This document shows positions 1-64,000 of a stretch of DNA of 64,000 bases, piece by piece. The translations under genes were made by a program, and so were the position numbers. This DNA is from Halalkalirubrum salinum (GTDB lineage: Archaea; Halobacteriota; Halobacteria; Halobacteriales; Haloferacaceae). Location: NCBI RefSeq assembly GCF_005543295.1, contig NZ_SRSG01000059.1, positions 75,247 to 139,246 of the forward strand, given 5' to 3'. The notes beneath the pieces were generated by a model, which made no database searches, was not told where the DNA came from, and saw only the letters and a program-made list of their open reading frames with translations. Each line of letters opens with the position of its first letter. Positions within the stretch are counted from its first letter, which is position 1.

Positions 1-1
1 G

Positions 2-124
2 TCGCTCGGTCGGACGATCACGAAGTTCGCGAGCGCCGCCGAACAGACAGACGATCCCCACCGCGCCCGTGATCTGCTCAAAGCTGCCCGTGAGGCGGCC
101 GAGACGCTCAACACGCTTCGGTAG
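2..124 (+). CDS. 3' end of an unidentified protein gene (truncated by the window edge)
   Basis: An open frame enters from the left edge and ends at a TAG at 122-124, giving about 40 C-terminal residues rich in Ala, Arg and Glu with a helical, amphipathic look (it ends in AAETLNTLR). The fragment is too short to assign to a family. It is followed by an AT-rich stretch that separates it from the next gene, so it is probably the end of an independent transcription unit. Confidence 0.55.
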   Translation, partial: SLGRTITKFASAAEQTDDPHRARDLLKAAREAAETLNTLR

Positions 125-218
125 CCATAGTGTAATGTAATTTAGTTTCTTTTTCCGACAATATATTGAATTTTGCTTTCTACGAAACCTAAAGTACACA
201 CAGCCACATTACTTCGTA

Positions 219-1340
219 GTGGCTGATCCCGTGTCATCGAACCGATCGATTTCGATCAGCTGGGGTGAACTGACTGGTGCAGTCGGCGACTCGTTAACCG
301 TGTTGCCGATCGTCGTCGCGCTGGCGGTCGTCACCGAAATATCCTTGCCGCACGTGCTCATCGCATTCGGGATCTTTCAGATCGTCTGGGGCGTTCTGTA
401 TGGGGTCCCGATGTCCGTCGAGCCAATGAAGGCGCTTGCGGCGCTCGCGATTGCCGGCGCACTCAGCTACGCCGAACTCGCGCTCGCGGGCGTCGTACTG
501 GGTATCGTACTGTTGGCGATCGGTGCGAGCCAAACGCTGTCGCTCGTCGAACGCTGGATCGGCAGGCCGGTCATCCGCGGCGTTCAGTTCGCAGTCGGGC
601 TGGTGTTGCTCGAAACCGCCGTCGATCTGAGTCTCTCCTCGCCAGCACTCGCGGCGATCGCCGTCGTCGTGGCTGCCGTCTTTACGTTCGCTGGCCGCCA
701 GAATGCAGTCGCGATTGTCTTGCTCGCGGCCGGACTCGCGATCGCGTTCGGAGCCACGGGCCTTCCAATGCCCCGATCGCCCGGACTTCCGGCAATCCCA
801 GAACTTACTGCAGGCGTTTCTCGATCGGCCGCTGACGGAATTGTTGCCCAGTTGGCGATGACGATCGGCAATGCGGCGCTGGCGACGTCCCTTCTCGTGT
901 CGGATCTGTTCGATCGAGATATTTCCCCCGATCGGCTCTCGGCCAGTATGGGCGCGATGAACCTGCTTGCGGTGCCGATCGGCGGCATTCCGATGTGTCA
1001 CGGCTGTGACGGCGTCGCCGGCAAGCACGCCTTCGGCGCACGAACCGGTGGGGCGAACCTCATTCTCGGCGTGCTGTACGTCGCCGCGGCGTTCGCGCTC
1101 ACCACGGCAGTCCTGACAGCGTTTCCACTTGCGATTCTTGGCGTCCTCTTGGGCGTGGTGTCGGTATCGCTCGCGAGCCACGTCCGCGAGTCCGATCGAC
1201 TGTGGCTTTCGGTCGCGATCGGCCTCGGTGCGCTCGTGACGAACCTCGGGATCGCCTTCGTGGTCGGGGTGATTGTCGATCGGCTCGTCGACCGCTACCG
1301 CGCTGAGAAACCACTAAAGACAGCTGTCACTCCAGAGTGA
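219..1340 (+). CDS. MOT1/SulP-like molybdate or sulfate transporter
   Basis: A 373-residue polytopic membrane protein with about ten hydrophobic segments. Two hallmarks of the MOT1-type (sulfate permease-like) family are visible: a proline/methionine motif PMSVEPMKA at residues 64-72, and a loop at about residues 255-275 with GGIPMCHGCDG followed by FGARTGG. Members of the family import molybdate or sulfate, and which anion is used here cannot be read from the sequence. The GTG start at 219 is chosen because an A/T-rich TATA-like element (CCTAAAGT, about 188-195) lies some 27 nt upstream, as expected for a leaderless haloarchaeal transcript. A GTG four codons further in is an alternative. The gene stands alone, convergent with samp2. 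Confidence 0.85.
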   Translation: MADPVSSNRSISISWGELTGAVGDSLTVLPIVVALAVVTEISLPHVLIAFGIFQIVWGVLYGVPMSVEPMKALAALAIAGALSYAELALAGVVLGIVLLAIGASQTLSLVERWIGRPVIRGVQFAVGLVLLETAVDLSLSSPALAAIAVVVAAVFTFAGRQNAVAIVLLAAGLAIAFGATGLPMPRSPGLPAIPELTAGVSRSAADGIVAQLAMTIGNAALATSLLVSDLFDRDISPDRLSASMGAMNLLAVPIGGIPMCHGCDGVAGKHAFGARTGGANLILGVLYVAAAFALTTAVLTAFPLAILGVLLGVVSVSLASHVRESDRLWLSVAIGLGALVTNLGIAFVVGVIVDRLVDRYRAEKPLKTAVTPE

Positions 1341-1361
1341 TCGTCGTCGCGATCGCCGGGA

Positions 1362-1562
1362 CTACCCGCCTTTGATTAGCCGAAGCACCGTCACCGAGTC
1401 TACGGTCACCGGCTGGTCTTCCGGCACTGGCGAGCCGTCGACGAGGACCGTTACTTCCTGGGGGCTTCGACCGATCGCCCGAACCAGATCCGCATACGTT
1501 TCTCCGTCGTCGACAACAACCTCGCGGGTGTCCTCGCCGACGACTTCCACGGTCACGTCCAT
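1362..1562 (-). CDS. samp2: SAMP2-type ubiquitin-like small archaeal modifier protein
   Basis: A 66-residue beta-grasp (ThiS/MoaD-like) protein starting [12 protein letters not shown] and ending in the diglycine LRLIKGG. Length, N-terminus and C-terminal KGG match SAMP2 of Haloferax, which is activated by the E1-like enzyme UbaA. It is conjugated to lysines of target proteins and also serves as sulfur carrier for tRNA thiolation. The upstream in-frame extension lies over the neighbouring rfcS gene and is not conserved in character, so the ATG at 1562 is the start. A short A/T element around 1585-1592 sits at the right distance for its promoter. It is divergent from rfcS. UbaA is not in this window. 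Confidence 0.93.
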
Positions 1563-1649
1563 ATCGAGGGTCCGATCGGCCGCGACAAAAGCCGGTCGAT
1601 CGGCGCGTATCTCGGGGAGTTTATTGGTGATCCGATCCGACCTGTGTCC

Positions 1650-2624
1650 ATGAGCGACGCAGCGGAGACGACCGCGCCCGGGCGGGAGATCTGGATCGAG
1701 AAGTACCGCCCCCAGCGGCTCGCGGAGATCTCCGGACAGACAGACATCGTCGAGCGGCTCGAAAGCTACATTTCGCGACGAGAACTCCCACATCTGTTGT
1801 TTTCGGGACCCGCGGGCGTGGGCAAGACGACCGCGGCTACCGCGATCGCCCGCGAACTGTACGGCGAGGACTGGCACGGGAACTTCCTCGAGTTGAACGC
1901 CTCAGACGAGCGCGGGATCGACGTGGTCCGCGATCGAATCAAAAATTTCGCGCGATCCTCGTTCGGCGGTGCTGATTACCGGATTATATTCCTTGATGAA
2001 GCCGACTCACTTACATCTGACGCACAATCTGCACTCCGTCGGACAATGGAGCAGTTTTCGGACAACACCCGGTTCATCCTCTCGTGTAACTACTCTTCGA
2101 AAATCATCGATCCGATCCAGTCGCGGTGTGCGGTGTTTCGGTTCTCGCCGCTGTCCGACGAGGCGGTCGGCGAACAGATCGATCGCATCGCCGAGGCCGA
2201 AGGAATCGAACTCACCGAAGACGGCCGCGAGGCACTCATTTACGCCGCGGGCGGGGACATGCGCCGTGGAATCAACTCCCTGCAGGCGGCGGCGACGACC
2301 GGCGATATCGTCGACGAGGAGGCCGTCTACGCGATCACCTCGACTGCCCGTCCGGAGGTGATCGAGTCAATGATCACCGACGCGATCGACGGCGACTTCT
2401 CGAAGTCCCGTTCGACCCTTGACACCCTGTTGACCGAGACCGGCATGGCCGGCGGCGACATCATTGATCAGCTTCACCGATCGGTCTGGGAGTTCGGCCT
2501 CACCGAACGCGAGGCGGTCCAACTCATGGAGCGAATCGGCGAGGCCGACTACCGGATCACCGAGGGCGCGAACGAGCAGGTCCAACTTGAGGCGTTGTTG
2601 GCCTCGCTCGCGATCGAAGAGTAA
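1650..2624 (+). CDS. rfcS: Replication factor C small subunit (clamp loader AAA+ ATPase)
   Basis: A 324-residue AAA+ protein of normal length for archaeal RfcS. It shows the N-terminal IEKYRP signature, Walker A GPAGVGKT (residues 53-60), a DEAD-type Walker B (about 116-119), the arginine-finger SRC motif (QSRCAVFRF) and the C-terminal collar helices. The complex with RfcL loads the PCNA clamp on primer ends. An in-frame GTG two codons upstream exists, but the ATG at 1650 has a TATA-like TTATTGG about 27 nt upstream, so it is preferred. The paralogous subunit RfcC is encoded at 58705-59736. An imperfect tandem repeat starts right at its stop codon. Confidence 0.96.
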
Positions 2625-2705
2625 CCGTCAAAACCACCAGCGACCACCCACAACACCGAAACCACCAATTGCCGCCCACAGCACCGAAACCGCTTACTGC
2701 GCGCC
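2624..2705. repeat. Imperfect tandem repeat immediately after rfcS
   Basis: Three consecutive imperfect units (2624-2654, 2655-2682, 2683-2705) each begin ACCG(TC)AAAACC or ACCGAAACC and carry a C-rich CCCACA tail. The first unit begins with the last base of the rfcS TAA stop. The units are 31, 28 and about 23 bp, so this is an older, degenerate array compared with those at 14390 and 22833. Confidence 0.5.
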
Positions 2706-2720
2706 GATCGCACCGTGACT

Positions 2721-3233
2721 ATGCTCGTTGTTCTCTCCGATACGCACAGCACCGGGGGGCCGCAGTTGACCGATCACCTCCGCGAGATGATCGAGGCGGC
2801 TGATCTCGTGGTCCACGCCGGCGATTTCATGCGTGAACCCGTTCTCGACGCCTTCATTGCTCATGCCGAGACGTTTCGCGGCGTCTACGGCAACAACGAC
2901 GACGAGGCGATCCGATCACGGCTTCCAGCGGCCCGAACCGTCACCTACGAGGGATTTCGATTCGCCGTGACCCACACCCAACGTGGAGGCCAAACAGCCC
3001 TGGCACTTTTTGGCCGCGAGCGCGATGTTGACGCAGTGCTGTTCGGTCACAGCCACAAGCCAACGTTCGAGGCGACGGGACCAATCCCGCTTTTGAATCC
3101 CGGGAGTCATGCCCAGCCGCGGGGGTATCGCCCCGGCTACGCGGTACTGGAACCGATCGGCGATCGACTCCGCGGCCGGCTCCGAACCCCAGCCGGCGAG
3201 ACGTTCGAGACGTTCGAACTCCGACGACAATAG
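2721..3233 (+). CDS. YfcE/MJ0936-type metallophosphoesterase (phosphodiesterase)
   Basis: A 170-residue calcineurin-like phosphoesterase. Metal-binding motifs are in canonical order: SDTH at the N-terminus, HAGD, GNND, then TH and GHSH near residue 112, followed by NPGSHAQPRG. The length matches the short YfcE family, whose members hydrolyse phosphodiesters of uncertain physiological identity. The start is placed at the ATG at 2721 (MLVVLSDTHS) rather than a GTG two codons upstream, because family members begin directly with the first beta strand. It stands downstream of rfcS, separated by a repeat. Confidence 0.9.
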   Translation: MLVVLSDTHSTGGPQLTDHLREMIEAADLVVHAGDFMREPVLDAFIAHAETFRGVYGNNDDEAIRSRLPAARTVTYEGFRFAVTHTQRGGQTALALFGRERDVDAVLFGHSHKPTFEATGPIPLLNPGSHAQPRGYRPGYAVLEPIGDRLRGRLRTPAGETFETFELRRQ

Positions 3234-3327
3234 CGCAATAGTGTCATCGCCAAGAACCCGCGACAACTCGTACACTGGCCCACCGCGGTGTCGAAACGCA
3301 TTTCATCCTTCCCAGTATACCGGTGGT

Positions 3328-3462
3328 ATGGTGCTCGATCGGATCGACCCGATCTTCGTCGGGATTTTGCTGGTCTTAGTGGTGTTTTTCTTTTTTGGCT
3401 ACCTGCTGGTCCGTCGAACCGTGCTCGGGCTTCGGGAAGGCTACAGAGACGGACAAAAATAA
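3328..3462 (+). CDS. Small single-span membrane protein of unknown function
   Basis: A 44-residue protein consisting of a short polar N-terminus, one strongly hydrophobic helix (about residues 9-28, with a run of Phe) and a basic tail rich in Arg. The ATG at 3328 is the natural start; the longer upstream reading frame overlaps the phosphodiesterase gene and looks non-coding. Such short membrane proteins are frequent and conserved among haloarchaea, but no role can be assigned. It may be co-transcribed with the phosphate transporter that starts 64 bases downstream. Confidence 0.6.
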   Translation: MVLDRIDPIFVGILLVLVVFFFFGYLLVRRTVLGLREGYRDGQK

Positions 3463-3526
3463 CCGTGGCATCTATTGTAGCACACCAGTGCGCCGGTCGT
3501 CTCGATCGCAGTGGTGAGAGACACCC

Positions 3527-4720
3527 ATGACAAGTCCCGAAGCGATCGCCACGTTCGCCGTCGCTGCGATCGCCAGCCTGTTTATGGCCTGGGCGATCGG
3601 CGCGGGGTCCTCAGGGTCGACCCCGTTCGCCCCCGCGGTCGGCGCAAACGCGATCTCGATCATGCGTGCGGGGCTGGTCGTCGGCGTATTGGGATTTCTC
3701 GGGGCGGTGTTGCAGGGGGCAAACGTTACCGAAGCCGTCGGCGCAGAACTCGTCGGCGGGGTGACACTCTCGGCGAGTGCGGCGATCATTGGACTGCTCA
3801 CCGCTGCGATCCTCGTCGCGATCGGCGTCTTCGCCGGCTACCCGATCGCAACCGCGTTCACGGTCACTGGTGCGGTCGTCGGCGTAGGACTTGCGATGGG
3901 TGGCGACCCCGCGTGGGCAAAATATATCGAGATACTAATTCTGTGGATACTGACTCCGTTCGTGGGTGGCGGCGCAGCGTTCGCGACGGCCCGACTCCTC
4001 CGCAAAGAGTCGGTTCCTGAACGACTTGTGACTGCTGGGCTCGGGGGGCTGATCGGCGCGATCATCGCTAATATCGGCTTTGCATTCCTCGGACCGCCAG
4101 ACGGACAGGGTTCAATCGCCGGCACGCTTGGGGCTGGGCTCGGTCTGCCAGCAGTCGCAGATATCGAGGTCGGTCGAATCGTCGTAACTGCTGCGATCGC
4201 CGCGATCGCAGCCGTTGTCCTGTGGGCCGATCTCAACCGCGATCGTGCCGTCGGCCAACGACATTTTTTGTTGGTGTTGGGGGCGCTCGTCGCCTTCTCG
4301 GCGGGTGGCAGTCAGGTCGGATTAGCGATCGGCCCGCTTGTGCCGATCATGGGTGACACAGGAATTCCGCTGTGGGCGCTTCTCACTGGCGGTGGCTTTG
4401 GGTTACTATTGGGCTCGTGGACGGGCGCGCCGCGAATGATCAAAGCGATCGCCCAGGATTACGCCTCGATGGGACCACGCCGCTCGATCGCAGCGCTCAT
4501 TCCCTCATTTGCGATCGCCCAGATCGCCGTCGCGTTCGGCATCCCTGTCTCGTTCAACGAGATTATTGTCTCTGCGATCGTCGGCAGCGGCCTCGCGGCG
4601 GGTAATGCTGGCGTCAGTCGGACGAAGATGGTCTATACCGTTCTCGCGTGGATTGGATCGCTGGTACTGTCGTTCGGGCTGAGTTTTGGGATATACACCG
4701 CCGTCGCAGCGATCGTGTGA
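3527..4720 (+). CDS. PiT-family inorganic phosphate transporter
   Basis: A 397-residue polytopic membrane protein with the two inverted PiT halves. The first half carries a GANAISIM-type signature near residues 38-45, and the second carries AGNAGVSRTKM near residues 357-367. These correspond to the conserved GAND/GSG motifs of PiT proteins, which take up phosphate (or metal-phosphate) using H+ or Na+ gradients. No PhoU-like gene is adjacent, unlike many PiT operons. It is convergent with the CorC-like gene, and only three bases separate the two stop codons. Confidence 0.9.
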   Translation: MTSPEAIATFAVAAIASLFMAWAIGAGSSGSTPFAPAVGANAISIMRAGLVVGVLGFLGAVLQGANVTEAVGAELVGGVTLSASAAIIGLLTAAILVAIGVFAGYPIATAFTVTGAVVGVGLAMGGDPAWAKYIEILILWILTPFVGGGAAFATARLLRKESVPERLVTAGLGGLIGAIIANIGFAFLGPPDGQGSIAGTLGAGLGLPAVADIEVGRIVVTAAIAAIAAVVLWADLNRDRAVGQRHFLLVLGALVAFSAGGSQVGLAIGPLVPIMGDTGIPLWALLTGGGFGLLLGSWTGAPRMIKAIAQDYASMGPRRSIAALIPSFAIAQIAVAFGIPVSFNEIIVSAIVGSGLAAGNAGVSRTKMVYTVLAWIGSLVLSFGLSFGIYTAVAAIV

Positions 4721-4723
4721 GAC

Positions 4724-6118
4724 TCACTGAGCGTCGGCTTCTGCGTCTTGGGTATCGTCGATTGTTTCTGCTTGCTGAGCGGGATACTCTTCAGTCACCG
4801 TCACGCGGGCTTTCAGAATCCGCGTGTTATCCACCTGTTCGATCCGAATCACAACCCCATCGTACTCGAACTCCTCACCCTCTTCGACGAGTCGACCAGC
4901 GCGGTTGAATATAAAGCCTGCAAGCGTCTCGAACTCTTCGCCTTCAGGCAGATCGATCCCCAGAAGCTCGTTGACCTCGTCGATGTTAATTTCTCCGCGG
5001 ATGATCGTCGTCTGTTCGTCGACCCGTTCGAAGGGCTCTTCTTCGTCGCCTTCGAGGATATCACCGACGATTTCTTCGACCATGTCTTCGAGCGTGATGA
5101 GTCCCTCCGTGGTCCCGAACTCGTCGATGACGATCACCATCTGAAGCCGGTTTTCCTGCATTTCGGTCATCAATTCGTCGACGTTCTTCGACTCGGGGAC
5201 GTGTAGCGTCGGCTTTACCACGTCAGTTAGATCCGCCTCACCTTCCCCGTAGTAGCGCTCACGGACGAGATCACCCACGTTGACAATACCGACGATGTTG
5301 TCGAGGTTTCCCTCGTACACGGGGACGCGAACGTGATCGTACGAAACACAGGTCTCGATCGCCTCCTCTAGGGTTGCGGTCTTTTTTACTGCGGTCATGT
5401 CCAGCCGTGGGGTCATCACTTCTTTGGCGATCGTCGAGTTGAACCGGAAGATCCGATCGAGCATCTCCCGTTCTTCTTCGTCGATAACACCTTCGCGCTC
5501 GCCGGTTTCGATAATATCCTGAATTTCGTCGCGAGTGACGTACGGTGACTCGATCGCCGTATCGCTGCCGGTGAACCGATTGACGAGTCGAGTCAATCGA
5601 TCGAAGATTACGACAAGGGGAAAGAGGGCGTATTCGGAGTACTTCAGCGGCTTCGCAATCCGTAGCGCCCACGATTCGGTGTGTTCGACCGCGTAGGACT
5701 TGGGGGCACTTTCGCCGAACAGTAACACGACTGCGGTGATCCCGAACGTCGCCGCGAGGACTGCCTGTCCTTGGCTGAGGTAGATCGCAAACAGTGTCGT
5801 CGCGATTGACGACATCGCGATGTTGACGATGTTATTCCCAACGAGGATCGTCACGAGGAGGCGATGAGGATTCTCTTTGAGCGCTCGTACCGTCTCAGCG
5901 TGCGGAATGCCCTCTTCGACCATCGAGTCGATCCGGTGCTGTGGCAGCGAAAAGAACGCAATCTCGGAGGATGAAAAGAACCCAGAGAGCGCAATAAGTA
6001 CGACGATTGTCACTGCGCCGATGATCGTCAGTGTGCCATCGTCGATCGACGCGTCGAGAGAAGTCTGCAGCGCGATCGCACCCAGGTGAACGACGGTCGA
6101 AGACAGCAATAACCCCAT
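4724..6118 (-). CDS. CNNM/CorC-type transporter-associated protein (DUF21, CBS pair, CorC_HlyC)
   Basis: A 464-residue protein. An N-terminal DUF21 membrane domain (about residues 1-190) has the SGFFSSSEIAFF motif. It is followed by a tandem CBS pair (about 200-345, with MTPRLDMTAV and ENRLQMVIVIDEFG) and a C-terminal CorC_HlyC domain (about 360-445) that ends in an acidic tail. Family members are linked to Mg2+/Co2+ or Na+-dependent export. The ATG at 6118 is preferred over an upstream ATG because the extra 43 residues are polar, non-family-like sequence lying over the promoter of the glutaredoxin gene. Confidence 0.9.
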   Translation of the reverse strand: MGLLLSSTVVHLGAIALQTSLDASIDDGTLTIIGAVTIVVLIALSGFFSSSEIAFFSLPQHRIDSMVEEGIPHAETVRALKENPHRLLVTILVGNNIVNIAMSSIATTLFAIYLSQGQAVLAATFGITAVVLLFGESAPKSYAVEHTESWALRIAKPLKYSEYALFPLVVIFDRLTRLVNRFTGSDTAIESPYVTRDEIQDIIETGEREGVIDEEEREMLDRIFRFNSTIAKEVMTPRLDMTAVKKTATLEEAIETCVSYDHVRVPVYEGNLDNIVGIVNVGDLVRERYYGEGEADLTDVVKPTLHVPESKNVDELMTEMQENRLQMVIVIDEFGTTEGLITLEDMVEEIVGDILEGDEEEPFERVDEQTTIIRGEINIDEVNELLGIDLPEGEEFETLAGFIFNRAGRLVEEGEEFEYDGVVIRIEQVDNTRILKARVTVTEEYPAQQAETIDDTQDAEADAQ

Positions 6119-6256
6119 ATACCCTACATCGTTTTCCGCGGCCGGAATTAAGGATTGCCCTCCATTCTGCCGGAACGACTCGCGACCGACGAACGAAGAC
6201 TGTCCGGCGTTGCCCAGAGCGAAGCGATTAGGGGGCTCTGTCTCCAATCTGTGGCT

Positions 6257-6568
6257 ATGTCAGCGCCACAGATTACCCTGTACCGACTGCAGGCGTGTCC
6301 ATTCTGCGAGCGGGTCGTCCGAAAGCTCGAGGAGTACGAGCTGTCGTACCGTTCGCGCTTTGTCGAGCCGATGCATTCGGAGCGGAACGTCGTCAAACGC
6401 GTCAGCGGCAAGCGATCGGTGCCGGCGATCGTCGACGAGGCCACCGGCGTCACGATGTCCGAGAGCGGAAATATCGTCGACTACCTCGATCGAACCTACG
6501 GCGCACAAACCGACGGGGGTCGCGTCGACGACTCCGATCGCGACGTGACTGATGGGGGTGCGGCCTGA
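6257..6568 (+). CDS. Glutaredoxin / GST N-terminal domain protein
   Basis: A 103-residue thioredoxin-fold protein with the redox motif CPFC at residues 14-17, the conserved cis-proline (SVPAIVD) and the SGNIVDYLD motif typical of the GST/glutaredoxin N-domain. Haloarchaea lack glutathione and use gamma-glutamylcysteine, so the thiol partner is an inference. Its TGA overlaps the ATG of the peroxiredoxin-like gene by one base, which indicates translational coupling and a joint redox task. The acidic C-terminal tail after residue 85 is low-complexity. Confidence 0.88.
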   Translation: MSAPQITLYRLQACPFCERVVRKLEEYELSYRSRFVEPMHSERNVVKRVSGKRSVPAIVDEATGVTMSESGNIVDYLDRTYGAQTDGGRVDDSDRDVTDGGAA

Positions 6569-7083
6569 TGGTCGACCTCGATTTCGACGTCGTCGAGTTT
6601 GAACCGGCGGACCACCCCGCCATTGGCGAGACGGCCCCTGATTTCACCCGCCCGTTCGTTTCTGCAGAGTACTGGGAAGACACCTCGCTGTCGTCGGTCA
6701 CAGCAGAGGGCCCGACATTGCTCGTTTTCTACTCGATGAACGGCGCGTTTCCGGCGACGTACGTCTGGAACGAGATTCGCGATCGCGGGTGGGCCGACCT
6801 GCTCACAGTCGTCGGGGTGACGATCTCGACGCCGTATGACCACAAGACGTTCCTCGACGACCGCGAACTCGACGTGTCGCTGTTTTCGGACCCGTCAAAC
6901 GAGGTCGCTGAAACGTACGGCATCGCCCACGATCTCGACGGGATGACCGGCGTGAGCGAGCCTCGGCTGTCGTTTTTCCTTCTCGACGCCGATCGAACCG
7001 TCGAACACGCCTGGGTCGCCGCCGAGTGGCCAGAGTTCCCTGATTACGACGAACTCGAAGCGGCGATCGAGTCCGCTGTCTGA
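6568..7083 (+). CDS. Cysteine-less peroxiredoxin-like (AhpC/TSA-fold) protein
   Basis: A 171-residue AhpC/TSA-fold protein. The order of elements (GETAPDFTRP, LLVFYSMNGAFPATYVWNE, a STPYDHKTFLDD strand and FSDPSNEVAETYGI) follows peroxiredoxins of the BCP/AhpE type. The segment that normally contains the peroxidatic Cys (P-x3-T/S-x2-C) is replaced by SMNGAFPATY, and the protein contains no cysteine anywhere, so it cannot work as a normal thiol peroxidase. It is translationally coupled to the upstream glutaredoxin. A chaperone, regulator or binding role is possible but not shown. Confidence 0.8.
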   Translation: MVDLDFDVVEFEPADHPAIGETAPDFTRPFVSAEYWEDTSLSSVTAEGPTLLVFYSMNGAFPATYVWNEIRDRGWADLLTVVGVTISTPYDHKTFLDDRELDVSLFSDPSNEVAETYGIAHDLDGMTGVSEPRLSFFLLDADRTVEHAWVAAEWPEFPDYDELEAAIESAV

Positions 7084-7148
7084 CGGAGGCGCTGCTAGCG
7101 ACACCCGGGTTTCGCTACGCTTTTTCATCCCGACGCCCACCGGGAGGT

Positions 7149-7793
7149 ATGCAACCGGACGACGGATCGGCACCCGACGAGCGCCCGCAGACGGCTGTTC
7201 CTCGACATGAAATCGTCGCCGCAGCCGAGGCGGTAGCAGAGGGCGAGGCGATCGTCTATCCGACCGAGACGGTCTACGGACTGGGTGCGGATGGCAGCGA
7301 TGCCGACGCCGTTTCACGCGTGTACGAACTCAAGGGCCGATCGGCCGACAAGCCGCTGTCGATCGCCGTCCCAGATATCGAGACTGCCGAGCACTGGGCA
7401 CACCTGACCGATCGAGATCGATCGTTCATGCGATTGTTCCTCCCCGGCCCGGTGACCGTCGTCGTCAAGCGAAATTCCTCCTTACCACCCCAACTTACCG
7501 GCGGCGGCAATCGCGTCGGCATCCGGATTCCCGATCACCCGGTTGCACTCTCCCTCTTGGAAGAAACCGCGCCGACACCCGTGACCGCAACGAGCGCAAA
7601 CCGAAGCGGTGAGCCGAGCATCAGAAATCCCGAAGATCTCCCAGCGCCAATTCGTGCGGGCGTCGCGGCGATCGTCGACGCCGGCACCACTCCCGGCGGT
7701 GTGGGGAGCACTGTTGTCGATATCGAGCGGGCGACGATCCACCGTCGTGGGGCGATCGCCGACGATGTCGAGCGGTGGCTGGCCGAGCGGTAG
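7149..7793 (+). CDS. sua5: L-threonylcarbamoyladenylate synthase (Sua5/YrdC)
   Basis: A 214-residue YrdC-domain protein that makes threonylcarbamoyl-AMP for the universal t6A37 modification of ANN-decoding tRNAs. Visible signatures are PTETVYGLG, the K-x-R/KPLS substrate-binding pair (LKGRSADKPLS), the basin segment FLPGPVTVVVK, GIRIPDHP and the SANRSGEPS motif. It has the short YrdC form without the C-terminal Sua5 domain. The last codons and stop (WLAER-stop) form the first unit of a 15-bp tandem array that runs on into the intergenic space. Confidence 0.95.
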   Translation: MQPDDGSAPDERPQTAVPRHEIVAAAEAVAEGEAIVYPTETVYGLGADGSDADAVSRVYELKGRSADKPLSIAVPDIETAEHWAHLTDRDRSFMRLFLPGPVTVVVKRNSSLPPQLTGGGNRVGIRIPDHPVALSLLEETAPTPVTATSANRSGEPSIRNPEDLPAPIRAGVAAIVDAGTTPGGVGSTVVDIERATIHRRGAIADDVERWLAER

Positions 7794-7880
7794 CTGGACG
7801 TTCCAGTAGCTGGCCGAGCGGTAGCTGGTCGAACGGTAGCTGGCCGAGCGGTAGCTGGTCGAGCGGTAACTGGACGTCTC
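7778..7880. repeat. 15-bp tandem array spanning the sua5 stop codon
   Basis: The unit GCTGGCCGAGCGGTA occurs exactly at 7778-7792, 7809-7823 and 7839-7853. Close variants are at 7793-7808 (16 bp, more diverged), 7824-7838 and 7854-7868, and a partial copy reaches about 7880. The first unit is the end of sua5 (codons for Leu-Ala-Glu-Arg plus most of the TAG stop). The array fills the space between convergent sua5 and the Cas4-like gene. Confidence 0.85.
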
Positions 7881-7898
7881 TATTGTCTGTGTGCGCGA

Positions 7899-8573
7899 TC
7901 ACAGTCCGAGTAGCGACGAGAGCGATCGTGTCCGAACGCCGCAGGTATCCCGATACGAACAGGACGTACAGCGATCGTCGTCGACCCGTGGCGGCGGGCC
8001 ATCCATCGATCGAACCGCCCGCAGCGTCCGTCTGTACGTTGCCTTCCGGCGGACGGTGAGTCGAACCTCCCGGACGACGCCGTGAGCGGGATACTCAACC
8101 AGACACCGGTCGATCGACTGCTCGCGCTCCCAGGACAGTGCCAGCGCGACGGCAACCGCACGGACCGATTGCGGTTCCCAGACGCCCGACTCCGGCGGTG
8201 CACCCGGCGTTGCGATCGTCGGCACCGCTGTGTCGCTGGCTGGCAACTGCGTCGGCTCGAGGATTTTCGTTGCTACGCCGTGGCAGTCACGGCCCGAAAG
8301 AAAGACCTCGGTCCGATCGGGCTCGGCGATCGCCGGCCACCACGGTCGGTCGCGGAGCGATTCGAGTCGGTGACGATACGTCTCAACGGACACGTCGACC
8401 GGCACCTCGGTCACGCGGTTCGGCGCAGCGAGGAGTTCCCGGTAGCGAAACGCGAGTTCGATTCGGGCGGTTGCATCCGCAGGGAGCGATCGATCGTCTG
8501 ACTTGCGGGCGTAGTAGAGCTGTCTGGGGCAGTACGCGGCGCGGGCGAGGTCGCTGAAGCTGACAGTGTCCAC
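7899..8573 (-). CDS. Stand-alone Cas4/RecB-like PD-(D/E)XK family protein, probably nuclease-inactive
   Basis: A 224-residue protein with the architecture of Cas4/DUF83. A first Cys sits in the motif YCPRQLYYARK (Cys15), and a C-terminal trio CTSCSYRDTC at about residues 202-211 completes a likely [4Fe-4S] site. In the region where Cas4 carries the G-x-x-D and E-x-K metal-binding residues, this protein reads SGRDCHGVATKI and then a Pro/Ala/Thr-rich linker, with no clear acidic-lysine motif. Nuclease activity is therefore doubtful. No cas1, cas2 or CRISPR array is nearby. It is transcribed in the same direction as, and downstream of, the cmi4 gene. Confidence 0.7.
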   Translation of the reverse strand: MDTVSFSDLARAAYCPRQLYYARKSDDRSLPADATARIELAFRYRELLAAPNRVTEVPVDVSVETYRHRLESLRDRPWWPAIAEPDRTEVFLSGRDCHGVATKILEPTQLPASDTAVPTIATPGAPPESGVWEPQSVRAVAVALALSWEREQSIDRCLVEYPAHGVVREVRLTVRRKATYRRTLRAVRSMDGPPPRVDDDRCTSCSYRDTCGVRTRSLSSLLGL

Positions 8574-8625
8574 GGGCGGCGTGGAGCCGCCATCGTATTT
8601 GAACCGCAGCCGGCAGTAGCCCCGG

Positions 8626-9225
8626 TTACAACGAGACGTCGGTCTCGATATCTTCGGTGGCGTCTCGTAGTCCGTCTTCGCGGGCGTCCCGCGCGAGCAT
8701 CCCAGCCAGATCTGCGTCGGTCAAAAGCTCCCGGAAACCGTCGCGGAACCGATCGTTTGCCCGCGTAGACTGGAGGTCTGCCTCGACGACGGGGCTGTAG
8801 TGTTCGACTGTGTCGACCGAGGCGTCGAGTTCGGCTGCACAGTCGTCGATCGACTCCCCTGCAACGATGCGCTGTCTGAGCGTGTCGATCTCGAAGGGTG
8901 CGTCCCGATCGTCCTCGCGGACGAGGTGGAGATCCAGCCGCGCAGTCCGGATCGATTCGGCCGACACGTCGAGGCGATCGGCGAGGTCTGTGTCGCTGTC
9001 CCCATCGTGGAAGCCGTAGACGATCGTCTTGCACGCCTCGTCGTCGAACTCGGTCTGAAAGTCGTAGCGCTCTCGCATGGTTTCGATCAGTTCGGAGACC
9101 CGATCGTCGATGTCTGCGGGCTCGTCGGTGAGCGATCCCGGCGACTCCGCCTGTCGTTCTGTCACCTCCTCGGCGCCAGTTGCGTCGACGAAGATGTCCC
9201 GTAGCTCCGCCGTTTTGTCATCCAT
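8626..9225 (-). CDS. Cmi4-like conserved haloarchaeal protein (conditioned medium-induced protein 4 family)
   Basis: A 199-residue acidic cytoplasmic protein starting MDDKTAELRDIFVDATG, which resembles haloarchaeal proteins annotated as conditioned medium-induced protein 4. The middle part (about residues 40-145) looks like two helix-turn-helix-type helical repeats (SDTDLADRLDVSAESIRTARL and GESIDDCAAELDASVDTVEHY), so a DNA-binding regulatory role is possible. A TATA-like GTATTATC on the minus strand (about 9253-9246) lies about 25 nt upstream of the ATG. The molecular function is unknown. Confidence 0.72.
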   Translation of the reverse strand: MDDKTAELRDIFVDATGAEEVTERQAESPGSLTDEPADIDDRVSELIETMRERYDFQTEFDDEACKTIVYGFHDGDSDTDLADRLDVSAESIRTARLDLHLVREDDRDAPFEIDTLRQRIVAGESIDDCAAELDASVDTVEHYSPVVEADLQSTRANDRFRDGFRELLTDADLAGMLARDAREDGLRDATEDIETDVSL

Positions 9226-9389
9226 GGGTAGTGTTAGTAGTTGTTGATAATACGATTTCTTTACTCAGTGACGATCCGGTAACAGGCCGTGATACGCCAG
9301 CAGTACATTGCTCGTGTTGATTAATAAAACCGTATTTTCGACTACTGATATGTGAGTCTTCGATCGGCTGTCGTCTCATTGGCTGTCGA

Positions 9390-9893
9390 TCAGACCGCAT
9401 GTTCTGATGACTCCGTGGCGTAGCGCTCAGCGTATCGCCCGACGACTGGCACGGCGTACCGTTCGTTATTGTAGGCTTTGTACATAAGGAACGCCCACAC
9501 GACAAGTCCGATCGGCGCAAGCAGGAAACTCCCGAGTCCCAACACGATTCCAATAATCCAACCAATACCTGGAACAAGCGATAATGCGCCCAAGACGACG
9601 CTCAATACGATACTCAGGACAAAGAAACCCCCAAAGACGGCGATACTCTGGACTGCGTGGAACCGGACGAACTCGTCGTCAGGTTCGAGCACGTAGAATG
9701 CGATACCCGTGATCGGTCCCAACAGATACGCGAGCGCGCCCGCGACGTTTGAATCCAATCCCGTGCCAGAGGGCCCAGTGGTCGCGTCCACCGATCTGTC
9801 CGTGGTCGCCGATCGATCAGTCTCCACAGATTCACTCGAAGACCCCGACTCGGTCGAGGCCATCTCATCATCGGAAGGTGACTTTGTTGACAT
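9390..9893 (-). CDS. DUF4870/Tic20-like small membrane protein
   Basis: A 167-residue protein. The first 45 residues are Ser/Thr/Asp-rich and disordered. They are followed by a DUF4870-like membrane domain with AGALAYLLGPITGIAFYVLE, a charged DDEFVRFHAVQSI loop and three further helices. The family consensus (YLxxxxxGlxxxxxxxxxxFvrfHaxQS) is well preserved, but its function is unknown. The start at 9893 is chosen because the longer frame adds residues over the promoter. It is divergent from bioY. Confidence 0.78.
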   Translation of the reverse strand: MSTKSPSDDEMASTESGSSSESVETDRSATTDRSVDATTGPSGTGLDSNVAGALAYLLGPITGIAFYVLEPDDEFVRFHAVQSIAVFGGFFVLSIVLSVVLGALSLVPGIGWIIGIVLGLGSFLLAPIGLVVWAFLMYKAYNNERYAVPVVGRYAERYATESSEHAV

Positions 9894-9950
9894 GTGAGTT
9901 CTGATAGTTTTGTGGTACCTAACTGGATAGTTATAGAGCACTTATCACCG

Positions 9951-9966
9951 CGACAATTGGTTGTCG
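9951..9966. promoter_or_regulatory. Candidate operator palindrome upstream of bioYMN
   Basis: The inverted repeat CGACAA-TTGG-TTGTCG has perfect 6-bp arms. It lies about 25 nt upstream of a TATA-like AGTAATAT (about 9984-9992) that itself sits 27 nt before the bioY ATG. This is the usual place for an activator or repressor site in haloarchaea. The cognate regulator is not identifiable from the window. Confidence 0.4.
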
Positions 9967-10015
9967 TAGCTCGTAAACCAGTACAGTAATATGGGTTGAC
10001 GAAAACGATCGACCG

Positions 10016-10615
10016 ATGGCAACCAATACGGAGTCGGTCGATCTCGTCGGTGACGAAACGGTCGCAAACATCGCTCGCGCGGCGCTTTTTGCCGCACTCA
10101 TGGGCGCGTTTGCGTACGTCTCGTTCCCGAATCCGCTCGCTGCGGGCGTGCCGATCACGCTACAGGTTCTGGGGGTCTTTCTCGCGGGGATTATGCTCGG
10201 ACCGGTTTGGGGTGCGATCGCGATGGTGTTGTACCTCGTTGCTGGGGCAATCGGCGCGCCGGTCTTTTCGGGCGGTGCCGCAGGTATTGGCCACCTGATC
10301 GCCAGTCCGACGCTTGGCTTCCTGTGGTCGTATCCGATCGCCGCAGCGGCCGTTGGCCTCGTCGTTCACCGCGGCGTCGGGCTCACCGAGTACAAATCCG
10401 CCTCGACCCCGACGCTCGTCGGCGCGATGGTCCTTGGAACCGCGATCATCTACGCGCTCGGCACTGTCGGCTTCGCGGCTATCCAGTACGATCCGTGGTA
10501 CGCATCGCTCGGGCAGGCGTTCGTTGTCTCCTCGCTTCCGTTCATTCCGGTCGAGGCAGTCAAGATCGCCGCCGCGGTCGGGATCGTCAAAAGCGACGCG
10601 ATCGCCGCGGCCTGA
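10016..10615 (+). CDS. bioY: BioY biotin-specific S-component of an ECF transporter
   Basis: A 199-residue membrane protein with six hydrophobic segments and BioY signatures: NPLAAGVPITLQVLGVFLAGIMLGP, LYLVAGAIGAPVFSGGAAGIGHL and TLGFLWSYP. BioY binds biotin and works with the BioM ATPase and BioN transmembrane partner encoded directly downstream. There is a 9-base gap to bioM and a 4-base overlap between bioM and bioN. The ATG at 10016 has a TATA-like AGTAATAT at about 9984-9992, consistent with a leaderless transcript. No biotin synthesis genes are in the window, suggesting uptake. Confidence 0.94.
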   Translation: MATNTESVDLVGDETVANIARAALFAALMGAFAYVSFPNPLAAGVPITLQVLGVFLAGIMLGPVWGAIAMVLYLVAGAIGAPVFSGGAAGIGHLIASPTLGFLWSYPIAAAAVGLVVHRGVGLTEYKSASTPTLVGAMVLGTAIIYALGTVGFAAIQYDPWYASLGQAFVVSSLPFIPVEAVKIAAAVGIVKSDAIAAA

Positions 10616-10624
10616 CTTCTGCGC

Positions 10625-11380
10625 GTGATCTCTGTCGATAACCTCACCCACGCCTTTGGCGAGACAGTCGTCCTCGACTCGATCTCGCTGTCGATCGATG
10701 ACGACGAATTCGTCGTTCTCACCGGACCAAACGGCTCCGGAAAGACCACGCTCGTGCGCCATTTCAACGGCCTCCACACGCCGACAGCTGGCGACGTTCG
10801 GGTCAACGGCGCGCCGGTCGAGTCAGATCTCGTCGCGGCGCGGACGGCTGTCGGTATGGTATTTCAACGCCCGGAAGACAGCTTCGTCGCGGCGACGATC
10901 GCTGCCGACGTTGCGTTTGGCCCGGAAAACCTCGGGCTATCGCACGATGAGATCGATCGGCGGGTCGAAACCGCACTCGCTGCGGTCAACCTCTCGGGGC
11001 GCGGCGACGAGCGGATTGATACGCTTTCGGGCGGCGAACAGGCGCGGGTCGCGATCGCCGGTGCGCTGGCGATGGAGCCCGATCAGCTGGTCCTCGACGA
11101 GCCCTTCTCGGGACTTGACGAGCCGGCCCGTCGATCGCTGTTGTCGCACCTGGATTCGCTGTCGGCGGACGGGACGGGGATTATCGTCGTCACACACGAC
11201 TTACGTGGGGTGCTCGAACGGTGCGATCGGGTCCTCGCGCTGTCAGCAGGATCGATCGTCCTCGACGCGCCGCCGGCAATGGCGCGACAACAGCTTCCGT
11301 CGCTGGATGTGTACGTCCCGCTGACCGCCGATTCCGATCGCGAGCACAGTCGAGACTCCCACGAATCAGCGGGTCGATGA
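10625..11380 (+). CDS. bioM: BioM/EcfA ABC ATPase of the biotin ECF transporter
   Basis: A 251-residue ABC ATPase. Walker A GPNGSGKT is at residues 34-41, the Q-loop is in VFQRPEDSF, the signature is LSGGEQARVAIAGALA, Walker B is QLVLDEPFSGLD and the H-loop is VVTHDLRG. The GTG start follows the bioY stop by nine bases, and the gene ends with an ATGA overlap with bioN, so the three genes form one operon. It energises biotin import through BioN. Confidence 0.93.
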   Translation: MISVDNLTHAFGETVVLDSISLSIDDDEFVVLTGPNGSGKTTLVRHFNGLHTPTAGDVRVNGAPVESDLVAARTAVGMVFQRPEDSFVAATIAADVAFGPENLGLSHDEIDRRVETALAAVNLSGRGDERIDTLSGGEQARVAIAGALAMEPDQLVLDEPFSGLDEPARRSLLSHLDSLSADGTGIIVVTHDLRGVLERCDRVLALSAGSIVLDAPPAMARQQLPSLDVYVPLTADSDREHSRDSHESAGR

Positions 11381-12084
11381 TCGGCTACACGCCCGGCTCG
11401 ACGATTGTCCACCGCCTCGACCCACGAGGAAAGCTCGCCGTCCAGTTGGCGTTCGCGATCGCGGCGTTCGCCCATACCACGCCGCGCGGACTGGCCGCAC
11501 TGACGATCCTCGCACTCGCGATCGCGCGACTCGCGTCTGTGTCTGTAGTCCGAGCGATCCTGTCCGTTCGCGTCCTCGCGCCGTTTCTCATCGCTGCGCC
11601 GCTCGTCGCGGCGATCAGGCTCTCTCCGCCCGCGATCGACCCCAGCGCAGCTTTCCAACCGGCGCTGGCGAGCTATCGGGTGCTTCTCGTTTTTGTCGTC
11701 GCCGCGGCGTACGTCCACACGACCGCGGTTCGAGAGTCGCGCGCGGCGATTCAGCGAACGATACCGAGCCGCCCGGGTGTGCTCCTCGGCGTCGGTGTCT
11801 CGCTCGTGTTCCGGTTTCTGCCGGTGCTCCGCCGCGAGCTAACGACGGTTCGGGCCGCATCTGCCGCCCGACTTGGAACTGAGCGCCCGCTCGTTGATCG
11901 AATCCGCCGGCTCGTGGTCGTGGGCGTCAACCGATCGTTCACCCGCGCCGATCGGCTCTCGGCCGCGCTCTCTGCGCGCTGTTTCGCGTGGAATCCGACG
12001 CTTCCACAGCTATCGTTCACACGGCTCGATATCCCTGTTTTTGCGACGGCGATCGGGCTCCTCGCTGCTGCAGTCTTTGTCTGA
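11377..12084 (+). CDS. bioN: BioN/EcfT transmembrane component of the biotin ECF transporter
   Basis: A 235-residue protein beginning MIGYTPGSTIVHRLDPRGKL, the typical EcfT N-terminus (Y-x-PG-s-xxHrLdPRxKL). It has four to five membrane helices and two Ala-Arg coupling motifs near the C-terminus (including AASAARLGTERP and ADRLSAALSARCF) that contact the ATPase. Its ATG overlaps the bioM TGA (ATGA at 11377-11380), which fixes the start against a longer frame that runs inside bioM. Confidence 0.9.
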   Translation: MIGYTPGSTIVHRLDPRGKLAVQLAFAIAAFAHTTPRGLAALTILALAIARLASVSVVRAILSVRVLAPFLIAAPLVAAIRLSPPAIDPSAAFQPALASYRVLLVFVVAAAYVHTTAVRESRAAIQRTIPSRPGVLLGVGVSLVFRFLPVLRRELTTVRAASAARLGTERPLVDRIRRLVVVGVNRSFTRADRLSAALSARCFAWNPTLPQLSFTRLDIPVFATAIGLLAAAVFV

Positions 12085-12161
12085 TCAGGGTCTAGCTCAG
12101 TAATAATCGCCCGGACGTTCTAGCAGGAACTTTTAAGAGCTTCGTATCCGCCCAATTAACT

Positions 12162-14366
12162 ATGACGGTTCTACAGGCGACCCGAGAGACGTTCTGGCTG
12201 ATCGGGCCGACGGGAAAAGCCGCCTTCTACTTTCTGGCGTCGGTTGCGATTCTCGTCTTTCTGTACGGCGTGTACGAGCGGTTTACGAGGTACACCCGAG
12301 GGAGTGAGGAGCCGATCGATCGACTGAGCGAGTTGCCCGCGCGGTTCGTGAGCGCCGTCAAAATCGTCGCCACGAATGAGAAACAGTTCGATCGAGACGT
12401 CTACGCCGGCGTGATGCACACGTTCATTCTCTGGGGCTTTCTCGTGTTGGTCGTCGCAACGACGATCCTTGGGATCGACATCGACCTGTATCGTCCACTA
12501 ACCGGCGAGTCATTTTGGGTTGGGGACTTCTATCTCGCCTACCAGTTCGTCGTTGACGCCTTCGGGCTGTTGTTCGTGATCGGCATCTCAATGGCGATGT
12601 ACCGCCGCTACGTCGTTGGCAACGCCCGGCTGTGGGGCAAACACACGGCCCGCGAGGACGACTTCTTTGTCTGGTCGCTATTCCTGTTGGGCGTTGGCGG
12701 CTTCCTCGTACAAGCGGTGTCCATGGTTGGCCAACCGCAGCGATCGGCCGAGACGGTGAGCTTCCTCGGCTACGCGATGGCTGAAGCCCTCCGCGCGATC
12801 GGGTTTGACGCCGCGATGGCCGCAACAACATACCCCGCGCTCTGGTGGAGCCACTCGATATTAGCGTTCGCATTCATCGCGTGGATCCCCTACGCGAAGC
12901 CGTTCCACATGCTCTCGTCGTTCGCGAACGTCGTCGTTCGTGACGAGAAGGCCGGTTCCCGGCTGCCGGGCGTGCCAGCCGATCTGGATCACGCCAACGC
13001 TGACTCGATCGACGATTTCACGTGGAAAGAGTTGCTCGACCAGGACGCCTGCACGAAGTGTGGTCGCTGTTCGTCGGTGTGCCCGGCCAAGGCCTCCGGG
13101 CGACCGCTCGACCCCCGAGACGTCATCCTTGATCTGAAAGCCTATCGCGAGGCGCTCGACGCCGGCAGCGAACAGCAACCGATCATCGCCGACGGCGGAA
13201 CTTCGGTTATCGACGCCGAGACGATGGAGTCCTGCATGGCGTGTATGGCCTGCATGGACGCCTGTCCGGTCGAAATCGAACACCTCTCGAGCTTCACGCG
13301 AATGAACCGCCAACTCACCGACGAGGGGGCGATCGCCCCGAGCATGCAGGACGTCTTCGGCAATCTCATGCAGAAGGGCAACACGTTCGGCGATCCGCAG
13401 GCCAAACGGGCCGACTGGGCCGACGAACTCGACTTCGAGATCGACGACGCCCGAAAGACCGAGGTCGAGTATCTGTGGTACGTGGGCGATTATCCGAGCT
13501 TCGACGACCGAAACAAGCGGGTCGCGCGATCGCTCGCGCGGATCTTCGAGGCCGCAGACGTCTCCTACGGCATCCTCTTCGACGATGAAAAGTACGACGG
13601 CAACGACATCCGCCGGGTGGGCGAGGAGTTCCTCTACCTCGAACTGGCGGGCCACCACGTCGAGTCCTTCGAGGCCTGCGACTTCGAACACATCGTCTGT
13701 ACGGATCCACACTCGTACAACACGATGAAAAACGAGTATCCCGAGATCGACTTCGCGGCGTTCGCCGACGATCCGGTGATGCCCTTCGAGTACGACGACG
13801 CGTGGAACGAAGACGGCGAGATTGGCGTGTTCCACTGGACGCAGGTCGTCGAACGGCTTGTCAACGATGGACGGCTCGATCTCTCCGGGACTGAGCTCGA
13901 TTACACCGTCACGTATCACGATCCGTGCCATCTTGGCCGCTACAACGGCGAGTACGAGGCACCCCGCGAACTGATCCGTGCGACCGGCGCAGAGTTACAC
14001 GAGATGCCACGCAGCCACGAGGACTCGTTCTGTTGTGGCGGTGGCGGCGGTGGTCTCTGGATGGACATCGACGAGGAGACAAAACCGAGCGAAGAGCGCC
14101 TGCGTGAAGCGCTCGAAGACACCGCCGCGGGCGATCGCATCGAGAAATTTGTCGTTGCCTGCCCGATGTGTACGACGATGTTCGAAGACGGCCGCAAAAC
14201 TGGCGGCTTCGAGGACGATCTCGAAATCGTCGACGTGGCCGAACTCCTGTTGGAGGCGCTGGAAACGAAGGGTGCGATCGGGCCAGCCGGCGCAACTGAC
14301 GCGGATGGCGGGGACGCCGCTGACTCGTCAACTGAAGACGGCCCGGGGCCAGCCGCTGCGGACTGA
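12162..14366 (+). CDS. Fused membrane Fe-S oxidoreductase (HdrE/NarI-like plus HdrD/GlpC-like)
   Basis: A 734-residue fusion. Residues 1 to about 260 form a NarI/HdrE-like membrane domain with about six helices and His residues suited to haem b binding. Residues about 285-370 hold two [4Fe-4S] motifs (CTKCGRCSSVCP and CMACMACMDACP). Residues about 440-690 form the HdrD/GlpC-like part with a CCG-type motif (CCGGGGGG preceded by DPCHLG) and a final CPMCTTMF. Such proteins pass electrons between a soluble dehydrogenase or thiol system and the quinone pool. A TTTTAAG element about 12133-12139 supports the ATG at 12162. The tail after residue 695 is low-complexity. Confidence 0.87.
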   Translation: MTVLQATRETFWLIGPTGKAAFYFLASVAILVFLYGVYERFTRYTRGSEEPIDRLSELPARFVSAVKIVATNEKQFDRDVYAGVMHTFILWGFLVLVVATTILGIDIDLYRPLTGESFWVGDFYLAYQFVVDAFGLLFVIGISMAMYRRYVVGNARLWGKHTAREDDFFVWSLFLLGVGGFLVQAVSMVGQPQRSAETVSFLGYAMAEALRAIGFDAAMAATTYPALWWSHSILAFAFIAWIPYAKPFHMLSSFANVVVRDEKAGSRLPGVPADLDHANADSIDDFTWKELLDQDACTKCGRCSSVCPAKASGRPLDPRDVILDLKAYREALDAGSEQQPIIADGGTSVIDAETMESCMACMACMDACPVEIEHLSSFTRMNRQLTDEGAIAPSMQDVFGNLMQKGNTFGDPQAKRADWADELDFEIDDARKTEVEYLWYVGDYPSFDDRNKRVARSLARIFEAADVSYGILFDDEKYDGNDIRRVGEEFLYLELAGHHVESFEACDFEHIVCTDPHSYNTMKNEYPEIDFAAFADDPVMPFEYDDAWNEDGEIGVFHWTQVVERLVNDGRLDLSGTELDYTVTYHDPCHLGRYNGEYEAPRELIRATGAELHEMPRSHEDSFCCGGGGGGLWMDIDEETKPSEERLREALEDTAAGDRIEKFVVACPMCTTMFEDGRKTGGFEDDLEIVDVAELLLEALETKGAIGPAGATDADGGDAADSSTEDGPGPAAAD

Positions 14367-14389
14367 TCGGCCAGCACCGCTGCGTAAAG

Positions 14390-14539
14390 CTACCTGCGCA
14401 CGCGGACGGTTCCGTCGCTCTACCTGCGCACGCGGACGGTTCCGTCGCTCTACCTGCACACGCGGGCGGTTCCATCGCTCTACCTGCACACGCGGACGGT
14501 TCCGTCGCTCTACCTGCGCACGCGGACGGTTCCGTCGCT
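14390..14539. repeat. Exact 30-bp tandem array (five copies) spanning the tfx stop codon
   Basis: Five contiguous 30-bp units (14390-14419, 14420-14449, 14450-14479, 14480-14509, 14510-14539) begin CTACCTGC(G/A)CACGCGG. The last unit is the true 3' end of the minus-strand tfx gene: it encodes Ser-Asp-Gly-Thr-Val-Arg-Val-Arg-Arg and the TAG stop. Because 30 is a multiple of three, every upstream copy repeats the same nine codons and stop in the same frame. Only copies three and four carry substitutions, so the array is young or homogenised. It fills the gap between convergent genes. Confidence 0.95.
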
Positions 14540-15007
14540 CGTGACCCCGATCGACACCCGTTGTTTGATTTCTCGGCCTTCGACAGCCTTGCCGGCAGCG
14601 TCGCTGACGACCTTCATGAGGTCCGGCGCGGTGTAGTTGACCTTCACGCCGGCTTCGTCGCAGGCGTCGTACACCTGTTTCGGCACGTCGTACAGGTCCG
14701 TCCCGGCCTCGATCGTCAGCCGGACGGGTGCTGATAACGCCTCCGAGAAGGCCACCGTTTCTTTCGCTTTCTCGATGTTCTCGCGGGCGCTCGATTCCAC
14801 GCTCGAGACGTTCGCCCGCGAGGTGCCGAGCATCCGGGCGATCGTCTGCTGTTTGATTCCCTGTTCGCGCAGCGCGAGCACCTCCGCCTGTCGTGCTGTG
14901 AGCACGTTCGTCTCCGGATCGAACCCAACCGCCGCGAGAAGTTCGTCGACATCGACGTCAACGCTCTCGTCGGAGGCCACCGTTCGATCGCTCCCGCCAT
15001 CTGCCAT
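14510..15007 (-). CDS. Tfx-family DNA-binding transcriptional regulator
   Basis: A 165-residue protein. After a Ser/Asp-rich N-terminus, a LuxR/sigma-like HTH (about residues 36-75: LTARQAEVLALREQGIKQQTIARMLGTSRANVSSVE) is joined to a conserved C-terminal domain (APVRLTIEAGTDLYDVPKQVYDACDEAGVKVNYTAPDL) diagnostic of the Tfx family. The founding member binds the promoter of a molybdenum formylmethanofuran dehydrogenase operon in a methanogen, but the haloarchaeal target is unknown. The ATG at 15007 gives the family length. Its stop codon is embedded in a 30-bp tandem array. Confidence 0.9.
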   Translation of the reverse strand: MADGGSDRTVASDESVDVDVDELLAAVGFDPETNVLTARQAEVLALREQGIKQQTIARMLGTSRANVSSVESSARENIEKAKETVAFSEALSAPVRLTIEAGTDLYDVPKQVYDACDEAGVKVNYTAPDLMKVVSDAAGKAVEGREIKQRVSIGVTSDGTVRVRR

Positions 15008-15134
15008 AAAGCAAGCTACGAGGTACACGCTGAAAAAGCTACACAAGTACCGACTGTGTTCAACACATCCGAGTACCGAAACTGCACAAAGAATTGACTG
15101 TCCATGGGAACGACCGGGATCGCAGGTCGTTCGG

Positions 15135-15581
15135 TTATTTGCCCCAGAAGTTATCCCGGCTGCCGAGTGCCTCACCACGGCGATCGCGGCGGTCGTCACG
15201 GCCCTGATATCCGGATTCTTCTGCTTCCTCGTCCTCGTCGTCTTCCATTGGGAGGCGTTCGACGACGACCTTCGATCGAGCGTGGTTTGATTTGACCTGA
15301 TCGATCCGAACCTTCGCTCGGGCGTCAGGCAAAACGCCATCAACGAGGACAATGAAGCCGTCCTCTGTTCGGCCGACGCCGGCACCGCTTTCGTGGATGT
15401 CTGTGATGTCGACGACGATCTCCTCACCGGGTCGGACTGGCTGTTGTTTCAGCTCCCGGATCGGCATCTCGTAGTGGTTACACCACTCTGCACCGCCTTT
15501 GTCGCCGTAGTGTTGACAACCCATCCCGTTGATTTGTTCAGAGAACTGCGGACAGTCTTCCGCCAATGGACAGTTAGCCAT
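15135..15581 (-). CDS. TRAM-domain RNA-binding protein with N-terminal Cys cluster
   Basis: A 148-residue protein. An N-terminal Cys/His-rich segment (MANCPLAEDCPQF, GCQHYGD, WCNHYEMP) may bind zinc. The TRAM OB-fold at about residues 45-110 (RPGEEIVVDITDIHESGAGVGR, GFIVLVDGVLPD, KVRIDQVKSNHARSKVV) is followed by a charged tail of Asp/Glu and Arg residues. TRAM domains bind RNA. In haloarchaea such proteins are small stand-alone RNA-binding or chaperone-like proteins, and the exact target is unknown. The start at 15581 matches the first residue of the Cys cluster. Confidence 0.86.
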   Translation of the reverse strand: MANCPLAEDCPQFSEQINGMGCQHYGDKGGAEWCNHYEMPIRELKQQPVRPGEEIVVDITDIHESGAGVGRTEDGFIVLVDGVLPDARAKVRIDQVKSNHARSKVVVERLPMEDDEDEEAEESGYQGRDDRRDRRGEALGSRDNFWGK

Positions 15582-15706
15582 GCCAGCCGATACTGGAGGA
15601 GGCGACTTTACGCTTCCGTCTGCACAGATTCGACTGCAGTAGCCGATCCACCGTCCAGCAGTGGCCGTAACACGAGGTATTTCTGCGATCGATTCCAACA
15701 CCGAGT

Positions 15707-16378
15707 ATGGCCGATCGCGCCCCCGAATTGGTCCTCCTTGTCGGGTTGGTATTAGGGACGACCGCGCTCGCAACAGGGTTGGCATTCGGTGCAGGTCCCG
15801 GGCGATCGATCCTGCTGTTTGCGATCGGCTGTTATCCCTTTGCCGCGTACGCAATACACCACGACGATGATCCGGCGGCAATCTTGCTACCGCGCGTCAT
15901 CGTCGGACTGGGTGCGATCGCAGGCGTGATCGTTTTCGTCGATAGTGCCCGTCGCTTGCCGAGCACAGCCCTCGTCTACGCGTTCTCGCTCGCGCTTGTG
16001 GTGTGGCTCCCGCCGACAGCCTACGGCGCGCGGTACGGGACCCCGCCAGCAGCGCTTACCCCGTGGATCGGCGCGGCCACGGGCCTCCTCGTCGGTGCAG
16101 TTGCGCTGGTCGCAAACGCCGTGTTTGGCGGCCCGCCTGCAGGCGCGATCGCCGGCGGCCTTCTCATCATCGCCGGGCTTCGATACGGGAGCCGCCGCGG
16201 ACCCGTTATCGCCTATCGCCGCCGACTCATCGTCCCGATCGGCATTGGATTCGCGGTCGTCCTCCTCGCACTCGGGATCTGGACTGCCGGCCCGCTCGAC
16301 TCGTGGCTCGCGGCCGCTGTCGTCTCGATCGCCGCGCCAGCAGTCGGGTATGCGACAACGATCGACGCGGTCAGATGA
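15707..16378 (+). CDS. Conserved polytopic membrane protein of unknown function
   Basis: A 223-residue, very hydrophobic protein with about six to seven membrane segments and short charged loops (for example IHHDDDP near residue 50 and RYGSRRGP near residue 163). I recognise no catalytic or transport motif. Its last eight bases overlap the 3' end of the convergent SWIM-type gene. The ATG at 15707 directly precedes the first hydrophobic segment. Confidence 0.65.
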   Translation: MADRAPELVLLVGLVLGTTALATGLAFGAGPGRSILLFAIGCYPFAAYAIHHDDDPAAILLPRVIVGLGAIAGVIVFVDSARRLPSTALVYAFSLALVVWLPPTAYGARYGTPPAALTPWIGAATGLLVGAVALVANAVFGGPPAGAIAGGLLIIAGLRYGSRRGPVIAYRRRLIVPIGIGFAVVLLALGIWTAGPLDSWLAAAVVSIAAPAVGYATTIDAVR

Positions 16379-16718
16379 ACTCTCGTACTTCCGAGTACCA
16401 CATATCGTGGTGATCGACCGCGTCGATCGCCTCGGCGATGTCGACTGCGATCGCGTGCCAACACCGCTGGTCAGGGTCGGCCTGATCGAGGTTGTACATC
16501 GAATCCTCGCAGGTACAGCCGCCGTCCTCGACGACGTACTCGTCGCCGTAGCCGACCACGACGACAAAATCCAGATAGCGTTTGATCCGTCGTTCCGAGA
16601 CCGCTTCGATCGCCCGCTGTCCCCGGTCGCCGTGTGCGGAGAGAATCGCCTCGACGGCGTCGGGGGTCAGCTCGCCGGCGGTTTCGAGCCGATCGAGCCA
16701 CGGCGGGGTCTCTCGCAT
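16371..16718 (-). CDS. SWIM zinc-finger protein
   Basis: A 115-residue protein with a clear SWIM zinc motif, C-x-C (CTC) followed after some 17 residues by C-x-H (CWH), in the second half (about residues 68-90). A helical N-terminal half begins MRETPPWLDRLETA. SWIM domains bind DNA or proteins, and archaeal small SWIM proteins are uncharacterised. The start at 16718 is preferred over an ATG five codons upstream because an A/T-rich TGTTTTGC element lies about 25-30 nt before it. Its 3' end overlaps the convergent membrane protein gene by eight bases. Confidence 0.78.
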   Translation of the reverse strand: MRETPPWLDRLETAGELTPDAVEAILSAHGDRGQRAIEAVSERRIKRYLDFVVVVGYGDEYVVEDGGCTCEDSMYNLDQADPDQRCWHAIAVDIAEAIDAVDHHDMWYSEVREFI

Positions 16719-16788
16719 ACAGGGCATTCTCACGGCGTGAGCAAAACAGGTTCGATGGATCTTTCGCGCCCGCCACGGGAGGACAGGT

Positions 16789-17916
16789 ATGCGAATTACC
16801 GAGGGTGGAATCGATATCGAAACCCCGAGCGAGCGCGACGGCGCCAGTCAGGGCAGCGGTGACGACGTCTTCTACAACCCGACCCAGGAGCTGAACCGCG
16901 ACATCACGGTCGGCGTTCTGCGGGCCTACGCCGATCGCGAGCCGCGCGCGAGCACCTACCTCGATGCCATGGCGGCCTCCGGCATCCGCGGCGTCCGTGC
17001 GGCCGCAGCGGGCTACGACGTCACCTGCGCAGACATCGACCCCGACGCGATCGCACTCGCAGCACGTAATCTCGAGGCGAACGATTTCGACGGCGAGACG
17101 ATCCACGGCGACGCCAATGCCGTCATGCATCAGGGGTACTTCGATATCATCGATCTCGATCCTTTTGGGACTCCCATCCCGTTTGCGGATGCTGCGTTTG
17201 CGAATGCTCGCGATCTGGTCTGTGTCACTGCGACTGACACTGCCCCGCTGTGTGGTGCCCACCAACGAAGCGGAATCAGAAAGTACAGTGCGGTCCCACA
17301 GAACACCGACTATCATCCCGAGATGGGACTTCGGACGCTCATCGGTGCGCTCGTTCGGACAGCCGCGCGATACGACACCGCGGCAACGCCAATCCTCTCG
17401 CACGTAAGCCGTCATTACGTCCGTACGTACCTCGAACTCGACAGCCGCGCCACGCAGGCCGACGCGGCGATCGACGACCTCGGCTACATTCACCACTGCG
17501 AAGACTGTCTCGAACGCGACCACGAGTATGGGCTGATTTCGACGGCCGTCTGGGAGTCGTGTCCGCACTGCGGCGGCAATCGGACACTCACGGCCGGCCC
17601 CGTCTGGCTCGGCTCGATTGCCGAACGGGAGTTCGCCTCGGCGGTTCGATCGGCCCTCTCGGCGGAGATGGGCACACAAAAACGGGCCGATCGACTTCTT
17701 GAGACGATCGAAGGCGAAATCGACACGCCAACGCACTACGATCAACACCGACTGTGTGAACTGTGGGGCGTCCCCGCCAACAGTATGGACGAATTTATCG
17801 GCTCGCTCCAGGCGGCAGGCTACGAGGCGAGCCACGCCCACTATCGGGGGACGGCGTTCAAGTGTCCCGAATCGATCGAGACGATCCGACAGGCAGCCGC
17901 ACCGCGTCCGGATTGA
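16789..17916 (+). CDS. trm1: tRNA (guanine(26)-N2)-dimethyltransferase Trm1
   Basis: A 375-residue SAM-dependent methyltransferase that dimethylates G26 of tRNAs. Diagnostic segments are [39 protein letters not shown] (motif I), [11 protein letters not shown] (the catalytic DPFG motif), ATDTAPLCG and a C-terminal zinc-binding part (CEDC, CPHCGG). The length is normal for archaeal Trm1. The ATG at 16789 begins MRITEGGI as in homologues. Its stop codon is included in the first unit of a 22-23-bp tandem array. Confidence 0.95.
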
Positions 17917-18076
17917 CCCGGCGGTTCATCAGCGATCGGTCCAACGGTAAGCAGCGATCGGTCCAGCGGTGAGCAGGGATTGCCCCGTCTGCTCAGCAGC
18001 GACCAACCGAGTGGTACGCAGCGATCGACCCGTTGGCTCAGCAGCGACCAACCGCGTGGTGAGCAGCGATCGGCAC
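17911..18076. repeat. 22-23-bp tandem array spanning the trm1 stop codon
   Basis: Seven full units start at 17911, 17934, 17956, 17978, 18001, 18023 and 18046, and a partial one starts at 18068. Each starts GA(T/C)(C/T) and ends (T/A)CAGC or AGCAG(C/G). The units diverge but keep the pattern GATCGGTCCAACGGTAAGCA. The first unit contains the trm1 TGA (17914-17916). Units alternate between a GATCG/GATTG type and a GACCAACCG type, suggesting that two-unit blocks were also duplicated. It occupies most of the 250-base space before the next gene. Confidence 0.82.
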
Positions 18077-18166
18077 TTCATCCAATGCCGTTCGCTCTGT
18101 TCGGCCGCCACGCCTGCTGTCGAAACGGTCCGAATTACTATTTATCGGTGTGACGAAGTAGCGGTC

Positions 18167-19501
18167 GTGTCAGATTCGCGTTCTTCCCCAGTCGAACAGC
18201 TCAAGACGATGGCCGCCGTCGCACAGCGGACTCAGATTACTTTTCTCGCGGCCAGCATCGCCTACTACGCGTTTGTCTCGTTGGTCCCGTCGTTACTCTT
18301 GGCGTTTATCATTGCGAGCACCATCGGCGGAGACGCCTTTGCCAACAGCCTCCTGTCCGCGACGCAGGGCGTTCTTACCCCTGCGGGACAGGAGACCATC
18401 GTGACTGCGCTCGAAAGTACCGCTGGGCGTGGGGGCGTGACGATCGTCGGCGTCGTCCTCCTCGTGTGGGGGACGCTCAAGGTCTTTCGGGCGCTTGACA
18501 CCGCCTTCCTCATGGTCTATGGACAGACACAGACCGCGTCAATTCTCGACCAATTTCGCGATGCCATCATTGTGCTCGCCTCGATCGGTATCGGCGTTCT
18601 CAGTATGATTATCGTCGGCGTCGCAATCACCACGATTCCGCTCGGGGAGTTCAGTCGACTCGTCGGGGTTCTCGCGCTTCCAGGTGTGTTGTTTGTCGTC
18701 TTTTTACCGCTGTACCGGCAGTTTCCGAATCCCTCGATTTCGACCCGCGCTGCGGTGCCCGGCGCGATCGTCGCGGCGATCGGCTGGACGCTCTTGCAGG
18801 CGGGCTTTCAGCTCTATGCGGTGAATGCCGCACAGTATCAGCTCTACGGCGTACTCGGTGGGATCTTGTTGCTCGTCACCTGGTTGTATCTCGCGGCGAC
18901 ACTCGTTATGATTGGGGCGGTCGTCAACGCGGTGCTCGGTGGCAACGTCGGCATGGATGCAGAGGACGTGATCGGTCCCGCAGGCGAGACGGATCGGCAA
19001 CTACAACAGGGACCGCAACGACGTACCGGGTACATGGGCCGCGAGCGAACGGATCGCGAATCGACGACCGATATCGGTGGCGACGAGGAACCGTCCAACG
19101 AACGTGAGAACGTCTCCCCGTCGGGAGCGCCGGACATTGCGGACCTTGACGAACAGCTTGCCGAACTGCGAGCGGATCTTGACGCGTTCGAAGACGATGT
19201 GACGGATCGGACCGTCGAGAAACCCGCCCTCGAAGCGGAACTCAAACGCTACGTTCGCCGGCGAATGCGCCGCGGCCACGCCAGAGGCTGGGGGCCGTAT
19301 CTCGTGTTGCTGTACGGCACCACGCTCACCCTCGGGGCGTTTTATTTCTTTTCGAGCGATCTGCTCGCGATCGTCGCTATGCTCATCATCTTCCTGTCGA
19401 CACTGGGGCTGTACGTGCTGTTCGTCCTGTTCGGTGTCGGGCTGAACCTCGCCGGGGGACCCCGCCGGGTCATCGAGTTTGTTCGCGATCGACGGAACTG
19501 A
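18167..19501 (+). CDS. YihY/BrkB-family (UPF0761) membrane protein
   Basis: A 444-residue membrane protein. The N-terminal domain (about residues 1-265) has six helices and family signatures (ITFLAASIAYYAFVSLVPSLL, VVLLVWGTLKVFRALDTAF and the AAVPGAIVAAIGWTLLQAGF segment). A charged linker (about 265-370) is followed by a basic amphipathic stretch and two more hydrophobic helices. The longer frame upstream runs through tandem repeats. The GTG at 18167 is selected because TTTATC at 18140-18145 lies about 25 nt upstream, fitting a leaderless start. The function of the family is unknown. Confidence 0.85.
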   Translation: MSDSRSSPVEQLKTMAAVAQRTQITFLAASIAYYAFVSLVPSLLLAFIIASTIGGDAFANSLLSATQGVLTPAGQETIVTALESTAGRGGVTIVGVVLLVWGTLKVFRALDTAFLMVYGQTQTASILDQFRDAIIVLASIGIGVLSMIIVGVAITTIPLGEFSRLVGVLALPGVLFVVFLPLYRQFPNPSISTRAAVPGAIVAAIGWTLLQAGFQLYAVNAAQYQLYGVLGGILLLVTWLYLAATLVMIGAVVNAVLGGNVGMDAEDVIGPAGETDRQLQQGPQRRTGYMGRERTDRESTTDIGGDEEPSNERENVSPSGAPDIADLDEQLAELRADLDAFEDDVTDRTVEKPALEAELKRYVRRRMRRGHARGWGPYLVLLYGTTLTLGAFYFFSSDLLAIVAMLIIFLSTLGLYVLFVLFGVGLNLAGGPRRVIEFVRDRRN

Positions 19502-19565
19502 TCGCCGGCGGTCTCCGGTGATCGTCGATCGTCGGAGTTAATTGAGCGGTCCCCGTTCGACCCCT

Positions 19566-20477
19566 ATGACCCGCGGAATCGGCGAAGCCGAACTCGTCGC
19601 CGCTCTACCCGACCCGATTGTCGCGTTCTTCGTCTTCGTGACACTGCTTGGCGACGCAGTCGTGCTCCTGGTGAGTTTGTCGCTCTTGTACTGGTTCGAC
19701 CCGAAATGGATCCCTGACGGTCGCCGTGTCGCGCTCATTGTGGTTGCCCTCGCGGTCGCTGGATTCGGGATGGTTGTTGCCAGCAAGGCCACATTCGCAC
19801 TCCCTCGTCCACCTTACGAGCCAGCCACGTCGGTCGGCATTCCGATCGTCGAGCAAATTGTTGCCAGCGAAACAGCCGCCGATGGCTTCGGCTTTCCGAG
19901 CGGTCACGCGATCGCGTCGACCCTGTTTTACGGCGGGCTCGCGCTGTTCGCCAGGGTGTGGTCTGCCCGTCGGCGCGCCGCGATTGCCAGTACACTCATC
20001 CTCGCGGTGAGCACCTCACGGGTACTCATCGGCGTTCACTACGTCGTCGACGTCGTTGTCGGCATTGCGCTGGGTGCAACGCTGTTGGCGGTTGTGTGGG
20101 TTGTCGCCCGATCGGCTGACGGCGAGCTTCGTCCCGATCGCGCGTTCGCCGTAGCCGCAGTCGCCGCGTTTACTGGACTGGCGATCGCCTGGTCGACCGG
20201 TCACGCAGACGAGGTCACACAGGCGTCGGTCGCGGCCGGCACGGCGATTGGCGGCGTCGTTGGCTGGGCTCGCTACGGTGCGAGCACGATCGCTGCGCCC
20301 GCACTCGGACCGCTGTCGGTGCTCGGCGCGATCGTCGTGTCTGGCGGACTATGGGCGTTTGCCTACGTCGGAGCGTCAACGGTCGCTGTCGCCGTGGCGG
20401 CGAGTGCACTCGGCATGTTTCTCATACTGGTCGCGCCGCTCGCGGTCGATCGAGGTCGGCAAAAAATAAGCGGGTGA
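19566..20477 (+). CDS. PAP2-family membrane phosphatase
   Basis: A 303-residue membrane protein with the three phosphatase motifs in order: K-x6-RP (KATFALPRP, about residues 77-85), PSGH (FPSGHAIAS, about 111-119) and SR-x5-H-x3-D (SRVLIGVHYVVDVVVG, about 149-164). Additional helices follow at the C-terminus. It probably dephosphorylates a lipid phosphate or polyprenyl diphosphate. TTAATTG at about 19537-19543 is a well-placed TATA-like element for the ATG at 19566, which favours it over the upstream ATG at 19542. Confidence 0.9.
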   Translation: MTRGIGEAELVAALPDPIVAFFVFVTLLGDAVVLLVSLSLLYWFDPKWIPDGRRVALIVVALAVAGFGMVVASKATFALPRPPYEPATSVGIPIVEQIVASETAADGFGFPSGHAIASTLFYGGLALFARVWSARRRAAIASTLILAVSTSRVLIGVHYVVDVVVGIALGATLLAVVWVVARSADGELRPDRAFAVAAVAAFTGLAIAWSTGHADEVTQASVAAGTAIGGVVGWARYGASTIAAPALGPLSVLGAIVVSGGLWAFAYVGASTVAVAVAASALGMFLILVAPLAVDRGRQKISG

Positions 20478-20514
20478 ACGCGGCTCGAGCCGAAGCGATC
20501 GTATCGAGGCCGTC

Positions 20515-21885
20515 TCAGAACGTTTCGAGGTACTGGTCGAGTTCCCACTGAGAAACTTCGACGATGTACTCGCTGAACTCGTGAGTCTTGGCCTCGATGA
20601 ACTTCTCGGCGATGTGTTCACCGAGCGCGTCGAGGACGACCTCGTCTTCTTCAAGCGCGTCGATCGCCTCACCGAGGTTCGATGGCAGCGTGGTGATGCC
20701 GTACTCCTCGCGTTTGGCCTCGTCGAAGTCGTAGATGTTCTCGCGGATTGGGTCGTCGCAGTCGAGTCCCTGCTCGATCCCGTCGAGACCAGCGTTGATG
20801 AGCGCGGCGAACGCGAGGTACGGGTTACAGGACGGGTCAGGGAACCGTGCCTCGACCCGACTGGCCGCAGGGACGCGGGCGGCTGGCTTGCGGATAAGTG
20901 CCGAGCGGTTGCGATCGGACCACGCGACGTAAACCGGGGCTTCGTACCCGGGAACGAGCCGCTTGTAGCTGTTTACTGTCGGGTTGGTGACGGCGGTGAT
21001 CGCCGGGGCGTGTTCGAGGATGCCGGCAATGAACGATCGAGCCGTCTCCGAGAGGTTGAACTGCCCGTCATCGTCGTGGAACACGTTTCCGTCTTCGTCG
21101 AACAGCGACATGTGGGTGTGCATCCCCGACCCGTTGATCCGCGCGATCGGCTTGGGCATGAACGTCGCGTGCAGGTCGTGCTGGGCGGCGATTGCCCGGA
21201 CGACCGTCCGGAACGTCCCGACGTTGTCCGCCGTCGAGAGTGCGTCGTCGTACGTGAAGTTGATCTCGTGTTGGCCTTGGGCGACCTCGTGGTGGCTGGC
21301 TTCGACCTCGAAGCCCATCGATTCGAGCCCGTAAATGATGTCACGGCGCACGTCCTGTGCGAGGTCCTTCGGCGCGAGATCGAAGTAGCCGCCGGCGTCG
21401 TTGGTCTTCGTCGTCGCACGGCCGTCTTCGTCCTCTTCAAAGAGGAAGAACTCCGGTTCGGGTGCGGCGTTGACGGTGTATCCCATCTCTTCAGCACGTT
21501 TGAGCGCCTGCTTGAGGACGTAGCGCGGATCGCCCTCGAACGGCTCGCCCGTCGAGGTGTCGATCACGTCACAGATGAGCCGTGCGGCGGCACTGTCTTC
21601 TTTCTGTCTCCACGGCAAGATCGCGAACGTGTCCGGATCCGGTTTGAGCCGCATGTCCGACTCCTGGATGCGGACGAACCCCTCGATCGAGGAGCCGTCG
21701 AAGTAAATTCCCTCAGTAAAGGCCTTCTCGGCCTGTCGGGCCGGGACAGAGACGTTTTTCACTGTTCCGAGAATATCCGTAAACTGCAATCGAAGGAAGT
21801 CTACCCCTTCTTCCTCGATTTTGTCAACTACTTCCTGTTCTTTTGTGGACAATCCTCCATCTGGTTCGACGTTTTTGTCCGTCAT
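20515..21885 (-). CDS. glnA: Glutamine synthetase, type I
   Basis: A 456-residue enzyme making glutamine from glutamate, ammonia and ATP. Visible family segments include [15 protein letters not shown], the DGSSIEGF loop, [27 protein letters not shown] (ATP/ammonium site) and [10 protein letters not shown]. There is no obvious adenylylation tyrosine context. It is divergent from lrp, whose product is known in Halobacterium to act on the same pair. The intergenic space carries a TTGCGCAA palindrome. A minus-strand TTTATAC (21921-21915) is the likely TATA box. A long antisense open frame across the gene is a composition artefact. Confidence 0.96.
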
Positions 21886-21914
21886 CTTCTGAACAACTAC
21901 TACGAAAACTGCCA

Positions 21915-21987
21915 GTATAAAGACCTTGTCGCTTGGTGCAATTACCCCGGTTGCGCAATGAAATTGGATATTCGTAAAATTCTAAAC
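21915..21987. promoter_or_regulatory. Divergent glnA/lrp promoter with palindromic candidate Lrp site
   Basis: Between the two divergent starts lie a minus-strand TATA (TTTATAC, 21921-21915) for glnA, a near half-site TTGGTGCAA (21933-21941), a perfect palindrome TTGCGCAA (21951-21958), and a plus-strand TATA-like TCTAAAC (21981-21987) 27 nt before the lrp ATG. The palindrome sits midway, where one bound regulator could control both promoters. Binding by Lrp is an inference from the gene arrangement. Confidence 0.5.
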
Positions 21988-22010
21988 CCCTCGGTGAGTG
22001 TCAAAGTGTA

Positions 22011-22469
22011 ATGACGTATGAAAATCTCGATGCGAAGCTGATCAACGCGCTGTTGGGTAACGGACGAGCGAGCCTTCGGAGCCTCGGCGAAGAGCTCGAT
22101 GTCTCGGTGACGACCGTCTCAAATCACCTTCGAGATCTCGAATCGGAGGGTGTCGTCCGCGGGTACACGCCGATCATCGACTACGACGCGATCGGCTACG
22201 ACGTGACGGCGATCGTCCAGCTGAAAGTCGAAGGCAGTGCCCTGCCGGAGATCACCGAACGGCTCCGTGAACAAAAACAGATGATAAGCGTCTACGAGGT
22301 GACTGGCGACTACGACATCATCGCGATCGGAAAGTTCACCGACACCGATGGGATGAACCGCCAAATCAAAGAGCTCCTCACGGACGCCGACATTCGTGAG
22401 TCGAACACGAGCGTCGTGTTGAACGCGGTCTCGGAGAACGAGCAGTTCGATCTGGACGTCCGCGAGTAG
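22011..22469 (+). CDS. lrp: Lrp/AsnC-family transcriptional regulator
   Basis: A 152-residue regulator. An N-terminal winged HTH (about residues 5-55, [39 protein letters not shown]) is followed by a RAM/ligand-binding domain (about 65-145) with the conserved [16 protein letters not shown] segment. The orthologous gene next to glnA in Halobacterium controls glutamine synthetase and amino acid metabolism. The ATG at 22011 has a TATA-like TCTAAAC 27 nt upstream. Confidence 0.93.
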
Positions 22470-22545
22470 CTCCGGAGCGATCGACACGAAAGCGCCTGTC
22501 GTCCTGGACAACACCCATTTCTGCGGCGACTTCGTAGATGTACGT

Positions 22546-22851
22546 ATGTCGTTTACCGTTCCGGCGTACGCGATCGTCGCGCCGTTCTTTTTTTCGCTCC
22601 TGTTCGTTCTCATCGGCTTTTGGATGGGGGTGAAGTACATCGAAAAGCGGGCGGCAGCGGTCGAGCGCGCAGAAGACGTTCCCGAACACCCGTTTGGCCT
22701 CGACGAGGCGATTAAAGCAGAGCACCGACGAAACATGGCGCTTGGTCCCGACGATATCGACGCGATCTACGGTACAGATAGCGACACCGAATCAGATACG
22801 AGCGTTGACGAGCATCATACTGACGACGACGAGCCAGCCGATCGCCGCTGA
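22546..22851 (+). CDS. Single-span membrane protein with acidic tail, unknown function
   Basis: A 101-residue protein with one N-terminal hydrophobic helix (about residues 6-27), a basic/amphipathic segment (KYIEKRAAAVERAEDVPEH) and a Ser/Thr/Asp/Glu-rich disordered tail. No known domain is recognised, although similar short membrane-anchored proteins are common in haloarchaea. Its last codons (Pro-Ala-Asp-Arg-Arg-stop) are the first unit of a 25-bp tandem array. Confidence 0.65.
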   Translation: MSFTVPAYAIVAPFFFSLLFVLIGFWMGVKYIEKRAAAVERAEDVPEHPFGLDEAIKAEHRRNMALGPDDIDAIYGTDSDTESDTSVDEHHTDDDEPADRR

Positions 22852-22980
22852 ACAATAGCCAGCCGATCGCCGCTGAACAATAGCCAGCCGATCGCTACTC
22901 AGCGATAGTCGTCCGATCGCTACTCAGCGATAACCGTCCGATCGTCACTGAGCAATAACCGTCCCGATCGACAGCGATCA
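22833..22980. repeat. 25-bp tandem array spanning a stop codon
   Basis: Five contiguous 25-bp units are at 22833-22857, 22858-22882, 22883-22907, 22908-22932 and 22933-22957, followed by a partial unit. Units one and two are identical and begin GCCAGCCGATCGCCGCTGAA. The later units drift. Unit one holds the last five codons and the TGA of the small membrane protein. Since 25 is not a multiple of three, the copies shift frame. The array lies between convergent genes. Confidence 0.93.
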
Positions 22981-23026
22981 GCGTGCTACCCACAACCGGG
23001 CAATCAGGTCTCTGGGTCCGATCGGC

Positions 23027-24106
23027 TCAAAACTCGTCTTCGAACACGAACGTCCCGTTTCGTTGGACGACCTCGCCGTCGACCTCGATCGTCGAATCCC
23101 CGCTCATGTCGACAATCATATCGACGTGTTCTGCAGACTCGTTCAGTTCGTTCTCCTCGCCGACCGTCTCTGGGTACGCCGCGCCGACGGCCATGTGGAC
23201 GGTGTCGCCCATCTTTTCGTCGAAGAGCATGTTGTACGTGAACTGGTCGATCGCCCGATTCATCCCGATCCCGAGCTCGCCGAGGAATCGTGAGCCGTCG
23301 TCGGTGTCTAAAATTCCCGTCAACAGCTCCTCGTTGCGTCCGGCGCTGTGAGAGACAACCTTCCCATCCTCGAATCGAACGCGAACGTCTTCGATCTCGC
23401 GGCCGTAGCGGTACAGCGGCATGTCAAAGTAGACGGTACCGTTCACGCTGTGTTTCACAGGCGCGGTGAAGACTTCGCCGCCAGGGAGGTTCTTTTCGCC
23501 GTTGTCGTTGATCGTCTGGTTGCCGGCGACGGACATCGTCACGTCAGTCTCCTCGCCAGCCGTGATTCGCACCTCGTCGGCAGGATCGAGGATCTCGACC
23601 ATTTGCGCCTGGAATGCTTGCTGTTCGTCCCAGTCCAACGAGACCGCGTCCCAGACGAAGTTCTCGTAGGCTTCGGTGCTCATACCCGCAAGCTGGGCGT
23701 GTCCGCTCGTCGGGAACTGCGTCAGACACCACCGTTTCGAGAGCCGTTCGGTCTGGACCGGCTTCATCGCCCGCCGGTGAGCCGCGTTCGCCTCCGGAGG
23801 CACGTCGCTCGTTTCGGTCACGTTCGAGCCGCCGCGGGCGATAATGAACGCGTCCGTCTGTTCGTAGAACGCAAGCTGATGCTGTGGCGTTTCAAAATCG
23901 TCGGCCGCCAGCAGGTGGGCCCTTGCGGCCCGATCGCTGTAGGCGATCCAGACGGGATTCGCACCGATGTCACCGCACAGCTCGTAGAGGGCGGTCGCGA
24001 GGTCCGCAGCCTCGGGAGGCAGTTGAATAACGACGTTGTCACCCGCCTCAAGACTCACAGAGTGCTCGACGATCGTTTCCGCGTGGTCGCGGATGCGTGG
24101 GTCCAT
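23027..24106 (-). CDS. M29-family aminopeptidase (aminopeptidase T/PepS-like)
   Basis: A 359-residue cytoplasmic metallopeptidase starting MDPRIRDHAETIVEHSVSLEAGDNVVIQ, the usual N-terminus of M29 enzymes. Metal-ligand regions typical of the family appear in the C-terminal half: GRNEELLTG, GELGIGMN, GDTVHMAVG and EHVDMIVDM. It releases N-terminal amino acids from peptides using Co2+ or Zn2+. The frame is open far upstream, but the extension is Arg-rich non-coding translation that crosses the start of the divergent aldolase gene, so the ATG at 24106 is used. Confidence 0.88.
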   Translation of the reverse strand: MDPRIRDHAETIVEHSVSLEAGDNVVIQLPPEAADLATALYELCGDIGANPVWIAYSDRAARAHLLAADDFETPQHQLAFYEQTDAFIIARGGSNVTETSDVPPEANAAHRRAMKPVQTERLSKRWCLTQFPTSGHAQLAGMSTEAYENFVWDAVSLDWDEQQAFQAQMVEILDPADEVRITAGEETDVTMSVAGNQTINDNGEKNLPGGEVFTAPVKHSVNGTVYFDMPLYRYGREIEDVRVRFEDGKVVSHSAGRNEELLTGILDTDDGSRFLGELGIGMNRAIDQFTYNMLFDEKMGDTVHMAVGAAYPETVGEENELNESAEHVDMIVDMSGDSTIEVDGEVVQRNGTFVFEDEF

Positions 24107-24189
24107 GCATGTGACCAGCAAGCACGCTGAGGAAACCCTTTCGATGCGCCGACCGCTGGGTATTTGCCCGCTGATAGAGTGGGTTTGGT

Positions 24190-25209
24190 ATGATCGATCT
24201 CCGCAGCGACACCGTGACGCAACCGAGCGACGCCATGCGGGAGGCCGCACGAGACGCCGACGTCGGCGACGACGTCTACCGAGACGATCCAACGGTGAAC
24301 GAACTGGAGCGCCGGGCCGCCGAAGCGGTCGGCACTGAGGCAGCGCTCTTCGTTCCTTCGGGGACGATGGGCAACCAGATCGCCGTTCGGGTCCATACCG
24401 ATCGCGGCAACGAGCTCCTCTTGGATTCGGAAGCACATATCTACCGCTGGGAGCTCGCGGGCGCAGCGCAGCTCGCACAGGTACAGACTCGGATCGTGGA
24501 TGCGGGCGATCGTTGCGTCCCAACTCCCGCACAGATCCGTGAAAACTACGTCGCCGAGGATCTCCACCGGCCGGGTACGGGACTGCTCGCGCTCGAAAAT
24601 ACCCACAACTACCGCGGCGGGATCGCCGTCGAGAAAGCCCACATTGATGCCGCTGTAGACGCAGCCCACGATCTCGGCGTGCCCGTTCACCTCGACGGCG
24701 CGCGGCTTTTCAACGCCGCTATGGCACTCGATACACCCGCCCCGAAGCTTGTCGAATCAGTCGATTCGGTTATGTTCTGTCTCTCGAAGGGCCTCGGCGC
24801 GCCGGTTGGCTCGATTCTCGCCGGCTCGTCGGCGTTCATCGACGAGGCGCGACGGATCCGAAAGCTGCTCGGCGGCGGGATGCGGCAGGCTGGCATGATC
24901 GCTGCACCCGGCCTGCTTGCGCTCGAAAACGTCGATCGCCTCGAAATCGATCACACCAACGCGTCAGCGCTGGCAGCAGGACTCGACGCGATCGACGGTC
25001 TCTCCGTTCCCGACCCGGAGACGAACATCGTCGTCGTCGACAGCAGTGAGGCAGGGCTGCCCGCCGAGGAATTTGTCGATCGCTGCGGGGACGTCGACGT
25101 GCTGGGTGGCGCGTTCAGCGAGTACACCACGCGGTTTTGTACGAACTGGGATGTCGATCGCGGCGATGTGGAGACGGCGGTCGATCGGATCGAAACCGCG
25201 ATCGCGTAG
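24190..25209 (+). CDS. Low-specificity L-threonine aldolase (PLP-dependent)
   Basis: A 339-residue fold-type I PLP enzyme beginning MIDLRSDTVTQPSDAMREA, as is typical of threonine aldolases that cleave L-threonine or allo-threonine to glycine and acetaldehyde. Further signatures are GDDVYRDDPTVNELE, FVPSGTMGNQIA, HIYRWE, ENTHNYRGG, HLDGARLFNA and the PLP lysine in FCLSKGLGAPVGS. The length is normal. It is divergent from the aminopeptidase, with an 83-base shared promoter region. Confidence 0.93.
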   Translation: MIDLRSDTVTQPSDAMREAARDADVGDDVYRDDPTVNELERRAAEAVGTEAALFVPSGTMGNQIAVRVHTDRGNELLLDSEAHIYRWELAGAAQLAQVQTRIVDAGDRCVPTPAQIRENYVAEDLHRPGTGLLALENTHNYRGGIAVEKAHIDAAVDAAHDLGVPVHLDGARLFNAAMALDTPAPKLVESVDSVMFCLSKGLGAPVGSILAGSSAFIDEARRIRKLLGGGMRQAGMIAAPGLLALENVDRLEIDHTNASALAAGLDAIDGLSVPDPETNIVVVDSSEAGLPAEEFVDRCGDVDVLGGAFSEYTTRFCTNWDVDRGDVETAVDRIETAIA

Positions 25210-25243
25210 GCACAAAAACGAACTGTCTCCGCGGACGGTTCAC

Positions 25244-27532
25244 TCACCGATCGTCGAACCGAAACACAAACCGAGCGCCACCACTGTCGCTTTCGGTGAT
25301 CGTCACGTCCCACCCGTGCGCGTCAGCAATCCGTTTTATGATCGCCAATCCAAGCCCAGTCCCATCGTTATCGGTCGTGTATCCCGTTTCGAACACCTTC
25401 GAGCGCAGTTCGGGATCGATCCCGGGACCATCATCCTCGAAAAAAAATCCGTCTTTATCCGGCAGCGAGCCGACAGTCACCGTGACAGTTGCTCCTGCAT
25501 GTTCGATTGCGTCGCCGGGCGGAGCCCGGTTGCCCGTAGAACCGTGTTCCACGCTGTTGCGAACGAGATTTTCAAAGAGCTCAGTGATCCGGCCGGGATC
25601 GGCGTCGAATTCGATCGAATCCGTAACCGAAAGCGTCGCATCTTCGGTCTCCACGTTCGCCCACGCCCGCCGTACGATCGTCTCTAAGTCGACCGGAATG
25701 GCCTCGTTGATCGCCGATCCCTTCCGCGCGAGCAACAGTAGGTCAGAGACAAGCGAGTCCATCCGCTCGATCGCCTCGGCGGCCTGCGTGAGGTGGTCGG
25801 TCTTTCCGGTGGTGAGCGCCAACTCGATGTAGCCGCTCGCGACATTGATCGGGTTTCGGAGGTCGTGGCTGACGATCCCGGCGAACTCGTCAAGTCGTTC
25901 GTTTTGGGTTCGAAGCTCCTCCTCGCGCTGTTTTTGTTCTGTAATATCCGTGTATATTGCGTAGCCGCTGACGTTCGCCTCACCCAACTGCAGCGGGATC
26001 ACATGTAACAAAAAGTGTCGGGGACCGTCGGCAGTCTGGCGAGTGACCGCGGCTTTAACACTCTCACCGGACTGCAGTTTCTGGTTGAATTGATCGGCCT
26101 CTTCGCGGTTCGCCTGCCCGTCGGCCGGCAGTACGTAGTCGTCGATGCTCTCGCCGCGAACTGTTGATTCCGGGTAGCCGAACGTCTCCTCGAAGGCGGC
26201 GTTCGTCCGTCGGACGATCGGTTCGTCGTCGACAAATTCGAAGGCGATAGCCGCATCCGGGATGTTCGCAAACAGCGCCGCGAGCCGATCGTGTTCGGCG
26301 TTTCGTTTTCGCTCGCTGATGATTCGCTCGATCGTCTCGCGGACGTGCATCGCGAGCAACTCCGTGAGTTCGAGGTCTCGCTGATCAAAATCAGCCGTGC
26401 TGGTCGAAACCGCCTGGAACACACCAAACTCACCGATCGGGACGCTGATCCCCGAACGATACTCGTCTTTGGCTGGTTCGGACTTCTCGGACTCGGAGAC
26501 GCTTTCGACGATCTTCGACTGGCCGGTCCGGTGGGTCCACCCGGCGAGCCCCTCGCTGATGTGCATCCGCCGCGCGTCGTCAGGTTCGGCATCCGACGAG
26601 TAAGCGGCAGGAACGAGGTACTCGCCCTCTACGCGCATCACTGCACAGCGAGCGAGCGAGAGGATCTCTTCGGCAATTTCGGCCATCTTCTCGAAGGCAG
26701 TCTGCTCGTCGGCGATCGTCGCCAGCTCGGCGGCACCGCTTTGGAGCCGCTCGATTCGAAAGCGGCTTTCACGGAGTGCGTCCTCCGACTCGATCCGCGA
26801 TAGCGTCGCGGTCACGTATCCGACAAGCAGTTCAGTCAGCTCGAGATCCCATTCGGTGAACGCGTCCGGTTCGGTCGAGATCACCTGAAATACGCCGAAC
26901 TCGCCGATCGGGACGCTGATTCCCGATCGGTACGTTCCGTGCGTCGGATTCGCCTCGGTGTCCGCGGTGAAATCGCTCACGAGCGACGATTTTCCCGTCC
27001 GAAACGTCTTGCCCATCATTCCATAATCGAGCGGTTGGGGCTCTTCGTCCCTGTGGGTGGTGATCTTCGGTACGAACTGGTCGTCTTCGACGATCGCGAG
27101 AAAACACTGCTCAAACGCGAGCACCTGCTTTGCGACGCGTGCAGTTCGCTCGAACAACTCCTCGCGGGATTGTGTCGAAACGAGTTCCGTCGCAGCCTCG
27201 TGAAGCGCACCGATGCGGGACCGCTCGGGGCGATCGTTTCGGATCGCGACCTGGTCGACGATGGCGGCGGGGTTGTCTAACCGCGTGAATCCGTCAATGC
27301 GGTATGTGCGATCAATGTCAGTCGGGTCGGTGTCCGCACAGTACACGATCGGAGTCTCGACATCGGTCTTGATCAGCTCTGTGGTGACGACACAGTCAAC
27401 GCGAACGAGCGTCGACCGATCGATCGGACAGTCCGCTGAAAGCACTGTGTAGCGCTGCTCAAGTTGCGTTTTGAGACGCTGTTTGGCTGGTTCCGACGCG
27501 ACAAGAAGCACGCGCGTGGTGCCATCGGACAT
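25244..27532 (-). CDS. Hybrid sensor histidine kinase: pseudo-receiver, GAF, GAF, PAS, HisKA, HATPase
   Basis: A 762-residue cytoplasmic kinase. Residues 1-100 have a receiver-like fold (VLLVASEPAKQRL), but the acidic pair is Ser-Glu and the phospho-Asp position reads Thr, so it is probably not phosphorylated. Two similar GAF domains (about 125-265 and 280-415) both contain the phrase SGISVPIGEFGVFQ. A PAS domain (about 430-540), a HisKA phospho-His near residue 555 (VSHDLRNPINVASG) and an HATPase with DDGPGID and GTGLGLAI follow. It has no membrane segment. A response regulator is encoded at 57162, but no link is shown. Confidence 0.92.
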   Translation of the reverse strand: MSDGTTRVLLVASEPAKQRLKTQLEQRYTVLSADCPIDRSTLVRVDCVVTTELIKTDVETPIVYCADTDPTDIDRTYRIDGFTRLDNPAAIVDQVAIRNDRPERSRIGALHEAATELVSTQSREELFERTARVAKQVLAFEQCFLAIVEDDQFVPKITTHRDEEPQPLDYGMMGKTFRTGKSSLVSDFTADTEANPTHGTYRSGISVPIGEFGVFQVISTEPDAFTEWDLELTELLVGYVTATLSRIESEDALRESRFRIERLQSGAAELATIADEQTAFEKMAEIAEEILSLARCAVMRVEGEYLVPAAYSSDAEPDDARRMHISEGLAGWTHRTGQSKIVESVSESEKSEPAKDEYRSGISVPIGEFGVFQAVSTSTADFDQRDLELTELLAMHVRETIERIISERKRNAEHDRLAALFANIPDAAIAFEFVDDEPIVRRTNAAFEETFGYPESTVRGESIDDYVLPADGQANREEADQFNQKLQSGESVKAAVTRQTADGPRHFLLHVIPLQLGEANVSGYAIYTDITEQKQREEELRTQNERLDEFAGIVSHDLRNPINVASGYIELALTTGKTDHLTQAAEAIERMDSLVSDLLLLARKGSAINEAIPVDLETIVRRAWANVETEDATLSVTDSIEFDADPGRITELFENLVRNSVEHGSTGNRAPPGDAIEHAGATVTVTVGSLPDKDGFFFEDDGPGIDPELRSKVFETGYTTDNDGTGLGLAIIKRIADAHGWDVTITESDSGGARFVFRFDDR

Positions 27533-27692
27533 GTAGGTTCCCTTACGAGAGTGACCGATGAGAAGAACGTTTATAATCGTTTCGTCCGCTTTCACGATGT
27601 TGAGAATTGGAGCAGCTTACGGGGTGCTGAACCAGCGCAGGAGGATCGTCACCTCGAAAGTTCTTTGCACGCTGATGAGCCAAAGAGAGATA

Positions 27693-30461
27693 ATGAGCAC
27701 GTTAGCGGAGGAATATCGCCTCGAGTACTTCGCGGAGGAAGGCTTCGAACGAAAGGAGTGTTCCTCCTGTGGAGCGCATTTTTGGACTCGTGATCACGAT
27801 CGCGAGCTCTGCGGAGAACCGCCCTGTGAGGACTACAGTTTCATCGACAACCCGGGCTTCGACGAGTCGTTCTCGCTCACCGAGATGCGCGAGGCGTTCC
27901 TCTCGTACTTCGAAGACAACGGCCATACTCGCATCGACCCCTACCCAGTCGCGGCAAACCGCTGGCGTGACGATGTGTTGTTGACACAGGCGTCGATTTA
28001 CGACTTCCAGCCGCTGGTCACCTCTGGGCAGACGCCGCCGCCGGCGAACCCGCTTGCGATCTCCCAGCCGTGTATCCGGATGCAGGATATCGACAACGTC
28101 GGGAAAACCGGCCGTCACACGATGGCCTTCGAGATGATGGCCCACCACGCGTTCAACGTTCGTGAGGACGCAGACGACGAGTACGCCTACGAGGGCGAGG
28201 TGTACTGGAAGAGCGAGACGGTTCGCTACTGTGACGGGCTGTTCGAATCACTCGGGGCAGATCTCGAAGAGATCACCTACATCGAAGATCCGTGGGTCGG
28301 CGGCGGCAACGCCGGGCCAGCGATCGAGGTCATCTACCGCGGCGCGGAACTCGCCACCCTCGTCTTCATGTGCATGGAACAGGACCCAGACGGCGAGTAC
28401 GAGATGAAAGACGGCAACCGCTACTCGTACATGGACACCTACATCGTCGACACCGGCTACGGGCTCGAACGGTGGACCTGGATGAGCCAGGGAACACCGA
28501 CCGTGTACGAGGCCGTCTATCCCGAGACGATCAGGTTCCTCAAAAATCACGCTGGAATCGAACACACTGACGGGGAAGAGCAACTCATCCATCGCGCCGC
28601 TAAGCTCGCCGGGCGGATGGACATTGACGAAGCAGAGGACATGGAATCTGCTCGCGGTGACATCGCCGAAAAGCTCGACGTGCCGGTCGATGAGCTCGAA
28701 GCGCTGATGGAGCCGCTCGAAGACATTTACGCGATCGCTGACCACTGCCGGACGCTCGCGTACATGTTCGGCGATGGCATCGTCCCCTCGAACGTCTCGA
28801 CTGGCTACCTCGCTCGGATGGTGCTTCGGCGGACGAAACGGCTCGTCGAGAGCGTCGGAGTCGACGCGCCGCTCGACGAACTGGTCGACATGCAGGCCGA
28901 ACGCCTCGGCTACGAGAATCGCGACACGATCCGCGAAATCGTCCGAAGTGAGGTTCAAAAATACGAAAAAACGCTCGAACGCGGCGGCCGGAAAGTCGAG
29001 GCGCTGGCCGACGAGTACGCCGCAAGCGGCGAGGCGATTCCGCTCGACGAACTGATCGAGCTGTATGATTCCCACGGCATCCAGCCGGACATGGTCGAAG
29101 AAATCGCCGAAGAGCGGGGTGCCACCGTCGAGATTCCCGACGACTTCCACTCGCTCGTCGCTGCCAGACACGACGACGCCGGCGGAGCCGCAAGCCGGAC
29201 GGAGGAAGACGATCGCGTCGCAGACCTCCCCGAGACAGAGAAGCTGTACTACGACAACCAACAGCGCACGGAGTTCGAGGCCGTCGTGCTCGACGTCTTC
29301 GAGCGCGAGGATGGCTACGACGTGGTGCTCGACCAGACGATGTTCTACCCCGAAGGCGGTGGGCAACCGGCCGATCACGGGACACTTGTCACCGACGACG
29401 TCACCGCCGAGGTGACAGATGTCCAGCTCGTCGACGACGTGATCCTGCATCGGACCGATCGCGACCCCGGCACCGGCGAGTTCGTCCGCGGGTACGTTGC
29501 TGGCGATCGCCGCCGCCAACTCATGCGACACCACACCGCGACGCACGTTATCGGCTACGCAGCCCGACAGACCCTCGGCGAGCACATTCGACAGGCCGGC
29601 GCACAAAAAGGGACGACAAGCTCGCGGCTCGACGTTCGCCACTACGAGCGGATCACCCGCGAAGAAATAAAAGAGATCGAGGCGGTCGCAAACCGGATCG
29701 TTCGTGAGAACATTGCTGTTACCCAGGAGTGGCCCCACCGAAACGACGCCGAAGCTGAATACGGATTTGACCTCTATCAGGGTGGTATCCCGCCGGGAAC
29801 GAACATCCGGCTGATCCACGTCGGCGACGATGTCCAGGCCTGTGGTGGAACCCACGTCGATCGGACCGGCGATATCGGCGCGATCAAGATCCTGAAAACA
29901 GAACCCGTTCAGGATGGCGTCGAGCGGATCGTCTTCGCAGCCGGGGATGCAGCGATCGAAACCACCCAGCGAACCGAAGACGCGCTCTACGACGCCGCGG
30001 ACGTGTTGGACGTTGATCCACTCGATGTCCCAGAGACTGCTGAGCGCTTTTTCACCGAGTGGAAAGCTCGGGGCAAGGAGATTGACCGACTCACCGAAGA
30101 GCTTGCGGCCGCCCGAGCCGCAAGCGGCGACGACGAGGTGACGATCGACGGCACGCCAGTCGTTATTCGCCGTGTCGACAGCGATCCCGATGAGCTGCGG
30201 GCGATGGCGAACGCGATCGTCGACGATGGAACCGTTGCGGTGCTTGGCTCCGGTGCAGGCGGCAGTGCACAGTTCGTGGTTGGCGCACCGGAAGCATCTG
30301 GAATCAACGCCGGCGAGGTCGTAAGCCAACTTGCCGCGATGGTTGGCGGCGGTGGTGGTGGCCCGCCAGACTTCGCACAGGGGGGAGGGCCGGACGTTGA
30401 CGCGCTCGATGACGCGCTCGAAAGCGCCGAAGAGGTGCTCGCGCGTCTCCTCGACGCATAG
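27693..30461 (+). CDS. alaS: Alanyl-tRNA synthetase
   Basis: A 922-residue class II enzyme of the archaeal type. The N-terminus begins [18 protein letters not shown] with a Cys cluster ([15 protein letters not shown]). The catalytic core follows ([28 protein letters not shown]). The editing domain has [13 protein letters not shown] and the distal [13 protein letters not shown], and the C-terminus is Gly-rich ([15 protein letters not shown]). An ATG six codons upstream (27675) is also possible, but homologues start near 27693. A long open frame on the opposite strand is a shadow. Confidence 0.95.
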
Positions 30462-30483
30462 CCCCGCACAGCACTTCGCTTCC

Positions 30484-31281
30484 ATGCCAACGGTCCAATC
30501 GAACGGTGCAACCCTGTACTACGAGGCCAGCGACGGTATCGACGAGCGTACTGACCGCGCGGATGATCCGGTCGTCTTTCTTGGCGAGATCGGCCTCGGC
30601 GTGTGGGCGTGGAGTTGGCAACACGACGCACTAACGGGGCCATTTCGGACGATCGCCTACGACACTCGCGGCTGTGGGCGATCGAGCGCACCAACGGGTC
30701 CGTTCACGATCGATGATCTCGTCGCCGACCTCGTCGAAGTGCTCCGGGCGGCAAACGTCCAGCGGGCACATCTCATCGGCTGTGGGCTCGGCTCGGCGAC
30801 GGCAATGCAGGCGGCCGCGGACACGAACCGAGTGCGATCGCTTACTCTCATCGGTGCTGCGAGCACCGGCGACGCGTACGATCTCCGCCACCTCCGTGCA
30901 TCTCCCGATGACGAGACGGCGATTCGGGAGACGACCCGATCGGCCGTCTCAGCTACTTTCGCCGAAGAGACACCGACTGCGATCGACGACATCGTCAACA
31001 TGCGCGCCGACGAAGATGCGCCGCTCAGTGTGTGGGACGACCTCGTTGCCGCGCTCGAAACGTACGATCCCGGGCCACTCTACGAGGTAACTGTGCCGAC
31101 GCTCGTCGTCCACGGCAGCGAGGACGCGATCGTTCCGATTGAGGCTGGCCGCTCGCTGGCCGACGCACTTCCTCGCGGAGAGTTTTTCGGCGTCGATGGG
31201 GCTGGTCACTTTCCACAGATCGAGCAACCACAGGCGGTGGCCGATCGGCTGTTTGGCTTTCTCGTGGCCAGCGATGAGTGA
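30484..31281 (+). CDS. Alpha/beta-hydrolase fold protein lacking the nucleophile
   Basis: A 265-residue alpha/beta-hydrolase with clear fold landmarks: VFLGEIGLGVWAWSWQ, the DTRGCGRSSAP strand-turn, and a cap region. Also present are an acid-containing strand (LVVHGSEDAIVP) and the histidine loop (GAGHFPQIEQP). At the nucleophile elbow, where G-x-S-x-G is expected, it reads LIGCGLGSA, so the Ser position is Gly (Cys precedes it by one residue). Classical hydrolase activity is therefore unlikely unless the neighbouring Cys substitutes. It follows alaS by 22 bases and may be co-transcribed. Confidence 0.82.
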   Translation: MPTVQSNGATLYYEASDGIDERTDRADDPVVFLGEIGLGVWAWSWQHDALTGPFRTIAYDTRGCGRSSAPTGPFTIDDLVADLVEVLRAANVQRAHLIGCGLGSATAMQAAADTNRVRSLTLIGAASTGDAYDLRHLRASPDDETAIRETTRSAVSATFAEETPTAIDDIVNMRADEDAPLSVWDDLVAALETYDPGPLYEVTVPTLVVHGSEDAIVPIEAGRSLADALPRGEFFGVDGAGHFPQIEQPQAVADRLFGFLVASDE

Positions 31282-31306
31282 CTGCCGGTCACACCGAGAA
31301 CAACTG

Positions 31307-31960
31307 TCAGTCGGCACCGAACCGCGCAGCGAGACTCGCAGAGAAATCCGTGAGGTAGATTCCGCCCCAGATCGCGACGATGAGTCCGCCGATGCTGTTG
31401 AAAAGGAGGTCCTTGAGCGTGTCTGTTGCGCCGTATTGGATCAACACCGACTGCAGCCCCACTGCCCCAGACACGATCACGAGAGTGAACTCAAGTAGCT
31501 CCCAGAGAACGCCAAACGCAAGAATAAAAATCAGGATGACGATCGGCATAAACCTCGGCGGGATATGAACCGTGTCGGAGTGTAGTTCCATCGCCCGCAC
31601 AGTCGCGTAGCCGGCAGCGGCGACAACCGATGCCGACAGTGCATGAGTCATATGATCCCACCACCAGATCTGCACGTAGAGGTTCACGTTGGCGCCGGGA
31701 ATGCCGGCGGTACCGATCGTATGCAAAAAGGCGGCGCTCGTGATCCAAAGCGTCAGTCTCGGGTCCATCGGCAACCCATAGTCACGCTCAAGAATCTTCG
31801 GGAGCTGCGTAACGGTGAGTGCGACGATCGAGTTGACGATCACTCCGATGCTGCCGCGTTCGAGCCCGATGAAAAACAATCCGACCAGACACAGCTCCAT
31901 ACCGTATGAGAGCTGCTGCTGTCGTCGTTTGGACAATCGAAGAGAGCCAAATCGGGTCAT
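31307..31960 (-). CDS. DUF2238/YjdF-like membrane protein
   Basis: A 217-residue membrane protein with about six helices. The pair WWWDHMTHALSASVVAAAG and FGVLWELLEF resembles the WD-x2-H and E-x2-E motifs of the DUF2238 (YjdF) family, whose function is unknown. The start is the ATG at 31960, which overlaps the TGA of the upstream gene by four bases, so the two are translated as an operon. The longer frame upstream merely overlaps that partner gene. Confidence 0.75.
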   Translation of the reverse strand: MTRFGSLRLSKRRQQQLSYGMELCLVGLFFIGLERGSIGVIVNSIVALTVTQLPKILERDYGLPMDPRLTLWITSAAFLHTIGTAGIPGANVNLYVQIWWWDHMTHALSASVVAAAGYATVRAMELHSDTVHIPPRFMPIVILIFILAFGVLWELLEFTLVIVSGAVGLQSVLIQYGATDTLKDLLFNSIGGLIVAIWGGIYLTDFSASLAARFGAD

Positions 31961-32565
31961 GATTCCTCGAAAATCTCGGATTTCACCGACGACGGGAGCC
32001 GGTCCCTTGCAGAGACGAACCGCCGAAAATACCCCGCGAAGATCAGCCCTGCACCGATTCCTGCGATCATCGAGTAGAAGAACTCGAGCATCAACGCCTC
32101 GTTTGTGATCACGAATGGTCGCGAAAAGACTACGTCGAACCCCCAGCGAACGAGCGCCCACAGGCCCGCGGCAGCCATGCTCGAGGCGGCCACGAGGATG
32201 ATCGCAAAACCTGTCGAGAACCGGACCGCAGTAAACGACTGTAATTCGACCGCGACCACGAGTCCGATCGCCGCGACTGCCAGGTACGTCCACACCGGAC
32301 CGGTGAACAGCTCGGTTCCAATCGCTAATCCTAACACCGGCAGCGCTGCCAGTACAAGCACCTCCCACGGAAGCATCACGTACCACGATCGGTACGCAAT
32401 CGGCGGGACGATCGCCAACGCTGTAACGACCAACGAGAACGCCGACCAGAGGAACCGACCCGTCAAGACCTCACCAGACCAGACAGCAAGAAGCACGAGC
32501 ACCACCAGCCACGAGAGCGCCGCGTTCCGGCGGCTGTCGGCGAGAACGTTGTCGATCGCACTCAT
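31957..32565 (-). CDS. Polytopic membrane protein, operon partner of the DUF2238-like gene
   Basis: A 202-residue hydrophobic protein with about six membrane segments (VLVLLAVWSGEVLTG, FSLVVTALAIVPPIAY and onward) and a short basic C-terminal tail. A conserved-looking NEALMLEFFYSMIAGIG segment precedes the last helix. It shares general organisation with the gene that follows it and overlaps that gene by ATGA. The two may form a heteromeric membrane complex. The function is unknown. Confidence 0.68.
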   Translation of the reverse strand: MSAIDNVLADSRRNAALSWLVVLVLLAVWSGEVLTGRFLWSAFSLVVTALAIVPPIAYRSWYVMLPWEVLVLAALPVLGLAIGTELFTGPVWTYLAVAAIGLVVAVELQSFTAVRFSTGFAIILVAASSMAAAGLWALVRWGFDVVFSRPFVITNEALMLEFFYSMIAGIGAGLIFAGYFRRFVSARDRLPSSVKSEIFEES

Positions 32566-32635
32566 ACGCGCTTGGTAGCCACCCGAAACAGGTAAATCGG
32601 CCGGTCAAGAGAGCTATGCGCCACTGCACAAGCGA

Positions 32636-33637
32636 TCACAGCGCGAGGTAGGCGGCTCCGTACCCGACGAGGGCGATCGTCGTGCCGGCAAGCGCCGTAA
32701 CAATAGCGGTCAACGCCGGGGTCGACCACCCGATGAAGAACTTCGTCCGCATCGAGCGAAGCGATCTGCCACGTGGCGATCGCCGTTTCGATCGTAGCCA
32801 CGACACCGTCCCACAGAGGATGCCAACCAAGAGAATCGAGAACACGAAGTGATACGACACTTCGAGTGTCGGCGGGACCAGTACGATCGCCGCGAGGCTG
32901 TAGGTAGCCCCGATCGACGCGCTCGGATCCGAGTGGATCCACAGCGACCAACCCGCGACGTGTGCGAACGCGAGAACGGCCGCCCAGATGATCGCAAGCT
33001 CGATCGAAAACGCTGCAAGGAGGTGCAGCGTCGGGTCGGTGTGCAACATCACCCGCGTGCCAACGGCGGCGACGTCGAACGGATACAGGAGCCACGGCGG
33101 CTCGCCAGTGACCAGATCGCCCCACGGATGGCTCGCGAGCCCGATGATCGCCGCAAGTGCGATTGCTAGCGGCGACAGGTCGGTTCGTCGTCGTGCGGCG
33201 ATCGCGATCGCTGCGCCGCCGAGTGCGAACGCACTCATCACGAGTGCGCCGACCGGCCCGCTCACAGCGGTTGCGACGACGACAAGCCCTCCAAGCGTAA
33301 CGGTCCCGAGCAGGCGGCTCCTGTCGATCGACTGATGCCCAGCCCCTCGAGAGACGAGCAGCGCGAACGCGGGTGCGGCAACGGCCGCAATCACGATCGA
33401 ATGCGTCATTGCGCGGTGGACGCCCTCACTAGCGGCCCAAAAGACCGTTGGGTCCGCCCCGATCAGCAGCTGACCGGCGTCGACCGTCGCAACCGCGTAC
33501 ACGATATCGACGTCCGGAAGTGCCCCGAACGCCCCTGCGAGGACGCCGAAGGCGAGCGACCGCTCGCTTGACCAACCGAACCGGTTGGCACAGACCGCAG
33601 CGATCGCAAACGCGAGGAGGGCGTGACCGATAAACAC
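32636..33637 (-). CDS. YdjM/DUF457-like membrane-bound metal-dependent hydrolase
   Basis: A 333-residue membrane protein beginning with the YdjM-type N-terminus (FIGHALLAFAIAA). Conserved polar motifs follow: GAFGALPDVDIVYAV, GVHRAMTHSIVI and IGLASHPWGDLVTGE. These His/Asp positions are the presumed metal ligands of this uncharacterised hydrolase family. The GTG at 33637 is chosen because a minus-strand CTTATT (33667-33662) lies 25-30 nt upstream; the longer frame crosses tandem repeats. It is divergent from a GATase gene. Confidence 0.8.
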   Translation of the reverse strand: MFIGHALLAFAIAAVCANRFGWSSERSLAFGVLAGAFGALPDVDIVYAVATVDAGQLLIGADPTVFWAASEGVHRAMTHSIVIAAVAAPAFALLVSRGAGHQSIDRSRLLGTVTLGGLVVVATAVSGPVGALVMSAFALGGAAIAIAARRRTDLSPLAIALAAIIGLASHPWGDLVTGEPPWLLYPFDVAAVGTRVMLHTDPTLHLLAAFSIELAIIWAAVLAFAHVAGWSLWIHSDPSASIGATYSLAAIVLVPPTLEVSYHFVFSILLVGILCGTVSWLRSKRRSPRGRSLRSMRTKFFIGWSTPALTAIVTALAGTTIALVGYGAAYLAL

Positions 33638-33701
33638 GGCGGCTATAAACGGTGCACACGAATAAGCGCCTCGCAAGTGACGTGATTCCGTGGCTCCCAG
33701 A

Positions 33702-33815
33702 GTCAATGTGGCTGTCTGAGCGATCGCAGGGATTGCAGAATCAACGCGGGAATCTAAGCGATCGCTGGCCCACAAGAATCAACATGGCTGTCTGAGCGAT
33801 CGCTGGCCCACAAGA
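33702..33815. repeat. 38-bp tandem array between divergent genes
   Basis: Three contiguous 38-bp units (33702-33739, 33740-33777, 33778-33815) share the core (G/T)CT(G/A)AGCGATCGC and an A/G-rich end. Units two and three agree over their last 24 bp, while units one and three agree in their first part (TGGCTGTCTGAGCGATCGC). Unlike the other arrays it lies upstream of both flanking genes, so it is not derived from a gene 3' end. Confidence 0.85.
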
Positions 33816-33880
33816 CTGCCAACACGCGTAGCGGCCGCAAGGCATTTACTCACGAGCGGTAGATGAACATAGCATATAAT

Positions 33881-34621
33881 ATGAAACCGCGATTCGCGCT
33901 GTTGAACGCCGCCCACGGGGGCGACAACACCCGACGGAACTTCCGCCGGGAGCTGGACGCTGATCTCGTCGAATTCAACGTGACTGAGGGAGAACGACCG
34001 AGGGGATTTGACTACGACGGCGTTGTCGTCACTGGCTCGCGATCGTCTGTCTACTGGGACGAGCCGTGGATCGACCCGCTGGTCGAGTACGTCGCTGATG
34101 CAGCCGATCATGGCTTGCCAATTCTCGGGGTCTGTTACGGCCATCAGGTGCTCGCAGAAGCGCTCGGCGGCCACGTCGCGGCAATGGATGGCTTCGAGAT
34201 CGGCTACAACACGATCGAACGGCTCACCGATGACGAACTGTTTGACGGACTGGAGCGTGAGTTCACCGCCTTTACGACTCACGGCGACGCAGTCGTTGAA
34301 TTGCCGCCAGGCTCACAGGCGATCGCCCAAAACGAGTATGGCATTCACGCGTTCCGCCGCGGGCACTGCTTCGGCGTCCAGTTCCACCCTGAGTACGACA
34401 TGCAGACCGCTCGGACGGTAACCGAGGGGAAAAAAGAGCGAATTGCGGCCGATCGGGTTGCACAGACCCTCGAAGAGATCACGCCCGAGAACTACGCGGC
34501 TGCCTGCGAGGCGAAGGTTATTTTCGACAATTTCACCGAGTACGTCCGATCGCTTACCGACGCAGATACAATGACACGCGAACGTGCGGCGATCGAGGAC
34601 AGCACGAACGCGGGCGCTTAA
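33881..34621 (+). CDS. Class I glutamine amidotransferase domain protein (GMP-synthase-like)
   Basis: A 246-residue GATase with the catalytic triad in context: nucleophile Cys in GVCYGHQVL, and His-Glu in GVQFHPEYD. The oxyanion strand GVVVTGSRSSVYWDEPW is typical of stand-alone GATase-1 proteins whose substrate is unknown. They may act in gamma-glutamyl metabolism. The ATG at 33881 (MKPRFALLNAAHGG) is preferred to one six codons upstream because homologues start there. A related protein is encoded at 49355-50023. Confidence 0.88.
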   Translation: MKPRFALLNAAHGGDNTRRNFRRELDADLVEFNVTEGERPRGFDYDGVVVTGSRSSVYWDEPWIDPLVEYVADAADHGLPILGVCYGHQVLAEALGGHVAAMDGFEIGYNTIERLTDDELFDGLEREFTAFTTHGDAVVELPPGSQAIAQNEYGIHAFRRGHCFGVQFHPEYDMQTARTVTEGKKERIAADRVAQTLEEITPENYAAACEAKVIFDNFTEYVRSLTDADTMTRERAAIEDSTNAGA

Positions 34622-34646
34622 GTATCCGTCCGCCCGAGTACCGCTG

Positions 34647-35006
34647 ATGGGAATTGATCCGAACTTCGACGCGAACCGCGACCGAGCCGACGACGAGGAT
34701 CTGCTGAAGTTCACCGAGGCGGGTGTCGAGTTCGATTCAGATGTCGACGTGTGGGGACCGATCGAACCACCCGAGAAGCTTGGCATTCACGGCACTCACG
34801 TTGCGGTCGACTATGACATCTGTTTGGCCGACGGGGCCTGTCTGGAAAACTGTCCGGTGGACGTGTTCACGTGGGTCGAGACGCCCGACCACCCCGAGAG
34901 CGAAAAGAAGGTTGAACCAACCCGCGAGGATCAGTGTATCGACTGTATGCTCTGTGTTGATATCTGTCCGGTCGACGCGATCGACGTGGACGCAAGCCGA
35001 AAGTAG
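34647..35006 (+). CDS. Seven-iron-type ferredoxin with N-terminal extension
   Basis: A 119-residue ferredoxin. After a 45-residue acidic extension it carries a first cluster motif C-x5-C-x3-CP (CLADGACLENCP), a spacer with DHPESEKK, and a second motif C-x2-C-x2-C-x3-CP (CIDCMLCVDICP). The first motif is typical of a [3Fe-4S] or variant site, the second of a [4Fe-4S] cluster. The GIHGTHVAVDYD lead-in matches haloarchaeal members. CTTAAGTA at about 34618-34625 is a well-placed TATA-like element. It probably serves as a soluble electron carrier. Confidence 0.9.
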   Translation: MGIDPNFDANRDRADDEDLLKFTEAGVEFDSDVDVWGPIEPPEKLGIHGTHVAVDYDICLADGACLENCPVDVFTWVETPDHPESEKKVEPTREDQCIDCMLCVDICPVDAIDVDASRK

Positions 35007-35040
35007 CCTCCCGAATCGGCCTGCACGCAGACTGTGGCGC

Positions 35041-35424
35041 TCACCACACTTCGATCGAGCCGTCGTTGATATCCTCGACACAGCCCTGACAGTCTGGATG
35101 ATCGGCGTCGTAGCAGGCGGGTCGGCCGGCCTCGTCGACCGGAACTGCTCGCCGCTCGGCGTGGCGGCGGCAGACAATCTTCGATCGGCCGGCGTCGTCG
35201 ACTGGCAGCCGCGCTGTCGGATCCGATCCGCTCGGATCGTTGGTCTTTCCGTCGACGTAGGCGTGTTTGGCCCGCTCGTACCCACGGCCGGCCTCGCGGA
35301 TTCGATCGCGGAGGAACTTGCCGATCCGATCGCTCATCGGTTCGGATTTGGGCTGGATCGACATAGGTCCGTTGCCCAGGAGCGGGGTGTTTTCGTGGCT
35401 CGTCGGAACGTCGTCGAGTTTCAC
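35041..35424 (-). CDS. Conserved haloarchaeal protein with C-terminal Cys cluster (DUF7091-like)
   Basis: A 127-residue protein with an amphipathic Arg-rich helix (DRIGKFLRDRIREAGRGYERAKHAY) and a C-terminal segment IVCRRHAERR...RPACYDADHPDCQGCVEDI, whose four Cys and His residues could bind zinc. I believe it matches the haloarchaeal DUF7091 family, but this is from memory. Several starts are possible. The GTG at 35424 is favoured because the only TATA-like element (ATAAAAG on this strand) is centred 25 nt upstream, and the longer ATG would lie upstream of it. Confidence 0.65.
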   Translation of the reverse strand: MKLDDVPTSHENTPLLGNGPMSIQPKSEPMSDRIGKFLRDRIREAGRGYERAKHAYVDGKTNDPSGSDPTARLPVDDAGRSKIVCRRHAERRAVPVDEAGRPACYDADHPDCQGCVEDINDGSIEVW

Positions 35425-35445
35425 TTTCACTGTCCTTGCGGTACC

Positions 35446-35451
35446 TTTTAT
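35446..35451. promoter_or_regulatory. Shared bidirectional TATA element between the DUF7091-like gene and rpa3
   Basis: TTTTAT on the plus strand reads ATAAAA on the minus strand. Its centre lies about 25 nt from the ATG at 35474 on the plus strand and about 25 nt from the GTG at 35424 on the minus strand. No other TATA-like sequence exists in the 49 bases between these starts, so both leaderless transcripts would depend on one element. Confidence 0.45.
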
Positions 35452-35473
35452 GCGATGAGGCTCCAACCGTCAT

Positions 35474-36442
35474 ATGTCTCCCATTGAAAAACACCGCGGA
35501 GGCAGTGAGACCATGAGCGAATTGCAGACACACGCAGCCGAGATTGCGGCACAGTTCTCAGACCACTTAGACGTATCCGAAGCCGAGGTCGAGGAGAAAC
35601 TCGACAACCTCGTCACGCAGTACAAGGTACCGATCGACGAGGCCCGACGAAGCGTCACGAACAGCTACCTCAACGAGGCCGGACTCGATCGCGAAGAGAT
35701 CTCCGCAGGCGGCACCGAGGAAGTCCTCGTGAACGACATCGAGGAGGACGAACAGTGGGTGGACATCACCGCGAAGGTCGTCGATCTCTGGGAACCCGGC
35801 AGCGAGGCGATCTCGCAGGTCGGACTCCTCGGTGACGAGTCGGGAACGATCAAGTTCGTCTCGTTTTCGACCTCCGAGTTACCGTTGCTCGAAGAGGGGT
35901 CCGTCTACCGACTGGGTAACGTGGTGACCGACGAGTACCAGGGACGGTACTCAGTGAAGCTCAACCGCACGACCACGATCACCGAACTTGAGGAGGATAT
36001 CGAGGTCGGCGACAATGCGATCGAAGTCGAGGGCGCGATGGTCGACATCCAATCGGGCTCGGGGCTAATCAAGCGTTGCCCCGAAGAGGGCTGTACCCGC
36101 GTGCTCCAGAATGGTCGGTGTTCGGAACACGGCAACGTCGACGGCGAGTTCGACCTCCGAATCAAAGCCGTCCTCGATGATGGCACAGCGGTGCACGAGG
36201 TGATCTTCAACCGCGAGCGAACCGAGGAGCTCACTGGCATCGAACTCAAGGAAGCAAAGTCGATGGCAATGGACGCGCTCGACACGTCAATCGTCGCCGA
36301 CGAGATGCGCGGCGCGCTGCTCGGACGGTACTATCGAATTACTGGGCCAACGCTCAGCCGATACGTGCTCGCTGACGAGTTCGAACGCCTAGGTGCGCCG
36401 ACAGATCATGAAGAGACGCTCATCAAAGCGAGGTCGATCTAA
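35474..36442 (+). CDS. rpa3: Replication protein A subunit RPA3 (single-stranded DNA-binding protein)
   Basis: A 322-residue protein with a helical N-terminus (HAAEIAAQFSDHLDVSEAEVEEKLDNL), an OB-fold (about residues 85-185, WVDITAKVVDLWEP) and a zinc-binding region (CPEEGCTRVL...CSEHG, about 203-222) in a second OB-fold. It is followed directly by the RPA-associated gene, the arrangement of rpa3-rpap3 in Haloferax. It protects ssDNA in replication and repair. Two starts compete: the ATG at 35474, leaderless from the shared TATA, and the ATG at 35513, ten bases after GGAGG. Confidence 0.9.
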   Translation: MSPIEKHRGGSETMSELQTHAAEIAAQFSDHLDVSEAEVEEKLDNLVTQYKVPIDEARRSVTNSYLNEAGLDREEISAGGTEEVLVNDIEEDEQWVDITAKVVDLWEPGSEAISQVGLLGDESGTIKFVSFSTSELPLLEEGSVYRLGNVVTDEYQGRYSVKLNRTTTITELEEDIEVGDNAIEVEGAMVDIQSGSGLIKRCPEEGCTRVLQNGRCSEHGNVDGEFDLRIKAVLDDGTAVHEVIFNRERTEELTGIELKEAKSMAMDALDTSIVADEMRGALLGRYYRITGPTLSRYVLADEFERLGAPTDHEETLIKARSI

Positions 36443-37069
36443 ATGAGCGCCCAAGACGAATCCGTGCCGACCCGAGAGGTCGCTCGGCGCGTGTTCGCTC
36501 GTGAGTTCAACGACGCGAGTTACACGTTCAAAGAGTCTGACGACGATCGCGCCCCGCTGTACCTGCTGTTACCGACGGGTGAACGCGCCAACCGGGTGTT
36601 CGTCGTCGGGACGCTCACCGAGACCGAGGATGTCGGCGAGGACAGCGAGTACTGGCGTGGCCGGATCGTCGACCCGACGGGGACGTTCTTTGTGTACGCC
36701 GGCCAGTACCAACCAGAGGCCGCGAGCACGCTGCGTGAACTGGAGTCGCCTGCCTACGTGTCGATCGTCGGCAAGCCACGGACGTACGAAACCGACGACG
36801 GCACAGTGAACGTCTCGCTGCGACCCGAATCGATCACCGAGGTCGACGACGACACCCGCGATCGGTGGGTCACAGAGACGGCCCAGCAGACGCTCGAACG
36901 GATCGAGCACGCCGACGACGAGGCCAACGAGTACGGCCGGATGGCCGCCGAGCAGTATGAACTCGACCTCGAGTCGTACAAGACGATGGCGTTGTCGGCG
37001 CTGGAAAGCCTCGACGAAGAGTCAGATGTTGACGCTGACGCTGATGCCGGGACACATGAATCGATTTGA
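36443..37069 (+). CDS. rpap3: RPA3-associated protein (rpap3-like)
   Basis: A 208-residue acidic protein. The N-terminal part (VPTREVARRVFAREFNDASYTF) is followed by an OB-fold (about residues 45-125: RVFVVGTLTETED, YWRGRIVDPTGTFFVYAGQYQPEA, PAYVSIVGKPRTY) and a helical tail. Its ATG immediately follows the TAA of rpa3, so the two are translated together. In Haloferax the equivalent protein binds Rpa3 and is needed for the same DNA-repair function. Confidence 0.9.
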   Translation: MSAQDESVPTREVARRVFAREFNDASYTFKESDDDRAPLYLLLPTGERANRVFVVGTLTETEDVGEDSEYWRGRIVDPTGTFFVYAGQYQPEAASTLRELESPAYVSIVGKPRTYETDDGTVNVSLRPESITEVDDDTRDRWVTETAQQTLERIEHADDEANEYGRMAAEQYELDLESYKTMALSALESLDEESDVDADADAGTHESI

Positions 37070-37133
37070 GGCGTATCCGCAGGCAGTCTGTCTGACGAAC
37101 GTTTAAACCGATTGCCCGACATATTCTGGTGAG

Positions 37134-37547
37134 ATGGGCAACAAAAACAAGACAATCTCCTTTCGCGTCAACGAGGACACCTTCGAGCGACTCAGAGAGA
37201 TCGCCGAAGCGCGCGACCTGTCGCTGTCGGCGGTGTTCCGCGACTACGTCGACTCGCTCGTTGCCCACGACGGCCGAGTCCGAGTCGTGCCCGAAAACGA
37301 CTACGAGGCCGTCGAGGACGAAGACGCCGAGCCGTTCCCGCCGCGGGTGGAGGTCCCAAAGAGCTTCGTTCGCGAGCATGAGCGGTTAGAGCTGGAAGCC
37401 GAACACCTCCGTGAACAACTCGACGAGCACAAGGCGTACGTGAACTACTTACAAGAACAGCTCGCCGAGATGGATCGCGACGAGGAGGTCATCTTCCTCG
37501 AAGAACTCGATGGGGACGACGGCGATCAGCCCTACCAGCTCGGCTGA
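37134..37547 (+). CDS. Ribbon-helix-helix protein with C-terminal coiled coil
   Basis: A 137-residue protein. Residues 1-45 (KTISFRVNEDTFERLREIAEARDLSLSAVFRDYVDSLV) form a CopG/Arc-like RHH DNA-binding domain. Residues about 80-125 are a Leu/Glu-rich coiled coil (LELEAEHLREQLDEHKAYVNYLQEQLAEM), and the end is acidic. RHH domains dimerise to bind DNA and the coiled coil may strengthen this. It follows rpap3 after 64 bases with its own TATA-like region. The target is unknown. Confidence 0.84.
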   Translation: MGNKNKTISFRVNEDTFERLREIAEARDLSLSAVFRDYVDSLVAHDGRVRVVPENDYEAVEDEDAEPFPPRVEVPKSFVREHERLELEAEHLREQLDEHKAYVNYLQEQLAEMDRDEEVIFLEELDGDDGDQPYQLG

Positions 37548-37582
37548 CCGTGGCAATTTCTTGTCTCGATCGACGCGCCGAA

Positions 37583-38038
37583 TCAGCCGGTTAGCTCGCG
37601 CTTTGCTCGACGTGCCCGCTCGGACATCTTCCGATCGCCTTCCACATCAGCGAGTGTCTCGACGGCCTCGAGCGTCCGGACGGATTGATCGAGAAACGAG
37701 AGGATATCTCCAGAGTACGCATACAGCATGTACTCGTCGCCCATGACGTCGACGATCGCGTCCGGCCCCAACCCCTGTGCACGCAACTCGAGCAGGTAGG
37801 AAATGAACTTGCGCTCCGCACAGCCACAGTAGGGATTCGACTGACAGTCGCAGTCCAGAAAGTCCTCGGCAAAATCGAGCGCTCGATCGCGAGTCGCGCT
37901 GTCAAGCTTCGAGAGGCCCTCTCCGGTGAATAACACGTCAAGCGTCGCTCCAGCGAAGGCGCTCTTCGGGAAGCCCGTCTCCAACTGGGAGGCGATCTGG
38001 CGGTGATTCTTGACGTAGATCTTGTCGGTGATGGCCAC
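37583..38038 (-). CDS. DUF5814-type conserved haloarchaeal protein
   Basis: A 151-residue protein with AITDKIYVKNHRQIASQLETGFPKSAFAGATLDVLFTGEGLSKLD, a Cys cluster (DCDCQSNPYCGCAERKF) that could bind zinc, and LGPDAIVDVMGDEYMLYAYSGDILSFLDQSVRTLE. I recall this as the DUF5814 domain, which in other haloarchaea I associate with superfamily II helicases. A helicase gene lies 4 kb away at 42077. The GTG at 38038 is chosen because a minus-strand CTTTTG at about 38073-38068 lies about 30 nt upstream, and the extension beyond it is Arg/Thr-rich noise. Confidence 0.75.
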   Translation of the reverse strand: MAITDKIYVKNHRQIASQLETGFPKSAFAGATLDVLFTGEGLSKLDSATRDRALDFAEDFLDCDCQSNPYCGCAERKFISYLLELRAQGLGPDAIVDVMGDEYMLYAYSGDILSFLDQSVRTLEAVETLADVEGDRKMSERARRAKRELTG

Positions 38039-38098
38039 AGGTAGTTGGACGTAGTCGATCGGACGACAAAAGCGCCGCGGAACGGTGCGTGTGGGTTG

Positions 38099-38205
38099 CG
38101 TGGCGATCGTGTATCGATTTTGTTGGCGATCGGATGTCGACACAGAGGCGATCGGTGTGTGCCGTGTGAGGGCGGAGTGTGTGAGTCTGCGGCAGTGGCG
38201 ATCGG
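38099..38205. repeat. Degenerate repeat with spaced GGCGATCG copies
   Basis: GGCGATCG recurs at 38102, 38125, 38147 and 38197, i.e. with spacings of 23, 22 and 50 bases, each followed by a TG-rich filler. The periodicity resembles a decayed 22-23-bp tandem array. It lies between the start of the DUF5814 gene and the tRNA-His promoter. Confidence 0.4.
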
Positions 38206-38215
38206 AGTCGTAACG

Positions 38216-38221
38216 AATATA
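38216..38221 (+). promoter_or_regulatory. TATA element of the tRNA-His gene
   Basis: AATATA in an otherwise GC-rich context lies about 29-34 nt before the first base of the tRNA gene, the correct position for archaeal transcription of a tRNA with a very short leader. Confidence 0.5.
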
Positions 38222-38249
38222 CAGTCTGACGCAGTAGATCAAATTGCGT

Positions 38250-38322
38250 GTCCGGATTGGGGTAATGGTTATCCTTCAGCCTTGTGGAGGCTGAGAAGTG
38301 GATTCGATTTCCGCATCCGGAC
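38250..38322 (+). tRNA. tRNA-His (anticodon GTG) with genome-encoded G-1
   Basis: A 73-nt cloverleaf. G-1 (38250) faces C73 (38322). The acceptor stem TCCGGAT (38251-38257) pairs with ATCCGGA (38315-38321). There is a short D arm with GG in the loop. The anticodon stem CAGCC (38277-38281) pairs with GGCTG (38289-38293) and encloses TTGTGGA, giving anticodon GTG. The T stem GTGGA (38298-38302) pairs with TCCGC (38310-38314) around TTCGATT. The G-1:C73 pair is the histidine identity element. There is no intron and no encoded CCA. AT-rich DNA follows immediately. Confidence 0.95.
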
Positions 38323-38432
38323 TATATAAAATATCTGACACTAATTCTCCTACGAGACTGTCACCAATTCGAATTTACAGCAGTATTTTCCGATATCCAA
38401 ACCACTAGATAAGTATCCCGCGATCTATATTT

Positions 38433-39236
38433 GTGCCGTTTGATTGCCCCTCCTGCAACAAGCAGTACAGCACACATCGAGGACTCTCAGTACATCACAC
38501 ACGAGTTCACGACGAGAAACTTCCAAACCGAACCTGTGAGCACTGTGGAACAAAGTTCCGATCGGACTATCAGAAAACATACTGTTCAGAAGATTGTTAT
38601 CAGAGTGCAGTATCGCGTGCTGGCGAAAATAATCCGAACTACCGCGGTGGAAAAGAGACCACTGACTGCGTTATTTGCGGCGCATCTTTCGAATATTATC
38701 CGTCTGCAAAGAAAGGATTGTATTGTTCCGACTGTGTTGAGACGGCGCAGTGGCGACATATACCGGAGTTGCGTGGAAAAAAACACCCACGCTGGAACGG
38801 CGGCAAACTCGATCTCCAGTGTGAAACCTGCAACGCACCCGTGAAGCGGTACCCGAGCAACGTCGGCGAACACGGCGTCTTCTGCAGCGACAAGTGCCGC
38901 GGCGACTGGATCGCCGAAACCTACGTCGGCGAAGATCATCCACACTGGAAGGGCGGAACGATCGGCTCCTACGGCTCATCCTGGACTCGCGTCCGCCGTC
39001 GGGCACTCGAGCGGGACGACTATACCTGCCAACACTGTGGGGCGACCGCCGAGGAGTTAGGCCGAAATCCTGACGTTCACCACATCGTTCCCGTTCGTGC
39101 GTTCGTCGAAACGCCGGTAACGACCGTCGAGGACGCACATTATCTTGAGAATCTGATCTCGCTGTGTGGCTCGTGTCACCGGAAGGCGGAGTTCGGTGCG
39201 ATCGATCGGACCGTGTTGTCAAGTGCGATCGCGTGA
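38433..39236 (+). CDS. Free-standing HNH endonuclease with C2H2 finger and three tandem zinc modules
   Basis: A 267-residue protein. Residues 1-30 form a C2H2 finger (CPSCNKQYSTHRGLSVHHTRVH). Three consecutive modules (about 32-80, 81-126, 127-180) each have C-x2-C, then a second C-x2-C or C-x3-C pair, then G-x2-(N/H)P-x-(Y/W)-x-GG (GENNPNYRGG, GKKHPRWNGG, GEDHPHWKGG). An HNH nuclease domain follows (about 187-255: RRRALERDDYTCQHCG, DVHHIVPV, ENLISLCGSCHRKAE). DNA for about the first 110 codons is 43-50% G+C, while the rest is near 62%, so the gene is mosaic. A GTG start at 38433 has AGATAAG about 27 nt upstream. It lies next to tRNA-His. Confidence 0.88.
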   Translation: MPFDCPSCNKQYSTHRGLSVHHTRVHDEKLPNRTCEHCGTKFRSDYQKTYCSEDCYQSAVSRAGENNPNYRGGKETTDCVICGASFEYYPSAKKGLYCSDCVETAQWRHIPELRGKKHPRWNGGKLDLQCETCNAPVKRYPSNVGEHGVFCSDKCRGDWIAETYVGEDHPHWKGGTIGSYGSSWTRVRRRALERDDYTCQHCGATAEELGRNPDVHHIVPVRAFVETPVTTVEDAHYLENLISLCGSCHRKAEFGAIDRTVLSSAIA

Positions 39237-39442
39237 GAGTCTGTTTTGTGTTTTTGTTCCAATTTTGCTTCCCCTCTCGGCTTTTAATGAAAAATAGCGA
39301 CACAGTCCGCGCTGGATCGTTTGGCGGGTGACACAGATGATAAAAAACTCGTTTTAAACGCTGTAAGTCGTCCCGTGAAAGCATCTTGCATAAAATACGT
39401 TCCGCACCAACATTTAATTCATTTCACATTTTGTACAGACAC
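39237..39442. other. AT-rich spacer between the HNH gene and the winged-helix gene
   Basis: This 206-base stretch has no open frame worth calling. A T-rich run just after the HNH stop (TTTTGTGTTTTTGTTCC) would suit a haloarchaeal transcription terminator. The far end (ACATTTAATTCATTTCACA) contains plausible TATA elements for the next gene. Confidence 0.35.
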
Positions 39443-39841
39443 ATGGTAATTGATTCATCCAGATGGGACGGATCCGCGATCGATCGATGGAATCTGCTCC
39501 ACGAGGCTCTTGCCTCTCAGGAGCGCCGAATGATACTCTACTCGTTGTGCGATGTGCCAGGTGAGAGACGAATCCCGCTCCCGGAGGCTGCGATGACGCC
39601 TGAGTCGTCGTGGGACCCAGAGAAAGCGAGTATCCGCCTCCAACACCACCATCTCCCGAAACTGGCCGACGCCGGCTACGTCCGCTGGGAGCGCGACCCG
39701 TTCTGTGTCCAACGTGGACCCCGTTTTGAGGAGGCCGAAGTGCTTTTTATGCTCATCCACGAGTCGATCGGTCGGTTTCCTCAGTCGCTGATCACCGGCT
39801 GTGAGATCTATGAGGAACTGTACTCTGACACCAGACAGTAG
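39443..39841 (+). CDS. Winged-helix regulator (DUF7344-like)
   Basis: A 132-residue protein resembling the haloarchaeal winged-helix family DUF7344: WNLLHEALASQERRMILYSLCDVPGERRIPL, then a recognition part (IRLQHHHLPKLADAGYVRWERDPFCVQRGPRFEEAE). The C-terminal third is hydrophobic/helical. The ATG at 39443 is preferred to an upstream ATG because the extension is not family-like and AT-rich promoter DNA lies there. Its 3' end overlaps the HalOD1 gene by 32 bases, so the two are co-expressed. Confidence 0.75.
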   Translation: MVIDSSRWDGSAIDRWNLLHEALASQERRMILYSLCDVPGERRIPLPEAAMTPESSWDPEKASIRLQHHHLPKLADAGYVRWERDPFCVQRGPRFEEAEVLFMLIHESIGRFPQSLITGCEIYEELYSDTRQ

Positions 39842-40079
39842 TATCGTCGTTGCGGTGATCGAAGCGATAGCCCACGCAGAGAAGCGCGATCCATCAGCAG
39901 TCGATGTTATCCTTGCGGACTATATCGATCCCAACGTGTTGGAGAAATTAGCCGACATGGATGAGGGCGTCTGGGAATTCACGTTTCGTGTCTCCGACCA
40001 CCAGGTGCGACTAACGCATGATGGAACAATATTTGTTGACGGTGTGAAACACGATCTCGGTATCGTACGGCAAGAATGA
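39810..40079 (+). CDS. HalOD1 output-domain protein
   Basis: An 89-residue protein that is essentially one HalOD1 domain: SSIVVAVIEAIAHAEKRDPSAVDVILADYIDPNVLEKLADM, then a beta-rich half (WEFTFRVSDHQVRLTHDGTIFVDG). HalOD1 domains are haloarchaeal output modules often found beside or fused to response regulators. The start overlaps the end of the winged-helix gene; a GTG at 39801 is also possible. The pairing with a winged-helix protein suggests a small regulatory unit. Confidence 0.78.
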   Translation: MRNCTLTPDSSIVVAVIEAIAHAEKRDPSAVDVILADYIDPNVLEKLADMDEGVWEFTFRVSDHQVRLTHDGTIFVDGVKHDLGIVRQE

Positions 40080-40081
40080 GG

Positions 40082-40246
40082 ATGAGCAAAATAACCACCT
40101 CTGTTGACATTGCCCAGCAGTACGGCGGATACAGATCGCCACGGTGGGGCCTGATTTGGGGTGGGCCGCGATCGGTTGGAAAACGGCAGCCCAATCTAGC
40201 TGTCTCCGATTTTGTTGGATTCCTTCTCTGTATATTTGCCGGTTGA
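40082..40246 (+). CDS. Possible small protein of 54 residues, uncertain
   Basis: An ATG two bases after the HalOD1 stop opens a 54-codon frame ending at a TGA (40244-40246). The product has a Gly/Arg/Trp-rich middle (GGYRSPRWGLIWGGP) and a hydrophobic C-terminal segment (SDFVGFLLCIFAG). The immediate position after HalOD1 and the GAATGAGG lead-in suggest possible co-translation, but there is no recognisable family, so it may be chance or a remnant of a longer gene. Confidence 0.25.
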   Translation: MSKITTSVDIAQQYGGYRSPRWGLIWGGPRSVGKRQPNLAVSDFVGFLLCIFAG

Positions 40247-40331
40247 AGTCACCTTCGTACGTAGCACTGTCAGGAGGATATGTGCCCGTCCCAAAATTAG
40301 CTGATCGCTTTTTTTATTGGTGTCCGCACAA

Positions 40332-41510
40332 TCACCGGATCGACGTGAGTGAGCCGGGATCGTTCCGCTGGAGTAACGACACACTGCCGCCGGATTGGAT
40401 GATGTTGAACGCCGTCATGAGGTCGGTTCGCGAGAGGATACCCACCAGCTCGCCGTTGGCGTCGACGACGGGCAATCGGCCGACATCGTGTTCTTGCATG
40501 GTCCGTAGCGCGACGATCGCATCGGCGTCGGGCGTGACACTTGCGATGTCATTCGACATGATCTCTTCGACGATGTAGGCGTCGCGTTCGACTTCACGGA
40601 CCGTCCTAGCGTCGTCAAGCGTTACCATTCCGATGAGGTCGCCGTTCTGCAGTACTGGATAGCCCGTGTGACGCTCTTGGAACATCCGGTTGAGGAGTTC
40701 AGCAACCGTCGTCCGGGGATCGACCGTTTGTAGCTCTGCTCCGGGCGTCATGATGTCCCCGACCGTGATGTCCTGAAACGCCGCTTTGAGCGTGGACTGC
40801 TGGGCCTCTCCAGAGGCAGCCATGTAGATGAAAAACGCCAGGAGGATCAAGAATAGTTGGAACGTAAACAGTCCAAAGATCCCCATCAAAAACGCGAATA
40901 TCTTCCCAACCTCGGCAGCTTGCTGGGTTGCCTTTGCGTGTGGGCGATTGCGGGCGAGCAGTGCCCGCAGGACGCGACCACCGTCCATCGGGAAGCCTGG
41001 AAGCATATTGAACCCCGCGAGGGCGACGTTCATGAACGCCAAATAGCCGAGCACGAACTTCGCTTCGGGGAGCCCTGTTGGGGTGAGTACAAACCCACCG
41101 TAGGAAATAATCCCGACGAGCACGCTCACGACCGGCCCGGCGATCGCAATGTTGAACTCCTGTTTCCAGTCTTCGGGCATCTCACGGAAGCTCGCGACGC
41201 CGCCGAGCAGCCAGAGTGTGATCGACTCAATCTCGAAGCCATACCGCATCGCGACCAGTGAGTGGCCGAACTCGTGGAGCAACACGCCAAAAAACAGCCC
41301 CACAGCTGCGCCGATACCGAGGAGCCACCGAGTGTTTCCGGTCGACAGTGCCTCAGCATCGAGGGAGGTCCCAAATGCGAGGGTCAGAAGCTCGGTAATC
41401 TGTCCGATACTTCCCCCGATGATCCACGCGAAGATCGGGAGGATCAACAGGAACGTCCAGTTGAGCTGAATCGGAATGCCGAACGCGGTTCCGATCCGTA
41501 TTCCACGCAT
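40332..41510 (-). CDS. Site-2 protease family (M50) membrane metalloprotease with CBS pair
   Basis: A 392-residue membrane protease. Zinc ligands are in HEFGH (residues 79-83) and the distal Asp in NMLPGFPMDGGRVLRAL. About six helices cover residues 10-225. The C-terminal half (about 240-380) is a tandem CBS pair (VGDIMTPGAELQTVDP, VEEIMSNDIASVTPD, VGRLPVVDANGELVGILSRTDL) that could sense adenosine nucleotides. It cuts substrate helices within the membrane, and the targets are unknown. The ATG at 41510 is chosen because the palindrome CTTAAG (41534-41539) is centred 27 nt upstream. Confidence 0.93.
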   Translation of the reverse strand: MRGIRIGTAFGIPIQLNWTFLLILPIFAWIIGGSIGQITELLTLAFGTSLDAEALSTGNTRWLLGIGAAVGLFFGVLLHEFGHSLVAMRYGFEIESITLWLLGGVASFREMPEDWKQEFNIAIAGPVVSVLVGIISYGGFVLTPTGLPEAKFVLGYLAFMNVALAGFNMLPGFPMDGGRVLRALLARNRPHAKATQQAAEVGKIFAFLMGIFGLFTFQLFLILLAFFIYMAASGEAQQSTLKAAFQDITVGDIMTPGAELQTVDPRTTVAELLNRMFQERHTGYPVLQNGDLIGMVTLDDARTVREVERDAYIVEEIMSNDIASVTPDADAIVALRTMQEHDVGRLPVVDANGELVGILSRTDLMTAFNIIQSGGSVSLLQRNDPGSLTSIR

Positions 41511-41533
41511 GCCTGAATCTTCTCGTCCCATCC

Positions 41534-41539
41534 TCTTAA
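41534..41539. promoter_or_regulatory. Shared palindromic TATA element (CTTAAG) between M50 protease and cupin genes
   Basis: CTTAAG reads the same on both strands. Its centre is about 27 nt from the M50 start (41510, minus strand) and about 28 nt from the cupin start (41565, plus strand). The 54-base gap between these divergent leaderless starts has no better TATA candidate, so one element may recruit TBP in either orientation. Confidence 0.45.
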
Positions 41540-41564
41540 GCGCGGCCCGTCCGATAATCTCTAC

Positions 41565-41969
41565 ATGGACAACACGGACACCCCTTCGGGAGCATTTGTC
41601 AGAGGGGCCGACGAGATCGACTACGAGACAGTTGACGCCGCCGAGGGACTACGCAAAGGCGTGTTGATCGACGAATCCGACGGCGCACCGACCTTTGCGA
41701 TTCGCCGATTTACGATCGATCCGTCCACTGAGGTGCCGAAACACACGAACGCGGTTGAACACGAACAACATGTCCTCTCGGGCACGTACACTGTCGGATT
41801 TCGCGATCCCGAGACTGGCGAAGAGATAGAACAGACTGTCGCTGCCGGCGATTCAATCTTCGTTCCCGCTGGGACAGTTCACTGGTATCGCAACGAATCG
41901 GAGACGCAGGGATCGTTTCTGTGTGCGGTTCCGAACGGCGAGGATTCGATCGCTGTCGTCGACAAGTAG
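41565..41969 (+). CDS. Cupin-domain protein
   Basis: A 134-residue protein whose second half is a cupin barrel. Motif 1 is represented by PKHTNAVEHEQHVLSGTYTVGF (His/His/Glu-type metal ligands) and motif 2 by GDSIFVPAGTVHWYRNES. Metal binding is likely. Small cupins serve as isomerases, oxygenases or sensors, and the substrate cannot be told. It is divergent from the M50 protease across a 54-base region. Confidence 0.87.
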   Translation: MDNTDTPSGAFVRGADEIDYETVDAAEGLRKGVLIDESDGAPTFAIRRFTIDPSTEVPKHTNAVEHEQHVLSGTYTVGFRDPETGEEIEQTVAAGDSIFVPAGTVHWYRNESETQGSFLCAVPNGEDSIAVVDK

Positions 41970-42076
41970 CAGACGCCGATTTCTGTCGCGTAAAATAGCC
42001 GGCTAGCCCCTGTCACCGCATCCCGTAGCCGTAAAGAGCCGAACATCTGAAATACCCGCTTCGCGTACGATCGATC

Positions 42077-44134
42077 GTGTCTCAGCAGGTCGCACGCGTC
42101 GGAACGTTGTTCCTCCACGAAGCCCGCGACAACTACCAGGTCGTCGTCATGCAGGACGGCGATCGGGTGTTCCGCGGTCAGCTCGACGTCAAAGAGACGA
42201 GTGCCGGGCCGCGGCCTGGAAAGTTCAAAAAAAAACAGGGCTCGACCGAAGAGCCGCGTCGACCCGAAGAGTTCGTCGAACTGGCCAGAAACGCCGATCG
42301 GATCCGAATCTCCCAGCAGACCTCTCCAACGGGTCGAAACGAGCTACAGGAGCTACTGGATGGTTACCAACTGGAGGCGCTCGTCGTCCGGACGTGCCGG
42401 CTCTGTGCGCGCAACGGGCGGTACTCACCGATCACTGACGAGACAGCGATCGCGACTGATCACGAGTACATCTGTCCAGACTGTGCAACCCGCGAACTCG
42501 AACGCGAACTCTCGTACAAAGGAGAGTTCACAGCCGCAGCCCAGGAGCGTCTCGAAGACCTCCTGTTTGAGGTGCAGGATCTCGAGCGGATCGTCAACCT
42601 CCTTTCGGGCCAACTCGACCCCGAGCTCACGAAGTTCGACGAAATTTCGGCGACGGTAGAGGACGTCGATCCGTATCCAACGAGTGATCTCGATCTCCAT
42701 CCGAAGCTCCAGTCGATGCTCGAAGATCGCTTCGACTCGCTGTTGCCCGTCCAGAGTCTCTCTGTCCGCAACGGACTGTTAGACGGTAACGATCAGCTGG
42801 TCGTGAGTGCGACCGCAACCGGCAAGACGCTCGTCGGTGAGCTTGCAGGGATCGATCGTGCGCTGAAGGGCAACGGAAAGCTGCTGTTCCTCGTGCCGCT
42901 CGTTGCCCTTGCGAATCAGAAACACGAGGATTTCACCGATCGGTACAGCCAGCTTGGTCTCAACGTGACGATCCGGGTCGGCGCGAGCCGGATCAGCGGC
43001 TCGGGGAGCAGTTTTGATCCGAGCGCGGACGTGATCGTCGGCACGTATGAGGGGATCGACCACGCGCTACGAACCGGAAAAAATCTCGGGGACATTGGTA
43101 CCGTGGTCATTGACGAGGTGCACACACTGAAAGAGCCTGAGCGTGGCCACCGCCTCGACGGGCTGATCTCGCGGCTGAAGTACTACGCTGAGCGGCGTTC
43201 GGCCCGATCGGACGGCTATGACGGCGCGCAGTGGATCTACCTGTCAGCAACGGTTGGCAATCCGGAGTGGCTTGCGCGACAGCTGGAGGCGACGCTGATC
43301 GAATTCGAAGAGCGGCCCGTGCCGATCGATCGTCACGTCACCTTCGCAGACGCCTTAGAGAAGACCCGCATCGAAAACCGGCTGGTCAAACGCGAGTTCG
43401 ACACGAAATCCTCGAAAGGCTACCGCGGGCAGACGATCATTTTCACTAACTCCCGACGTCGCTGCCACGAGATTAGCCGAAAGCTGCAGTACAGCTCCGC
43501 GCCGTATCACGCTGGGCTCGATTATAAGCGCCGAAAGCAGGTCGAACGACAGTTTGCCGACCAGGATCTCGCGGCGGTCGTCACGACCGCAGCGCTGGCG
43601 GCCGGTGTCGACTTCCCCGCCTCGCAGGTGATTTTTGACACGCTTGCGATGGGGATTGAATGGCTCTCCGTACAGGAGTTCAGCCAGATGCTCGGACGGG
43701 CCGGCCGGCCGGACTACCATGATCGCGGCACCGTCTACATGCTCGTCGAGCCGGACTGTTCGTACCACAACTCGATGGAGATGACAGAAGACGAGGTTGC
43801 GTTCAAACTCCTGAAAGGCGAGATGGAGGACGTCAAAAACGTCTACGACGATCACGCCGCCGGCGAAGAGACGCTCGCGAATATCGTCGTCGCCGGCAAG
43901 AAGGCCAAGCGACTGAACGACCGAATGCTCGGCGAGATAGACACGACTCGAGCCGTCGGCCGACTGTTGGAGTGGGAGTTCATTGATGGCCTTGCGCCGA
44001 CACTGCTGGGGCGAGCCGTCTGTCGACATTTCCTCGCACCGGATGACGCGTTTCGGCTGCTCGATGGGATCCGAAACGGGCTTGATCCGTACGCGATCGT
44101 CGCCGAGCAGGAACTGGCCGACGACGATCTGTAG
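42077..44134 (+). CDS. Superfamily II DEAD/DEAH-type helicase (Hel308-like) with N-terminal zinc motif
   Basis: A 685-residue helicase. The N-terminal 200 residues contain a zinc-like pair (CRLCARNGRYSP...YICPDCAT). The core has motif I SATATGKT, motif II DEVH, motif III SAT, motif IV TIIFTNSRR and motif VI QMLGRAGRPDY. The order and sequence resemble Ski2/Hel308 enzymes that unwind DNA at stalled forks. A tandem repeat follows the stop. A GTG start at 42077 is used. The separate DUF5814 protein at 37583 may be its detached partner domain. Confidence 0.88.
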   Translation: MSQQVARVGTLFLHEARDNYQVVVMQDGDRVFRGQLDVKETSAGPRPGKFKKKQGSTEEPRRPEEFVELARNADRIRISQQTSPTGRNELQELLDGYQLEALVVRTCRLCARNGRYSPITDETAIATDHEYICPDCATRELERELSYKGEFTAAAQERLEDLLFEVQDLERIVNLLSGQLDPELTKFDEISATVEDVDPYPTSDLDLHPKLQSMLEDRFDSLLPVQSLSVRNGLLDGNDQLVVSATATGKTLVGELAGIDRALKGNGKLLFLVPLVALANQKHEDFTDRYSQLGLNVTIRVGASRISGSGSSFDPSADVIVGTYEGIDHALRTGKNLGDIGTVVIDEVHTLKEPERGHRLDGLISRLKYYAERRSARSDGYDGAQWIYLSATVGNPEWLARQLEATLIEFEERPVPIDRHVTFADALEKTRIENRLVKREFDTKSSKGYRGQTIIFTNSRRRCHEISRKLQYSSAPYHAGLDYKRRKQVERQFADQDLAAVVTTAALAAGVDFPASQVIFDTLAMGIEWLSVQEFSQMLGRAGRPDYHDRGTVYMLVEPDCSYHNSMEMTEDEVAFKLLKGEMEDVKNVYDDHAAGEETLANIVVAGKKAKRLNDRMLGEIDTTRAVGRLLEWEFIDGLAPTLLGRAVCRHFLAPDDAFRLLDGIRNGLDPYAIVAEQELADDDL

Positions 44135-44151
44135 GGATCGCTTCGAAACAC

Positions 44152-44220
44152 CAGCAGTCAGGGATGACTGAGAATTACAGCAGTCTGAGATGACTGAGAA
44201 TAACGACTGTCTGGGTTGAC
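44152..44220. repeat. 25-26-bp tandem repeat downstream of the helicase gene
   Basis: Units at 44152-44177 (26 bp) and 44178-44202 (25 bp) share CAGCAGTC(A/T)G and GATGACTGAGAAT. A diverged third, ACGACTGTCTGGGTTGAC, runs to 44220. It starts 17 bases after the helicase stop codon and ends some 30 bases before the TATA element of the next gene. Confidence 0.7.
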
Positions 44221-44281
44221 ACCGCGTGGGGGCGCGTCGATCGACATCAACGTTTATATTCACAAACGAGACAGAACAAGT

Positions 44282-44761
44282 ATGAGTGACCAATCGGTTT
44301 CGGGTAGCAATCGCTCACCCACCGCTGAGGAGGCGATGCATCTTACACTCGATATGCCGTTTGAGGATGCAGTCCCCTTCGTCCAGCTCGAACACGAACT
44401 CGCGGACTTTGAGACCGTCAAACTCACGCGACTTGATGAGATGATCGCGGGGATGCTCGGAGAGGAAGTTGAACGGACCGCGTTACTTGTCGTCTGTCAC
44501 CCGGAGATCGCTCGCGACGCGCTGGCGATCGACCAGACGCTCGCTGGGATGCTTCCGTGTACGACAGTCGTCTACGAGCGCCCAGACGATCCGTATGTCC
44601 ATGTCCACCACGTCTCGGCGACGAAGGCGATCCGCGATCTCGGCTGTGCGGATGCCGAGGCAGCCGGGGATGTCGAGGAACTCGTTTCGTTCACCGGCGA
44701 TCGGATGCAGGCGGTCTGGGAAAATATCGAAGCGAACGCCGAGATCGCGACGGCTGTCTGA
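44282..44761 (+). CDS. DUF302-domain protein
   Basis: A 159-residue cytoplasmic protein. The DUF302 core is visible (LTLDMPFEDAVPFVQLEHELADFETVKLTRLDEMI, LLVVCHPEIARDALAIDQTLAGMLPCTTVVYERPDDPYVHVHHVSAT). This family has no established biochemical role, though some members are linked to redox or sulfur stress. TTTATATT at about 44251-44258 lies 24-31 nt before the ATG at 44282 and fixes this start. Confidence 0.88.
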   Translation: MSDQSVSGSNRSPTAEEAMHLTLDMPFEDAVPFVQLEHELADFETVKLTRLDEMIAGMLGEEVERTALLVVCHPEIARDALAIDQTLAGMLPCTTVVYERPDDPYVHVHHVSATKAIRDLGCADAEAAGDVEELVSFTGDRMQAVWENIEANAEIATAV

Positions 44762-44927
44762 GCAGTCCCGCCTTTTCTACACATGTTGTAATCACGAGCG
44801 CTGTAGCTCCCGCTTCGAGGAGTAGCCTGCAAAAAATTCGATCGGAACTGACGCGTGTGCGTCGTAGGCCGACGATTGAAAACCGATACGCGAAATGAGG
44901 GTGTGGTGTAGGCTCGTGTGGCCGCGC

Positions 44928-46607
44928 TTACATCGCGCCGCCCATGCCGCCCATGCCACCCATACCGCCCATACCACCCATACCGCCGCCGGCTGGCATG
45001 TCGTCGTCATCGTCGTCAGTCGACGCGCGGAGGTCGCCCGCGGCGATGACATCGTCGATTCGGAGAATCATGACGGCTGCCTCGGTGGCCGATTCGATCG
45101 CCTGGGTCTTGACACGGAGCGGCTCGACAACGCCTTCTGCCTCCATGTCGATCACGTCGCCGCTGTACGCGTCGAGGCCCGCACCAAACTCGCCGGCGTC
45201 GTGGCGCGAGCGCAGATCAACGAGCGAGTCGATCGGGTCGTGACCCGCGTTCTCTGCGAGGGTCCGTGGGATGACTTCGAGCGCGTCGGCGAACGCCTCA
45301 ACAGCGAGCTGCTCGCGACCGCCGACAGAGTCTGCGAAGTCGCGAAGCTGCAGAGCGAGTTCGGTCTCAGCTGCGCCGCCGCCGGGCAGAACCTTGCCGT
45401 CTTCGAGCGTGGTGCGAACGACGCCGAGGGAGTCCTCGATCGCGCGTTCGACCTCGTCAACAACGTGTTCGGTGCCGCCGCGGACGACGAGGGTGACGCT
45501 CTTTGCGTCCTCGACGTCCTCGACGAAGAGCCGCTCGTCGCCGCCGATGTCCTTCTGGGCGACCGAGCCCGCAAAGCCGAGGTCGTCCTCGGTGATGTCG
45601 TCGAGGTTGGCAACGACGCGAGCGCCGGTCGATCGCGCGAGTGCCTTCAGGTCAGAGTCCTTGACGCGGCGGGCCGCGATGATGCCCTCCTCGGCGAGGT
45701 AGTGTTGGGCCATGTCGTCGATCCCGTCGCCAACGAAGACGACGTCAACGCCGACATCAACGAGCTGATCGACCATCTCCTTGAGCTGGGCTTCCTCCTG
45801 GTCGAGGAACTCCTGCAGCTGGGAGGGATCGGTGACGTTGACTTCGGCGTCGATCTCGGTCTCTTTGATCTCGAGTGCGCCATCGAAAACGGCCACGTTG
45901 GCGTCCTCGACGCCGTATGGCATGTTGTCGTGAACGCGCTCTTTGTCGACGACGACACCCTCGATGAGCTCGGAGGTGTCGATCGAGCCGCCGACGACCT
46001 TCTCGACATTGACGTTGTCGGTGTCGATCTCGTCGTCGTCCTGCACGGCCAAGACAGCGTCGACGACCAGATCGGCGAGTAGGTCTTTCGCGCCTTCGGC
46101 GCCCTTGCCGGTCATCGCCGTCTTTGCGATCTCGACAAGCACCTCGCGGTTGTCGGTGCCGACGTCGATCGCTTCGTTCTCGACGATCTCTTTGGCCTTC
46201 TCGGCGGCCTGTCGGAACCCTTGCGCGATCGTTGTCGCGTGGATGTCCGAATCGAGCAGGTCTTCTGCCTCATCGAGGAGTTCGCCGGCGATGACGACAG
46301 CGGACGTGGTCCCGTCGCCGACCTCGTCCTCTTGGGTCTCGGAGACCTCGACGATCATGTTCGCCGCCGGGTGGTCGATGTCCATCTCTTTGAGGATGGT
46401 AACGCCGTCGTTCGTGACGACGACCGATCCCCCCGAGTCAACGAGCATTTTGTCCATTCCTTTCGGTCCGAGCGTGGTGCGGACCGACTCCGCGACGGCC
46501 TTGCCCGCGGAGATGTTCATTGTCTGCGCGTCTTTACCGGATGTGCGCTGGCTGTCCTCCGAGAGTACGATCATGGGCTGGTTGCCCATCCGCTGTCGCT
46601 GAGACAT
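44928..46607 (-). CDS. Thermosome subunit (group II chaperonin)
   Basis: A 559-residue chaperonin subunit starting [31 protein letters not shown]-binding motifs are clear ([47 protein letters not shown], and [12 protein letters not shown] near residue 400). It ends in a Gly-Met repeat tail ([11 protein letters not shown]) typical of haloarchaeal Cct/Ths proteins. It folds proteins in a double-ring complex. The start at 46607 is supported by a TATA-like element 27-33 nt upstream. Which paralogue it is (thsA or thsB) cannot be decided. Confidence 0.96.
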
Positions 46608-46632
46608 AATCACTCACCGATTGTTTGTGCTT

Positions 46633-46642
46633 CTATAAAAAA
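46633..46642 (-). promoter_or_regulatory. Thermosome promoter (TATA box)
   Basis: On the minus strand the sequence reads CGAAGCTTTTTTATAGAAGC, giving a strong TATA box (TTTTTTATAG) about 30 nt upstream of the start codon. A purine-containing CGAAGC element precedes it in the BRE position. This layout fits the strong, heat-inducible promoters known for haloarchaeal chaperonin genes. Confidence 0.5.
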
Positions 46643-46748
46643 GCTTCGAAAAATGGTTCGCTAATCGCCATACGTGGGCGTGGTTACCTATGGCATGGAT
46701 AGGCATCTATGTATGGTATGTATTGACTAGATCCAATCGCCGGATACG

Positions 46749-47291
46749 TTATCGAGGCTGTCCGAGATCGGGCCCGCCTGTGAGCTCGTTGTGTTTGCGT
46801 TCGAGGAACGAGTACACGGCACCGTGCGGCGCGCCGTCGAGGATCATCGAAACCGCCTGTCGAACCGCCTCAACTTCTTCAGGGTCGCCGATAATCCCGA
46901 GGGTTGAGCCGTAGATCACGACGTGTGCGCCGGTGAGTTCCTCCATCAGTTCTCGGGTACGACCGTTCTCGCCGATCAGCCGACCCTTCTGTCGACGGAG
47001 GTCGTTTTTGTTTCGGGTCTGGGCGTCGAGTTTGATCAGATCGAACATCCGCAGATCGCCGTCCAGAAGCGTCAAGGCGGTTTCAGGTTTAAAACCGCGC
47101 CCGATTGCCCGGACGATATCGGGTGCGTCAAGCGCCGTGACGGGATCGCCGACGGATTCAACCGCGACGGAGCCAGATTCCGAATCGATGTCGAGACGGA
47201 CCTCCGCGCGGGATTCAATTTCCCGCATCGTCTCACCACCCTCGCCGATGAGGACGCCGATCCGGTCCTGCGGAATCGTGACGTGTTGCAT
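46749..47291 (-). CDS. Two-KH-domain RNA-binding protein (archaeal Krr1/Pno1-like)
   Basis: A 180-residue protein with KH domain 1 (about residues 1-75, GVLIGEGGETMREIESRAEVRLDID, with the GEGG loop) and KH domain 2 (about 95-165, GRLIGENGRTRELMEELTGAHVVIYGSTLGIIG, with the GENG loop). The family is the archaeal relative of Dim2/Pno1, a small-subunit ribosome assembly factor. RIO1 kinase, with which such proteins act in eukaryotic 40S maturation, is encoded at 51351 on the same strand. Confidence 0.92.
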   Translation of the reverse strand: MQHVTIPQDRIGVLIGEGGETMREIESRAEVRLDIDSESGSVAVESVGDPVTALDAPDIVRAIGRGFKPETALTLLDGDLRMFDLIKLDAQTRNKNDLRRQKGRLIGENGRTRELMEELTGAHVVIYGSTLGIIGDPEEVEAVRQAVSMILDGAPHGAVYSFLERKHNELTGGPDLGQPR

Positions 47292-47368
47292 GGGTGTAGT
47301 ACCGCTCGGACCCGTTTAACGCTGTTTACTTGCTATCCCAACAAGTATATATTATCGTGTAGACATTC

Positions 47369-48163
47369 ATGGATATGGATAAATTGTATCGCCGTCGACA
47401 GCTGTTAGCCGCTGGTGCAACCGCCGGTGCCGTCGCTGCTGCCGGGTGTCTGGGAACACGTGAGGGGGCGGTCCCGGCGCCGACCGTGACCGACGATCGG
47501 ATCGACGACGAGTGGCGGGTAGTCGACGAATCAAACGACCAGGTCTTCGAAGAGTCCTACGGCCCGATCACCGTCCAGGCGCTGTCTCGATCGACAGTCT
47601 ACGAGTACGTAAGCGTGGCCGAATCGATCGCCGAAACGCTTGACGCCGAAGGGTCGCCAGTCATGTTTTTCACGACCCGGATCGACCTCCGTCCAGCGAT
47701 CGACTCGCTTCCGTTTGGTGTCGGCCGCGATCGTATCATGACAGAAGTCGAAACCGCCGCCGAGGAGGCATTCCGAGCCGAGCTCGAAAATAGCGGGATC
47801 GAGAACGTCGATACAGCCGATACGCGGACGATCGAGGTCGACACAGGACACGAAGCCACACTGTTCGAGTTTTCGGGGACGTATCCGGTCGCTGGCGAAC
47901 TCTCGTTCGGCGGACTTTCTCAGTCGTTCGACGACGAGATCGAGATCGCCGCTCACGTGGGTGTATGGCACGACGGAACTGACGTGTTACTCGCTGGCGG
48001 TGCGTATCCCACCGACCCGCTCGTCGAACCGTTCGAAGAGACGATCGAAGACGCACCCGTCGAAGTCGGAGACGTACTCGACAGTGACACCGAAGAGGCG
48101 CTCTCGACTGATCCCGAAACGTTCGAGGAAGACATCGATGCGTTGCTCCGCTCTGTCGAGTAG
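47369..48163 (+). CDS. Tat-exported lipoprotein (DUF6517-like)
   Basis: A 264-residue protein with a Tat signal (YRRRQLLAAGATAGAVAAAG) followed by a lipobox Cys at residue 27 (AAAGC), so it is probably exported folded and lipid-anchored. The mature part (DEWRVVDESNDQVFEESYGPITVQALSRSTVYEY and onward) resembles the haloarchaeal DUF6517 family, whose role is unknown. TATATATTA at about 47346-47354 fits a start at the second ATG (47375) slightly better than at 47369. Its stop codon lies inside a duplicated 26-bp segment. Confidence 0.78.
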   Translation: MDMDKLYRRRQLLAAGATAGAVAAAGCLGTREGAVPAPTVTDDRIDDEWRVVDESNDQVFEESYGPITVQALSRSTVYEYVSVAESIAETLDAEGSPVMFFTTRIDLRPAIDSLPFGVGRDRIMTEVETAAEEAFRAELENSGIENVDTADTRTIEVDTGHEATLFEFSGTYPVAGELSFGGLSQSFDDEIEIAAHVGVWHDGTDVLLAGGAYPTDPLVEPFEETIEDAPVEVGDVLDSDTEEALSTDPETFEEDIDALLRSVE

Positions 48164-48188
48164 ACGCATTGCTCCGCTCTGTCGAGGT
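48137..48188. repeat. 26-bp duplication spanning the lipoprotein gene stop codon
   Basis: Two adjacent 26-bp units (48137-48162 and 48163-48188) share GATGCGTTGCTCCGCTCTGT or GACGCATTGCTCCGCTCTGT and differ at only three or four bases. The first unit encodes Asp-Ala-Leu-Leu-Arg-Ser-Val-Glu and includes the first two bases of the TAG stop. Confidence 0.85.
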
Positions 48189-48262
48189 GGCACGGTTGAC
48201 CACACGCAGCCTTAACTTCCGGGAACGGCGTGTTTTTGCGAGACTCGACCGAACGATTGGAT

Positions 48263-49309
48263 ATGCGTGCTGCTATCTTTCATGGCCCCGGCGAGATTGG
48301 CGTCGAAGACCGACCGCGACCGACGATTGAGTCGCCGACCGACGCGATCGTCCGCGTGACCCACACCGCAATCTGCGGCTCTGACTTGTGGTTTTATCGC
48401 GGCGACAGCGATCGCGATCCAGGCACTCCGGTCGGCCACGAACCCATGGGAATCGTCGAGTCGGTCGGCGACGATGTGGTCTCGGTCGCGCCGGGTGATC
48501 GCGTGCTCGCGCCGTTCGCGATCTCCTGTGGCTCCTGTGAGTTCTGCCGGAAGGGACTGCACACCTCCTGTGTCAACCGCGACTCGTGGGGCGGCGATAA
48601 CGGCGGCGGGCAGGGCGAGTACGTCCGCTCGACGCACGCTGGCGGAACGCTTGTCCGCGTCCCTGATCGCTACGCCGACGACGAGGGCGTGCTTCGATCG
48701 CTCCTCCCCCTCACAGACGTGATGGGAACCGGCCACCACGCCGCCGTGAGCGCAGGTGTCGAGGCTGGTTCGACCGCAGTTGTGATCGGCGACGGGGCGG
48801 TGGGCCTGTGTGGTGTGCTGGCCGCTCGTCGGCTCGGGGCTGAACGGATCATTGCGGTCGGCCACCACGAGGACCGACTTGAGATCGCCCGCGAATTCGG
48901 CGCAACCGAGACTGTCTCTGCGCGCGGTGACGCGGCGATCGATCGGATCACAGCGCTCACCTACGGCGGCGCAAATCACGTGATGGAGTGTGTTGGCGCG
49001 GCGAGCGCGATGAACACGGCGATCGAGGTCGCCCGGCCAGGTGGAACGATCGGCTACGTCGGCGTCCCGTACGGCGTCGAATCCGAAGGACTGGATGTCT
49101 TCGGCTTGTTTGGCGACAACATCACACTCCGCGGCGGCGTCGCGCCCGTCCGCGCATACGCTGACGAACTGATGGCAGACATCCTTGGCGGGACGCTCGA
49201 TCCCTCCCCGATCTTCACTGAGACGATCGGCCTCAGCGAGGTCGCAGAGGGCTACCGAATGATGGACGAGCGCGAGGCGATCAAGGTGCTCGTCAAGCCA
49301 CAGGAGTGA
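48263..49309 (+). CDS. Zinc-dependent medium-chain alcohol dehydrogenase
   Basis: A 348-residue MDR-family dehydrogenase. The catalytic zinc ligands are in AICGSDLWFY and GHEPMG. The structural zinc cysteines are in CGSCEFCRKGLHTSC (about residues 94-108), and the Rossmann motif is GDGAVGLCG (about 177-185). The NRDSWGGDNGGGQGEYVR loop resembles members acting on secondary alcohols or glycerol/threonine-type substrates, but the substrate is not certain. The ATG at 48263 (MRAAIFHGPGEIGVED) is the family start; an in-frame ATG 11 codons upstream is less likely. Confidence 0.9.
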   Translation: MRAAIFHGPGEIGVEDRPRPTIESPTDAIVRVTHTAICGSDLWFYRGDSDRDPGTPVGHEPMGIVESVGDDVVSVAPGDRVLAPFAISCGSCEFCRKGLHTSCVNRDSWGGDNGGGQGEYVRSTHAGGTLVRVPDRYADDEGVLRSLLPLTDVMGTGHHAAVSAGVEAGSTAVVIGDGAVGLCGVLAARRLGAERIIAVGHHEDRLEIAREFGATETVSARGDAAIDRITALTYGGANHVMECVGAASAMNTAIEVARPGGTIGYVGVPYGVESEGLDVFGLFGDNITLRGGVAPVRAYADELMADILGGTLDPSPIFTETIGLSEVAEGYRMMDEREAIKVLVKPQE

Positions 49310-49354
49310 CCGATCGCCGAAACGTACAGGCCGATCGAGCCGAAACAGTCGAGC

Positions 49355-50023
49355 ATGTCCCTCGAAACGTCCGATCGACCGCAGCTATACGTCGTGAGAA
49401 ACGAGGTCGATCCGGACCACGAGTATCACTGTGATGCACTCGCCGCTCGGTTCCCCGACGCAATCGAGGTCGACTACCCCGCTGGCGAGCGCGTTTCACT
49501 GGATGACGCCGACGGCGTCGTGCTGACAGGCAGCACCGCCGGCGTGTACGAGGCCGATCGGCATCCGTGGATCGACGAACAAAAAGCGCTGGTCCGCGAA
49601 CTCGTCGATCGGCAGATCCCCACACTCGGGGTGTGTTTCGGCCACCAGATCGCAAACGCTGCTCTCGGTGGGCGCGTCGAACACGTTGGAACCGACGCGA
49701 CACTCGTCCAGGCCGAACTCGACAGCGATCCACTCTTTTCGGGAATCGAATCGGTCGTCGTCTCGCTTCACGGCGATCACGTCACGAAGGCAGGTGCGAA
49801 AATGGACGTGATTGCGTCGGCCGAGCACTGTCAGATCTACGGCACGCGACACCGATCGGCTCCCCTCTGGACGGTGCAGTTTCACCCCGAAATCACCGCG
49901 TCCCTTCGCGATCGGCTGATCGAGGATTTTGAGTGGCACTCCTCACAATACTCGTTTGCGGATGTCGATGCTGAGGGGCTGTTTGATAACTATCGCGCGT
50001 GCGTCGATCGTGGGGACTGCTGA
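49355..50023 (+). CDS. Class I glutamine amidotransferase domain protein
   Basis: A 222-residue stand-alone GATase with nucleophile Cys in GVCFGHQIAN, the oxyanion strand GVVLTGSTAGVYEADRHPW, and His-Glu in TVQFHPEIT. It is a distant paralogue of the protein at 33881-34621; both read like GMP-synthase glutaminase domains without a synthetase partner. A gamma-glutamyl hydrolase or amidotransferase role is plausible. It follows the alcohol dehydrogenase by 45 bases and may be in the same transcript. Confidence 0.87.
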   Translation: MSLETSDRPQLYVVRNEVDPDHEYHCDALAARFPDAIEVDYPAGERVSLDDADGVVLTGSTAGVYEADRHPWIDEQKALVRELVDRQIPTLGVCFGHQIANAALGGRVEHVGTDATLVQAELDSDPLFSGIESVVVSLHGDHVTKAGAKMDVIASAEHCQIYGTRHRSAPLWTVQFHPEITASLRDRLIEDFEWHSSQYSFADVDAEGLFDNYRACVDRGDC

Positions 50024-50230
50024 CGTTGGCGGCGATCGTGGTGTGGTGGCGGACCGTATGCCTACGTGTTTTTATTAGATTACTTTGGACTGTTCGACCT
50101 TACCGCAGGAGTACGGGTACACGCGCATTCACCCAGATAATGTGTAACACAATATCGCTGTGTTTGGTAAGCCGATCGGGTTTTCAAAAACTCATATATA
50201 ACGATACAGCGCCTGGCCATAGGGAGCGTT
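50024..50230. other. AT-rich spacer with promoter of the ferritin-like gene
   Basis: No open frame is convincing here. A T-rich stretch (GTGTTTTTATTAGATTAC, about 50069-50086) just after the GATase gene could terminate transcription. CATATATAACG (about 50193-50203) is a good TATA box about 30 nt before the GTG of the next gene. Confidence 0.4.
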
Positions 50231-51226
50231 GTGGTACATCCAAGCGAAGACACTAGCGAACGGTCATTGAAGAGTACGTTCAACAACACACGACGGCAGT
50301 TCGTTGCCGGGACAGTAGGCGTCCTGGCGGCTGGAGGCGCACTTACTGGATCTGTGCTCGCAGATGAGCACGAAGATGACGAAGACAACGAGGAGAACGG
50401 CGAAGAAAACGGCGATGAGGAAGTACCCGAGTCGGAGTTTGAGGACGATGTGGCGATCCTCAACTACGCCCTGACGCTCGAGTACCTTGAGGCGCGGTTC
50501 TATCAGGAGGGCCTCGACAACATCGGTGAGGATGCGCTCTGTAACTGCGAAGCGCTTGAAGAGGACAGTTATTTGGGCGAGAATGCGTACAGCGAACTCC
50601 GTACGATTCAAGAGCACGAGGAATCCCACGTCGAGACGCTCGTTGAGGCTATTGAGAGTCTCGATGGAGAACCGGTTGAGGAACCCGAGTTTGACTTCGG
50701 ACTGGCAGTAGAGTACCCGATGGCGTTCCTCGGGACGGCTGCCCAACTCGAAGATATCGGAGTATCTGCCTACGCGGGCGCGGCACCGTACATCGAAAAC
50801 GAGGATCTGGTTGCGCCGGCGCTCGGGATCCACAGCGTCGAGGCACGGCACGCTTCGTTCCTGCGGACACTGACCGGCCAGACCAGCTTCCCAGACGTAA
50901 TCGACGAGCCCCGATCACGGGCAGAGGTTCTTGAACTTGCCGGACAGTTCATTGTTGATGCGGAAGAGGACGCAGATGACGAGGACGATGAAACGTCTGA
51001 CGGTGAGGACGACATGCCAGACGACGAGGGGGACTCCGGGAACGGAAATGGCGACGGCAACGAAACGGACACGGATAACGGCACTGGAAACGAAACGGAC
51101 ACCGGGAACGGAACCGGCAACGAAACGGACACCGGAACCGGCAACGAGACGGATACCGGGAACGGAAATGGCAACGAAACGGACACCGGGAACGGAAATG
51201 GCAACGAAACGTCCGATTCGTCATAA
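50231..51226 (+). CDS. Tat-exported ferritin-like protein with sequon-rich repeat tail
   Basis: A 331-residue protein with a Tat signal (NTRRQFVAGTVGVLAAGGALTG), an acidic linker, and a ferritin-like four-helix domain (about residues 70-240). The latter shows ALTLEYLEARFYQEGLDNIG, QEHEESHVETLVEAIESL, and later IHSVEARHASFLR with Glu/His metal-type positions. The C-terminal 60 residues are a repeat of N-E-T-D-T-G-N-G carrying about eight N-x-T/S sequons, suggesting dense surface N-glycosylation. A GTG start is supported by TATATA about 30 nt upstream. Whether it oxidises metal is not known. Confidence 0.85.
   Translation: MVHPSEDTSERSLKSTFNNTRRQFVAGTVGVLAAGGALTGSVLADEHEDDEDNEENGEENGDEEVPESEFEDDVAILNYALTLEYLEARFYQEGLDNIGEDALCNCEALEEDSYLGENAYSELRTIQEHEESHVETLVEAIESLDGEPVEEPEFDFGLAVEYPMAFLGTAAQLEDIGVSAYAGAAPYIENEDLVAPALGIHSVEARHASFLRTLTGQTSFPDVIDEPRSRAEVLELAGQFIVDAEEDADDEDDETSDGEDDMPDDEGDSGNGNGDGNETDTDNGTGNETDTGNGTGNETDTGTGNETDTGNGNGNETDTGNGNGNETSDSS
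51036..51216 (+). repeat. In-frame Asn/Glu/Thr/Gly repeat encoding multiple N-glycosylation sequons
   Basis: Near-identical blocks of GGAAACGAAACGGACACCGG and GGGAACGGAAATGGCAACGA recur in frame at the 3' end of the ferritin-like gene. They encode the pattern (T)GNETDTGNGNG about six times. The repeat ends a few codons before the stop. Confidence 0.85.
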
Positions 51227-51251
51227 TCCTTAAGAATTACATCACTAGCTG

Positions 51252-51284
51252 CTGGTAGTTGTCGCTGAAACGCGACACTACCGG
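51252..51284. terminator. Strong hairpin between convergent ferritin-like and rio1 genes
   Basis: The arm CTGGTAGTTGTCGC (51252-51265) pairs with GCGACACTACCGG (51272-51284) across a six-base TGAAAC loop, with one bulged T and one G-T pair. It lies between two converging genes and could stop transcription from either side or stabilise mRNA 3' ends. There is no long T tract. Confidence 0.55.
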
Positions 51285-51350
51285 TTCCTAAGGGTGAGAT
51301 ACTGTCGGTAATTTCACGCTACACAGAACATCGCATTCGATCGCCCCGAC

Positions 51351-52208
51351 TCACGGCGTCGGATCGGCCGTCGTCACGAACTCGTGGAGATTCGAAGCCT
51401 CGACAGTGAGTCCCTGCCTATTGAAAAACGAGGCGACATTCTCGCAGTCGCGATCGAGGAAGTCTCCTGCGTTTGGGTGGTGAACTGTCACGGCCTGTCC
51501 GAGGTCGATTACGACGAGTTCACCGTCGTGGATGATGAGGTTATACTCCGAGAGATCACCGTGGACGAGTCCCGCACTGTAGAGCCGCCGCATGTACTCG
51601 CGGACGACCTCGTAGGCGGTCTGTGGGTTCTCGACAGTCACCTCAGCGAGCCGGCGGGCCCGATCGTCCGCCTGCCCGACGAGTTCCATCACGAGAACGT
51701 TGCGCTGGACGGCGATCGGTTCGGGCACCCGGACACCGGCCGCCGCCGCGCGTTCGAGGTTCGCAAACTCCTTTTTTGTCCACGCAAGGACAGTCTTGCC
51801 CTTGTCGTTGCCAATTCCACGAAAGCGTGGATCGCCCTCTAAGTACTCGCGCATCTGCCGGAAGTCCGATGCGTTGATCCGGTAGATCTTGATGGCGACC
51901 TCCCGGTCGTCTGCACCCAACGCCTCGTAGACGTTGGCCTCCTTGCCAGTCGAGACGGGACCGCCGAAGGCGCTAACGTAGCCGTCCTGGACGAGTTTAT
52001 AGATCGCGGCGTAAGTGGCGTCGTCGAACACGGACTGTTCGACCTTCAGCCGTTCGTTGTCCTTGATCCGCTTTCTAAACTCGTCGAAGTCCCGATCGCG
52101 CTGTCGGGCGATCCGGTCGGCGTCGGTGTCGGAGACGTCGATCTCCTCCCACTCGTCGCCGAAGCTTTCGGCCTCCGTCGGGTCGACCATCCCGAACTCG
52201 TCAGTCAT
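51351..52208 (-). CDS. rio1: RIO1-type serine protein kinase/ATPase
   Basis: A 285-residue RIO kinase. Recognisable elements are the STGKEANVYEALG nucleotide loop, the catalytic loop HGDLSEYNLIIHDG, the metal-binding IDLGQAVTVHHP, and the N-terminal RIO helices (ERLKVEQSVFDDATYAAIYKL). RIO1 acts in late small ribosomal subunit maturation. The ATG at 52208 (MTDEFGMVDP) is preferred over one two codons upstream by its fit to haloarchaeal N-termini. The pairing with the KH protein at 46749 supports a ribosome role. Confidence 0.94.
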   Translation of the reverse strand: MTDEFGMVDPTEAESFGDEWEEIDVSDTDADRIARQRDRDFDEFRKRIKDNERLKVEQSVFDDATYAAIYKLVQDGYVSAFGGPVSTGKEANVYEALGADDREVAIKIYRINASDFRQMREYLEGDPRFRGIGNDKGKTVLAWTKKEFANLERAAAAGVRVPEPIAVQRNVLVMELVGQADDRARRLAEVTVENPQTAYEVVREYMRRLYSAGLVHGDLSEYNLIIHDGELVVIDLGQAVTVHHPNAGDFLDRDCENVASFFNRQGLTVEASNLHEFVTTADPTP

Positions 52209-52338
52209 TCGCATTGGACTACGAGAGCGAGACCCAAAAGCCCCGCTGGTGACGATCGACTAGTCGCGAGCAGCCCCTCAATTCACAGATATATGCACAA
52301 ACAAAACATATATTGAGAGTAAACCCGTACACCTTGGC

Positions 52339-52866
52339 ATGGCACCGTTCGATCCGGCTCCTGATACCGACACAGCGACACCCCGGTGGCAGGACGGAAC
52401 AGAGACATTCGATCGAGTCTACGATGTCGTCCTCGGGGTGACATCCCCAACGCCGTATACAGACATCGCGGAACTCGCAGATTGCTCTCCGAATGCGGCA
52501 AAAAAGCACCTCGATCGCTTAGTGGAGATGGGTATCGTCCGAGCAGATTCCGACAGCCGACCCGCAACATACGAACGTAACGAGGGATACCTCGAATGGC
52601 AAGACGCGAGCCAAATCGCGGCTGATCTCTCGGTAACAGAAATCATCGACCGGGTAGCAAAACTCGAAGAGCGCCGCACAGCGTACGAGGAACGGTTCGG
52701 GACAACTGATCCGACGACCGTCTCCGCCTTTGACACACCTGACCACGATAGCCTCCACAAGCGGATGATCGCGGTACATGAGTGGCAGGGCGTGATTCGG
52801 GACCTGCGATTGTATGAACTTGCCCGCCAGCTCGCCGAAAACGATGGTCACCTGATTCCGGCGTGA
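52339..52866 (+). CDS. Winged-helix protein (DUF7342-like), possible antitoxin
   Basis: A 175-residue protein. An N-terminal winged-helix domain (about residues 15-80: FDRVYDVVLGVTSPTPYTDIAELADCSPNAAKKHLDRLVEMGIVRADSD) is followed by a long helical region (about 95-170: LSVTEIIDRVAKLEERRTAYEERFG, LHKRMIAVHEWQGVIRDLRLYELARQLAEN). I recognise this as the haloarchaeal DUF7342 type. It ends with TGA immediately followed by the ATG of the TumE-like gene, so the two are translationally coupled like a regulator/effector or antitoxin/toxin pair. Confidence 0.8.
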   Translation: MAPFDPAPDTDTATPRWQDGTETFDRVYDVVLGVTSPTPYTDIAELADCSPNAAKKHLDRLVEMGIVRADSDSRPATYERNEGYLEWQDASQIAADLSVTEIIDRVAKLEERRTAYEERFGTTDPTTVSAFDTPDHDSLHKRMIAVHEWQGVIRDLRLYELARQLAENDGHLIPA

Positions 52867-53304
52867 ATGTCACCGCCGACAGATTCACCGCCGGATTCGA
52901 CGGGCCCACCCGATCGACAGACGCTTCGGCTACTTGAGCGCCACCTGGCGTCTGATCCGTTAGTCAGCACCACCGCATTCGAGCCAGATTCGTACGAACC
53001 GCGGCTGCTTTGTGGCCGACTCGACGTCGAACAGTATCCCACGTCGGTGACTGCTGCCCGAGTCGACGTTCGATGGTTCACCACTGGTGATTTCTCGTTT
53101 CACTATCTGGAAATAGGGGCCAACGACGATCGGTGGGAGTGTCGCTGGGATCGACACCCAAATAGCCAGGATATACGGCTGCACTTTCATCAGCCACCAA
53201 CTGGCAAGGAGATCAGCGATCTTCACGTGGAATCCACGCACCCGCTTTCGGTTTACTCGACGGTTTTCACGGCGATCGAACAGCGAATCGAACAGTTGTG
53301 GTGA
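52867..53304 (+). CDS. TumE-like small protein, possible toxin partner of the winged-helix protein
   Basis: A 145-residue protein. The core VTAARVDVRWFTTGDFSFHYLEIGANDDRWECRWDRHPN followed by IRLHFHQPP and a C-terminal helix (HPLSVYSTVFTAIEQRIEQLW) resembles TumE (DUF6516)-type toxin-antitoxin proteins. They share the RxxFx2GDFxxxY...WECRWDxHPN...HFH pattern. The conserved His/Trp/Arg residues suggest a nucleic-acid-related activity, but none is shown. Its ATG abuts the stop of the winged-helix gene. Confidence 0.72.
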   Translation: MSPPTDSPPDSTGPPDRQTLRLLERHLASDPLVSTTAFEPDSYEPRLLCGRLDVEQYPTSVTAARVDVRWFTTGDFSFHYLEIGANDDRWECRWDRHPNSQDIRLHFHQPPTGKEISDLHVESTHPLSVYSTVFTAIEQRIEQLW

Positions 53305-53374
53305 TAGCCTTACCGACGCTGCGATCGTCGAGCCGCGCCGCTCCCGGATGGTGCGATCAAAATACAAAAACGGG

Positions 53375-53659
53375 CTACTGAATGTGGCCTTCGCGGCGGA
53401 GCTGGTCAGCTTCGGACTTCTCGTAGCGCCAGGCGATGTCGCCCTTCTCGTCTTGCCAGTCCCACGGCTCGACGAGGACGATGTCGCCCTCGCGGATCCA
53501 GATACGCTTTTGCATTCGTCCGGGGATCCGGGCGGTCCGCTCGACTCCGTCCGCACAGCGAACTCTCACGCGATTCGCCCCGAGCATGTCCGTGACCTCC
53601 GCGAACACCTCGTCCTCGTCAGGCATTCGGAGGTCGCGGCGGCCGTCGTTCTCCGTCAT
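53375..53659 (-). CDS. eif1A: Translation initiation factor aIF1A
   Basis: A 94-residue OB-fold protein: [71 protein letters not shown]. This is the near-invariant archaeal/eukaryotic IF1A core that binds the A site of the small ribosomal subunit during initiation. The length is typical. TTAAAT on the complementary strand (about 53690) provides its TATA element. Confidence 0.96.
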
Positions 53660-53813
53660 GTATCGGCTCGTTCGTTGGCGTTGGGGTTAAATTCGGGGGA
53701 TTCGCACCACATGTGGACCGTTACCGGCGGCCGTCGGAAGTGTTCGTGTTCGAAAACAGACCGAATCACCGTCGATCGACAGCGTTTACAGGATCCTGCA
53801 AGCAGATGCGGAC

Positions 53814-53999
53814 ATGAACGCGATTGACACGCTCGGCTACGTCGGTATCGTTGGCATCGTCTTGATTCTCGTGGGCGTTGGGGTGATTTCCGTCCGCGAT
53901 CCAGTCATCGGTGCGGGAATGATGTTCGCGCTCGCGGGCGTTGCGCTCGTCGCCCGCGGGATCGCTGCGAACGTCATGCGGCTGTTTGGGATGGGCTGA
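53814..53999 (+). CDS. Small two-helix membrane protein of unknown function
   Basis: A 61-residue protein with two hydrophobic segments (about residues 7-27 and 31-50) joined by a short SVRDP turn, with little else. It resembles short conserved haloarchaeal membrane proteins of unknown role. The start is the ATG at 53814. It is convergent with tyrS. Confidence 0.6.
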   Translation: MNAIDTLGYVGIVGIVLILVGVGVISVRDPVIGAGMMFALAGVALVARGIAANVMRLFGMG

Positions 54000-54036
54000 T
54001 GGATAAAGCGTATAAGAACGAAAATACGGCGTGATG

Positions 54037-55020
54037 CTACGCTTCGAGCTGTTTTCGACCGGGTTCGATGAGCCGATCGAGCGCGTCAGCGAGCGCACCC
54101 TTCGCGTCCATCGGGTGCAGTTCACCGGACTCCATGTCGGCCTCCAGCGCCGCGTAACTGTCGTATTCGAGATTTCCACCGTACTTGTCGGGACGTTCGA
54201 CCGTTACCGTCTCGAAGCGCGGGAACACGTGATATTCGAAAATCTGCAATACCGGATTTTCGCGTTCGCGACCCTCCTCGTCGGGATCTGGATCGGCCGT
54301 CGGCGGACAAAAGGCGGCGTTGACTTTCTCTTCGATCGCGTCTGTGGAGTCCTCCATCGAGATTGTCGTTCCTGCGCTCGAAGACATCTTGCCAATCCCT
54401 GTCTCTAAGTCGGCGATAAGCGGCGTGTGCAGGCTGGTTGGCGCGTCCTCGCCGATCGATGGCAAGGTGTCGCGGGCGAGCATGTGGACCTTCCGCTGTT
54501 CCATCCCGCCGACGGCAAGATCGACGTCAAGGTAGACGATGTCGAGCGCCTGCATCAGCGGGTACACCGCCTGTGAGACCCTGACCGTGTCCCCGCTTTT
54601 GATCTCAGCCATTGCCCGTTCGGCCCGCGACAGCGACGTTTCGAGTTCGAGTGCGTGCAGATCGAGGATGTACTCACGATCGAACTGGAACGTCGATCCA
54701 AGGACGAACTCAGTTTTGTCCTCGTCGAGCCCGTAGGCGATAAACTGCTCTTTCATCCGCTCGGCGGTCGCTTCGATCTCCTCGAAGGTGCCCTTGCCGT
54801 TGAGGTAGGCGTGAACGTCCGCAAGCAATACGGTGATGTCGAAGCCAGCTTCCTGGAGGTCGATCAGCTTCGTCGCGGTGAGCATGTGGCCGATGTGGAG
54901 GACGCCCGAGGGCTCGTAGCCGACGTACGCCCGTTTTCCGTCCGCGGCAGCTAGCGCACGCACCTCCTCCTCGGTGACGACCTCGGAGGCGTTTCGCATG
55001 ATCAACTCGTAGGCGTCCAT
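54037..55020 (-). CDS. tyrS: Tyrosyl-tRNA synthetase
   Basis: A 327-residue class I synthetase of archaeal type. The HIGH motif is in SGVLHIGHML (about residues 38-47) and KMSSS follows in IGKMSSSAGTTISM. Tyrosine-site residues (GYEPSG near residue 34, QAVYPLMQALDIVYLDVDLAVGGMEQRKVHML) are present, and the C-terminal anticodon region is short. The length matches archaeal TyrRS without an S4 domain. It charges tRNA-Tyr. Confidence 0.95.
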   Translation of the reverse strand: MDAYELIMRNASEVVTEEEVRALAAADGKRAYVGYEPSGVLHIGHMLTATKLIDLQEAGFDITVLLADVHAYLNGKGTFEEIEATAERMKEQFIAYGLDEDKTEFVLGSTFQFDREYILDLHALELETSLSRAERAMAEIKSGDTVRVSQAVYPLMQALDIVYLDVDLAVGGMEQRKVHMLARDTLPSIGEDAPTSLHTPLIADLETGIGKMSSSAGTTISMEDSTDAIEEKVNAAFCPPTADPDPDEEGRERENPVLQIFEYHVFPRFETVTVERPDKYGGNLEYDSYAALEADMESGELHPMDAKGALADALDRLIEPGRKQLEA

Positions 55021-55118
55021 GTGTTTCGTTCAGCCGGGGTTGGTCATATGACTTCTGGATGTGTGCGACTGTGTCGATCGGGGTCCGATCGATCGGTCAC
55101 CGCCGACAAGAGCCCGTC

Positions 55119-57089
55119 TCAGCCGCTGCGGCCGTCCGCACGGTGTTCGCTGATAATCTGATCGACCATATTTGCGCTCTTTTCTCGCTCGCGTTCGGCA
55201 GCGCGCTCTTGCCAGCCGGCGATCGCCGCCTGAATCTCGTCTTCGCGGGCGACCGCGAGTTCGTCAACCTCCTGGATCGTCACCTCCTCGGCGGGTGCGA
55301 CCGGGATGTCCGCCTCGAATAGGAGCTCCGAGGCGATATCCGAGAGCCCACCATCGCGCAGGACGATCCGTGGGTCAACGTCAACGAGCCGCTGAGCCGT
55401 GCTTCGGCCTGCGCCGCTGGCATCCCGGAGATAGATGACGTCTCCGGTTGCGAGGCCGTAGGCTTCCTCGGCGTCGGCGATCGCCCCCTTCGTGAACTGC
55501 TCGATGATTTTGACCGACACGAGGTTTCGCCCCTCTGCAATATCCGAGAAATCGGAGTGATCGAGTTTCCAGAGGCGCTTGAGCCGTTCGAGCTTCGCGT
55601 CGAGTTCATCCGCACGCGTTTCGGCGTCGTCGCGTTCGCGTTCAAGCCGATCGATCTCGCGTTTGAGCCGGGTGACCTCCCGTCGTTCGCGTGCCTCACG
55701 GCGCTCTTTTCGCTTGGCCTCGGTGAGCTGTTCTTTGTACGACTCGATCGTTTCGTCGCGTTCGTCGAGTTTTGCTTTGAGCGTCTCCACGTGCCCCGAG
55801 AGGCGATCGACCTGCTGTTCGAGTGCGGCGATCCGCTTTTGTTCGGGTGTCCGCTTGGGCTCCGGCTGGCTGGTGTCCTCTTCGGTTGTGTCGTCATCGT
55901 CCGACAGGGCATTCAACGCGGTCTCGACGGAGTGCTCACCAGCCACGACCTTCGCGATGACCTCTTCGCGATCGAACGCCGGCGGGGTCTTGTCGGTGAT
56001 GCGATCGAACTGCTCGGCATGGTCATCGAAGGCGTACAGCGCTGCCGCCATCGCGTCGCGCTCGTGGTCGTTCTCGTAGCTCTCCTCGCGGGTCCGGTGG
56101 AGCTTTTCATCGACCGGGATGTCGCTGTTTGGATTCCAACCGGCGGCATCGAAGCTCCGGCGGAACTTCTCGACGGTTTCTGGCATCGGATAGACGTCGG
56201 CGGCAACGATCACCGGCCGGCCGTGTTCGATGATCCACTCGGTCACGGCGGCGGTGTCGGCGGTCCGACTGGAGTACGTTTCGAGTACGCGCCCATCAAG
56301 CGAGACGATCGCCACGCCCGTCGTCGTTCCCGGGTCGATCCCCACGATGACTCGATCGCGCCGCTGGACGAGTGGCCGATACTCAATCCCGTCGAGGCAT
56401 TCGCGCTCAATTTCGATCCGCGTGTCGCCCGATCGGTTCGCCGACACCGGCAACTCGTCGGGGGTGGCCTCGACGGTGAAAACGGCGTTCGAGTAGCCGC
56501 CGTACTTCTCGGTCACGTCCATCTCGTACGCAAGACTGGCGTCGTCGAGCTTCGATTCGACTTCGCGGGCGCGTTTGCGGACGTTGCCATGAATCCGGCG
56601 AGTGTAGCGATCCTGGCTCCACCCGCCCTTGCCGGTCGATCGGCCCCGAGAGACCTTCACGGTCGTCGTGTTCGTGAAGGCAGCGACCTCGTGGCCGACG
56701 CCCATCGCGGCGAGGCGCGCGGCGGCTTCGGCCTCTCGCATCGGCTTTTTGTCGTACGGCACGCCGTGTCTGGAGGCGACTCGCGAAAGCGGTTCGGGGC
56801 GCTCTGCGCCGGTAACCTGGACAAGTTTCGTCGAAGACGGAAGCGATCGAAGCAACTGCACCAGCGCGCCTTTGTCTTCTGCGAGTTCGTAGGCGTTGTC
56901 CGTCCCGATCAGTGCGGGCTCTGTTGAATCGATCAGCCGCAAGAGCTTCCGGTAGGAGACGACGTCCCGGGTCACGGAGCCGTCATCGAGGATCACGAGC
57001 GCGTACGATGGCGCGTCCCCACGGATGTCGCCGCTTTGGATGTCGACGCCGAAGACCACCGAATCCAGCGCGTGTGTCCGGGCGTTCAC
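55119..57089 (-). CDS. DUF460 (RNase H-like) protein with central coiled coil
   Basis: A 656-residue archaeal protein of the DUF460 family. The N-terminal half starts VVFGVDIQSGD and continues with an RNase H/RuvC-like fold (VIVGIDPGTTTGVAIVSLDG, AADVYPMPETVEKFRR, ENDHERDAMAAALYAF) that has acidic residues suited to metal binding. Residues about 415-545 form a long charged coiled coil. The C-terminal domain (LVSVKIIEQFTKGAI and onward) follows. The biochemical role is undetermined. The GTG at 57089 is chosen because TATTTATTT on the minus strand lies about 27 nt upstream. Confidence 0.88.
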   Translation of the reverse strand: MNARTHALDSVVFGVDIQSGDIRGDAPSYALVILDDGSVTRDVVSYRKLLRLIDSTEPALIGTDNAYELAEDKGALVQLLRSLPSSTKLVQVTGAERPEPLSRVASRHGVPYDKKPMREAEAAARLAAMGVGHEVAAFTNTTTVKVSRGRSTGKGGWSQDRYTRRIHGNVRKRAREVESKLDDASLAYEMDVTEKYGGYSNAVFTVEATPDELPVSANRSGDTRIEIERECLDGIEYRPLVQRRDRVIVGIDPGTTTGVAIVSLDGRVLETYSSRTADTAAVTEWIIEHGRPVIVAADVYPMPETVEKFRRSFDAAGWNPNSDIPVDEKLHRTREESYENDHERDAMAAALYAFDDHAEQFDRITDKTPPAFDREEVIAKVVAGEHSVETALNALSDDDDTTEEDTSQPEPKRTPEQKRIAALEQQVDRLSGHVETLKAKLDERDETIESYKEQLTEAKRKERREARERREVTRLKREIDRLERERDDAETRADELDAKLERLKRLWKLDHSDFSDIAEGRNLVSVKIIEQFTKGAIADAEEAYGLATGDVIYLRDASGAGRSTAQRLVDVDPRIVLRDGGLSDIASELLFEADIPVAPAEEVTIQEVDELAVAREDEIQAAIAGWQERAAEREREKSANMVDQIISEHRADGRSG

Positions 57090-57161
57090 GCCGCAGGATA
57101 CGGCATCAGCAAATAAATAGCCCACGCCGGCACGATCACAGAGAACCGCTCGGTCGATCTG

Positions 57162-57587
57162 TCACCGGATGGCTGTTTCGTCAGTTGACAGCTGGCCCCG
57201 TTGGTTGGCCTGTCGACAATCTGTGGCGACTACACGGACGGTCTCTGCGAGCCGGTGATACGTTTGCGGGCCACGTTTGTGGACGAACGCGTGTACTGGT
57301 CCCAGCGGTGGGAGTTCTGCCCGTTCCGTCGCCGACATCATGATAACCGGGAGTGTTGGATCGATCGCCTTTGCCTCCGATCGTACTGCCGGCCCGTTCA
57401 TTTCTGGCATGCGAAAGTCAGTAACGAGGCAGTCGATCGGTCGGCCGACACGGAGGAGATTTAGCCCGGCAGAAGGCGTAGGTACGGTGGTGAGCGTAAA
57501 TCCTCCGAGCTGATCAAACGTATCCGCGAGCAGTTCGAGCGTGGCCTCGTCGTCGTCGATCGCGAGTACCCGGATTCGGCCTGGCAT
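57162..57587 (-). CDS. Response regulator (single receiver domain)
   Basis: A 141-residue protein of which residues 1-120 form a CheY-like receiver: the acidic cluster IDDDEA, phospho-Asp in CLVTDFRMPEMNG, the Ser/Thr in MSATER, and the conserved Lys in FVHKRG. A short polar tail follows with no output domain. A minus-strand ATTATACC (about 57621-57614) is a good TATA element. Its kinase is not adjacent; the histidine kinase at 25244 is only a hypothetical partner. Confidence 0.9.
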   Translation of the reverse strand: MPGRIRVLAIDDDEATLELLADTFDQLGGFTLTTVPTPSAGLNLLRVGRPIDCLVTDFRMPEMNGPAVRSEAKAIDPTLPVIMMSATERAELPPLGPVHAFVHKRGPQTYHRLAETVRVVATDCRQANQRGQLSTDETAIR

Positions 57588-57689
57588 GGGTGGATGTTCG
57601 CTCGATCGGGTATAATGGCTGCTAAGAGGGCTATATAGCTCGACTGTACGCTATGGTTTGGTACTGATCGCCGCAACGATCGACAACGC

Positions 57690-58625
57690 TCACTCCTCCG
57701 CATCCGGGAACGGCACCTCGATCCGTTGGCCGTCCTCGGCGATGAACACCTCGCCGTCGAACTCGGCGGCGGCCGCTTCGCGAATTGCCGACGCATCACC
57801 TGCATATCGCGAGGAGATATGGGTCAACGCGAGTCGCTTTGCACCGGCCTGACTCGCGATGCTCCCCGCCTCACGACCCGTCGAGTGGGCCGTTTCTCGC
57901 GCACGACCGGCATCGTCCTCGGCGAACGTTGCGTCGTGGATCAACAGATCCGCATCCGTGGCTGCCTCGACGGTCGCTCCGACTGGCCGCGTGTCGCCGG
58001 TGTAGACGACTCGTCGTCCCGGTCGCGGCTCGCCAACGACCTGTTCGGGTTCGATTACGCGGCCGTCATCCAGTTCGACGCTTTCGCCGCGATGCAACCG
58101 GCCGTAGGCGGGCCCGGGCGGGATCTCGAGTTCGTGTTCTGCGGTTTCGCGATCGAACCGCCCGGGGCGATCGTCTTCCACCAGTGCATATCCCTGTGCT
58201 CGCGTGTGATGATTCGTCTCGAAGACTCGGACCTCGTAGTCTTCCATCCGCAGGGCGACGTTCCCCGGGGCGACCTCGTTGATCCTGATTGGGAACCCCG
58301 GCCGGTGGCCTGCAGCCTGGGTGAGGTCTTTGATTTCTTGTCTGGTTCCTGGCGGGACGTGGATGGCGAGGGAGGCGTCACGATCGTTAAAATCCCAGCT
58401 CTGGATCAGTCCCGGAATCCCGAGGACGTGATCGCCGTGGAGGTGCGTCACGAAGAGATGCGAGACGTTGAACCCGGTCCCAAAGCGCATCATCTGTCGT
58501 TGGGTACCCTCCCCGCAGTCGAACAAGAGGCGATCGCCCTCGCGGTTGACGAGCACCGCGCTCGGCGCCCGGCGGGTGGTTGGGACAGCCCCGCTGGTCC
58601 CGAGAAACGTCACGCGTAAAGACAT
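57690..58625 (-). CDS. rnz: Ribonuclease Z (tRNA 3' endonuclease)
   Basis: A 311-residue metallo-beta-lactamase fold enzyme that trims tRNA 3' trailers. It has LGTSGAVPTTRRAPSAVLV, the zinc motif THLHGDHVLGIPGL, the VVYTGDTRPV segment, DLLIHDATFAEDDAGRA and the later ALTHISSRY. The length equals other archaeal RNase Z proteins. Its activity would be needed for tRNAs such as the CCA-less tRNA-His at 38250. Confidence 0.95.
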   Translation of the reverse strand: MSLRVTFLGTSGAVPTTRRAPSAVLVNREGDRLLFDCGEGTQRQMMRFGTGFNVSHLFVTHLHGDHVLGIPGLIQSWDFNDRDASLAIHVPPGTRQEIKDLTQAAGHRPGFPIRINEVAPGNVALRMEDYEVRVFETNHHTRAQGYALVEDDRPGRFDRETAEHELEIPPGPAYGRLHRGESVELDDGRVIEPEQVVGEPRPGRRVVYTGDTRPVGATVEAATDADLLIHDATFAEDDAGRARETAHSTGREAGSIASQAGAKRLALTHISSRYAGDASAIREAAAAEFDGEVFIAEDGQRIEVPFPDAEE

Positions 58626-58704
58626 ACCTGCGTCTCATCGGCCGACCGATAAACCGGCTTCGGAACCGACCGATTCTTACCGTCCGATCGCTGAGTCATC
58701 CCTA

Positions 58705-59736
58705 ATGGACGGGCCGCTCTGGATCGACACGCACGCGCCGGCGATCGAGGACCTCCCACAGGAGCCGGTCCGAAGCCGACTGCGTCGCGCGGTCGACGAG
58801 CCGATGAACCTCGTCGTGCAGGGACCGAAAGGCGTTGGTAAAACCGCCGCCGTCAGAGCGCTTGCGGACGCAGCCCACGAGGACTCCGACAGCGACCTCA
58901 TCGAGATCAACGTCGCGGACTTCTTCGGGCGCACAAAAAAAGAGATCCGAAGCGATCCGCGCTTCTCGCAGTTTCTCACAGGCCGCAGCCGAATGGCAAA
59001 ACGCGACATGATCAACCGTGTCCTCAAAGAGTCCGCGAGCTACGCACCCGTGTCAGGAACATACAAGACGATCGTCCTCGACAACGCCGAGGCGATTCGT
59101 GAGGACTTCCAGCAGGCCCTCCGGCGGGTGATGGAGAAACACCACCGAACCACCCAGTTCGTGCTCGCGACGCGACAGCCCTCAAAGCTCATCGCGCCGA
59201 TCCGATCGCGGTGTTTCCCAGTCCCGGTTCGATCGCCGACGATCGACGAGACGATCGAGGTGCTCGAAGCGATCTGTACAGCCGAGGACGTTGACTACGA
59301 CGTCGACGGCCTCGAGTTCATCGCCAGCGCCGCCGGCGGTAACCTCCGAAAGGCGATTTTGACCGCCCAGACGACCGCTTCGGGCTCGGAGGCAGTGACG
59401 ATGCAGGCCGCCTACGAGACACTTGGGGAGATCGGCGACGACGATGCCCTGCTGTCGGCGTTGTCGGCGGCGCGAACCGGTGATCTGAAAGACGCCAGAA
59501 AGACGATCGACGACCTGCTCGACTCGGGGTATGACGGAAAGACGCTGCTCGAAGAACTGCTCAGGGTTTCCCGGAAGGGCGACTTCGACGCTGTCTCGGT
59601 TGCACGCCTGCACATGCTCGCTGGCGAGGCAGATTTCGACCTCGTGACCGGGCTCAATGCCACAATCCACCTCACGCACCTGATCGGCGCATGGGCGGCT
59701 GGTCGAACTGAACTCCGGGAGCCTGCACCCGCATGA
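58705..59736 (+). CDS. rfcC: Clamp-loader subunit RfcC-like AAA+ protein with degenerate Walker B
   Basis: A 343-residue AAA+ protein related to RfcS. It has HAPAIEDLPQ near the N-terminus, Walker A GPKGVGKT (about residues 39-46) and the SRC motif (IRSRCFPVPV). The Walker B reads LDNAEA in place of LDEADS, so one catalytic acid is altered. Haloarchaea have a third RFC subunit of this kind, and this one may be a poorly or non-hydrolysing subunit. The ATG at 58705 begins MDGPLWIDTHAP. It ends in an ATGA overlap with pssD. Confidence 0.86.
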   Translation: MDGPLWIDTHAPAIEDLPQEPVRSRLRRAVDEPMNLVVQGPKGVGKTAAVRALADAAHEDSDSDLIEINVADFFGRTKKEIRSDPRFSQFLTGRSRMAKRDMINRVLKESASYAPVSGTYKTIVLDNAEAIREDFQQALRRVMEKHHRTTQFVLATRQPSKLIAPIRSRCFPVPVRSPTIDETIEVLEAICTAEDVDYDVDGLEFIASAAGGNLRKAILTAQTTASGSEAVTMQAAYETLGEIGDDDALLSALSAARTGDLKDARKTIDDLLDSGYDGKTLLEELLRVSRKGDFDAVSVARLHMLAGEADFDLVTGLNATIHLTHLIGAWAAGRTELREPAPA

Positions 59737-60362
59737 GTCTCCGACCGTCGCTTCCGTCGATCGCCGTCGCGCCGGGCGCATGGCGATACGCCGCGGCCGC
59801 GTTTGCAGGTGCGGTGCTCTTGGTGCCGATCGCCTTTCCGGCGGCGATCGCTGCGCTCGTGCTCGGAATTTTTGTGTTGTGGTTTCACCGCGATCCCGAT
59901 CGATCGCCGCCGGAGACTGGATTTGTCTCCCCCGCCGACGGCAGCGTCTCGGTCATCAGAACGGAGTCCGACGAGAACGGACGCGATCGGGTCCGGGTGG
60001 GCGTGTTCATGAACGTCACCGATGTGCACGTCAACCGCGCGCCGGCGGGTGGGATGGTTCGATCAGTCGACCACAGATCCGGCGCGTACAAGCCCGCGTT
60101 CTCAAAAGACTCCGATCGCAACGAGCGGGTCGTGATCGACCTCGACGGCTACGAAGTCGCGCTGATCGCCGGCTGGTTCGCGCGTCGGATTCATCCCTCG
60201 GTCGATTCGGGTCAGGAAGTTCACCGCGGCGATCGGATCGGGCACGTCTCCTTCGGCAGTCGGGCAGATGTGCTGTTACCGCCACGGTACAGCCTTGGGG
60301 ATGTGTGTGTTGAGCGCGGTGATCGCGTCCGAGCTGGCGAGACTGTCGTAGCCGATCGGTAA
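59733..60362 (+). CDS. pssD: Archaetidylserine decarboxylase (protein-sorting system, PssD-like)
   Basis: A 209-residue membrane-anchored pyruvoyl enzyme. Two N-terminal hydrophobic segments are followed by WFHRDPDRSPP, VSPADGSV, GVFMNVTDVHVNRAPAGG and the autocleavage site FGSR (Gly-Ser) near residue 171. It decarboxylates archaetidylserine to archaetidylethanolamine. In Haloferax the orthologue is required for archaeosortase-dependent lipid anchoring of surface proteins. The ATG lies within the TGA of the preceding rfcC gene. Confidence 0.9.
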   Translation: MSLRPSLPSIAVAPGAWRYAAAAFAGAVLLVPIAFPAAIAALVLGIFVLWFHRDPDRSPPETGFVSPADGSVSVIRTESDENGRDRVRVGVFMNVTDVHVNRAPAGGMVRSVDHRSGAYKPAFSKDSDRNERVVIDLDGYEVALIAGWFARRIHPSVDSGQEVHRGDRIGHVSFGSRADVLLPPRYSLGDVCVERGDRVRAGETVVADR

Positions 60363-60422
60363 CTGAGCTAACGCGTCGATCGTTTCGAAGTCCTTTTGAC
60401 CCGAGCGATCAGAGTCGACCGC

Positions 60423-60626
60423 ATGGACGTAGATCGGGAGTATCTTCGGCAGATCGCCTTTTCTCTCGCCGCGGTCGTGCTCTTTTTTGCCGTACTGTTG
60501 GCTATTGGTTCCGCGGAGAACACGACAAACGGGCTCACTCCCGACGGTGCGATCGCCGTTGTCGGCGCGATAACCGGATTCATTATCATTATGGCCGCGA
60601 TCGGGCTGTTCCTCGCGAAAAAGTGA
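60423..60626 (+). CDS. Small two-helix membrane protein of unknown function
   Basis: A 67-residue protein with a short charged N-terminus (MDVDREYLRQ) and two hydrophobic helices (about residues 11-29 and 40-60), the second ending in FLAKK. It resembles conserved haloarchaeal short membrane proteins with no known role. The ATG at 60423 is chosen because the longer frame adds only nine non-conserved residues. Confidence 0.62.
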   Translation: MDVDREYLRQIAFSLAAVVLFFAVLLAIGSAENTTNGLTPDGAIAVVGAITGFIIIMAAIGLFLAKK

Positions 60627-60757
60627 GCACTGGGGTCGATTGTCAGCGTTCGGTTGCTGATTGCGTTTGAGATCATTCTCTCCAACACTGCGGTTCAATA
60701 CACAGTCGTGTCCACTGGCGGGCACACTTATGTATTTCAATGAATTACATTGTATAC

Positions 60758-61060
60758 ATGGCGTCGATCAGTGCGCGGGTTCCCGACGACGACGAAGACG
60801 AACTTGAGGCAGTCAGTGAACTCTTGGACGAAGACAAGAGTACAATCATCCGCAAAGCACTCGCTGAGGGCCTGAAATCGATTCGCCGACGCGTTGCTAT
60901 CGAACGGTATCAGAGTGGGGAGATTTCGGTCAACGAAGCTGCCCGGCTTGCCAACGTGAGCCTCGCAGAGTGGCTCGAGATCGCTCGTGAGCACAACCTT
61001 ACGACCCAGCTCTCTCCGGAGGACCTCGAATTCGATGCTGCGGCTGCGCATGAGCTATGA
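60758..61060 (+). CDS. UPF0175-type antitoxin with RHH-like N-terminus
   Basis: A 100-residue protein. Residues 1-45 (SISARVPDDDEDELEAVSELLDEDKSTIIRKALAEGL) resemble a ribbon-helix-helix domain. Residues about 47-85 (RRVAIERYQSGEISVNEAARLANVSLAEWLEIAREHNL) are a UPF0175 helix-turn-helix. This type is commonly the antitoxin partner of PIN-domain toxins. CTTATGTATT at about 60727-60736 fits as TATA for the ATG at 60758. Its stop overlaps the ATG of the PIN gene. Confidence 0.85.
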   Translation: MASISARVPDDDEDELEAVSELLDEDKSTIIRKALAEGLKSIRRRVAIERYQSGEISVNEAARLANVSLAEWLEIAREHNLTTQLSPEDLEFDAAAAHEL

Positions 61061-61590
61061 CGCGCATTTTTTGTGATGCCACGGCGCTCATTGCGCTCGG
61101 CGCGATCGGCGAACTCGAGCACCTCACCAGCTTTTCTGGGACGCTTGTTGTCCTTCAAGCAGTCAAAAACGAGGTGACGACAGAACCCGCCAACACAAAT
61201 CTCAGTCACTTTGGTGAGACAGACGATATCGAGACGGCAGATCCGCGTATTCACGATCGGCTGGAGCAAGCCAAAACGGTCCTTGCTGAAACAGATGAGA
61301 ATGGTGATGTGTTTCTCATTGCTGCGGTTCTCGCTTACAGGGCCGAGGATCGTCCGGTCGGTATCATCTCTGACGATCGGCGTGTTCGGACTACTGCTCG
61401 CGGTCTCGGTGCAACCGTAACGGGCACGATTGGGGTCGTCGTCAGGGCCGTAAAAGAAGGACTGCCTCGAGAGCAAGCGTACACACTCGTCGATCGAATT
61501 GACTCACACGGTCTTCACATGACCGGCAGTCTTCGAGCGAAGGCGTACGAACTCATCGATGCGGCTGCTGAGACAAGATCGATCGAGTAA
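61057..61590 (+). CDS. PIN-like (DUF3368-type) putative toxin nuclease
   Basis: A 177-residue protein with a PIN-like fold: the first acid in IFCDATALIALGAIGELEHL, a middle acidic site (ENGDVFLIAAVLAYR) and a distal SDDRRVRTTARGLGATVTGTIGVVVRAVKEGL. Such DUF3368-type proteins are toxins of TA pairs and are predicted RNases. The start overlaps the antitoxin's stop (ATGA), so the pair is translationally coupled. Confidence 0.85.
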   Translation: MTRIFCDATALIALGAIGELEHLTSFSGTLVVLQAVKNEVTTEPANTNLSHFGETDDIETADPRIHDRLEQAKTVLAETDENGDVFLIAAVLAYRAEDRPVGIISDDRRVRTTARGLGATVTGTIGVVVRAVKEGLPREQAYTLVDRIDSHGLHMTGSLRAKAYELIDAAAETRSIE

Positions 61591-61616
61591 CCACCACTGT
61601 CCGGAGCGCGTGTCAG

Positions 61617-62747
61617 TTACGCGTTCGCTTCCCGCCAGTCGGTCACCGAATCGCCCCGCTCGTCGAGCTGTCGTTTGTAGTAGGTGAGCGGATCGCCAGC
61701 AACCGTCCAGTGGTCGTCTTCGTTGTGACACAGCCCGTACGCTGCGAGGGTCTCACAGGTCGGCGGAGGGTACTGTGTGCCGCGATTGTCGGCCAGATAC
61801 TCCGTTTGGTAGCGAATGCCCTCCGGCTCAAGCGAGGCATCCGCACAGAAGGCGACGATCTCGTCGGGGTCCATCCCGATCCCGGTGAGAAACGCCATCA
61901 GTGAGAAACTCTCGAAGGGCTCCAGCTGGGTACCTGCTTCGGCCTTCTGCAGCAGATTTTCGACACAGGGTGGAAATAGCTCGCGGGCAACAAAGTCGAT
62001 TTCTTCGATGGTCGTTCGCTGCGACAACAGCCGTTCGATGTCGGAGAGCTCATCCGACAGGGCGGTGGCGATCGGGTCCTCACGGGAGAGTCCCTCGAAT
62101 GGTAGCCCTTCGGCGACTCGCTGGGCGATCGCCTCTCGAAGCAGCCGGTTCAGTCCCGTGCGCTGGACGCGAACCCGGCCGTCCCACACTTCGCGGTTGA
62201 CGAGTTTCCAGCTTGGCCGCCACTCCGCGGACGTGAGCTTGAGGTACGGCCCAAGATCGATCCAGAACTGATCGCTCTCGCGGGCGCGAGTCGTGTCGAC
62301 TTCGCCACGCTGTCTCCCGGCTCCTTCGTGGCTTCGATCGGGCGTCACTGCCGCTGAGAGGTCGAGTTCGGCCAACAGGCGATCCCGGTCGAGACGGTCG
62401 GTATCGGTGCTGCGGAGGTCATCGTCTCCGGCCGCGAGATCAGCTTCGAGCCGCTCGATCGCGGTTTTGGCCTCTGCTTGGGCGTACTTGTCGATCGCCG
62501 GGCTCGAATCGACGAGCGAGACGAGGATGCGGGCGATCGGGTACGACAGCAGCTCCTGTGTTTCGGTCCAGTCCTCTGGCGTCTCGGAGGCTGCCGTGCC
62601 CTCGAGCAGCGCGCGTTTGACCCGCTCGTGGGCGCGATCGACGGCCGGATCTGCGGAGTTGACGAGCGTGCCGAGATCGACATCGGCCGATCGAACCGCC
62701 TCCCGAGCCGCCTCGAAGAACGGGTAGCGGGCGAAGAGCGGGCGCAT
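61617..62747 (-). CDS. priL: DNA primase large subunit PriL
   Basis: A 376-residue protein. The N-terminus (MRPLFARYPFFEAAREAV) and the tract LGPYLKLTSAEWRPSWKLVNREVWDGRVRV are typical. The C-terminal domain has four conserved Cys for the [4Fe-4S] cluster (LFPPC, VAFC, PPTC, YGLC, about residues 255-350), with YQTEYLADNRGTQYPPP between. With PriS it primes replication; PriS is not in the window. Confidence 0.95.
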   Translation of the reverse strand: MRPLFARYPFFEAAREAVRSADVDLGTLVNSADPAVDRAHERVKRALLEGTAASETPEDWTETQELLSYPIARILVSLVDSSPAIDKYAQAEAKTAIERLEADLAAGDDDLRSTDTDRLDRDRLLAELDLSAAVTPDRSHEGAGRQRGEVDTTRARESDQFWIDLGPYLKLTSAEWRPSWKLVNREVWDGRVRVQRTGLNRLLREAIAQRVAEGLPFEGLSREDPIATALSDELSDIERLLSQRTTIEEIDFVARELFPPCVENLLQKAEAGTQLEPFESFSLMAFLTGIGMDPDEIVAFCADASLEPEGIRYQTEYLADNRGTQYPPPTCETLAAYGLCHNEDDHWTVAGDPLTYYKRQLDERGDSVTDWREANA

Positions 62748-62870
62748 GTACGCACATCTGCGGGGGACTCGAATAAGCCCGACGGTCCGTCTCGGATACC
62801 TCCGAGCGGTTCGTTGCCGGTCGACGCTGAACCGGACAACTCTTTAGAACCGGACGAATAGGGGCGTATC

Positions 62871-63461
62871 GTGCCGCGCTTTCAGTACCCTTGCCCTGGC
62901 TGTCGGACGACAAACAGCCTCCACGACGCCGACTGTCGCTTCGAGGGGACGCCGTGGCCCGAGATCGAGAAGGCCTACACGGACATTATTGCCGTGCTCA
63001 CGACCGGTGAGTGTACGGAATCGACGCTGCGATCCACGACCCACGGCGACTGGAGCGACAGACATACCGGCGCGCTCGAGACGCTCAAGCGCGATCGACG
63101 CGTCGACCAGGACGACGACGGGACGCTCCGGCTGTTGACTGCCGCTGAGTACAAAGAGCTCGTTTCGGAGCCGACGATCGAACCCATGCGGACGATCTAC
63201 GAACGCGGCAGCGTTCCCGGTTGTCACGACCACGCGGTCTTTGCGATGATTGCGTGGTACGAGATGGTCGGACTCTCTTGGCGAGAAACTCGCGAGAACG
63301 TGATCGACTGGCTGCATTCCAGCGGGACGTGGGCCCGCGGCGGCTTCGAAGAATCCTCTCCTGGCGAACTCGTCGACACCAAACGGCACGTCTACGAGTC
63401 CGGCTACGGGTGGAAGCAGGCCGCTCAAGAGGCGAAAGCGGTCATCGATCGATCGCGGTAA
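62871..63461 (+). CDS. Conserved protein with N-terminal zinc-like motif, unknown function
   Basis: A 196-residue protein. The N-terminus has CPGC and a further Cys (YPCPGCRTTNSLHDADCRFEG), suggestive of a zinc site. The middle (ECTESTLRSTTHGDWSDRHTGALETLKRDRRVDQDDDGTLRLL) looks like a winged helix. The rest is a helical domain with HDHAVFAMIAWYEMVGLSWRETRENVIDWLHSSG. I do not recognise the family. The GTG at 62871 gives the only reasonable start. It is divergent from priL. Confidence 0.72.
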   Translation: MPRFQYPCPGCRTTNSLHDADCRFEGTPWPEIEKAYTDIIAVLTTGECTESTLRSTTHGDWSDRHTGALETLKRDRRVDQDDDGTLRLLTAAEYKELVSEPTIEPMRTIYERGSVPGCHDHAVFAMIAWYEMVGLSWRETRENVIDWLHSSGTWARGGFEESSPGELVDTKRHVYESGYGWKQAAQEAKAVIDRSR

Positions 63462-63552
63462 GAGCCCTCAGTGGTCGGGTAGGATACAAATACTTGCTGC
63501 AGGTTAGTTGTCGCGCCCTATTCGAAGTTTGGCGACCGCAGTGTCCTAAAAC

Positions 63553-63571
63553 GATCGTCAAAACGACGATC
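63553..63571 (-). terminator. Stem-loop overlapping the pilin gene stop codon
   Basis: GATCGTC (63553-63559) and GACGATC (63565-63571) form a perfect 7-bp stem around a five-base AAAAC loop. On the minus strand it overlaps the pilin TGA and is followed by GTTTTAGG, so it could act as a short terminator or 3' end stabiliser. Confidence 0.45.
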
Positions 63572-64000
63572 AGTTGTCGTTCTCGATGTCGATCGAACGC
63601 AACGTGGTGGAGCGATCGCCGTCATCGTAGATGAGGCTGACTGTCCCAGATGCACCAGTGGTTTTGAAGGTAACCGTGTTACCCGCGCTTAGTGATCCGT
63701 TGACCTGCCACCGTCCGTCTTCGTCAGCGACATCGTCACCGGGGTCGTCGACAGCACTGACATCACCGCTCAGCACGATGTACGCAGTCCCGTTCGAGAT
63801 CTCGTCACCGCTGCGGTGTGTGAACGTCGTCGTGTTCGCGTCGCTGTCGTGTTCGGCGTCGAACGACGCGCTCGGCGTCGTATCGCCGATTCCTTCGCCA
63901 AGCCCGATCACGAACGTCCCGATGACGGCCGCGAGGATGACGGTAATCGCAACCATCAGGATAACACCGATGACCGGCGAGACAGCTCGTTCTTCAGCGA
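63570..64000 (-). CDS. Archaeal type IV pilin (N-terminus cut by the window edge)
   Basis: The minus-strand frame is open to the right edge and ends at a TGA (63572-63570). It carries the class III signal region of archaeal pilins: EERAVSPVIGVILMVAITVILAAVIG, with a likely PibD cleavage site just before the VSPVIG hydrophobic helix. The soluble part is about 110 residues, beta-rich and acidic with NGT sequons. It begins outside the window. Such PilA-like proteins form adhesion pili. Confidence 0.85.
   Translation of the reverse strand, partial: AEERAVSPVIGVILMVAITVILAAVIGTFVIGLGEGIGDTTPSASFDAEHDSDANTTTFTHRSGDEISNGTAYIVLSGDVSAVDDPGDDVADEDGRWQVNGSLSAGNTVTFKTTGASGTVSLIYDDGDRSTTLRSIDIENDN

Follow-up and report, generated by a model that had tools for sequence, protein, structure and literature searches.

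Behind the stop codon of a tfx-family gene, the gene's own end is written again and again, each time with its own stop. Such a locus raises the question of whether the repeated end acts in translation or transcription termination, or whether it is a tandem duplication that has simply been tolerated. To answer it, we analysed the array within the window, that is, the whole 64-kb stretch of DNA under study, and compared it with its relatives and with similar arrays of the genus.

Anatomy of the array

The region 14390-14540 was recognised by TRF as a repeat of period 30 with 5.0 copies, 95% matches and a score of 274, versus a best score of 78 for any period of at least 12 among 30 dinucleotide-preserving shuffles of the window. 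The 30-bp array is thus far beyond chance expectation. Five units stand head-to-tail at 14390-14539 in exact register and with no gaps, which confirms the claim of the initial annotation that five 30-bp copies of the tfx end, each with a stop, are present. In tfx orientation the unit is AGCGACGGAACCGTCCGCGTGCGCAGGTAG, read by codon as AGC GAC GGA ACC GTC CGC GTG CGC AGG TAG, and equals the final nine codons plus stop of tfx. The count of five therefore stands, but these are better described as one gene copy and four derived copies (Table 1).

Three sites vary among the copies, and two of the three change an amino acid (Arg to Cys and Val to Ala). At the protein level the blocks, which had been described as identical, consequently differ and read SDGTVRVRR, SDGTVRVCR or SDGTARVCR. 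The unit gives one match, at this single locus, in the 62 contigs of its own genome. The copies abut at period 30 with no spacers between them, which sets the array apart from a CRISPR. Its position between convergent genes was correctly noted: the oxidoreductase gene on the + strand ends at 14366 and tfx on the - strand ends at 14510. The Tfx protein is 99% identical in the sister genome.

Table 1 Array copies, flanking genes and further arrays of the window
Feature	Coordinates	Strand	Basis
Copy 1, tfx 3' end, SDGTVRVRR*, ancestral copy	14510..14539	-	residues conserved in relatives' Tfx C-termini
Copy 2, SDGTVRVCR*, 1 change from copy 1 (Arg-to-Cys)	14480..14509	-	register and copy comparison
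Copy 3, SDGTARVCR*, 3 changes from copy 1 (including Arg-to-Cys and Val-to-Ala)	14450..14479	-	register and copy comparison
Copy 4, identical to copy 1	14420..14449	-	register and copy comparison
Copy 5, identical to copy 1	14390..14419	-	register and copy comparison
tfx-family gene, 165 aa, TAG stop at 14510-14512	14510..15007	-	TFX_C E=1.4e-31; ORF end
Convergent neighbour, 734-aa Fe-S / CCG-domain oxidoreductase	12162..14366	+	ORF and domain match
Same-class array across upstream gene's stop (...DDVERWLAER*), period 15/30	7767..7873	+	TRF and census
Same-class array across upstream gene's stop (...DDDEPADRR*), period 25	22838..22970	+	TRF and census
Further array at or near gene end	17930-18072		TRF

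Ancestry of the copies

The Tfx C-terminus, near VTSDGxVRVRR, is conserved through relatives, which marks copy 1 as ancestral and the four that follow the stop as additions. No second copy was found at the approximately 50 tfx loci examined outside the genus. The comparison within the genus includes two genomes, one of this species and one of a sister ("halophilic archaeon SHRA6"); a literature search found no paper on the sister strain. The sister carries exactly two copies at and behind the tfx end, the second of which is only 29 bp long, and because one base is missing the frame of its array is broken. TRF and direct reading show this shorter copy, which escapes when downstream copies are sought with an ungapped 30-mer. 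The copy number at tfx is thus five here, two in the sister and one in all other tfx relatives examined. The recent expansion and copy-number variability put forward by the initial annotation therefore hold as a difference between sister species. Additionally, copy 3 and the sister's second copy have a GTC-to-GCC change in common, and this one shared base suggests that an array may be older than the species split.

Census of arrays in the genus

We collected non-coding arrays with units of 12-80 bp and a TRF score of at least 80 by running TRF and a simple codon-usage gene caller over 698 kb from this genome and 320 kb from the sister. The sample of about 1 Mb holds 51 such minisatellites, or 2.0-7.5 per 100 kb depending on the stretch. 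Stops are crossed by 21 of the 51 and starts by none, while random placement outside gene interiors expects 12.4 ± 3.3 and 14.0 ± 3.0, respectively; gene starts are those of our own simple caller, and copy numbers are those of the assemblies. The excess at stops (21 versus 12.4) is modest, and could reflect an effect of the gene caller or a real 3'-end preference. The unit length is divisible by three in all 31 arrays inside genes, in 8 of 21 across stops and in 9 of 32 between genes (the stop and start count used a slightly different filter, with 30 inside-gene and 30 intergenic arrays). Since units outside genes show no bias to multiples of three, the in-frame tfx unit is an expected one-in-three event.

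When arrays were paired with their orthologues in the other species, as far as this was possible, most pairs showed a different copy number or a different period. The units of the other listed arrays are unrelated to that of tfx. The array at 17930-18072, between a tRNA-methyltransferase-like gene and the one next to it, is a composite of nested 22- and 45-bp units and is rearranged in the sister. Stretches of 16 other haloarchaeal genomes contain 0-8 arrays per 100 kb. Three of these genomes (G011, G031 and G035) fall within the range of the genus, so the abundance of arrays is not unique to it. The count for G011 was made after filtering out its CRISPR-like array (L127:5928-8640, repeat GTTTCAGAAGAACCCTTGTGGGTTTGAAGC).

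Two further observations were made in the same material. The hexamer CGATCG is very frequent in the genus, at about 5-6 per kb or 1.4-1.5 times the third-order expectation; it reaches 2.4 times expectation in genome G008, and in the remaining sampled genomes it is about as frequent as expected or rarer. This abundance resembles that of HIP1 in cyanobacteria. CGATCG occurs in 20 of 53 non-coding array units, versus about 8 expected from random intergenic stretches of equal length, for example at 22838-22970 and 33737-33815 of the window; the tfx unit lacks it. Separately, two identical tRNA genes stand in tandem with a period of 84 bp at G000 C10:159950-160107, with an anticodon read by eye as GTC (Asp), and are tandem in the sister as well.

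Origin of the array

Together, these data indicate that the array is very probably a VNTR-like minisatellite that arose from the tfx 3' end, was duplicated by slippage or short homology, was tolerated, and then changed in copy number. Specifically, replication slippage or recombination at short homology would have duplicated the last ten codons of tfx with the stop, and slippage or unequal recombination between copies would then alter their number. Extra copies would land in the untranslated spacer and be tolerated because copy 1 retains the full protein and its stop. A duplication over a gene start would upset the promoter or the start and be removed by selection. Selection may thus account for arrays lying over stops and not over starts, since duplicating a stop spares both protein and promoter. 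For the tfx locus itself we infer the slippage or recombination step, and also the effective neutrality of the extra copies, the latter from the absence of signals described below.

One event with a visible precursor was found genome-wide. A perfect 24-bp duplication including a TAA stop is present in this genome (G000 C10:292565-292617). The sister retains the pre-duplication state, one unit flanked by the 5-bp direct repeat AGGCG; for the tfx array, no such precursor has survived. Alignment gaps between the two species revealed two fresh perfect tandem duplications, a number too small for statistics on short homology.

Some of the arrays may be functional, or a preference for 3' ends may be real. 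A stronger form of this idea, in which an unusually active process of the genus favours tandem copies at 3' ends and some of the 3'-UTR arrays have been co-opted for tuning the ends or stability of mRNAs, with copy number as a reversible setting of expression, appears unlikely.

Tests for termination and readthrough

The initial annotation took the position between convergent genes to make the array a candidate terminator cassette, and it might serve both genes as a bidirectional terminator or 3'-end cassette. Every unit contains a self-complementary GACGG...CCGTC. Termination sites in Haloferax were reported to carry a T stretch when intergenic or AGATC when within coding regions, and one site of the hairpin type was confirmed as well (PMC7237163). 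Neither AGATC nor any T-run or A-run of at least four occurs in 14340-14560, and a pattern scan returned no terminator-like site at the array. Relative to shuffled sequences, the tfx strand folds slightly better (z -1.8), but the + strand (z -0.7) and the single unit (z about 0) are unremarkable. Two copies suffice in the sister and one in other relatives. The convergent setting is not special either, since the stop-crossing arrays tallied (n=25) lie in 12 convergent and 13 same-strand gaps. A terminator role is therefore quite improbable.

The copy number itself could be wrong, as the genome is in 62 contigs. Short-read assembly is weak at tandem repeats. Copies 2 and 3, however, bear substitutions of their own, one of which recurs in the separately assembled array of the sister, and we regard an assembly artefact as very unlikely.

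It had also been suggested that stop readthrough, or a frame-preserving deletion, would append identical nine-residue blocks; the Tfx C-terminus would then be switchable. The unit is indeed in frame in this genome. Each block is, however, closed by its own stop, and the extra copies carry the amino-acid changes described above, including two Cys residues. In the sister the second copy does not keep the frame, and the stop-crossing arrays of the genus show no bias to periods divisible by three (8 of 21). Such a switch is accordingly highly improbable, and the analysis gave no sign of readthrough or terminator function for the tfx array. Several arrays do stand behind genes in the same window, but insertion of a mobile or dispersed repeat family of MIRU-like or similar kind was rejected as scarcely credible, because the unit sits at one locus only, has its source in the coding sequence of tfx and is unrelated to the units of the other listed arrays.

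Significance

As a single locus the tfx array is ordinary, and the class of arrays is more useful. Gene 3' ends in this genus trap tandem duplications, in which the gene copy marks the original and the sister genome helps dating. With 21 arrays spanning stops and none spanning starts, the class gives a clear map of where duplications are tolerated. The arrays are also candidate typing loci. Finally, in-frame stops in such arrays should not be taken as recoding.

Comparison with known systems

The MIRU of Mycobacterium are tandem intergenic repeats that touch the ends of neighbouring genes, and the tfx array resembles them in being tandem and at gene ends. They form one sequence family at many loci, whereas the tfx unit is found at one.

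By the tests made here, the tfx array is a minisatellite or VNTR locus, a kind already known. It consists of head-to-tail units within the range of about 10-100 bp (5.0 x 30 bp), and its copy number differs between relatives (five versus two in the sister). Like the prokaryotic minisatellites surveyed previously (PMC6749651), it occupies one locus and has units tens of bp long, imperfect copies and a copy number that varies between relatives. It differs in that what is repeated is a coding-sequence end together with its stop, so that the original copy can be identified. The same survey found the short-repeat satellites of Halobacteria to be mostly coding (PMC6749651), whereas many arrays in this genus are non-coding.

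The kind is known also because Borg elements share the anatomy. Their tandem repeats can begin within the end of an ORF, have flanking partial repeats and turn over fast; genic units are divisible by three, and intergenic units only in 14-38% of cases (PMC9879509), so that intergenic units there, as here, are mostly not divisible by three. Borg units, however, are perfect, A-rich and located on extrachromosomal elements (PMC9879509), while those at tfx are GC-rich, show as many as 3 differences in 30 sites and lie beside conserved chromosomal-type genes. In Haloquadratum walsbyi, also a haloarchaeon, many deletions have occurred between short direct repeats, with indels at repeats of 4-20 bp (PMC3119063). 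Those events are deletions, whereas the arrays described here are tandem expansions, and the same step in the reverse direction would yield duplications.
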